Part shown: positions 1 through 29,401 of the stretch, piece by piece | Layout: the number at the start of each line of letters is the position of its first letter | Numbering within the stretch: the first letter of the stretch is position 1 | Source of the DNA: a virus | Strand: one strand, 5' to 3' | Virus record (IMG/VR): IMGVR_UViG_3300033142_002522 | Span: 1-29,401 of that record | Length of the DNA stretch: 29,401 nt | Notes under the pieces: generated by a model | What the model saw: only the letters and a program-made list of their open reading frames with translations | What the model was told of the DNA's origin: nothing | Databases searched by the model: none | Made by a program: the position numbers and the translations under genes

Positions 1-292
1 TTTGGCCTTATTGGCTTTACCTGTTGCATCACTAGAAGCAGTATCAATAGCATCATTTACCGCCTTACTTGTGGCCACATTGATTATAGAATTAGAAGTA
101 ATACTATTACTCATCATCGACTTATCCACTTTAGTATCTAATAGATCATTTACCCAATCGTACAGCTTTTTAAGTGTGTTTTGCGCAGTATTAACTCCTC
201 CTTGTACTGAAGATACCGCATTAGATTTGGCCTTATTGGCTTTACCTGTTGCATCACTCGAAGCAGTATCAATAGCATCATTTACCGCCTTA
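1..292 (-). repeat. Internal duplication in tail fibre gene
   Basis: A 67-bp sequence at 1-67 recurs at 226-292 with one mismatch seen (a at 35, c at 260). The period is 225 bp, or 75 codons, and the repeat encodes the KAVNDAIDTASSDATGKANK segment. A diverged relative of the next part (TLKKLYDW against TLKKLYSW) lies farther upstream, near 770-850. The in-frame period points to a repeated fibre stalk module. Confidence 0.8.
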
Positions 293-1287
293 ATAGCAGT
301 AGCAGATACAATTACTTCTTCACTATTTGTTTTTGAGGTTGTTTTGATTTTTTCCAATATCGCCAAATCCATTAAATCACCATTCTGTACCTCTATTGTT
401 GCAAAAAAATAATCACCTCCTTTACTTACTACGTCTATATAATAATAATCATCTTCCTTATAATAATTATCAACATACCAATAATTGACAATATTACCAG
501 TTGCTCGTGTAACCTCTCTCAATTTCGCATTAGTATGCCCAGAAAAATCAACTTCTATAACACCATTAATATCTCTAAACCAATAACTTGAGCTTAATGT
601 TATTCTCAGGCATCCCGAACTACCACTCACTCTAATTCTAGCACTTTTAGATTCATCAGAGTGATAATTTACTATTCCTATAGAACCAATACCAACTTTA
701 ATTACGCTACAAATAAATGGTTCCGTCTTATCTCCATTTACTTTGGCTTTCGTCGATATTTTTTTTACTGTCCAACTGTATAGTTTCTTCAATGTATTTT
801 GATCCAGCCTAACCCCATCTCTCACATCACTAACTGCATTCCCTCTAGCAGAATTCCACTCATTTATCTTAGCATCGCTAACCATGCGATTATTAGCATC
901 CTGAAAAGCCTGTCGGAATGTTCGTCCTCCTTGTGCTGACATAGTGATATAATCGCCTGATGGAATACTTGAAGAAAGAATAGCTTCATGGATTTCTACC
1001 ACCTTTTTACTGCCACCAGTTTTATATTCTCTATTGTGATGCCTAATATTTGTTTTTAGGTAACAGGGAAAAGTAATTCCAGATGCTCCAGCGAACCTTA
1101 CTATTTTCCCCTCGAGACAAACAATCCCTTTACTTATGGTATTAGCAACAACGGAGCATCCACTAATTATACAAGAACCATAAGGAGTATACAATGCCTC
1201 CTGTGCATCCAATAGTTCTTTTTGCATGTTTATCCAGTCATCGCCATACCACGCTCGTATACCTGTTTCTTGTACTTGTCTTTCCAT
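1..1287 (-). CDS. Tail fibre / distal tail protein, partial (C-terminus beyond window)
   Basis: An open frame of 429 codons starts at the ATG at 1287-1285 and runs off the left edge without a stop, so the C-terminus is missing. It directly follows the gp48-like baseplate gene, the usual place for tail fibre genes in Mu-like phages. The N-terminus (MERQVQETGIRAWYGDDW) and a GSCIISGCSV stretch near residue 40 look like Bacteroidota phage distal tail proteins; this is my recognition, not a search. The rest is rich in Ser, Thr, Asn and Gly with predicted beta structure, and contains repeated Ala-rich segments (AVNDAIDTASSDATGKANKA, seen twice) typical of trimeric fibre stalks. Likely role: host recognition or linking fibres to the baseplate. 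The + strand open frame over 2-412 is an antisense shadow of the repeats. Confidence 0.75.
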   Translation of the reverse strand, partial: MERQVQETGIRAWYGDDWINMQKELLDAQEALYTPYGSCIISGCSVVANTISKGIVCLEGKIVRFAGASGITFPCYLKTNIRHHNREYKTGGSKKVVEIHEAILSSSIPSGDYITMSAQGGRTFRQAFQDANNRMVSDAKINEWNSARGNAVSDVRDGVRLDQNTLKKLYSWTVKKISTKAKVNGDKTEPFICSVIKVGIGSIGIVNYHSDESKSARIRVSGSSGCLRITLSSSYWFRDINGVIEVDFSGHTNAKLREVTRATGNIVNYWYVDNYYKEDDYYYIDVVSKGGDYFFATIEVQNGDLMDLAILEKIKTTSKTNSEEVIVSATAIKAVNDAIDTASSDATGKANKAKSNAVSSVQGGVNTAQNTLKKLYDWVNDLLDTKVDKSMMSNSITSNSIINVATSKAVNDAIDTASSDATGKANKAK

Positions 1288-1290
1288 ATC

Positions 1291-1767
1291 TTAATTTATT
1301 TCAATTCGAAATGCTTTTCCTGCCAATTTGTAAGTTTCAACAATACCAATTACTCTATCTTTATTAATATAGGAAGGAATCAACACTATAAAACCAGTAT
1401 TCAATTCTTGAAAATCTTCACCCTCTAGAGCTACAAACACCGCTGAGTTTTCTTCCTCTAGACTAATGAATACAACTTCATAGCCCTCTGTAGATAATGG
1501 AGCAAATAAGCCATTAGAACGCCTATGGATAATTTGAATATTCCTATGGGTCATATCAAGCTCATTATTCAAATGCTCCTGAAGACTCATCGTTTGACCT
1601 GTTATTCTTGATAAATAAATACTTCTATCTCTGTAAGTAGTAAAATCATAAGCATACAGCCATTTTAGAGGCGCAAACAAAGCTTGTATAAAAGCGATCA
1701 ACTTAGGCTTCCGATTCCATCGAGGAAGGTTCAACTTAATGTATTTATCAAAATCTATTTGTATCAT
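1291..1767 (-). CDS. Baseplate protein, likely Mu gp48 / tail protein I position
   Basis: A 158-residue protein between the baseplate J-like protein and the tail fibre. In Mu and P2 this slot holds gp48/gpI, which closes the baseplate and connects fibres. The sequence has an N-terminal aromatic/basic part (MIQIDFDKYIKLNLPRWNRK), a central helical part and a beta-rich C-terminus. I do not see a motif that proves the family, so the call rests on gene order and size. Its ATG overlaps the stop of the upstream gene by 4 nt (1764-1767), which suggests translational coupling in the late tail operon. Confidence 0.55.
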   Translation of the reverse strand: MIQIDFDKYIKLNLPRWNRKPKLIAFIQALFAPLKWLYAYDFTTYRDRSIYLSRITGQTMSLQEHLNNELDMTHRNIQIIHRRSNGLFAPLSTEGYEVVFISLEEENSAVFVALEGEDFQELNTGFIVLIPSYINKDRVIGIVETYKLAGKAFRIEIN

Positions 1768-2552
1768 AGTTGATTAGCGTTTATCATGTTCAAAACCGAA
1801 GTGGCAGAATAATTATAATAACCAGCCTTAACATCATAACGAAGTTGTATTGCTTCGATATTTTCGCCTTGCTTGCCTTGTAATATGCTTATACTTGCAT
1901 CAACCACACCAGTGGTCGAGCGAATAGTTTCTAAAAAATCATTTCTGTTAAAGAAAGAATCAAAATCATCTTTATCACGAAAATGCTCCAAGCTCAGATT
2001 TACATTATCATAAACTTCAGACGCTTTGTAAATAGCATCGAAATAAATATCAATTGTATAAATAATCTCATCAGAGGGAAGGTTTATCAATTCTATTTCA
2101 GTACCTGCAATTTTTGTTTTCTCCAGATACTTATCCAATTGTAATTGTTCGTTATCAGATAGAGGACCTAATAAACCATCCATCAGTTTAGCAACTTTAA
2201 GCTTCAGACCATTGCCACGGTCAATCACGGCAACCTTCTGTATAATTCTTTTCTCTTCATCAATTTCGGCATAGCCTGGTCTACCATCAATCAATACAAG
2301 ATCATGATCTACTTGAAAATCCTTAACCAACACCACATAAGAAGGCAATAAACCAAAACGGTTATCTTTCAGCGCCTGATCCACATCCTTTTTGTGATCC
2401 GAAAGAATTAATTCAAACAAATGAATTGCTGAAGCAACTATATAGATAATCAATTTGTAAATTGCCGATTCCGATATAGAATTCAAATCTGATCCTTTGG
2501 CTTGCATTTCTACTAACATCTGATCTTGTATTTTTTTTACTGTTCGAGCCAT
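1764..2552 (-). CDS. Baseplate J-like protein (Mu gp47 family position)
   Basis: A 262-residue protein whose N-terminus (TVKKIQDQMLVEM, then SISESAIYKLIIYIVASAIH) has the helical opening typical of baseplate J/gp47 proteins. In these, a helix packs against the wedge before a region that reads LPSYVVLVKDFQ. The C-terminal half contains a stretch resembling the SIxxGLVDASV part of J proteins (STTGVVDASISILQG). It is shorter than Mu gp47 (about 360 residues), as seen in compact Bacteroidota tails. It is a predicted wedge component of the contractile tail baseplate. It begins one base after the preceding LysM gene ends. Confidence 0.7.
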   Translation of the reverse strand: MARTVKKIQDQMLVEMQAKGSDLNSISESAIYKLIIYIVASAIHLFELILSDHKKDVDQALKDNRFGLLPSYVVLVKDFQVDHDLVLIDGRPGYAEIDEEKRIIQKVAVIDRGNGLKLKVAKLMDGLLGPLSDNEQLQLDKYLEKTKIAGTEIELINLPSDEIIYTIDIYFDAIYKASEVYDNVNLSLEHFRDKDDFDSFFNRNDFLETIRSTTGVVDASISILQGKQGENIEAIQLRYDVKAGYYNYSATSVLNMINANQL

Positions 2553-2777
2553 CTATTCCGATATTATTGTTCTTTGTTCCAAATCTTTTATTACATTCTG
2601 CTTTAGCAAATCGCTATCCTCATTCATTATCAATCTTTCACATTGCAATGCATCGGTAAATGTGATATTATTCAAGTTATTCAACTCAAGCAATTCTGCA
2701 ACAGCTTCAATATTACCATATTCTTGTGTAGCAATATCAATAATTGTTTGTCCTGGCATTACATTAATAGTTCGCAT
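2553..2777 (-). CDS. Small LysM-like tail protein (gpX-like)
   Basis: A 74-residue protein with a single LysM-like fold signature: VMPGQTIIDIATQEYGN, then a helix ending LLELNN, then a Leu/Ile-rich end. Proteins of this size in contractile-tail operons correspond to P2 gpX or small LysM tail proteins that bind the hub or peptidoglycan. It overlaps the upstream gpW/gp25-like gene by 14 nt and abuts the gp47-like gene. The assignment rests on the LysM pattern and position. Confidence 0.65.
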   Translation of the reverse strand: MRTINVMPGQTIIDIATQEYGNIEAVAELLELNNLNNITFTDALQCERLIMNEDSDLLKQNVIKDLEQRTIISE

Positions 2778-3045
2778 CTACTTGTAGTTTTCCGTTGGTC
2801 ATTCTCACTGTTTTTACGTGCATACCATCTTTGGCGAATTGCTGCCTTACTTCTCGCATCATAGATTCAGGAGTTTCATCATTTACAAAATCAATCAATC
2901 CTACGCCTAGGGCAGGAGCTGCTTTATATTCGCCTTTGCTTGCAGCAAGTATGCTTTGTTTGTGTTGTTGATCACTTATGCCTAATTGTAGATCGCCATT
3001 CACAATTTCAAGGTCTCCATCTTCATCTAGTAGTATGTCTTTCAT
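2764..3045 (-). CDS. gp25/gpW-like baseplate wedge protein
   Basis: A 93-residue protein. It opens with an acidic beta hairpin (MKDILLDEDGDLEIVNGDL), then a helical section and GVGLIDFVND. This is the layout of Mu gp46 / P2 gpW / T4 gp25 family proteins, which dock the sheath onto the baseplate. It lies between the spike gene and the LysM gene, as expected for a baseplate block. Family assignment by pattern and gene order; moderately sure. Confidence 0.65.
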   Translation of the reverse strand: MKDILLDEDGDLEIVNGDLQLGISDQQHKQSILAASKGEYKAAPALGVGLIDFVNDETPESMMREVRQQFAKDGMHVKTVRMTNGKLQVDANY

Positions 3046-3048
3046 AGC

Positions 3049-3606
3049 CTAATGTTTAACTAATTCGTTTTCTAGTTTTGTAAAATCCTCCTTAGCTGGG
3101 GATACTATTGCCAACAACCCTGAGGTTACACTTGCCGATCCTGCTTGTGGCGGATCAGGACTAAGCTTTGACAATCCATCATAAATAGCATCTACCCGAG
3201 TGGTGAGTTTATCGAGATTTTTGGTCAATTCTTCTATTTTAATCAATCCACCATTTTCGCCATCATTAAACAGGAAACCATCCTTAGATATTTCAAAGCT
3301 CGTTTCCTCTATCTCCAAAAACAGCTTATCTATTTCAGCATATAGGCAAACAAACATTTCGTTCGATCCTCCTATGCGAGAAACTAATACCATCGACTCA
3401 AGCTTAGGAATTAGCACAAAAGCCTTCAATCCATCAAGAGCAATACTATTTAGCCTTACATCTTCAACAGTGGTATTGCCAATTTGCACTTCACAAGTAT
3501 TATCCGTTTCATTTACCGAAACAACTTTTGCCATAAATGTTGATTGTTTCGAATCTCGAATCATAGCTTCTACTTTCTGCCTAAACTCTTGTACTCCTTT
3601 ACCCAT
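3049..3606 (-). CDS. Baseplate spike protein (gpV / Mu gp45-like)
   Basis: A 185-residue protein. The N-terminal third has an OB-fold-like pattern (STFMAKVVSVNETDNTCEVQ, then a loop, then FVLIPKLESMVLVSRIGG), as in gpV/gp45 spikes. After this come short beta segments and a helical tail ending in a Pro/Ser/Gly-rich part (SPDPPQAGSASVTSG). The known role of this family is the trimeric needle under the hub that pierces the outer membrane. It lies directly after the gpD-like hub gene, the standard order. I see no iron-binding HxH tip motif, which some spikes have. Confidence 0.7.
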   Translation of the reverse strand: MGKGVQEFRQKVEAMIRDSKQSTFMAKVVSVNETDNTCEVQIGNTTVEDVRLNSIALDGLKAFVLIPKLESMVLVSRIGGSNEMFVCLYAEIDKLFLEIEETSFEISKDGFLFNDGENGGLIKIEELTKNLDKLTTRVDAIYDGLSKLSPDPPQAGSASVTSGLLAIVSPAKEDFTKLENELVKH

Positions 3607-3609
3607 TGC

Positions 3610-4563
3610 TTATATTTGTATCCCAACATTTACTTCACGTCTACCACCACTACGCCCGTATCGCACTTCCGTACTTTCTATATAATATCTTCCATCTCGC
3701 TCACCATACACATCATCGGTAATATCGGCAAGCATACAAGGTTCAGCGTAAGGCAACAGAAAAGTACTTATCTTACCTGTGTAGCCATCGTAGCTATACT
3801 TTTTTAGTTCTTGTTCGGCTAACATTTTTAGCTCTCCCATATCTTCCACGTCATAAAAATGAAGTGTTTTGCTCGTGCCTCCAGCTTGTCCCATTTCAGC
3901 TTCCACCTTTACACCATCTTTTTTATAACAAATGGCTTTTATCTTCAGCTTATTATCAGCAGCTAACTGATACTTTAAATCATCATCTTTGATTACATTG
4001 TATCTAAGCTTATATTTTACTGTATCCGAAACAAGATCGAAATAGCGACCAGCAATAACTTTATCTTGCAGATCGAAAAAGATACTCAAGCCATAATCAG
4101 TTTTTAGTTTTCCAAGTACCCAAGACACAGGCTTATCATCAATTGCAAAATTCTTAAGCTTCAAATCTACGGCATGCAATACATCTAAACCACAAGCCGA
4201 CAAACAATCCTTCAGTGTGGTGGTTCCACTCAAGCTAACTGATCTTTGCCTAGTTAAATAAAAACCATCCTCACATTCAATTTCCAAAGGAGTTTTATAA
4301 TTTACAACTTTCACATAACCCATAAACTCTTGCTGATACTCACCATTATATCCTAGTTGTATAGAAACTTTATCGCCCTTTTTAATTGCCTTAGCAGTTT
4401 CAATTTTGCTTACAGCCTTTCCTTTGGCTTTCAATACTGCAGTAACAGGAACTCGAATAACTGCAGTAGCTCCAAGTGTATGTATGCTTCGTTTTACTAT
4501 CACATTATTTACACCGCCAAACAGTTTACCACCAATTTCTATTTTACTACACAGTCTATACAT
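3610..4563 (-). CDS. Baseplate hub, late control gene D family (Mu gp44-like)
   Basis: A 317-residue protein matching the phage late control D / gp27-like hub layout. An N-terminal beta domain carries basic segments (KKGDKVSIQLGYNGEYQQEF, a typical xGDxVxIxLGY hub motif near residues 80-100). A middle part follows with TLKDCLSACGLD, and a C-terminal beta domain has LKMLAEQELKKYSYDGYTG and a conserved-looking end. This hub forms the central ring between tube and spike. The gene sits between a DUF6046-like gene and the spike gene. Its stop and the spike start are 3 nt apart. High confidence for the family. Confidence 0.8.
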   Translation of the reverse strand: MYRLCSKIEIGGKLFGGVNNVIVKRSIHTLGATAVIRVPVTAVLKAKGKAVSKIETAKAIKKGDKVSIQLGYNGEYQQEFMGYVKVVNYKTPLEIECEDGFYLTRQRSVSLSGTTTLKDCLSACGLDVLHAVDLKLKNFAIDDKPVSWVLGKLKTDYGLSIFFDLQDKVIAGRYFDLVSDTVKYKLRYNVIKDDDLKYQLAADNKLKIKAICYKKDGVKVEAEMGQAGGTSKTLHFYDVEDMGELKMLAEQELKKYSYDGYTGKISTFLLPYAEPCMLADITDDVYGERDGRYYIESTEVRYGRSGGRREVNVGIQI

Positions 4564-5178
4564 TTATTCAATTATTAATTCGAATTCTCTATCTGTTACA
4601 CAATCCAATTCAATTATCTGAATGTGTTCAACTCCTGGCTTCATTGCTATTGAATCCTTTTTTATTACAAGCTTATCACTAGGGTGCAGAAATACCGAAG
4701 TAAGAGCACATCGTAGCTCAATGGCTTCATTGATATTAAAAAGCTCATTGAAACGATCAAGCTTTTCTTCAGGCCACTCCTGATTTTCTCCTATGGCAAG
4801 ACCTTTTATATTTATCGCATAATCGTCTATACTTATCAGCTCCTTAATACTTCCTCTACGACCAACCATAGGTGTTTCAATAATTGTTTTAGATCGAGAG
4901 ATGGAAACTACCGCACAATCTATTTCGTACTCTTCGCCATCATGGGCAAAACATACAGGCATAAAATAATATCTGCCTAGCATATCCTTTTTGTAAAGAG
5001 CTACACCCTTGTTGGTGTATAGTTTTTGCTCTCTAGAAACTTGATCCAACTCAAAGTCTCTACCTGAATATGCCCCTTTAGGATTTCCCTTATTGGTAAA
5101 CCACGCTCCTGGGAATGGTAAACCTTTATATCCAATTGCTGACTGTAATAAATCTGTTACATTAAAATCATTAATCAT
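4564..5178 (-). CDS. DUF6046-like tail protein (between tape measure and hub)
   Basis: The ATG at 5178-5176 overlaps the tape-measure stop (5173-5171) in the pattern ATGATTAA, so I prefer it (204 residues) over an upstream in-frame ATG at 5208, which would overlap the tape-measure gene by 38 nt. The protein resembles the DUF6046 family of Bacteroidota phages, and this is from memory only. The C-terminal half (LRCALTSVFLHPSDKLVI, then an acidic beta strand) looks like a compact beta domain. Its place matches Mu gp43, the DNA-circulation/LysM-type protein that joins the tape measure to the hub. Function otherwise unknown. Confidence 0.6.
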   Translation of the reverse strand: MINDFNVTDLLQSAIGYKGLPFPGAWFTNKGNPKGAYSGRDFELDQVSREQKLYTNKGVALYKKDMLGRYYFMPVCFAHDGEEYEIDCAVVSISRSKTIIETPMVGRRGSIKELISIDDYAINIKGLAIGENQEWPEEKLDRFNELFNINEAIELRCALTSVFLHPSDKLVIKKDSIAMKPGVEHIQIIELDCVTDREFELIIE

Positions 5179-8095
5179 AGCTATCAAATGCATGGTTAAA
5201 CTCTTCAATTATTTCTTTCTTAATTCGCTCCACTAGCTCATCATGATCTTTTACTCCATCGGGAATATTGATAACAATTTGTTCGCAAAACTTTTCAAAG
5301 TGAACTTGTCGTGCTTTATTCCGCTTGGGCATGTTTCCTTCAAGCGAAGTGCTAGTTCCACTTGTGCTTATTTCATTTGCTGCAACTCCGCTTGTAGCCA
5401 TTAAGCTTACTAAAGCAATACTAGCAGCTATTTTAACTACATTATCCGAAATCAACTTCAGACAATTAGCCTTTTCGTTCTTGTAATTTTGTCCTTTTTT
5501 TGCATTTTCATTGAGAACAGTGGCCGTTTTTAATTTCTTTGGTGCCGATGTTTCAGCATTTAACCCTCCTAATTGCAAGAATGACAACTTTGAAGCGATA
5601 GCTCCACCAAGAGATGAATCTTTTATATTGGAATCGTTAAGCTTATTAGCCTTTTCGTTCTTGTAATTTTGTCCTTTTGTTGCTTTTTCGTTGAGAGCAG
5701 TGGCTGCTTTTAATTTCTTTGGTGCCGAGGTTTCAGTTTTTAATCCTCTTAATTGCAAGAATGATAATTTAGAAGCGATAACTCCACCAAGAGATGAATC
5801 TTTTATATTGGAATCGTTAAGCTTATTAGCCTTTTTGCTCTTGTAATTTTGTCCTTTTGTTGTTTCATTGAGGGTAGTGACTTCTTTTAATTTCTTTGGT
5901 GCCGATGTTTTATCATTTAATCCCCTAAATCGCAAGGATGATAATTTTGAAGCGATAGCTCCATAAGATGTTGATCCTTTAATATTAGAATCATTAAGAT
6001 TTATTGTTTTCCCTTGTTCTCCAGAACTTGGAATAGCAATAGTTGGTATTTTTGGCACCACCTTATCAATAAGGCTTTGTTTTCCTTCCGATCCGCCTTC
6101 TACTTTTTCTTTTGCTTGCGATTTTTCATTTTCTTTCCAAGACAATTCCCATTTCAAAGAATCTTTTGCTTTCAACAAATAATCAGACACTTTTGCAGCT
6201 CCATCAATAATAGCTTTTTTTCTCTCTGCAGTATCTTTTTGGATTTTTGCCAATGCAGCTTGATTAACTGAAGAATCACCAAGGCCAACAGCTTCTTTAA
6301 ATTGATACCAACCTTCCTTTATCTTATTGATGCCAATCATAAACCCATTAACCGCAATTGTCCACTGGAGCTTAAATGTTTCTACATAAGCCAGAAATGA
6401 GAACTTCATAAATTTCATAATAGAATCCCATTGCTTACCCCATCCCTGTACTTTGGTAACACATATTACTATTGCCGCTACCAAAGCACCTATGGCTAAT
6501 ACAATCCAAATAATAGGGCAACCATATAAAGCAGTATTAAGCATCCATTGAGCACCAGCCCATACTTTTGTGGAAACAGCTACAATTCCATCCCACATTG
6601 CTTTTGCTTTCGTAGATATTATAGCTTTTTGAGAGATAATATATTGCGCTGTCATTATAGCCACTAAGGATGCAATAGAAGCACCCAAGCCTAAAGCCAA
6701 AGGATTTCCTTCTTTCATCAAAGTAAAAAACCACGAAAAAGAATCTTTCACAGCTGTTATTACCGACAATACACCATATAGTATTGGCTGCAAGATACCT
6801 AAACCTGCACCTATTACTGGTAGCACTACGGCTCCTACTATTGTTCCAATATTTTTAAATGTATTCCAAACCTCAGTGAGCTTTTGCATAGAATTTCTCG
6901 ATAAGGTCAGAGCTCTATCAGTTTCGCCAGTGGCATTTGCTGTTGCAGCCAAAGTATCGTTTAGTTTACTTACATCTGATGTAAGAATAGAAAAGGCAGA
7001 TTTTGCTTCTTTATCTCGCAAGCCCATTTTTTCTAAAAAATTACCTCTTTCTTTATCTGTAAATCCCGATAGTTTTGTGCTCAGATCTTGAATAATATTA
7101 CCCATTCCTCGCATTTTACCAGCATCATCGAATATTTTAACTCCTGCCGAGGCTAAATTCTTTTGTATATCGCTTTTCCCTAGTGCCGAAAATGCATTCT
7201 CCATCAGTACCGATGCACGCTCAGCACTTTGTCCCTTGCCAGTCATATAAGCAAATACACCAGCCACTTCTTTATATTTCACTCCAAGATTATCCGCTCC
7301 AGCAATTAAGCCAGGCATATATCTTGCAAAATCTTCAAACTCTCCAGCTCCTACACGTTTGGCGGCAAAGAAAGTATCCATCACCTCTTGAGCATTGGCT
7401 TTTTCCGATCCTAATATAGACATGGTTTGTGCCAATGCTCCCGATACTACATCTAGGTTGGTAGTTCCTGCTTTAGCACCTTTTAGAGCAGTATCAAATA
7501 TCTTCAATGAAGCATTAACATCTCCAACCTGTGATAGTATTTTTTCAAATCCATCAGGAGCAACAGATATTTCGGCCTTATTATCAAGAGCAATTTTTGT
7601 TAATTTGGCTCTCAAGTCACTAAGCCCTTTATCGTCCAACTGTGCCGTTACATTTACCTTTGCCATACTTTGGTCAAAATCCATAGCCGATTTACCTGCA
7701 AAACCCATAGCTGCTGCACCCATAGCTACAGGATTAGTAAATATCCCTGGTAATTCGTTAAACGCATCCTTTACACCTTTCTTAAATTTAGATCCATTAA
7801 CAGTCTCAAGCTTATTTATCTCTTTACTCAAACCTTTTATCTCAGAATTATACTTACGTATAGTAGTCAGATTTTTAGGGTTAATCAGATCTCGCTCTTG
7901 TTGTAATAAATCTATCTTTTGCCTTAGTGTAGTAATGGAATTTCCAAAGTCCTTGGTACTTCGCTGCAAGGCTTTGGTTTTGTCTTGCAGTTTTATGAAC
8001 TTATCAACAGCAGAAACCGAGCTTCCAGTAATTTTTTGTAACTTACCAGAAACCTTATCAGTCAGATTTAGTATGTATTCATAACTCGATGCCAT
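5171..8095 (-). CDS. Tail tape measure protein
   Basis: A 974-residue protein, the longest in the window, placed between the tail chaperone and the baseplate genes. Residues 1-110 are coiled coil. Residues about 130-320 match the TP901-type tape-measure core (FDQSMAKVNVTAQLDDKGL, DNLGVKYKEVAGVFAYMTGK, GQSAERASVLMENAFSALGK). Three hydrophobic segments follow (TIVGAVVLPVIGAGLGI, LALGLGASIASLVAIMT, IIWIVLAIGALVAAIVICV), which may form a membrane pore on DNA entry. The C-terminal part holds three 60-residue tandem repeats, then a hydrophobic segment and a charged tail. The tape measure sets tail length and is ejected with DNA. The ATG at 8095 is the only good start. Confidence 0.9.
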   Translation of the reverse strand: MASSYEYILNLTDKVSGKLQKITGSSVSAVDKFIKLQDKTKALQRSTKDFGNSITTLRQKIDLLQQERDLINPKNLTTIRKYNSEIKGLSKEINKLETVNGSKFKKGVKDAFNELPGIFTNPVAMGAAAMGFAGKSAMDFDQSMAKVNVTAQLDDKGLSDLRAKLTKIALDNKAEISVAPDGFEKILSQVGDVNASLKIFDTALKGAKAGTTNLDVVSGALAQTMSILGSEKANAQEVMDTFFAAKRVGAGEFEDFARYMPGLIAGADNLGVKYKEVAGVFAYMTGKGQSAERASVLMENAFSALGKSDIQKNLASAGVKIFDDAGKMRGMGNIIQDLSTKLSGFTDKERGNFLEKMGLRDKEAKSAFSILTSDVSKLNDTLAATANATGETDRALTLSRNSMQKLTEVWNTFKNIGTIVGAVVLPVIGAGLGILQPILYGVLSVITAVKDSFSWFFTLMKEGNPLALGLGASIASLVAIMTAQYIISQKAIISTKAKAMWDGIVAVSTKVWAGAQWMLNTALYGCPIIWIVLAIGALVAAIVICVTKVQGWGKQWDSIMKFMKFSFLAYVETFKLQWTIAVNGFMIGINKIKEGWYQFKEAVGLGDSSVNQAALAKIQKDTAERKKAIIDGAAKVSDYLLKAKDSLKWELSWKENEKSQAKEKVEGGSEGKQSLIDKVVPKIPTIAIPSSGEQGKTINLNDSNIKGSTSYGAIASKLSSLRFRGLNDKTSAPKKLKEVTTLNETTKGQNYKSKKANKLNDSNIKDSSLGGVIASKLSFLQLRGLKTETSAPKKLKAATALNEKATKGQNYKNEKANKLNDSNIKDSSLGGAIASKLSFLQLGGLNAETSAPKKLKTATVLNENAKKGQNYKNEKANCLKLISDNVVKIAASIALVSLMATSGVAANEISTSGTSTSLEGNMPKRNKARQVHFEKFCEQIVINIPDGVKDHDELVERIKKEIIEEFNHAFDSYD
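5461..6000 (-). repeat. Three tandem ~180-bp repeats in tape measure gene
   Basis: Copies run from about 5461, 5641 and 5821. The segment read on + as ttagcc(t)ttttcgttcttg recurs at 5466, 5646 and 5826, a period of exactly 180 bp; the leftmost pair is nearly identical. Each copy encodes about 60 residues with the core KLNDSNIKDSSLGG and ETSAPKKLK. The third copy is 3 bp shorter and more diverged. The frame is kept throughout, so whole units have been duplicated. Confidence 0.9.
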
Positions 8096-8311
8096 GTTGA
8101 TATTACTTTTTGTATTACTTTTTTATCTTCTTTAGGAGTAGTTTACTTTCTAAAACCAACTCTCAATTTTGTCTTGTGTGTTTTGCTATTGCCTGCTCTT
8201 TTTGTTAAAAGCATTAGCGATTCATTTTCAGCCAATAGTCAATTTCATTCCAAGCGATGGTTCGGTATTTTCGTTCTATTTGCTTGGCTTATACTTATCG
8301 CCATTCAAGTT
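8096..8311. other. 216-bp gap between tape measure and tail chaperone extension
   Basis: On the - strand all three frames are broken by stops; the longest pieces are about 24 codons (one ends WNEIDYWLKMNR) and none has a convincing start. On the + strand one frame stays open from about 8097 to the TGA at 8318-8320 and would encode two hydrophobic segments (LNFVLCVLLLPALFV and FGIFVLFAWLILIAI). It has no ATG and runs against the operon. I do not call a gene here. Confidence 0.5.
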
Positions 8312-8802
8312 TTACATTGACATGCTTTTACCTATTATTTTACTCTGATAGTGCATCATCCACAATGCCATTGTTGTTTGATGCACCCATTCTTCGTCTG
8401 GCAATTCGTCGGGGTTCATGTGTAGTATAGAACGAATGAGAGTATCTGCCTTAAATATGCTTCCACTCTCACCATCTAAATCTATACCCCTTAGAGCTTT
8501 TTTATTTCGCCTTCTTTTATTTCGATAAGCTCAGCAATTTGAGCAGACAAACCTAAGAAATAACCATCATTTTCTCTCAGGATCTCATTACCATCGAGCC
8601 AACAATTATTTATCATTACCTCGTTATACTTCATTGGGTCGTTTTTCCCAATTACCGAAGCAGCACCTAATGTTTTACGATCAGGTTTTCTTAAGTAACA
8701 TTTTTTACCATCGGCTTCGTAAACAAACACTTCGCCATATTTCTTTTTCCACTGAGCAATCTTTTCTTTCAAAGTCAACTCTTTATTTTCTTTTGTTAAC
8801 AT
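8312..8802 (-). CDS. Tail assembly chaperone, predicted -1 frameshift product (gpGT-like)
   Basis: If ribosomes slip -1 on the A_AAA_AAG at 8503-8497, the 0-frame protein loses its last Leu and continues for 61 codons to the TAA at 8314-8312, giving 163 residues. The extension reads ALRGIDLDGESGSIFKADTL, then further codons including EEWVHQTTMALWMMHYQ. It looks like real protein (acidic, then aromatic helix), and no independent start is needed. Two-product chaperones made this way are established for lambda gpG/gpGT and many other tails. The 0-frame codons are ATA AAA AAG CTC TAA, so the stop follows right after the slip site. I see only a weak 5-bp stem downstream. Confidence 0.8.
8491..8802 (-). 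CDS. Tail assembly chaperone, short form (gpG-like)
   Basis: A 103-residue protein between the tail tube gene and the tape measure gene, the slot always held by the tail assembly chaperone in long-tailed phages. It is charged and helical (KENKELTLKEKIAQWKKKYG) with a beta part (FVYEADGKKCYLRKPDRKT) like the gp41/gpG-type chaperones that coat the tape measure. It ends EGEIKKL. The final codons contain an A_AAA_AAG slippery heptamer that opens a -1 extension (see the separate entry). Confidence 0.75.
   Translation of the reverse strand: MLTKENKELTLKEKIAQWKKKYGEVFVYEADGKKCYLRKPDRKTLGAASVIGKNDPMKYNEVMINNCWLDGNEILRENDGYFLGLSAQIAELIEIKEGEIKKL
8497..8503 (-). promoter_or_regulatory. A_AAA_AAG slippery site for -1 frameshift
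   Basis: Read on the - strand, the seven bases are A AAA AAG with AAA and AAG as 0-frame codons, the same heptamer as E. coli dnaX. The stop codon of the zero frame comes one codon later. The -1 frame is open for 61 codons beyond. Confidence 0.8.
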
Positions 8803-8824
8803 TTAATTAGTATTTAAATGGTGT

Positions 8825-9250
8825 TTAAACTAAGTTTGGTTTCACATCTAGTGCAATAAATGGAAGTCCAACCTCCATAAACAAATCACCCTCTTTCATT
8901 CCTTTTGGAATTTCGGTAATTGATGCTCCTACAATTCTATCGACCGATACAATTCCATTATCTCCAGCATAACTTACAACAATGTCAAAATCTAAATCAA
9001 GACAATCGTCATAGCCTTTTTTTTGTGCTGCACGATCTAAAGCAATAATTCCAGATTGAAGAATGGTTAGTGTACCATCATATTCACGTTTTCCGTGCTG
9101 AATACCTCGGCCTTTTCTTCCTGCAGCAAAAAGCACTTCTTTAGCTTTTTTGGCTTTATATTCAACACCCCTCAAAGTAAATAGAGGCCTGCCAAATACA
9201 ATCACCTCCATATCGCAAAAGGTGTATTCTTTTGAATTAAATTCGTTCAT
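8825..9250 (-). CDS. Tail tube protein
   Basis: A 141-residue protein immediately after the sheath gene and before the tail chaperone, the fixed position of the tube protein in contractile-tail operons. It is rich in beta strands with regularly spaced hydrophobic residues (CDMEVIVFGRPLFTLRGVEY, YDGTLTILQSG, DFDIVVSYAG, RIVGASITEIPKGMKEGDLF). Such beta-rich proteins of 110-170 residues stack as hexameric rings inside the sheath. Family by size, composition and place; no search done. Confidence 0.75.
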   Translation of the reverse strand: MNEFNSKEYTFCDMEVIVFGRPLFTLRGVEYKAKKAKEVLFAAGRKGRGIQHGKREYDGTLTILQSGIIALDRAAQKKGYDDCLDLDFDIVVSYAGDNGIVSVDRIVGASITEIPKGMKEGDLFMEVGLPFIALDVKPNLV

Positions 9251-9255
9251 ACTTT

Positions 9256-10419
9256 CTATACTTGAGGGTTATCAAATAAAAGCAATACGTCTATTTGCTC
9301 AAGAACTCCTAAAGGAATAATCTTACAAACTACACTTAGCTTTCCGTTACTTAACACATTTTGCTTTGCATCTACCGAAGCTTCGAACTTGCTCAACTGA
9401 GTACCCATACTTGAGTAAATAGCATTTTCAATCATCGCTTCGTAAGCTTTACAAACACCTACCGACAGCTGACCTTTATCGTCAACAGCCACATTGTCCA
9501 TTATTTCGGACACATAAGTATTGTAAGCAATAATGCTTGCTTTATCGATTACTCGTCCGAGGTGCAATGCAGAATAATCATCGGTACTGCTGATTGCCAT
9601 AGCATCACCATTTAGGTAGGCTCCATTTTTCCCAGGATAATCTCTGAAGAAAATATATCCTGCATCGTGCAGCATATTCATTTCGCCATAATGCTCTTGC
9701 ATTTTCTTTCCATCGGTAAAATATGCCTCAGGCAATACAGAGCCATCTTTCACTCTACCTAGCGATTGCTGAACCTCTATTTTAGCGGCTCTACCAAGCA
9801 CAGCACCAACAGAGGCTATACTTCCATCGCCACTTCCAATTACAAATGCAACTCTATTGTACGATGCTTCCGAAGGCTTAAACAGTGTAGATGCTGACGG
9901 ATTCCATTCATTCGCTGGCAATAATGCTCTAAAGGGTTTTACCATTGCCGAGTAACTTTCGGCCACACTCTGAACCGATGCAGCTGCTAGAATAGCATCC
10001 TTATCAATTCCTTGAGTAAGGTCGGCTGTATAAGCTCCTGGAGCGATCTTATTAACACCAAGCAAGCGAATACGTCCTTGTCCGCCATTGATTAGGGTAT
10101 GAATAGCCGAAGTAGTTTCGGTTCCGCACATAGTCTCTAATGTGGTAGCTTCTGACACAACAACTAAGTGCAATTCTGCACCTTCTCCTCTTTCGGCATA
10201 AAAGGCTTTTACCTCTCCATATACCAATGGGTTATTTACTTCACTTACTCCTAAGGCTAATGCATCAGCCATTCCGCTTAATAGGTAATGATTGTTTAAT
10301 ACTAAACTATCGGCTACGGCAGTACCAGTAAGCAACAAACCCGAAACTCCATCGGCAGTAGCAGCTACTCTGCCTAAACCGCCATTTCCTAGTGTAATTA
10401 CTACATTTGGTAAACTCAT
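9256..10419 (-). CDS. Tail sheath protein (DUF2586-like)
   Basis: A 387-residue protein starting MSLPNVVITLGNGGLGR, which I recognise as the DUF2586 type of sheath found in Bacteroidota contractile phages. The middle has VNNPLVYGEVKAFYAERGEG and an IRLLGVNKIAPG stretch. The C-terminus (SVVCKIIPLGVLEQIDVLL) matches the sheath pattern of a final beta strand that interlocks subunits. The sheath contracts to drive the tube through the envelope. It is shorter than Mu gpL (about 495 residues). The start ATG shares one base with the stop of the preceding gene (TAATG), suggesting coupled translation. Confidence 0.85.
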   Translation of the reverse strand: MSLPNVVITLGNGGLGRVAATADGVSGLLLTGTAVADSLVLNNHYLLSGMADALALGVSEVNNPLVYGEVKAFYAERGEGAELHLVVVSEATTLETMCGTETTSAIHTLINGGQGRIRLLGVNKIAPGAYTADLTQGIDKDAILAAASVQSVAESYSAMVKPFRALLPANEWNPSASTLFKPSEASYNRVAFVIGSGDGSIASVGAVLGRAAKIEVQQSLGRVKDGSVLPEAYFTDGKKMQEHYGEMNMLHDAGYIFFRDYPGKNGAYLNGDAMAISSTDDYSALHLGRVIDKASIIAYNTYVSEIMDNVAVDDKGQLSVGVCKAYEAMIENAIYSSMGTQLSKFEASVDAKQNVLSNGKLSVVCKIIPLGVLEQIDVLLLFDNPQV

Positions 10420-10850
10420 TAGTCTTCAGTTTCAAGATTTAACAATTGTGCTTTATGCTCCGAAAGGGCTTGCACATAAGCTTCTTTCTCTTCACATTCA
10501 ATATTTAAAGCTTTGGCAATTTTTAGCACTAGTACTTCGTTTAAATTTTCAGCTCCCAAGTCCAATTCGATCAATTCAAGCTCAGCATCTTCGCTAGTGT
10601 AGTCTTCGCCTTTTTCTGTAAGCAAAACAAGTTGCTTATCCTTGCGATTAACCACATAGGCAGCAATGTCTTTTTTCTCTGCATGCTCAAGGGCTAAGTC
10701 TTCATCAAGAAAACAACAGCCATCGCCAGTAAACAACAGCTTTTCCACTTTCGGATAGCTATTAAAATATTGTTTGATTCTTATTTTTAAATTCTTCATC
10801 TCTCCATTTTTAGGATTATAAATTATTTCGATTTCCTTGTTTTTATCCAT
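10419..10850 (-). CDS. Unknown late protein preceding the sheath
   Basis: A 143-residue acidic protein (many Glu and Asp), with no motif I recognise. It follows the holin gene with a 28-nt overlap if the ATG at 10850 is used; an internal ATG at 10799 (MKNLKIRIKQYF) would remove the overlap. It precedes the sheath with a TAATG junction. In Mu this area holds gp37/gp38, small proteins of head-tail joining or tail completion, so such a role is possible. The sequence has an LLFTGDGCCFLDEDLALEHA segment and a Leu/Glu-rich helical end. Confidence 0.6.
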   Translation of the reverse strand: MDKNKEIEIIYNPKNGEMKNLKIRIKQYFNSYPKVEKLLFTGDGCCFLDEDLALEHAEKKDIAAYVVNRKDKQLVLLTEKGEDYTSEDAELELIELDLGAENLNEVLVLKIAKALNIECEEKEAYVQALSEHKAQLLNLETED

Positions 10851-11167
10851 TTTTCAAACGTGCGACCAGGAAAATAAAAGGAAAAAACAATAAAATTCAT
10901 CCATGCGATATCGCTCCCGACTTCAAGACTAATCTCAATACCAAAAGCTTTTAAGCCTAAAAACAAGGTGAAAAGCAAAAGAACCCATATTGCAATCATA
11001 GGTCTTATATTTTTACTCAGCCATGAATCCGATAACATATCATTTTTTTGTCTTCTACTACCTTGCTCTTTACTTGAGAAGGTTTTAGCAACACCGGCAC
11101 CAGTATCAAGTATTTTCTCAGTAACTTTATTTATATCCATACCTAGCAATTTTCTAATGAATTTCAT
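10823..11167 (-). CDS. Holin
   Basis: A 114-residue protein with a charged N-terminus (about 45 residues), then SKNIRPMIAIWVLLLFTLFL and a second membrane segment (SDIAWMNFIVFSFYFPGR), ending in a basic tail (KWIKTRKSK). This resembles the three-helix phage holin group in which the motif DSWLSKNIRP leads into the membrane part. It lies directly after the amidase gene, so lysis function is very likely: it would form the pore that releases the amidase to the cell wall. Confidence 0.75.
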   Translation of the reverse strand: MKFIRKLLGMDINKVTEKILDTGAGVAKTFSSKEQGSRRQKNDMLSDSWLSKNIRPMIAIWVLLLFTLFLGLKAFGIEISLEVGSDIAWMNFIVFSFYFPGRTFEKWIKTRKSK

Positions 11168-11176
11168 TATTGATAA

Positions 11177-11560
11177 TTAAAGGGTTTTCAACCATTCCTG
11201 AACATCGAAATTAGGGCAGGTTTTATAGGAAAATTCACAATGTCCGTGTACACTTGCTTGAGGATACCTATATCTTAAATCGTCTATAAGTTCTGTAAGG
11301 CACTTCATTTGCTTGTCGTTAAAATCTTTTCGACCTATTAGGCAAATACCAATACTTTCGGTATTTAACCCCTTGCAATGAGCTCCTATTTCTGATTCAA
11401 ATCGACCAACTTGAATAATTCCTTTTTTGTCAATCACATAGTGATAACCTACTTTTTTCCAACCTCTTTCCTTGTGCCATCTATCAATATCCAAGACACT
11501 AAAATTTTTATCATCAGGGGTATCTGCACAATGGATAATTACTTTTCGTATTTTTCTCAT
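11177..11560 (-). CDS. N-acetylmuramoyl-L-alanine amidase (T7 lysozyme type endolysin)
   Basis: A 127-residue protein matching the compact T7-lysozyme amidase fold. The N-terminus reads KVIIHCADTP, giving zinc ligand His10. GYHYVIDKKG at 38-47 carries the Tyr equivalent of T7 Tyr46. HGHCEFSYKTCPNFDVQEWL gives His107 and Cys115 as the other zinc ligands, and Lys113 as the equivalent of T7 Lys128. All key residues are present, so it should be active. It cleaves the bond between MurNAc and L-Ala. It has no signal peptide, so release would need the neighbouring holin. Its ATG overlaps the upstream stop by 4 nt. Confidence 0.92.
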   Translation of the reverse strand: MRKIRKVIIHCADTPDDKNFSVLDIDRWHKERGWKKVGYHYVIDKKGIIQVGRFESEIGAHCKGLNTESIGICLIGRKDFNDKQMKCLTELIDDLRYRYPQASVHGHCEFSYKTCPNFDVQEWLKTL

Positions 11561-11811
11561 TTCACTTTTATTTCAAGATTCCTAATTAGTTTTGAATGGT
11601 TGTTCAAACGCTCTTCGTGGCGCTGAATATCCTTTGTATTTTTTTCATTATCTTTTTCAGTGGCAGTAAGCGAAATATTAAGCTTATTCATGGAATTGGT
11701 GAGTTTTTCAAGTCTATCGAGTAGCCTAGTTATCCATACCCTAAATGCCAATAAAAAAAGAGTAGAAAAGCCAGAAACTACACCCATCAAAACCCAATAT
11801 TTAAATTCCAT
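11557..11811 (-). CDS. Small membrane-anchored coiled-coil protein of the lysis cassette
   Basis: An 84-residue protein with one N-terminal membrane helix (YWVLMGVVSGFSTLFLLAF), then a long charged coiled coil (LDRLEKLTNSMNKLNISL, then heptads to the end). It is placed right before the amidase. The layout resembles XhlA-like or i-spanin-like lysis accessory proteins, but no lipoprotein partner is seen nearby. Function is inferred from location only. A strong hairpin lies just upstream of its start. Confidence 0.6.
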   Translation of the reverse strand: MEFKYWVLMGVVSGFSTLFLLAFRVWITRLLDRLEKLTNSMNKLNISLTATEKDNEKNTKDIQRHEERLNNHSKLIRNLEIKVK

Positions 11812-11831
11812 AGCTTACAATTCTTTATTTT

Positions 11832-11869
11832 GGTGGGATGTTTTTTACAATCCTAAAAAACATCCCACC
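11832..11869 (-). other. 15-bp perfect hairpin between capsid and lysis genes
   Basis: Left arm 11832-11846 (GGTGGGATGTTTTTT) pairs fully with 11855-11869 (AAAAAACATCCCACC) around an 8-nt loop. On the - strand transcript it sits after the capsid gene and 21 nt before the next ATG. It is not followed by a U run in that direction. It probably protects the 3' end of abundant capsid mRNA or damps read-through into the lysis genes, rather than ending transcription fully. Confidence 0.75.
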
Positions 11870-11909
11870 TTTAACAGTGGTTCGTCAGTCTGATGTCAAT
11901 AATCAGTGA

Positions 11910-13004
11910 CTAATCCACCAAAGCACGAGCATCATACATTACACATTCTTCGCCAAATGCGATGTTAGTATCTGCTTTCATTAGCATTTTGAAAAAATAC
12001 TTTTCTCCAGCATTGGTCAAACGATCTATTTTCACAGCCTCAAAATCATCCGATAAAGAAACAGCACCCCAAAGGTTTGTATTTAGATCTTTGGTAGCAA
12101 CTACAGCAACAATTACATGCTCAGGCCAATCAGACAATGCTTCTATGCTTGTGTTTTTGAAACGCTGAGCATTGGTTGTTGTAGGATCAGTACCTTTATT
12201 AGGAAGATTTGTAAGTGCTTCGTCGTACTTGTCAGCATCTTCAATACTCATCAAGTATTTAAGACCATTAGCCGCACGAACAGCTTTAGGAATCATTGCA
12301 CGAACCGCTTTCATTTTCGATAGGATATTATCTTCTGTAATCAAAGCAGGATTTGCCACTTTTAGAGTGTCACCATCGGCATCTATACGAGTCAGAATAC
12401 CATTAAAGAATTGAGTAGCTCCAGCTCCTTCTTCGCCATTAATAAAATGATGACCTAACTCAAAGTCAACTACCTTCGCAAGCTCCATTAACATTTTTGA
12501 CTGAATATCCGAAGGAAGCTCAGCAAATACTAAAGGACCTTTAGGTTGCCATTTTCTCCAAATCTTTTCGAACGAGCGAGGATTAAAGGTGGTGAATGCC
12601 ATAAATTCCTGAGGATTCAGTACTTTTTCGTCTATGCTGAATTCTCCTTTACTATCGGCATCTGTAGGTTGCTCTTTTCTCTTTTGCAACATCTTACCTG
12701 CCTTCAGTCTTGGTATATAGAATTTATCAGTAATATTAGGCTCTATACGTATCAAGCCTCTATTCACCAATTGATTTCCTGTAGTGGCTTTCACCAACAA
12801 ACTTTGTAGGACTTCTCCAGCATAAGCAGAACTAATACTAATTGGCAATACACCTTGAGGTACTATTGGGATAAAGCTCAATACACTCAAACCAGTACCG
12901 ATACAAGTTGCATCAACTCCTATAGCTGATCCTATTACTAAGCCCATTATCATCGACATCATGATATTAAAGCCAATGCTTACAATTAATTTCGTAGCTT
13001 TCAT
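11910..13004 (-). CDS. Major capsid protein
   Basis: A 364-residue protein immediately downstream of the protease/scaffold gene, where the capsid gene belongs. Residues about 60-364 look like an HK97-type capsid protein: GEVLQSLLVKATTGNQLV, FNPRSFEKIWRKWQPKGPL, ELGHHFINGEEG, a segment of about 60 residues rich in Ala and Lys, and the C-terminal FKMLMKADTNIAFGEECVMY. The first 60 residues are unusual, with two hydrophobic stretches (SIGFNIMMSMIMGLVIGSAI and GLSVLSFIPIVPQGVL). They may be a delta domain removed by the adjacent protease, or may target the prohead to the membrane. No catalytic residues are expected. Confidence 0.85.
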   Translation of the reverse strand: MKATKLIVSIGFNIMMSMIMGLVIGSAIGVDATCIGTGLSVLSFIPIVPQGVLPISISSAYAGEVLQSLLVKATTGNQLVNRGLIRIEPNITDKFYIPRLKAGKMLQKRKEQPTDADSKGEFSIDEKVLNPQEFMAFTTFNPRSFEKIWRKWQPKGPLVFAELPSDIQSKMLMELAKVVDFELGHHFINGEEGAGATQFFNGILTRIDADGDTLKVANPALITEDNILSKMKAVRAMIPKAVRAANGLKYLMSIEDADKYDEALTNLPNKGTDPTTTNAQRFKNTSIEALSDWPEHVIVAVVATKDLNTNLWGAVSLSDDFEAVKIDRLTNAGEKYFFKMLMKADTNIAFGEECVMYDARALVD

Positions 13005-13016
13005 TTATCTCTTTTT

Positions 13017-13436
13017 TTAATGATTACGTTTTTTTACATTTTCGTCAATTTGAGAGAAACGTTCCTCCCAAGGATCCGACGCCACACCATCGGGCTGACC
13101 AGTATCACCCAATTCTTGAACAGCAACTTTATTCTTTAGAATAACTTCGGTGTTTTCAAAATCCTTTTCAGCCAAAGCAGTATAGCTTTCTTTTTCCGAT
13201 GCAAGAATTTTCTTATCCTTAATAGCACCATCTACCAAGCTTACAACTCGCTGAGTCTGCTTTTCGATTTCCTGATCCTTATAAGTTTGCAGCTCTGTAG
13301 TTAAGGAGCTATTTTGCCCACGTAAGGTTTCGATTTCCGTAGAGCCATTTTGCAATTCTCTTAGTCTTGCAATTATCTCATCGTCCGATTTACCACTAAG
13401 TGACAAAACATCGATAACACTATCTTTAAAATTCAT
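13017..13436 (-). CDS. Predicted internal scaffold protein (gpZ-like, in-frame start)
   Basis: Translation from the internal ATG at 13436-13434 gives 139 residues (MNFKDSVIDVLSLSGKSDDE onward), covering exactly the coiled-coil scaffold half. The ribosome binding site AGGAG (13446-13442) is the clearest one I noticed in a window whose genes mostly lack it. A free scaffold in excess over protease is what capsid assembly needs, and Mu does this with gene Z inside gene I. No direct proof of expression. Confidence 0.6.
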   Translation of the reverse strand: MNFKDSVIDVLSLSGKSDDEIIARLRELQNGSTEIETLRGQNSSLTTELQTYKDQEIEKQTQRVVSLVDGAIKDKKILASEKESYTALAEKDFENTEVILKNKVAVQELGDTGQPDGVASDPWEERFSQIDENVKKRNH

Positions 13437-13946
13437 ATTTTCTCCTGTATTTAAAATGGGTAATAAAAAATTATCACTATTATCATTGAAATTGAGTTCC
13501 TGACCTGTATCATCCATCAATCTTACAGCATTCTTATTTGCTCCTATATCTACTATAGACCATTCTCTTAACTCACTTTCAATAATGCTTGGTCGCCTTT
13601 GTCCAGGAACAATTACACTAGCGTCATCGCTTGTTGTTATTACGCCTATACCTATGGATACAGCACTTAGTATTCCTTGCTCTACCTTAGAGGCTATTTT
13701 TTTTGCAAATTCATCTTCGGTATCAAATGCAACTTCGCCATAAAGCTTATTTCCTTCTTTCCAAACCTTCACACACTTACCTATAGGGAGAATCTGATTT
13801 GCGCTGGTACTCCATGGAGCTCGGGTATGATTCCAAAGCACGATAGGGTTTTTCTCATAATTACCCAATCGAATACCAGCCGTAAGAACTCGTGCACCGT
13901 AAGAATTCACGCTTTCATCAGAGAGTAAAAATTTATATTTCTTCAT
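13017..13946 (-). CDS. Prohead protease with C-terminal scaffold (Mu gpI/gpZ-like)
   Basis: A 309-residue protein. Residues 1-145 match the HK97-type prohead protease: His40 (LWNHTR), the Ser97 motif (LSAVSIGIG) and Glu128 (ELREWSIVDIGAN). Residues 171-309 are highly charged and contain a coiled coil (LRGQNSSLTTELQTYKDQEI) typical of scaffolding proteins. In Mu the scaffold gpZ is made from an internal start of the protease gene. Here Met171 (ATG at 13436-13434) is preceded by AGGAG at a 5-nt spacing, so the same could occur. The protease would process scaffold and capsid protein in the prohead. It is the first gene of the - strand late operon. Confidence 0.88.
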   Translation of the reverse strand: MKKYKFLLSDESVNSYGARVLTAGIRLGNYEKNPIVLWNHTRAPWSTSANQILPIGKCVKVWKEGNKLYGEVAFDTEDEFAKKIASKVEQGILSAVSIGIGVITTSDDASVIVPGQRRPSIIESELREWSIVDIGANKNAVRLMDDTGQELNFNDNSDNFLLPILNTGENMNFKDSVIDVLSLSGKSDDEIIARLRELQNGSTEIETLRGQNSSLTTELQTYKDQEIEKQTQRVVSLVDGAIKDKKILASEKESYTALAEKDFENTEVILKNKVAVQELGDTGQPDGVASDPWEERFSQIDENVKKRNH

Positions 13947-14135
13947 AAGCTTTTGCTTTTTTGATTTGTTTCACGAGTTTTTTTTCTCGCCTTTAGATTA
14001 CAAGTTTAAGCCTGTTTTTTACTCTTTACAACTACTTGTAAATACCTTATACTCTTTCATCTAGAGCTTGGACTCTTATTGTTTTTCGCACAAGAAAAAC
14101 CTCATTTTTGTTGTAAATCTTACAAATATTACACG
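13947..14135. promoter_or_regulatory. Divergent late promoter region with TTGTAA dyads
   Basis: This 189-bp region separates the - strand structural operon from the + strand packaging operon. It contains a perfect dyad TTTACAA-CTAC-TTGTAAA at 14025-14042, a second dyad TTGTAA-ATC-TTACAA at 14111-14125, and a lone half site TTACAA at 13998-14003. There is no good TAnnTTTG box on either strand, which suggests that a phage activator is needed, as for the Mor- and C-dependent promoters of Mu. The actual promoters are not identified. Confidence 0.6.
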
Positions 14136-14633
14136 ATGGCAAAAGAGAAAGAAAGGCAATTAGCACACTTCTATTATGTTGAAAAACAACAAACTGCAAA
14201 AGAAGTTGCACCTCAAGTTGGAGTCTCTGAAAAGACAATGACTGCTTGGGTTAATAAGTTTGGATGGAAAGCCGAACGAGAAGCTAGAGTTTGCTCATCG
14301 GAGAGTAGAGCAGAGAATATAAAACAATTAATATCCGAAATGGCCAATGAACGAATCAGCTTAAATACTCGATTGCAAGAAGCTCTAAATTCAGGCAAAA
14401 ACAAACAAGCAACAGAAATAAGACAGCACATAGGTCGCCTTGATTCGGGAGTTGCCAATTGGAACAAAACACTGGAGCAAATCGACAAAAAGAATAAAAT
14501 ACCTCTACATGCTTACCTCAATGTAATGGAAGAAGTATTTAAGGCTCTTCGACTGCACGATTCTAAGCTATATATGGAAACACTTCCATTTCAAGAAGTT
14601 CATGTTTATGATATTTCACAAAAACTAGGCTAA
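14136..14633 (+). CDS. Terminase small subunit
   Basis: Start chosen at the ATG at 14136 (MAKEKERQLAHFYY, 165 residues). An upstream frame from 14079 would read through the regulatory dyad and looks non-coding. The N-terminus holds a helix-turn-helix (QTAKEVAPQVGVSEKTMTAW, about residues 19-38), as in Mu-type small terminases that bind the packaging site. A helical middle and a C-terminal region (YLNVMEEVFKALRLHD) would oligomerise and contact the large subunit. The stop codon shares one base with the TerL ATG (TAATG), suggesting coupling. Confidence 0.8.
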   Translation: MAKEKERQLAHFYYVEKQQTAKEVAPQVGVSEKTMTAWVNKFGWKAEREARVCSSESRAENIKQLISEMANERISLNTRLQEALNSGKNKQATEIRQHIGRLDSGVANWNKTLEQIDKKNKIPLHAYLNVMEEVFKALRLHDSKLYMETLPFQEVHVYDISQKLG

Positions 14634-16147
14634 TGAAAAAAATAGACAAAAGTACTCAAGAAGCCTATTTAGCCAAGTTAAAATTAATCAGAGATAATGC
14701 AGCCGAAAATCCTTTCGAAACAAATGAGGAACAAAAGGAAAGAGTCAAGCGTGCAAAAAGAGATGTACGCTTTTTTGTGGAATATTATTTTTCACATTAT
14801 GCCGATTGCGAGTCAGCCGATTTTCAAATAAACTTAGCCAATCGTGTTGCACGAAATAAGGTTTGTCACGAATTGGTGCGTTGGGGTCGTGGGCTTGCCA
14901 AATCAGTTTGGTCTGATATCATTATTCCCATGTGGCTATATGCTAGGGGAGAAAGCCTGTTTTGCGTTGTGGTTGGAAATAACTACACAGCGGCAAAAAC
15001 TCTATTATCAGATATTCAAGCCGAATTTGAGGCTAACGAAAGAATCAAACACGATTTTGGAGATCAAAAATTTATCGGCTCCTGGGAGGATGGAAATTTT
15101 CAAACAAAAGATGGTCGATTTATGGGGAGAGCCTTAGGTATGGGACAGTCTCCTCGTGGACTTCGTAAAGGAAAACAACGTCCTAATTATATTGTTTGTG
15201 ATGATTTAGAGGATAGAGAAACAGTCAAGAATCCTAAACGTCAGGACGAAATAGTGCGATGGATAGAAAAGGATCTTCTACCTACTATGGATGGTACTAC
15301 TCGTAGATACCTGCATCCTAATAATGATTTTGCACCTCGTACTATCCAAAACCGTTTGGAAACTTTACATCCTAAATGGCATGTTGATTTGGTGAAGGCA
15401 TACGATAAGCTAACATACGAACCTCGTTGGAAATCGAAATATCACAAAGATTATTACCGGGAGTTAGAGGACGAAATTGGTACAATTGCAGCACACGAAG
15501 AATATCTACACGAAGCAATAACTCAAGGCAAGATATTTACAAACGAGCTATTTGTTTTTGCCAAAGCTCCACGTATCGATCACATGAAAGTACTTACAGG
15601 GCATTGGGATCCAGCTTACAGTGGAAATAACGATTACAACGCAGTAAAGGTTTGGGGCTTGCATGGTATAAACTTTTGGCACATGAAAGCTTTTTGTAAG
15701 CAGTGTAAAATGGAAGATGCCGTGCGCTTTATGTACGAGTACGAAAAAACTTTGCCTAAGAATGTAATCATAATTTGGAGGGTAGAAGCTCAGTTTTGGA
15801 ACGAACCACTAAAGCAAGCAATTGCAAGAGTTAGGCAAGAATACAACAAATGGCTTAACATCTCTATTGTTGACAGATCACGCCAAAGTAAATATCCTCG
15901 TCTTCTTAGTATGCATCCATATTATCAAAGCGAACGCATATATTATAATAAAAATGAGGAGGCAAACCCTAGCATGCAAGAAGGTATTCGCCAAACAAAA
16001 GGAATAGAACCTGGATACTCTACTCACGATGATGGTCCCGATGCAGACGAACAAGCTATTGATTACCTTGCTCAGTTTGTAGACTACTCAACAGGAGATT
16101 CATCGGAAGTAGAAATGGGTGGAGAACGAAGAAGCAACCGTATGTAA
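14633..16147 (+). CDS. Terminase large subunit (packaging ATPase-nuclease)
   Basis: A 504-residue protein. The ATPase part has a Walker A-like RWGRGLAKSV (Lys90) and Walker B YIVCDDLED (Asp190, Asp191). The nuclease part has GHWDPAYSG (Asp326) and a C-terminal THDDGPDADEQAIDYLA (Asp466, Asp467, Asp470), which would bind metal as in Mu gp28 and other headful packaging enzymes. Length fits Mu gp28 (about 550). It drives DNA into the prohead and cuts it beyond the phage ends into host DNA, if it behaves as in Mu. Confidence 0.92.
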   Translation: MKKIDKSTQEAYLAKLKLIRDNAAENPFETNEEQKERVKRAKRDVRFFVEYYFSHYADCESADFQINLANRVARNKVCHELVRWGRGLAKSVWSDIIIPMWLYARGESLFCVVVGNNYTAAKTLLSDIQAEFEANERIKHDFGDQKFIGSWEDGNFQTKDGRFMGRALGMGQSPRGLRKGKQRPNYIVCDDLEDRETVKNPKRQDEIVRWIEKDLLPTMDGTTRRYLHPNNDFAPRTIQNRLETLHPKWHVDLVKAYDKLTYEPRWKSKYHKDYYRELEDEIGTIAAHEEYLHEAITQGKIFTNELFVFAKAPRIDHMKVLTGHWDPAYSGNNDYNAVKVWGLHGINFWHMKAFCKQCKMEDAVRFMYEYEKTLPKNVIIIWRVEAQFWNEPLKQAIARVRQEYNKWLNISIVDRSRQSKYPRLLSMHPYYQSERIYYNKNEEANPSMQEGIRQTKGIEPGYSTHDDGPDADEQAIDYLAQFVDYSTGDSSEVEMGGERRSNRM

Positions 16148-16163
16148 TTAATAATTAGAAATA

Positions 16164-16574
16164 ATGTTTATACAAAAAGAAGATCTATATAAATCAATTA
16201 GAGAACATGAGCTCGACGAAATTACTGGTAATGATGATATGCTAGTTAAGCATGCCATCAATTCAGCCATTTCAGAAGTAAAGGTATACCTGCAAAAGAG
16301 ATACGACACCGAAGCAGTGTTTTCAGTTCAAGGCGAAAACCGAAATTCTTTAATTGTTTCGTTTACGGTAGATATTGCCTTATACGAGATTGTAGCAATA
16401 GCACTGCCAGGGCAAAATCTAGACGATAGGCGAGCCCGATATAAGCGAGCCATTGATTATCTAAAGCAAGTGCTAGATGGTAACATATCGCCGGACTTAC
16501 CAGAGCAAGGAAACGAGAATTATTCTGAAGGAGAAAGCACAGGTGGAAATCCTGCACGAAACAATTATTTCTAA
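16164..16574 (+). CDS. DUF1320 / Mu gp36-like protein
   Basis: A 136-residue protein starting MFIQKEDLYKSI, followed by a long helical part (DEITGNDDMLVKHAINSAIS and EVKVYLQKRYDTEAVF) and an YEIVAIALPGQNLDDRRARY segment. This pattern is that of DUF1320 (Mu gp36). Members are thought to be head-tail connector (adaptor) proteins. In Mu the gene lies after the capsid gene; here it has moved between the terminase and the portal. The C-terminal 30 residues are polar, disordered-looking (Gly, Asn, Glu). Confidence 0.8.
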   Translation: MFIQKEDLYKSIREHELDEITGNDDMLVKHAINSAISEVKVYLQKRYDTEAVFSVQGENRNSLIVSFTVDIALYEIVAIALPGQNLDDRRARYKRAIDYLKQVLDGNISPDLPEQGNENYSEGESTGGNPARNNYF

Positions 16575-16617
16575 AGCAATTTAAAAGGTATTTAATCAGC
16601 ATTTAATCACAAAAGAA

Positions 16618-17883
16618 ATGAGCAAGCGTAAACGCAAACCCAACAATAAAGTAAATACAAAAACACCTTCTGAATTTGTAGAAGTAGTAGCAGGAGCACC
16701 CCGACGAGAAGGATTCGATATAGGAAAATGGCGAATGGCTATCCGTTCGGCTGAAAACCCTACCGATCCTAACCGAATTTTATTATACGATATCTACAAT
16801 GATATTTTATTGGATACCCATCTCACGGCTGTGCTCGAAAAACGAGAAGATGCCATAGCTGGTAGCAATATTACTTTTTCGGGAACTAGCGAAAACAAAG
16901 CTATTTCCGAACTTATAAACATGCCCTGGTTCGAAGATATGCTAAAGGATTCTCTTAATGCTAAGTTTTGGGGATATTCGGCTATGTGGCTCGATATTGC
17001 TGGAGGTGTATTTAATAAATACCGATTGCTCAAGAGAAAGCATATTCGTCCTGAAAAATCATTATTCCTGAACAAACCAGAGGACAAAGAAGGTATTAAT
17101 TTCTTAAATCCTCCTTATTCGTACTATGTATTGCATGCTGGCAAAACCGACGATTTAGGCGTGCTATTAAAAGCAGTGCCTTGGGTATTGCTTAAACGTG
17201 GGGATGTATCCGACTGGGCAACATTCAACGAACTTTTCGCAGCCCCTTTTCGAAAGGGTACATACCAAATGGGAACTCCAGGTAAAGATGAATTAATCAA
17301 AGCTTTGAAAACTTCAGGATCTATGTCTTGGGCTGCTATACCTAACGATACTAGTCTTGAATTTATTCAAAATACCGCTTCGGGAAGTACTACTGCATAT
17401 AAAACATTTGCTGAGTTTTGCGATAAGCAGATCTCTAAGCTATTTCTTGGCAACACACTAACCACCGATGCTGAAGGAGGAAAATATAAAGGCGATATTC
17501 ACAGAGATTCAGAGAAAAGTAAATTTGCTGCAGATAGGCGTTTTATTCTCAACTTATTAAATACCTATTTTATTGAATTACTTGAGGTACATGGCTTCAA
17601 ACCCAATGGGAGCAAATTTTCCTTTGTAAAGGATGATAACATGCCGCTTGATAAGCGATTGGATATGGATATGAAGCTTTCTGAGAAAATTGAAATACCA
17701 ACAGAATACTGGTATAGCAAATACGATATTCCTATGCCTAAAGGAGGAGCCAAAGTTGCAGTAAAATCAAAAGAAGAAAAAAAGAAAAAGCTTAGTGCAC
17801 CACGCACAGATGCACAATTGCATGTTTCTAAAGAACAAAATCCAAAAACAAAGAAAAAACATTTTTGGGATTTTTTCGTTTAA
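16618..17883 (+). CDS. Portal protein (DUF935, Mu gp29-like)
   Basis: A 421-residue portal protein of the DUF935 family. IRSAENPTDPNRILLYDIYN with the nearby TAVLEKREDAIAGSNITFSG, and MPWFEDMLKDSLNAKFWGYS with VFNKYRLLKRKHIRPEKSL, are the usual landmarks. GNTLTTDAEGGKYKGDIHRD is the conserved late motif. The C-terminus is basic and ends KKKHFWDFFV. The portal ring at one vertex is where DNA enters and the tail attaches. The last codons (GAT TTT TTC GTT TAA) hold a T_TTT_TTC slippery site followed by a hairpin. The following gpF frame is at -1, so a portal-gpF fusion may be made. Confidence 0.92.
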   Translation: MSKRKRKPNNKVNTKTPSEFVEVVAGAPRREGFDIGKWRMAIRSAENPTDPNRILLYDIYNDILLDTHLTAVLEKREDAIAGSNITFSGTSENKAISELINMPWFEDMLKDSLNAKFWGYSAMWLDIAGGVFNKYRLLKRKHIRPEKSLFLNKPEDKEGINFLNPPYSYYVLHAGKTDDLGVLLKAVPWVLLKRGDVSDWATFNELFAAPFRKGTYQMGTPGKDELIKALKTSGSMSWAAIPNDTSLEFIQNTASGSTTAYKTFAEFCDKQISKLFLGNTLTTDAEGGKYKGDIHRDSEKSKFAADRRFILNLLNTYFIELLEVHGFKPNGSKFSFVKDDNMPLDKRLDMDMKLSEKIEIPTEYWYSKYDIPMPKGGAKVAVKSKEEKKKKLSAPRTDAQLHVSKEQNPKTKKKHFWDFFV

Positions 17884-19190
17884 GCCCTCTATCCTCAGAG
17901 GGCTTTGCCGATAAATTAGACAAGCTGTATTATAATAATTCGCATAGCTGTGGTGAGGATCCCGAATTAAAACTATCTCAAGATCAATTGGAATTTATTC
18001 TTGACACCAAAGTAATTAATAATGCTTTAATCAATATTTACAAAGGATTAGATATAAGTAATGAAATAGAACAAAACCTTTTATTAGCTACATGGCAATC
18101 TTTAAATCTTGCCACCGACGAAGGTTTTGGAAAAATTATTTATGGAGAAACTAATTTTGAATTTGTCCAGGAACTGAAATATAATAATGCTGTATTTGCG
18201 GCTTTTAAAACTCATCGACAGCAAAACGATTTAGCCAAAATGCTTTTAGATGAAGAAGATAAATTAAAAAGCTTTGCCAAATTCAGAAAAGATGCTGGTA
18301 ATATTATTGCAAACTACAATCAAAAGTGGTTACAAACAGAATATAATACAGCAGTAATACGTGCTCGTACGGCCGCCCAGTTTAAACAGTTTGAGAAAGA
18401 AAAACATATCTATCCAAACTTAATGTGGGTGCCTTCAACAGCAACAGAACCTCGTTCTTCTCATGTTCCATATTACAATAAAGTCTGGAAAATGGACGAT
18501 AGCTTTTGGAGTACAAATCGCCCTGGTACCGAATGGGGTTGCAAGTGTGGATTATCATCTACCGATAAAGAACCTGATGGGCATACGGTGGAAGCATTCA
18601 GCCGTGCAAAAATAGCTAAAGGATTAGAAAATAATCCAGCTAAGGATGCAAAGCTATTTTCAGACAAGCATCCTTATGTTGAAAAAGGCTATGGCTCTAA
18701 AAAGAAACGCAAGCAATTGGCAGTCGATACTGCCGATAAGGCTAGCATGGAAGCTTGGGTCAAGGATATTGTAAATAATAAAAATGCTCGTGGTATTACT
18801 AAGCAAATAGGCACTATTAATAAGGGTGTTGCTAAAGCTTTAAAAAAGGAAGGAATAATTATTGATACTGAAGATATTTTTTTATCAGATAAAGCAGTAT
18901 TACACATGATGCGAGATGCTAAAACCACATCGCCTTTAATTAGCGATTTAGCAACAATTAAACAAGATTTAAACAATGCTGAAATATATTTCGACACCTC
19001 AAGCAAACACAAAAACTTACTTTATGTTACCGAAAAAGGGAATGATAAATATGTAAAATATGCCATACAGCCAAACTATAAAACTAAGATTGAAGGTAAA
19101 AAACAGAAGGTTAATTATGTGCTTACTGGAGGATGCGTTGATTCAACTGCTATGAAGCGAAAGGTATATAAAAAAATAAAGCTTAAGTAA
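17865..19190 (+). CDS. Minor head protein gpF-like, with C-terminal nuclease-like domain; non-ATG start
   Basis: A 441-codon frame whose only listed start is TTG at 17865; the first in-frame ATG is codon 126 (18240), too late for the family. Residues 150-235 are the Mu gpF / SPP1 gp7 head morphogenesis domain (WLQTEYNTAVIRARTAAQ, LMWVPSTATEPRSSHVPYY, GTEWGCKCGL). Residues about 330-435 (DIFLSDKAVLHMMRD, IKQDLNNAEIYFDTSSKH, VKYAIQPN, VNYVLTGGCVD) resemble the Barnase/EndoU/colicin E5-D/RelE-like nuclease domains often fused to this family. The stop overlaps the 3' arm of the antisense tRNA-like element. It may be translated as a -1 frameshift extension of the portal protein, or from the TTG. 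Confidence 0.85.
   Translation: MGFFRLSPLSSEGFADKLDKLYYNNSHSCGEDPELKLSQDQLEFILDTKVINNALINIYKGLDISNEIEQNLLLATWQSLNLATDEGFGKIIYGETNFEFVQELKYNNAVFAAFKTHRQQNDLAKMLLDEEDKLKSFAKFRKDAGNIIANYNQKWLQTEYNTAVIRARTAAQFKQFEKEKHIYPNLMWVPSTATEPRSSHVPYYNKVWKMDDSFWSTNRPGTEWGCKCGLSSTDKEPDGHTVEAFSRAKIAKGLENNPAKDAKLFSDKHPYVEKGYGSKKKRKQLAVDTADKASMEAWVKDIVNNKNARGITKQIGTINKGVAKALKKEGIIIDTEDIFLSDKAVLHMMRDAKTTSPLISDLATIKQDLNNAEIYFDTSSKHKNLLYVTEKGNDKYVKYAIQPNYKTKIEGKKQKVNYVLTGGCVDSTAMKRKVYKKIKLK
17871..17905 (+). promoter_or_regulatory. T_TTT_TTC slippery site plus hairpin (-1 frameshift signal)
   Basis: T TTT TTC occupies 17871-17877 with TTT and TTC as zero-frame codons. A 4-nt spacer follows, then arms AAGCCCTC (17882-17889) and GAGGGCTT (17898-17905) pair perfectly around an 8-nt loop. 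The zero-frame stop (17881-17883) lies at the base of the stem. Confidence 0.65.
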
Positions 19191-19283
19191 TGGAAAGGAC
19201 TCGAACCTTACAATATAGGGCTGATAAAACAGCACTAGCGCTTCCTATGCGATCATCATTACTTAAACTCTAATACAAATATA
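19182..19283 (-). ncRNA. tRNA-like antisense RNA unit between gpF and gpG
   Basis: Read on the - strand from 19262 (nt 1) to 19187 (nt 76). The ends GTAATG and CATTAC pair, and with flanking bases form a 10-bp inverted repeat (19257-19266 with 19183-19192). The T-arm is canonical, with AAGG-TTCGAGT-CCTT around a GGTTCGAGTCC box. A D-arm-like CGC-ATAGGAA-GCG is at the right place with GG in the loop. The anticodon arm is wrong: GCTG/CAGC closes a 6-nt loop TTTTAT. A TAnnTTTG box (TATATTTG, 19283-19276) lies about 14 nt upstream of nt 1, and a T-rich run (TTTATTTTTTT) follows the 3' end. So it looks like a self-contained ~100-nt transcript opposite to the head operon. No CCA is encoded. Confidence 0.5.
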
Positions 19284-19338
19284 CGAAAACTTTTTGTAAA
19301 GACGCACGGTCGTTCGTCTCAGCAGTAAAATAAAAACG

Positions 19339-19920
19339 ATGAAACTACCTTTCAATAAATTACCAAAGGATCTACAAGATAAAGTGCGCAAACTCACTCA
19401 GCAAGTAAAGCGAGATATGCCCATTGTAATTGGTAAAACGGCAACGGATCATTTTCGAGAAAACTTCCGAAAAGAAGGTTTTGTAAACAAGGGCTTGCAT
19501 AAATGGAAAGACGTAAAGCGTAGAGATACTTCTTCTAAGTGGTATGGTTTCGATTACAGTGGTGAAAAAAGAACCTCTATTGCCATTACAAGAGACAAGA
19601 AAACAGGTAAAACCAAAAGAGCTAAAGAGCAAAGAAAATTGAACTTTTCACTTGCAGGCACCAAGCGAAAGCCTTTATCGAGTGGAAGAATGGAATTACA
19701 CAACAGCATCCACTACAAAACAAGAAATGGATCTATTGCCATTATCTCAGATAAGGAATATGCCCAGGTACAAAATGAGGGAGGAATCATTAAGGTATTT
19801 GGTAAGCATTCTGTAAAATTAGCTCCACGCCAATTTATAGGCGAAAGTCAAGAGCTTAATGATAAGGTAGAGCAGGAAATAGGTAAGCGAATGAAAAAAA
19901 TATTTGAACAAAACTTTTAA
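19339..19920 (+). CDS. Phage virion morphogenesis protein (gpG-like)
   Basis: A 193-residue basic protein starting MKLPFNKLPKDLQDKVRKLT, followed by a helical part and then RTSIAITRDKKTGKTKRAKE, LAGTKRKPLSSGRMELHNSI and a C-terminal KLAPRQFIGESQELNDKVEQ. The PRQFIGES motif is the typical end of Mu gpG / phage virion morphogenesis family proteins, which help build the head-tail connection. It follows gpF, as in Mu. The 5' gap of about 150 bp is taken up by the antisense tRNA-like unit. Confidence 0.85.
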   Translation: MKLPFNKLPKDLQDKVRKLTQQVKRDMPIVIGKTATDHFRENFRKEGFVNKGLHKWKDVKRRDTSSKWYGFDYSGEKRTSIAITRDKKTGKTKRAKEQRKLNFSLAGTKRKPLSSGRMELHNSIHYKTRNGSIAIISDKEYAQVQNEGGIIKVFGKHSVKLAPRQFIGESQELNDKVEQEIGKRMKKIFEQNF

Positions 19921-19923
19921 GCT

Positions 19924-20406
19924 ATGAAGAATTGCATACAAAGTGTAATGAGTACACTTAAAAACAAAGTCCCACAGCTGCGATGGGTAGATATGAATTT
20001 AGGACAAATGAACATGGAACATCCTCCAGTTTCTTATCCTTGTGTCTTGGTAGATCTTTCATACATTAAACATTCTAATACAGGAAGAGGAAGCCAGCTA
20101 GGATACGCTACACTCGAAATAGAATTATTTTTCAATGTAAACAGCCCTTCAAACAATACAGCACCTCAAGCAATGCAAGAGCAAGCATTTCAACATTTCG
20201 ATATTGTAGAAAAGGTTAATCAAGCTATCAGTGGATTAAGTGGAGAAACATTCTCTACACTTAACAGAACAGATACCAAACGAAATGCTCAATATTATCC
20301 AAGAGCTTTCACTCTGATATATCAGACTATCATTTCAAGCCAATCGACAAAAAATAAATACACGCCTCTTCCTAATATAAAACCTAAAATCACAAACCAA
20401 CACTAA
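19924..20406 (+). CDS. Probable tail terminator / head-tail joining protein
   Basis: A 160-residue protein, last gene of the + strand operon, 3 nt after gpG. Its pattern (NCIQSVMSTLKNKVPQLRWV, then SYPCVLVDLSYIKHSNTGRG, LGYATLEIELFFNVN, and NRTDTKRNAQYYPRAFTLIY) fits the alpha-beta tail terminator/neck group (gpU or Mu gp37-like). These proteins cap the tube and join it to the head. I do not recognise an exact family; the role is inferred from gene order. Confidence 0.6.
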   Translation: MKNCIQSVMSTLKNKVPQLRWVDMNLGQMNMEHPPVSYPCVLVDLSYIKHSNTGRGSQLGYATLEIELFFNVNSPSNNTAPQAMQEQAFQHFDIVEKVNQAISGLSGETFSTLNRTDTKRNAQYYPRAFTLIYQTIISSQSTKNKYTPLPNIKPKITNQH

Positions 20407-20411
20407 CAAAA

Positions 20412-20440
20412 AAAGCCCCAAACGGGGCTTTAAATTATTT
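20412..20440. terminator. Bidirectional terminator between converging operons
   Basis: AAAGCCCC (20412-20419), loop AAAC, GGGGCTTT (20424-20431): an 8-bp perfect stem. A T-rich run follows on the + side, and an A run precedes the stem (T run for the - strand). It ends both the packaging operon (stop 20406) and the early operon (last gene ends 20457). Confidence 0.85.
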
Positions 20441-20456
20441 TTTTTCGCAAAACACA

Positions 20457-20783
20457 TCACATCTCCAGTTTTAATTGTTCCTTTTCTTTTTCTCGAAGTT
20501 TTGTAAGTTGCATTTTCGCTGGAGTGCTTAAATAGGCATAATAAGTTGCCCGAGAAATATCATATCTAGGATATATAATATTATTATAAACCCACTCTTG
20601 TGTTATCCCTCTTTGCGTATGCTCAAGTGTGATATTTTGAACCTTAACCATACGCTGCAATATATTTTTCCTATTATAAGCCATACTCCGTTTTATATAA
20701 CAATAAAATTCATTATCTTTGACAGTGCGACCTGTTCCTTGGTAATGAGCCTTCATTGCTAGGGACTTTTTTTTAGCCCTCAT
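20457..20783 (-). CDS. Last early-operon protein; candidate late-gene activator (unknown family)
   Basis: A 108-residue basic protein. The C-terminal half, RGITQEWVYNNIIYPRYDIS followed by RATYYAYLSTPAK, has the spacing of a helix-turn-helix with a recognition helix (SRATYYAYL). In Mu the last genes of the early and middle operons are the late activators Mor and C; this position matches. I do not recognise the Mor/C family itself. If it is the activator, the TTGTAA dyads at 13998-14125 are the expected target. The start at 20783 overlaps the DUF4494 gene by 11 nt. Confidence 0.5.
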   Translation of the reverse strand: MRAKKKSLAMKAHYQGTGRTVKDNEFYCYIKRSMAYNRKNILQRMVKVQNITLEHTQRGITQEWVYNNIIYPRYDISRATYYAYLSTPAKMQLTKLREKEKEQLKLEM

Positions 20784-21213
20784 TTTGCTCGTGCATTAGG
20801 ACGTCCATTACTGGAGTATCGCCCAATGAAGCAATGTCACAAGGAACAATCCATGTTTCAAGATGTTCTTCCAAACGTTGTTGAGCTCGTTTTATATCCG
20901 AAGCCTCCACCAACATATAACTAGTTGTTTTCTTTTCGGCACCACTATCTTCGTCTATCGCTACATAAGCAAGCTTTGCCTTAAACCATCTATCGTCTGC
21001 ATCAGAATCAGAAGCAATCACCTCCGAAACATTCGATTTTTTAATACCAGTTACCTCGAAAGCTCCCGAAACCTGAGCTTCCATTTCTTCGAACATTCGG
21101 CTTTCTGTTTCCGTAAACGTTAAAGCATCTACTACATACTCTTCTGTTACTTTACGATCTTTCCCTTTTTCGTCTATCTTACAATACTTTACTTTTGCTT
21201 CAAATAAATTCAT
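20773..21213 (-). CDS. DUF4494 protein
   Basis: Start chosen at the ATG at 21213 (MNLFEAKVKYCKID, 146 residues), since the family starts with MNxFExKVxY. An upstream ATG at 21234 would overlap the previous gene. Landmarks: VTEEYVVDALTFTETESRMF, then DRWFKAKLAYVAIDEDSGAE, KKTTSYMLVEASDIKRAQQR, and LGDTPVMDVLMHE at the end. This is the DUF4494 pattern, found in Bacteroidota and their phages; its function is unknown. It sits in the rear half of the early operon. Confidence 0.8.
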   Translation of the reverse strand: MNLFEAKVKYCKIDEKGKDRKVTEEYVVDALTFTETESRMFEEMEAQVSGAFEVTGIKKSNVSEVIASDSDADDRWFKAKLAYVAIDEDSGAEKKTTSYMLVEASDIKRAQQRLEEHLETWIVPCDIASLGDTPVMDVLMHEQNEG

Positions 21214-21220
21214 ATCTTTT

Positions 21221-21460
21221 CTATTTTTTTTCAATTAATTTATACTTTCCTTTAGGAAAGCCAATCATTACGACTTTTTCAACGATAAGCGTTTCGTGAT
21301 AACCTTTTATATCCTTACCACAAGCATCTAAATATTTATTAGTGGTATTCAAACTAGCAAAACTTACTGTCTTCCCATTTTTAAAGAAGTTTTTCACAGT
21401 TCCCTCACTATCCATAAAAAGAGGGAGGAAACGTTTCTTTGTTTTCTTTGATAATTGCAT
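21221..21460 (-). CDS. Small unknown early protein
   Basis: A 79-residue basic protein (MQLSKKTKKRFLPLFMDSEG onward) with beta strands predicted toward the C-terminus (LIVEKVVMIGFPKGKYKLIE). No family recognised. It lies upstream of DUF4494 in the same operon, with compact spacing. Confidence 0.55.
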   Translation of the reverse strand: MQLSKKTKKRFLPLFMDSEGTVKNFFKNGKTVSFASLNTTNKYLDACGKDIKGYHETLIVEKVVMIGFPKGKYKLIEKK

Positions 21461-21495
21461 ATTCGTTTATTATTTTAAAATGAAATCGTAAGGCA

Positions 21496-21687
21496 TTACG
21501 ACTTTACTTTTATTAGATGCTCGGCACATCTAATAATTTTGCGAGCTAGATCCGTGTTTTGTCCTGTATAGCCATTTAAAACCGCTGACACTGTAGAGGG
21601 AGCACAATTACACTTTACTGATAGCTTCTTTTGTTCTCCTCTTCTTAGCTGGCTTATTATATCAGTTCTACGTTGTCTTATCAACAT
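21496..21687 (-). CDS. Small HTH DNA-binding protein
   Basis: A 63-residue protein with a helix-turn-helix of the Cro/LacI style: LSVKCNCAPSTVSAVLNGYT, with the recognition helix at PSTVSAVLNG. It carries no effector or protease domain. Such minimal HTH proteins in Mu-like early operons may tune middle or late transcription or copy the Ner role. Its ATG overlaps the upstream gene's stop by 7 nt. Targets are unknown. Confidence 0.6.
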   Translation of the reverse strand: MLIRQRRTDIISQLRRGEQKKLSVKCNCAPSTVSAVLNGYTGQNTDLARKIIRCAEHLIKVKS

Positions 21688-22076
21688 TCAATCAATTCAA
21701 TTTTATTATTATTTTCTATTATATGCTTTTTGAAAGACCTAAAGCTAGACCAATAAGGTAGCTTGCATTCAAATCGTTTATTTTTCATTTCATTGGCCGC
21801 TTTCAAACCAAAGATTTCATGATGTTCCTTTACCTCCTTTGCCGAGTATATTTGAGTGTTTTTTGTCTGATAGAAACGAATCCCCTCTGTTGGATATTCA
21901 CTTTTATAGTTACATATCCATTTTCCTTTAAATAAATTGTTTACGTAAACACAACGATAAAGCTCCATTTTGAAACTCTCCAGGTGAAGAGTTATCTTAA
22001 AACCATCTATTTGAAGAACAATAGCAGAATTTGAACTCCATACATCTTGAACCTTTATCCAATCTTCTTTAGTCAT
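21681..22076 (-). CDS. Unknown early protein
   Basis: A 131-residue protein without a recognised motif. It is rich in aromatic residues (WIKVQDVW, KGKWICNY, LPYWSSFRSF) and mixed in charge, so probably a small globular protein. It overlaps the next gene by 7 nt and belongs to the early operon. No signal peptide or membrane segment. Confidence 0.5.
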   Translation of the reverse strand: MTKEDWIKVQDVWSSNSAIVLQIDGFKITLHLESFKMELYRCVYVNNLFKGKWICNYKSEYPTEGIRFYQTKNTQIYSAKEVKEHHEIFGLKAANEMKNKRFECKLPYWSSFRSFKKHIIENNNKIELIEC

Positions 22077-22144
22077 ATTTTTCTTATTTTATTTAATAAA
22101 TCTTTTGACTTATATGCGGAGGCACAACACCTCCGCAATATTTA

Positions 22145-22789
22145 TTACATTCTATTAAAGCTTGGTTCAAGGCGGATCCACACGCCTCTTTCGTTTTTCT
22201 CTTCGAAGTAATAATTGGTAGCAGTACCTTCCACCACATTACTTTCTTTAAACAGCTGCATTATGCTAGAGTATTCATCATTATTAAATTTGGCTTCCAA
22301 ATTGTAAAGCTTAGATATTGACTTATAATCCAAATCGCCCTCCTTATTTCTTTCTAGCATAGTCATTGCCAGTTGATACATAGGATCATCAACACCATCT
22401 TCTTTGCCTTGAATCCATTCTTGTAAGAATTCGATCAACCGTGATGCTGCCACGTCGGCACGTTCATCAAAACCTTTCACCTTATTGCTTTTAACAAGGA
22501 TTCGAAAATCTCCATCTTCAAGTTTGAAGCTCATTTGTCCAGGATGGCGAAGTTTGCCATATTCAGCCATCACATCTTTAAAGGCACTGGTTTCTTCGGT
22601 TACAAAATGAAATAAGCCTGAAACTTCACTAACAACTCCACAAACCTTTTCTTTTATCTTAAATACGATTTCGGCTCTTACAGCTTCGTAAGCCTCTCGT
22701 TGTTTTTGTTCTTGCTCCTTAGCATTGTTTTTCTTCTTAGCCAATTCTTGCTCTAATTCTTCGATCGTCAGATCTGAAACATTCTTCAT
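22145..22789 (-). CDS. DUF3164 protein (Mu-like early gene)
   Basis: A 214-residue protein. The N-terminus is coiled coil (TIEELEQELAKKKNNAKEQE). The middle carries the DUF3164 signature (MSFKLEDGDFRILVKSN, then FDERADVAASRLIEFLQEWI). DUF3164 proteins occur in nearly all Mu-like phages, in the early region downstream of B, and also in other phages; function unknown. The C-terminus (YYFEEKNERGVWIRLEPSF) is the typical ending. It lies after several small genes in the same operon. Confidence 0.8.
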   Translation of the reverse strand: MKNVSDLTIEELEQELAKKKNNAKEQEQKQREAYEAVRAEIVFKIKEKVCGVVSEVSGLFHFVTEETSAFKDVMAEYGKLRHPGQMSFKLEDGDFRILVKSNKVKGFDERADVAASRLIEFLQEWIQGKEDGVDDPMYQLAMTMLERNKEGDLDYKSISKLYNLEAKFNNDEYSSIMQLFKESNVVEGTATNYYFEEKNERGVWIRLEPSFNRM

Positions 22790-22811
22790 CTTATTATATT
22801 TATTAGGTTAA

Positions 22812-23111
22812 TTATTGTTTTGATCCTTGTTTTTTTCTCATAGCCGCAAATAGCGATACCTTGTTTCTATTATCAAATAGTAAGGTCTTCATTTGAATCA
22901 CTACCGCCATTCGAAATACTTCATCTAAGGGATGTAATGTTCCATTATTAGGGTTTGTAACAAACCAACCTATTCTTTTCTGTGGCACCTCAAGGCTTCC
23001 GTGGATATGATCATATTCAGTATATGTACGTTGTTCTACTTTAAGTCCCCATCCATTGCGAAGCTCATTTACAGCAAACTCATCTGAAAAGATTTCTTTA
23101 GTTTCTATCAT
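22812..23111 (-). CDS. Unknown small early protein
   Basis: A 99-residue protein with no motif I recognise (KIGWF-like region: VPQKRIGWFVTNPNNGTLHP). Its ATG at 23111 follows, after one base, the TAA of a 34-codon frame at 23113-23217, and it precedes DUF3164 by 22 nt. Soluble, mixed charge. Confidence 0.5.
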   Translation of the reverse strand: MIETKEIFSDEFAVNELRNGWGLKVEQRTYTEYDHIHGSLEVPQKRIGWFVTNPNNGTLHPLDEVFRMAVVIQMKTLLFDNRNKVSLFAAMRKKQGSKQ

Positions 23112-23112
23112 G

Positions 23113-23217
23113 TTAGAATTTATTTAGGATTAGATATACTTTGTTGTCTTCACATTTTACATAGGCATCAATGCCACTTTTACTATACTTAGCTATCAGT
23201 TCTCCTGCTGAACTCAT
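23113..23217 (-). CDS. Very small early ORF (34 residues)
   Basis: ATG at 23217-23215, TAA at 23115-23113: MSSAGELIAKYSKSGIDAYV followed by KCEDNKVYLILNKF. It fills a gap in the operon and its stop is one base before the next ATG (TAACATG). It overlaps the end of the upstream 67-residue gene by 29 nt, which lowers confidence. No family. Confidence 0.4.
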   Translation of the reverse strand: MSSAGELIAKYSKSGIDAYVKCEDNKVYLILNKF

Positions 23218-23392
23218 ATTCAAATCGCTCACAAGTTTTTTTTCTTCCATTTTTGCTTAGTGTTACGGTTCTTGAATCAACTCTTTGGGCTTTCCAATTG
23301 TATTGGTTATGTGCTTCTTTGGTATCAATCAATACTTGCTGGGCAATTGTTCTATTTTTTGTCAAACCAAATTCGCCTTTATCTTTTTTCAT
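23189..23392 (-). CDS. Small unknown basic early protein
   Basis: A 67-residue basic protein (MKKDKGEFGLTKNRTIAQQV, then VTLSKNGRKKTCERFEYEFS). Its ATG directly abuts the stop of the GemA-like gene. No recognisable domain. The charge would suit nucleic acid binding, but this is only composition. Confidence 0.5.
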   Translation of the reverse strand: MKKDKGEFGLTKNRTIAQQVLIDTKEAHNQYNWKAQRVDSRTVTLSKNGRKKTCERFEYEFSRRTDS

Positions 23393-23887
23393 TTAGCAAT
23401 TTCCTTTTATATGTTTTACTTTAAGTTCTATGCCACAAAGCGATAATATTGACTTTGGCATCTTGAGTATGGCTTTTTCTGTGCCAATTCGCTTCACTAC
23501 TTTTTGCTGTCGTAAAAATTCATTGTAAATTGCTCTTAGTTTACTTTCGGGTATAGCATTAAAGCTTTTGCAGCCATCGCCTGTAGCTCTCACTGCTATT
23601 GCTTTTACATACTCAATACTTATCGGCTTTTCTATCAGATTGAAAAATCCGAAAATGGAAGCGATAACACGCTTTCTTGCTTTATCAAGCTTATTAGCTA
23701 TTACACTCGTATTCTTCAAATTACTGATAAGGGCATTGTACTCGCTATCGTTTAGCTGTTTTACTTCGGTAGTTCTGCCTCGGCTTATTTCTTGAGCCAT
23801 CTTGCATTTCATTACATTAAGACCCATTGTTTTGGCTCCTTTTTGCTGTCCTAGTAGACTGTGCAATTGTTTATAATTTCGTGTCAT
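23393..23887 (-). CDS. GemA-like early regulatory protein (Mu gp16 / DUF1018-like)
   Basis: A 164-residue basic protein. The opening MTRNYKQLHSLLGQQKG resembles the RKQLIALIHxxK start of GemA/gp16 proteins. The central part, ARKRVIASIFGFFNLIEKPI with AVRATGDGCKSFNAIPESKL and RAIYNEF, has the helix pattern of that family, where a conserved segment ends in a NxxxPxxxLRxxYNxF-like stretch. In Mu, GemA affects host gene expression and DNA relaxation. The match is moderate and no search was done. It lies after the two ATPase genes. Confidence 0.5.
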   Translation of the reverse strand: MTRNYKQLHSLLGQQKGAKTMGLNVMKCKMAQEISRGRTTEVKQLNDSEYNALISNLKNTSVIANKLDKARKRVIASIFGFFNLIEKPISIEYVKAIAVRATGDGCKSFNAIPESKLRAIYNEFLRQQKVVKRIGTEKAILKMPKSILSLCGIELKVKHIKGNC

Positions 23888-23940
23888 TTATTAAGGGTTA
23901 ATAAAAATTAAACAAATCAGGTTAAATAAAATATTCTTCA

Positions 23941-24558
23941 TTAGGCACTTTCGCCCCAATATTTTTCAGCTCCAACATCCCACACTATGTATGGTTCGCC
24001 ACCGCCATATCGGCTAACAGGAAGAGCTTTATAACCTTCTATTCTTATTTTCACAAAAGCATCATATCTAATGCTTTTGGCAACTCTTCCTGCTGGTTCT
24101 TTTCCATCGGCATGCGATATAAGAACAAATAATTTCTTTGGGAATTTTTCTTTTAAGGCTTTGTAGTCCTTATAATTCATTCCTGTGTATTGTATCGAGT
24201 CGATAACTACCACATCGGGGCTTTTTCTTTTACTGAGTCGTTCTTTAAGTTCTTCGAGACTTTCTTTATCGAGCAACATGAATTTTCGTGCTACATCTTG
24301 CATTCCTGTTGCTATTATTGCTTCTTGCATACTCTTGCTTAAGCCTTCCTCTAGACTGTTGTATGCCACTCTTCCGAACTTACACAAGTACTTACATAAC
24401 TGTAATGCAAATCTTGTTTTTCCGTTTCCACTGTTTCCCCATATTAGCCAGCTTCCACATAATTCGGGAGTTCCAATAAAGGATTTCCATTCGTCAGTAA
24501 AGGGGAGGGTTATAGGTTTGTAGTTTATAATATTCTCTACACTTAAGGCTCTAGCCAT
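23941..24558 (-). CDS. RecA-like P-loop ATPase (Sak4-type?)
   Basis: A 205-residue ATPase. Walker A is GNSGNGKT at 41-48, a possible catalytic Glu lies in SLEEG (69-72), and Walker B is DVVVIDS (Asp120). A switch-like segment, FVLISHADGKEPAG, lies near 143-157. The short single-domain build is like phage Sak4/RecA-core proteins that promote strand annealing or load onto single-stranded DNA. Mu itself has no such gene beside B. It follows gene B by about 50 nt and shares the early operon, so it probably helps transposition intermediates or their repair. Confidence 0.7.
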   Translation of the reverse strand: MARALSVENIINYKPITLPFTDEWKSFIGTPELCGSWLIWGNSGNGKTRFALQLCKYLCKFGRVAYNSLEEGLSKSMQEAIIATGMQDVARKFMLLDKESLEELKERLSKRKSPDVVVIDSIQYTGMNYKDYKALKEKFPKKLFVLISHADGKEPAGRVAKSIRYDAFVKIRIEGYKALPVSRYGGGEPYIVWDVGAEKYWGESA

Positions 24559-24609
24559 TGGCTTTTCTTCGTATTAAGGATTAGTATTAAAATAGTGTTT
24601 AAAAGAGGT

Positions 24610-25455
24610 TTAAGCAATGCGTTTCATTGCATGGATCTTTCGTTTTACTCTTCGCAAATCCCACTCGCAATCTTCCACTATATCTTTTATTGCTTTCTGA
24701 TGAGAAATACCATTATTCATACAAATGGAAACTACATCTGTACTGTTAACACCATCAAGCTCAATAAACTTGCGACCTATCCTCGAATAGATTTCCTTAT
24801 AGCCCTTTTTATTTAACTTCAAACCTCTACGGATTCGTTTCTCCAGGTGATCGGTAGCACACATCACTATTCCACAGTGATCTTCCAACTGGTTGTAAAG
24901 AGTAATAAAGAAATACATCACCTGGTCGGTTAGCTTATCGGCTTCGTCCATTATTATCAATGGTCTTTCTTGTTTTTTCAATTCACGAACAACTTCCATC
25001 ATCATTTCTCCTACAGTATAGCCACTATAATCTCTACCCATTGCCGTAAGTAATTCTTGCATAAACATCTTACGGTTCCAATATTCGTTACACTGCAACA
25101 TATAAGATCTCTTGTTTGCCTTGGTATAGTGACGCATAGTAAAGCTTTTGCCAGTGCCAGCATTACCTGTTATGGCAAATACATTGCTAAATTCTTGAGC
25201 ATCCTGTAGGTAGGCATATAAATCTTTATAATTAGCAGTTTCTACAGCAATCCATTTGTTTGCCTCATAACCAATTTGCGAGGCAATAGTGCGCCACATG
25301 TTATCATTTATTTTTTCCCAATTTCCTTTCAGAACTTGAGTAATGGTAGCAGGACTAACTCCTTGTAAACTGTGTGCTGCCTTATTTTGACTTTCGTAGC
25401 GTTCGCAATAGGTATTTAATACCTCTGTAATTTGTTTTTTCTCTTGTGTATTCAT
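24610..25455 (-). CDS. DNA transposition protein B (MuB-like AAA+ ATPase)
   Basis: Start chosen at the ATG at 25455 (MNTQEKKQITEVLNTYCERY, 281 residues). A longer frame to 25551 would run through four 10-bp repeats and two hairpins. An N-terminal HTH (GVSPATITQVLKGNW) is followed by Walker A GNAGTGKS (97-104), Walker B LIIMDEAD (Asp170, Glu171), and a sensor-like MCATDHLEKRI. This is the order in MuB: HTH, AAA+ ATPase, C-terminal basic helices (VKRKIHAMKRIA). MuB binds target DNA, stimulates A and gives target immunity. It lies directly after A. Confidence 0.92.
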   Translation of the reverse strand: MNTQEKKQITEVLNTYCERYESQNKAAHSLQGVSPATITQVLKGNWEKINDNMWRTIASQIGYEANKWIAVETANYKDLYAYLQDAQEFSNVFAITGNAGTGKSFTMRHYTKANKRSYMLQCNEYWNRKMFMQELLTAMGRDYSGYTVGEMMMEVVRELKKQERPLIIMDEADKLTDQVMYFFITLYNQLEDHCGIVMCATDHLEKRIRRGLKLNKKGYKEIYSRIGRKFIELDGVNSTDVVSICMNNGISHQKAIKDIVEDCEWDLRRVKRKIHAMKRIA

Positions 25456-25457
25456 AG

Positions 25458-25538
25458 TTTTGTAATGTTTTGTAAGATTTTGTAATGTTTTGTGGCACTT
25501 CGGTGTGCCGTTATTTGTATTGGCACTTCTATGCCAAT
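25458..25538. repeat. Four 10-bp tandem repeats and two hairpins at the A/B junction
   Basis: Repeats at 25458-25467 (TTTTGTAATG), 25468-25477 (TTTTGTAAGA), 25478-25487 (TTTTGTAATG) and 25488-25497 (TTTTGTGGCA) have a period of one DNA turn. Beside them lie a 5-bp hairpin (GGCAC at 25494, GTGCC at 25505) and a 7-bp hairpin (ATTGGCA at 25519, TGCCAAT at 25532). The region is the gap between the A stop and the preferred B start. Confidence 0.8.
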
Positions 25539-27652
25539 TACATTCTATCATAAATATTAGTTGACTCTACTGGATGTTTCTGATTAACAGCATCCATCAA
25601 TTCATCAACTTTTGCAAAATCACCAAGAGCAACTGCGTTACTAATGTCTTTTTGTATTTCAGCTATGCTCTTGGTTCTTTCTTTTTTCGCTTTCCTTACC
25701 ACCATAGGCTTGGTTTTGCGAGCCGCAATAGATGTTTCTAATCCTTTTATGCGTGGACTGTTCAGTCCATTTTGCTCTGGCAATAAATTATTATCCTTAA
25801 GCATATCATCCATTTTGTCTCGATTTGCAATGCGAGTTTCTTTCTTCTTAGCCTCTATTTGCTTTATGTAGGTAGATTCCCAATCCTCCTGCTCTTGTAT
25901 GCCTCGATGAATTTCCAATTTCTCTTTAGCCATACACACATACTCTAATCCTCGAGAGCCTTCTTGGTATAAATAAATTGTACTTCTATCAGTAGGATCA
26001 TATTTCACCACAAATTTCTGATCTACATGGTCGGCTATCCATTTTACATTTGGTAAGTCGCCATTGTACACCATGTAATTATAGTTTTTCTTATCCTCGG
26101 TAAATCTCATACCATAAGCAGTTACTCTTACAGGAGTTTTGCGAGTAATACAGAAAAGCTCTACCATATCCATTATGCTAATTTTTACAGATTTTGGATT
26201 TTTACTTTCTCTATACATCTCTATGCGAGGCTTACCTGTTTTATAATGTGCTGCATTATTCCACTGCTCTCTACGCTTGAGATATGCCTTTTTCATTTCT
26301 TCGAAACTTGGAAGATTCTCTTTATTGGCAAGTATATATTCCAAATTGGCCCGACTCTCTTTGTCGTGTGCCGTAATGTTCTGTCCTGTAAAAAACCAAT
26401 CTCTTTTTAAATATTGCTTCTGATATCTACCAAAAGCACTTTCTATTGTTTTACTTTTACCGTTATAAGGTTGGGTCTTTATTGCTAAATGACTCAAGCT
26501 TGTGAGGAAATTAGCGGCCTCAAGCTTTTTATGACCACCCTGTCCATCGTAAGTAATTTGGTAAGGTTTATATCCCGAAAACTCAAGAGCCATCTTGTAG
26601 GCCTCGTGTTGGGCTTCGTAATTTTCACTTTTGCTGATACAGTAACCTAGCATCACTTCGCTGTAAGCATCCATTACCTCATATACTTGTATGGTTGAAA
26701 TTTTTCCATTTTCGTCTAAGTAGTAATAATTCAATTTGGTTCCATCCGAATACCATAAAGAGTCTCGCATGGTAGGCATAAGTGTAGAGTGCTGAAACAT
26801 AAATTTCTCTTTTGCCTTTTGCTCTCCATATCTTGCACCCCACCATAGTGGCTTAATTCCTTTTGAGTGTAAAAAATTGTGAATTGTATTAACACTTTTA
26901 ACCTCTTTCCATATATTCTTTAATCCTGGTGTTTCGTTTCGCTTGGTTTCGGCATATTCATTATACTCTTGCAGTAAATGTTCTTCCGAAGTCATTCTTT
27001 CAATATTATTAGCCCATTGTGAGAGTATCCATAGTTTTACCTCGTCGTTTAGTTTGCCTGTATTTCGATTGCAATATCCTTTGTGAATAAAAATCGCTTC
27101 TCCTTCTTTCTGATAAGCCTTGTGCTTTTCTTTCAATCGTCGATAGTTACTAGGCAAAGCATGAGGATATTTAGTTTTATCTAAGCGATTAACCGAACTA
27201 CATATTTCTTCCCAAATTTTAGAAGTAACACCTCCCAAAGCTCTTCGTCGCGCTTTTCGGTCGGTAAACAGTATGTGCACTGCTTTTATTACCATTACAT
27301 TAGTGTAGTACTCCAACTGTGCTTCTTGTGGTAAGCTTCGTTCATCATTATCACCAAATCTATAATCCTGGAAAAAACGTAAACCATCTGCATTGGGTTG
27401 TATGTATTGAATCAGCTGATTTTCTTTTGCTAATTCGTACAAATTACCCACTCGCTCAACTATTATCGCCTTAAATCTATCGGGCATACTCTCAAAATCG
27501 ACTAAGGCAGGTGTATTACGGCATGCTTTGCGTAGCACTTGGAGATGTTTACGTGAAGTCAGATTACAATAATTTGTTTTTGACATCACATCACCTTCAC
27601 CATAGAGCCAGCCACCCCACACACACAATCTATTTTCATAAAATTCTACCAT
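25538..27652 (-). CDS. Transposase A (MuA-like DDE transposase)
   Basis: A 704-residue transposase. The N-terminal Mu-type DNA-binding region (LCVWGGWLYGEGDVMSKTNY, then CRNTPALVDFESMPDRFKA) is the usual opening, so the ATG at 27652 is kept and not Met23. The catalytic core has Asp303 (YSDGTK), Asp369 (TYDGQGG) and Glu404 (TIESAFG), the DDE triad, with a beta-barrel part after it. The C-terminal 100 residues are basic and helical, where MuA contacts B and ClpX. It cuts and joins the phage ends to target DNA for integration and replication. All catalytic residues are present. Confidence 0.96.
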   Translation of the reverse strand: MVEFYENRLCVWGGWLYGEGDVMSKTNYCNLTSRKHLQVLRKACRNTPALVDFESMPDRFKAIIVERVGNLYELAKENQLIQYIQPNADGLRFFQDYRFGDNDERSLPQEAQLEYYTNVMVIKAVHILFTDRKARRRALGGVTSKIWEEICSSVNRLDKTKYPHALPSNYRRLKEKHKAYQKEGEAIFIHKGYCNRNTGKLNDEVKLWILSQWANNIERMTSEEHLLQEYNEYAETKRNETPGLKNIWKEVKSVNTIHNFLHSKGIKPLWWGARYGEQKAKEKFMFQHSTLMPTMRDSLWYSDGTKLNYYYLDENGKISTIQVYEVMDAYSEVMLGYCISKSENYEAQHEAYKMALEFSGYKPYQITYDGQGGHKKLEAANFLTSLSHLAIKTQPYNGKSKTIESAFGRYQKQYLKRDWFFTGQNITAHDKESRANLEYILANKENLPSFEEMKKAYLKRREQWNNAAHYKTGKPRIEMYRESKNPKSVKISIMDMVELFCITRKTPVRVTAYGMRFTEDKKNYNYMVYNGDLPNVKWIADHVDQKFVVKYDPTDRSTIYLYQEGSRGLEYVCMAKEKLEIHRGIQEQEDWESTYIKQIEAKKKETRIANRDKMDDMLKDNNLLPEQNGLNSPRIKGLETSIAARKTKPMVVRKAKKERTKSIAEIQKDISNAVALGDFAKVDELMDAVNQKHPVESTNIYDRM

Positions 27653-27797
27653 AGTGTTGTTATTTTTAATATTGCAAGCCTCTGTGTACTTGCACTTGTT
27701 AGTCAGAGGAAAATGTTTAATTTCAATCTGTCAAATAATTATTAAACATTAAATTCATCGATTTTTTTTTCACCCCTCCAATAATTTTCATCATAGG
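27653..27797 (-). other. Structured leader between the Ner-like gene and transposase
   Basis: A 145-bp AT-rich gap with inverted repeats: TGCAAG (27673) with CTTGCA (27689), CCTCTG (27679) with CAGAGG (27704), and GTTTAAT with ATTAAAC. I see no TAnnTTTG box, so A is probably transcribed from the early promoter upstream of the Ner-like gene. The pairing could limit transposase translation. Confidence 0.45.
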
Positions 27798-28004
27798 CTA
27801 CTCATAATCCTGTATCATACGAGCTTCGTTCTCCAATAGCTCTTTTGCTTTTTTTCTTATGGACCGGGCCAAGGGGGAATTGTTCGCATATTTTAGAGCT
27901 AACATAACAGTCTGCTTACTAGTTTTCAATTCTTTACATAACTGATGCTTAAGTGGAGAATCCAACAGAATTTCTGATCTAACGATGCTTCGTTCTCTTG
28001 TCAT
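27798..28004 (-). CDS. Ner-like small DNA-binding regulator
   Basis: A 68-residue protein at the head of the early operon. The core, LKHQLCKELKTSKQTVMLAL, looks like a helix-turn-helix (recognition helix TSKQTVMLALKYANN), followed by a helical basic tail (RSIRKKAKELLENEARMI). Mu has the 75-residue Ner at this exact spot, which turns down both early and repressor promoters. The family is my inference from size, HTH and position. Its operator is probably within 28050-28125. Confidence 0.65.
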   Translation of the reverse strand: MTRERSIVRSEILLDSPLKHQLCKELKTSKQTVMLALKYANNSPLARSIRKKAKELLENEARMIQDYE

Positions 28005-28151
28005 AGTAGATTTAATTTTTTAATGTTAATATTTTTTATAATTTCGTTGTAAACGCAAACGTTTATCGTAATTGTTCGGTACAAATATAAAACTTTTAGT
28101 TTGATTAAAACTAATAGTTTTAATCATTTTTTACAGACAAAATATACACAC
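28005..28151. promoter_or_regulatory. Immunity control region with two operator dyads and opposing promoters
   Basis: A perfect 10-3-10 dyad (GATTAAAACT at 28103-28112, AAT, AGTTTTAATC at 28116-28125) and a perfect 6-4-6 dyad (TAAACG at 28050, CAAA, CGTTTA at 28060) lie between the repressor and early genes. The - strand carries a TAnnTTTG box, TATATTTG (28089-28082), fitting the early promoter. A near match TTAGTTTG (28096-28103) on the + strand may serve the repressor. The large dyad overlaps the repressor start region and the upstream part of the early promoter. Confidence 0.7.
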
Positions 28152-28790
28152 ATGGCTAATTTATTAAAGATCAAAGAAATAGCTTTAGAAAAAAACATAT
28201 CCCTTAAGGATATCGCTAACTATGTTGGCATAACTCAAACTGGATTATCCAAAATAATGAGAGAGAATTCAACCAAAACTACTACTTTGGAGAAAATTGC
28301 TTTAAAACTAAAAGTTCCAGTGAGTGTTTTTTTTGAAGAGGGGAATGGTTTGGTTAAAACTATTAGTGCTTCAAGGTCGGATTCTAGGATAATTCCTAAG
28401 GGTGCCGTTCCTTTTTGGGATCTTCCTGTGTCTGCTGGGCATAGTGTAGTAGATATTATTGGAGACAAAGCACCAGTTGGTTATATCGAAGGTTTGCCAG
28501 GAATAGACATTGCGGAAAATATTCTTCCAATTACGGGAATGTCTATGGAACCCGAAATTTCAAACGGAGCTATTATTGGAGTAAAGAAGATTGACAATTG
28601 GGAAACACTAAACACCGAGCGTATTTATCTTATTATTACTCACGACGACCGTATGGTTAAAAGAATTGAGTCGGATGAAGAAAATGAGGATATTCTATGG
28701 TGCCTAAGTACAAACTATAAAAGATTTAAAATCTACAAGACAGATATTGTTGAAATTCAACGAGTGTGCTTCGTTTATAACCCCAAATAA
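28152..28790 (+). CDS. Phage repressor, HTH plus S24/LexA-type self-cleaving domain
   Basis: Start chosen at the ATG at 28152 (MANLLKIKEIAL, 212 residues); the longer frame from a TTG at 28101 would include the operator. Residues 17-40 form an HTH (SLKDIANYVGITQTGLSKIM). The C-terminal half is the S24 peptidase: putative cleavage site Ala95-Gly96 (PVSAGHS), catalytic Ser131 (GMSMEP) and Lys170 (MVKRI). These spacings are close to LexA (A84-G85, S119, K156), so DNA damage could induce the prophage. This differs from Mu, whose c repressor has no such domain. It faces the early operon. Confidence 0.9.
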   Translation: MANLLKIKEIALEKNISLKDIANYVGITQTGLSKIMRENSTKTTTLEKIALKLKVPVSVFFEEGNGLVKTISASRSDSRIIPKGAVPFWDLPVSAGHSVVDIIGDKAPVGYIEGLPGIDIAENILPITGMSMEPEISNGAIIGVKKIDNWETLNTERIYLIITHDDRMVKRIESDEENEDILWCLSTNYKRFKIYKTDIVEIQRVCFVYNPK

Positions 28791-28987
28791 GCAACACACA
28801 CGCAAACTATGATTGTTCGCCAGATCATTATATTGCAAGTATGTGTTTAGTAGTACTTTAAGTTTGATATGTGCATTGCTTTATTGTTTTTATATTGGTA
28901 TTAAAGGGTGCTTTAAATGCTTTTAAAGCTGTTTTAACCTTGTTTTTTGGCTCTATCGTATTGTTTAGAGCCTTGTTTTTACTCTGT

Positions 28988-29023
28988 TTTGAATAACCAT
29001 TTGAATAACCAATTGAATACCCA
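28988..29023. repeat. Three tandem 12-bp repeats
   Basis: TTTGAATAACCA at 28988-28999, again at 29000-29011, then ATTGAATACCCA at 29012-29023. The third differs at two positions. Could be protein-binding iterons near the phage end, or the coding repeats GYSx of the weak 60-codon frame. Confidence 0.8.
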
Positions 29024-29060
29024 TAGCCTTTTTTACACAAAACACACGTACCGTTTAAAC

Positions 29061-29086
29061 AAAAAAAAGCCCCTTCTCAGGAGCTT
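29061..29086 (-). terminator. Rho-independent terminator facing into the phage
   Basis: On the - strand: AAGCTCCT, loop GAGA, AGGGGCTT (8 bp with one U-G pair), followed by a run of eight T (29068-29061). It would stop transcripts coming from the right before they reach the immunity region. Confidence 0.75.
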
Positions 29087-29190
29087 AAAATCTTCTTGTT
29101 AATTTGATCTATGGTAATTATGGTATAATACGCTTAAAGTCTTTAAAAACAGCTTTTTCAGAAGATTTACATTCTTATTTCATAGTCGTA

Positions 29191-29250
29191 ATTAACCTTA
29201 TCATCATCTAGGCATAATTAAATAAACCTTTGAGCTATCAATTAACCTTT
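29191..29250. repeat. TTAACCTT-type repeats, candidate transposase end-binding sites
   Basis: ATTAACCTTA at 29191-29200, AATAAACCTT at 29221-29230, ATTAACCTTT at 29241-29250, spaced by 30 and 20 bp. A fourth, more distant copy, TTTTAACCTT, is at 28932-28941. Mu ends carry several short transposase-binding sites in this kind of arrangement; here the identity is unproven. Confidence 0.45.
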
Positions 29251-29401
29251 TCTTCCATCAATAATTCACCTAAAATGGAAGTTAATGCACATTTCGTTTT
29301 TTATTGCTTATTTTACGTAAATCGCTTAATCCCTTGTAAACATTGGGTTTTCGTGGGTTTTGTAAATATTTATTTATGCACAATTCGTTCTGTACCCCCT
29401 A

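What the first reader, a model, noticed from the sequence alone, without database searches (positions are those of the whole stretch)
17865..17905. Possible programmed -1 frameshift fusing portal and gpF
The portal gene ends GAT TTT TTC GTT TAA, which contains T_TTT_TTC in the correct phase. Four bases on is a perfect 8-bp hairpin (AAGCCCTC/GAGGGCTT, 8-nt loop). The -1 frame is the gpF frame; it stays open for 437 codons and has no ATG for its first 125 codons, only a TTG at 17865. Frameshifting is well known for tail chaperones, but I know of no portal-minor head fusion made this way. A portal carrying gpF, with its nuclease-like tail, on some ring subunits would be a new way to set capsid stoichiometry or deliver an effector.
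Basis: partly seen in the sequence, partly recalled or inferred. Interest (0 to 1): 0.85.

Follow-up and report, generated by a model that had tools for sequence, protein, structure and literature searches.

The report
Ribosomal frameshift joins phage portal and MuF
Phages of gut-type Bacteroidetes bacteria carry a conserved signal that should make some ribosomes slip back one base at the end of the portal gene, so that a few subunits of the DNA-entry ring carry the internal head protein (and often a toxin domain) as a permanent tail.

Summary
At the end of the Mu-type portal gene, an in-phase U_UUU_UUC heptamer (17871-17877) is followed by a GC-rich hairpin. The MuF (gpF) gene lies in the -1 frame. 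The same heptamer, a 5-6 nt spacer and a stem were found in 137 non-redundant relatives, including hankyphage p00. Alternative stem sequences keep pairing (covariation). In 128 of 137, MuF has no ATG/GTG/TTG upstream of the heptamer. The DNA between portal stop and first start codon evolves as MuF-frame coding sequence, so it must be entered by recoding. A homology-blind search for heptamer plus 5' arm hit the portal-MuF junction in 73 of 80 viral loci, including all 66 with a matching 3' arm. Unexpectedly, in one clade (Porphyromonas gingivalis phages and relatives) portal and MuF are fused in frame, yet heptamer and hairpin are retained; there the -1 shift would release portal alone, the logic of dnaX. 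Best model: recoding yields portal plus a portal-MuF fusion, tethering MuF and its variable C-terminal domain to some portal subunits. No report of this was found in the open-access papers searched. Product, efficiency and function are unmeasured.

The parts
16618..17883 (+). Portal gene (Mu gp29 type, PF06074), 0-frame product of 421 aa ending ...HFWDFFV
   Evidence: ORF; Portal_Mu E = 9e-70; PHROG 113 portal protein
17871..17877 (+). Slippery heptamer T_TTT_TTC in portal phase; -1 slip re-pairs Phe-Phe tRNAs on TTT TTT, next codon CGT at 17877-17879
   Evidence: Sequence; conserved in phase in 137 non-redundant junctions, 130 TTTTTTC and 7 TTTTTTT
17878..17881 (+). Spacer between heptamer and stem (4 nt here; 6 nt to the conserved GCCC core)
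   Evidence: best stem begins 5-6 nt after the heptamer in 125 of 137
17882..17905 (+). Stimulatory stem-loop AAGCCCTCT-ATCCTC-AGAGGGCTT; spans the portal stop codon region and MuF codons
   Evidence: Fold; homologous stems with compensatory changes
17877..19190 (+). MuF (gpF) coding sequence read in the -1 frame after the slip, 437 codons plus stop; with portal gives an 857-aa, 97.7-kDa fusion
   Evidence: PF04233 E = 1e-10; translation and mass
17865..17867 (+). TTG two codons upstream of the heptamer in the MuF frame, the only conceivable separate start nearby; not conserved
   Evidence: only 9 of 137 relatives have any ATG/GTG/TTG there and they differ in place

Best explanation
The end of the portal gene carries a programmed -1 ribosomal frameshift signal (U_UUU_UUC, 5-6 nt spacer, GC stem-loop). 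Most ribosomes finish the portal protein. A fraction slips back one base and continues into the MuF frame, making a portal-MuF fusion of 857 aa. MuF is therefore made mainly or only as a C-terminal extension of portal subunits. Co-assembly of plain and extended subunits would place a small, set number of MuF copies, with their variable C-terminal domains, in the capsid interior at the portal vertex. Shown by sequence comparison: the signal, its conservation, the coding nature of the start-less MuF segment, the natural in-frame fusions, and retention of the signal with inverted polarity in one clade. Inferred: that slippage occurs on Bacteroidetes ribosomes, its efficiency, the mixed ring, and the role in stoichiometry and effector loading.
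For: (1) Of 211 loci, 170 have MuF in the -1 frame with an in-phase X_XXY_YYZ in the overlap, nearly always TTTTTTC. Given xFF, the chance of T_TTT_TTY from portal codon usage is about 5% per sequence (TTT only 27% of Phe codons, third-position T 18%), against 137 of 137 in the non-redundant set, which was selected on the heptamer. (2) Stem of 6 bp or more in 98% against 26% at random portal positions; 34 compensatory cells, covariation score 0.224 against a shuffled mean of 0.076, 0 of 500 shuffles as high; own-arm complement found in 89%, another's in 2%. (3) No ATG/GTG/TTG upstream of the heptamer in the MuF frame in 128 of 137; first ATG afterwards at a median of codon 45. (4) Between portal stop and first start codon, differences by codon position are 0.44/0.38/0.63 (any start counted); up to the first ATG, the synonymous fraction is 0.27 in the MuF frame against 0.09 and 0.06 in the other frames. 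(5) Pattern TTTTTTCGNNNNAGCCCC: 73 of 80 viral loci at portal-MuF junctions, including all 66 with a 3' arm; 65 have portal in 0 frame and MuF in -1. (6) P. gingivalis phages and relatives: one in-frame portal-MuF ORF (about 845-890 aa where the locus is complete), heptamer and hairpin kept in all 18 distinct junctions, -1 product stopping 20-32 codons on. (7) U_UUU_UUC is among the frameshift-prone motifs in E. coli (PMC4066793).
Against: No protein or reporter data. The window has a TTG two codons upstream of the heptamer that could start MuF separately. U_UUU_UUC is a medium, not a top, bacterial motif, and no upstream stimulator was established. If efficiency is low, the in-frame clade would make mostly fusion and the -1 clade mostly plain portal, which is hard to reconcile with one common stoichiometry. 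Distant relatives make MuF from its own ATG, so fusion is not universally needed. The 137 junctions share ancestry and are not independent. In 295 whole Bacteroidia-class genomes the short pattern was no commoner than its reversed control, so the pattern is specific only within viral sequence.
Confidence: 0.9

Rival explanations
1. MuF is initiated separately (TTG 17865 in the window, or downstream ATG/GTG/TTG in relatives, by coupling to portal termination); heptamer and hairpin are incidental or regulate translation.
For: TTG 17865 exists in the window; hankyphage annotators used ATG 14 codons after the heptamer; distant relatives use ATGA overlaps or separate ATGs.
Against: 128 of 137 relatives have no start upstream of the heptamer; downstream starts are scattered (ATG median codon 45, 26 of 137 at 100 or more); the start-less stretch is under coding constraint in the MuF frame; the heptamer is kept in phase even where MuF is fused in frame.
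Confidence: 0.06
2. Transcriptional slippage on the T run, not ribosomal slippage, makes the fusion.
For: Homopolymers can cause RNA polymerase slippage; a related in-frame group (L213, L242, L243) keeps an A10 run at the junction, and L101/L102 an A9 run, where this is plausible.
Against: T6C is short for RNA polymerase slippage (own knowledge), whereas it is a legal X_XXY_YYZ in fixed phase followed by a covarying stem at the usual 5-8 nt distance (PMC4066793).
Confidence: 0.05
3. The hairpin is a transcription terminator or a chance structure, and the frame difference is assembly error or prophage decay.
For: GC-rich hairpin near a stop codon; a few loci are clearly damaged (L056, perhaps L139 and L197).
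Against: No U tract follows; the stem lies inside coding sequence in both frames in many relatives; covariation; the same frame relation in about 130 distinct genomes, contigs and phages.
Confidence: 0.01

Closest known systems
Tail assembly chaperone -1 frameshift (lambda gpG/gpGT type; SPP1 17.5/17.5* uses UUUUUUC)
   Same: Conserved -1 frameshift joining two adjacent phage morphogenesis genes; the heptamer is the same as in SPP1 17.5 (PMC6316719).
   Different: The fused proteins are portal and MuF, virion components at the head vertex; a covarying stem is present; polarity is inverted in one clade. The window seems to carry the ordinary chaperone site as well, with A_AAA_AAG (8503-8497, - strand).
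dnaX tau/gamma frameshifting
   Same: In the P. gingivalis phage clade the 0-frame product is the long (fusion) protein and -1 slippage would give the short one, as in dnaX (own knowledge of dnaX).
   Different: Different genes; the window and most relatives have the opposite polarity.
SPP1 gp6/gp7 and Mu gp29/gp30 (F): portal plus MuF made separately
   Same: Same two protein families, adjacent genes; SPP1 gp7 binds the portal and is present in 1-2 copies per capsid (PMC5576092).
   Different: There MuF has its own start and associates non-covalently; here it is a covalent extension of portal subunits.
MuF polymorphic toxins (Jamet 2017; Bxa of Bacteroides stercoris, PMC11699363)
   Same: Relatives carry variable C-terminal domains on MuF: papain-fold glutamine deamidase, CdiA_C, LPD3, PBECR2.
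   Different: Those reports treat MuF as a free-standing gene; none of the papers read mentions a frameshift.
In-frame portal-MuF(-PBECR) fusions (PMC5512222; PHROG 35074)
   Same: Same fused architecture, noted before as a domain architecture.
   Different: The slippery heptamer and hairpin inside the fusion, and hence the second short product, are not mentioned in the passages found.

Membership tests
Programmed -1 ribosomal frameshift signal | X_XXY_YYZ heptamer in the phase of the upstream gene | tested here: met
   T_TTT_TTC 17871-17877; in phase in 137 non-redundant junctions
Programmed -1 ribosomal frameshift signal | Stimulatory structure about 5-8 nt downstream, selectively maintained | tested here: met
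   Stem of 6 bp or more in 98%, starting 5-6 nt on in most; covariation
Programmed -1 ribosomal frameshift signal | Downstream ORF conserved as protein and lacking its own start | tested here: met
   exception: the window itself has a TTG two codons upstream of the heptamer
Programmed -1 ribosomal frameshift signal | Trans-frame protein detected, efficiency above background | not testable with these tools
   Hankyphage mass-spectrometry tables exist (PMC12135933) but supplements could not be read here
Phage_Mu_F (MuF/SPP1 gp7) family | PF04233 domain, gene directly downstream of portal | tested here: met
   PF04233 E = 1e-10; gene order
MuF polymorphic toxins | Recognisable C-terminal toxin domain | tested here: inconclusive
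   None in the window, low model confidence past residue 280; clear in relatives such as hankyphage L002 (Gln_amidase)
Mu-type portal (gp29) | PF06074 domain next to terminase and gp36-like adaptor | tested here: met
   Portal_Mu E = 9e-70 and Phage_Mu_Gp36 at 16164-16574; terminase large subunit at 14633-16147
dnaX-like inverted recoding (relatives only) | 0-frame gives the long product, in-phase heptamer and stem kept, -1 stops soon after | tested here: met
   18 distinct junctions, all with heptamer and complementary arms

The most novel reading that the evidence does not exclude
A conserved recoding module in Bacteroidetes Mu-like phages keeps plain portal and portal-MuF in a set ratio. 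It exists in two polarities (slippage makes the fusion, or slippage releases plain portal), and related lineages appear to have replaced it with A-run slippage. By this, a set number of the 12 or so portal subunits carries a covalently tethered head protein with an effector domain, so each virion loads a few effector copies at its DNA exit.
Probability: 0.7. Interest if true: 0.88.

Novelty: new variant of a known kind. Interest (0 to 1): 0.82.

Why it matters
Portal rings are usually treated as homo-oligomers. A recoding signal that makes a fraction of subunits carry another protein implies chemically mixed portal rings, a simple way to fix the copy number of a minor head protein, and a covalent route for loading MuF toxins into virions. 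It applies to hankyphage, a widespread phage of human gut Bacteroides, and to P. gingivalis phages, whose present annotation does not show the second product. The polarity switch is a natural experiment: if both products are needed at similar ratios, slippage should be efficient, which is directly measurable. It also tests how -1 frameshifting works on Bacteroidetes ribosomes, which make little use of Shine-Dalgarno pairing (own knowledge).

Tried and rejected
Single-protein search of viral contigs found no relatives; alignments did. RNAalifold on the mixed-length type A alignment predicted nothing because MAFFT put arms of different loop length in different columns; replaced by per-sequence stem search and the own-versus-other arm test. 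A terminator reading was dropped (no U tract). A window-only statistical case was dropped (TTTTTTC occurs 20 times on the + strand). Pattern prevalence in whole genomes gave no signal over the reversed control. Structure models: MuF core residues about 41-276 confident, C-terminal part not; no PDB match at E <= 0.001; the 852-aa fusion model is low confidence, with the junction in a poorly predicted stretch. Literature searches for portal plus frameshift, slippery sequence or MuF gave no prior report; the GeneTack survey does not mention portal, and the held two-thirds of the 2016 frameshifting review does not either. The library holds only open-access papers, so absence is not proof.

Full report
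What is there. The window is a 29.4-kb virus record of a Mu-like phage. On the + strand run terminase (14633-16147), a gp36-like adaptor (16164-16574), portal (16618-17883) and MuF. The portal ends GAT TTT TTC GTT TAA. T_TTT_TTC (17871-17877) is in the portal phase, and the -1 frame runs on as MuF to 19187 without an ATG for 123 codons. A stem of 9 bp with a 6-nt loop begins 4 nt after the heptamer. The fusion would be 857 aa, 97.7 kDa. The heptamer string itself is common in this AT-rich window (20 on the + strand), so the case rests on comparison.

Relatives. tblastn of MuF against annotated phages found Bacteroides phage p00 (hankyphage) and others; their match begins at residue 3 of the window's TTG-started ORF, upstream of the annotated hankyphage start. 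In L002 (hankyphage), L003, L004, L005, L007 and L008 the portal ends with the same TTTTTTC in phase, followed by GCCCC(G)...CGGGGC, with MuF in -1. Scans of genome and viral contigs gave about 200 loci. Of 211 examined, 170 have MuF in the -1 frame and an in-phase X_XXY_YYZ in the overlap. A non-redundant set of 137 holds 130 TTTTTTC and 7 TTTTTTT. The MuF proteins in the alignment are 27-43% identical to the window's, yet heptamer, spacer and stem are constant. This set was chosen on the heptamer; one search also lists the loci without it.

The signal is selected. Given two Phe codons, portal codon usage would give T_TTT_TTY about 5% of the time. A stem of 6 bp or more starting 2-9 nt after the heptamer occurs in 98% against 26% at random portal positions; median folding z is -2.3. 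In 55 distinct sequences of the FFRLSPxDYxGLH type, 99.5% of cells pair, 34 cells show changes on both sides, and the covariation score is 0.224 against 0.076 in shuffles, 0 of 500 as high; sliding the partners by 1-3 columns destroys it. Across all types, the complement of a sequence's own 6-nt arm is found downstream in 89%, the complement of another sequence's arm in 2%. These sequences share ancestry, so the counts are not independent events.

MuF is entered without a start codon. In 128 of 137 junctions there is no ATG, GTG or TTG between the previous stop and the heptamer in the MuF frame; the window's TTG is one of the nine exceptions. The first ATG after the heptamer lies at a median of codon 45, and at 100 or more in 26. 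Between portal stop and the first possible start, differences fall 0.44/0.38/0.63 on codon positions 1/2/3; for the stretch up to the first ATG, the synonymous fraction is 0.27 against 0.09 and 0.06 when the frame is shifted. This stretch is therefore translated in the MuF frame although nothing in it can start translation, which is what frameshifting from the portal predicts.

Homology-blind test. The pattern TTTTTTCGNNNNAGCCCC in viral contigs gave 80 stored loci: 73 lie at portal-MuF junctions, and all 66 with a GGGGC arm downstream do. In 65 the portal is in 0 frame and MuF in -1; in at least 5 the two are in frame. In whole genomes the pattern is no commoner than its reversed control, so it is specific only within viral sequence.

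Inverted polarity. P. gingivalis phages annotated with an 852-aa 'portal' (L212) carry portal and MuF in one frame, plus a PBECR2 nuclease-like domain. Their junction reads CGT TTT TTC GCG TCG GCC CCG TCG CAA GGC GGG GCG: the same in-phase heptamer and stem. Twenty-two further viral contigs of this clade and L214 were examined; all 18 distinct junctions keep heptamer and complementary arms. Here -1 slippage leads to a stop 20-32 codons on in most, that is, to plain portal. The clade is a single group in a quick tree (support 99). A third group (L213, L242, L243) is fused in frame with a conserved A10 run containing A_AAA_AAG and a quick stop in -1; L101 and L102 have A9 with MuF in -1. L045 is an in-frame fusion with no T heptamer at the junction, nested among -1 phages. 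Distant relatives (pippi8-1, Peternella_1, FPSV-S1, Mu, environmental contigs) have separate MuF genes. Retention of one recoding element under both frame polarities is hard to explain unless both plain portal and portal-MuF are needed.

Mechanism. Shown by comparison: the signal, its constraint, the start-less coding stretch, the fusions and the polarity switch. Established elsewhere: U_UUU_UUC is among the frameshift-prone motifs in E. coli and stimulators usually begin 5-8 nt downstream (PMC4066793); SPP1 uses UUUUUUC for its tail chaperone (PMC6316719); SPP1 gp7 (MuF) binds portal and is present in 1-2 copies per capsid (PMC5576092). Inferred: about 1-2 of 12 portal subunits carry MuF, which would fit slippage near 10-15%. 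If the two polarities yield similar ratios, efficiency must be intermediate rather than small; this is untested. MuF C-termini in relatives are papain-fold glutamine deamidase, CdiA_C, LPD3 or PBECR2, so the same event would attach an effector to the portal vertex. The window's own C-terminal domain is unassigned.

Novelty. Frameshifting in phages, in-frame portal-MuF fusions (PMC5512222; PHROG 35074) and MuF toxins (PMC5576092; PMC11699363) are known. A programmed frameshift linking portal and MuF, its wide conservation and its inverted form were not found in the open-access papers searched. I rate it a new variant of a known kind: the mechanism is known, the pair of proteins and the two-polarity module appear new.

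Noticed in passing
window 8312-8802, - strand (heptamer 8503-8497): The 103-aa ORF where Mu-like phages keep the tail chaperone ends ATA AAA AAG CTC TAA with A_AAA_AAG in phase; the -1 frame stays open for about 60 codons to 8312. It looks like the ordinary tail-chaperone frameshift, a second recoding site in this phage.
   Followed up: partly
L212 1546-4104 (BK068092.1) and L220-L241: P. gingivalis phages and relatives: in-frame portal-MuF fusions annotated simply as 'portal', with retained slippery heptamer and hairpin predicting an unannotated short portal product.
   Followed up: yes
L213, L242, L243; L101, L102: Portal-MuF junctions with A9-A10 runs (A_AAA_AAG in phase), fused in frame in the first three and in -1 in the last two; possibly transcriptional slippage doing the same job.
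   Followed up: partly
L054 about 2961-3030 (uncultured Persicobacter): T7 instead of T6 before CGG, with MuF in the +1/-2 frame relative to portal although the FFRL motif and a CCCCGAT...ATCGGGG stem are there; assembly error, -2 shift or RNA polymerase slippage cannot be told apart.
   Followed up: no
L002 2543 (hankyphage p00): The annotated MuF start (ATG) lies 14 codons inside the conserved MuF reading; first residues are probably missed in GenBank for this and similar phages.
   Followed up: yes
window 5465-5998, - strand: Three tandem copies of a 180-bp unit inside the tape-measure-like gene (5171-8095), 87% alike.
   Followed up: no
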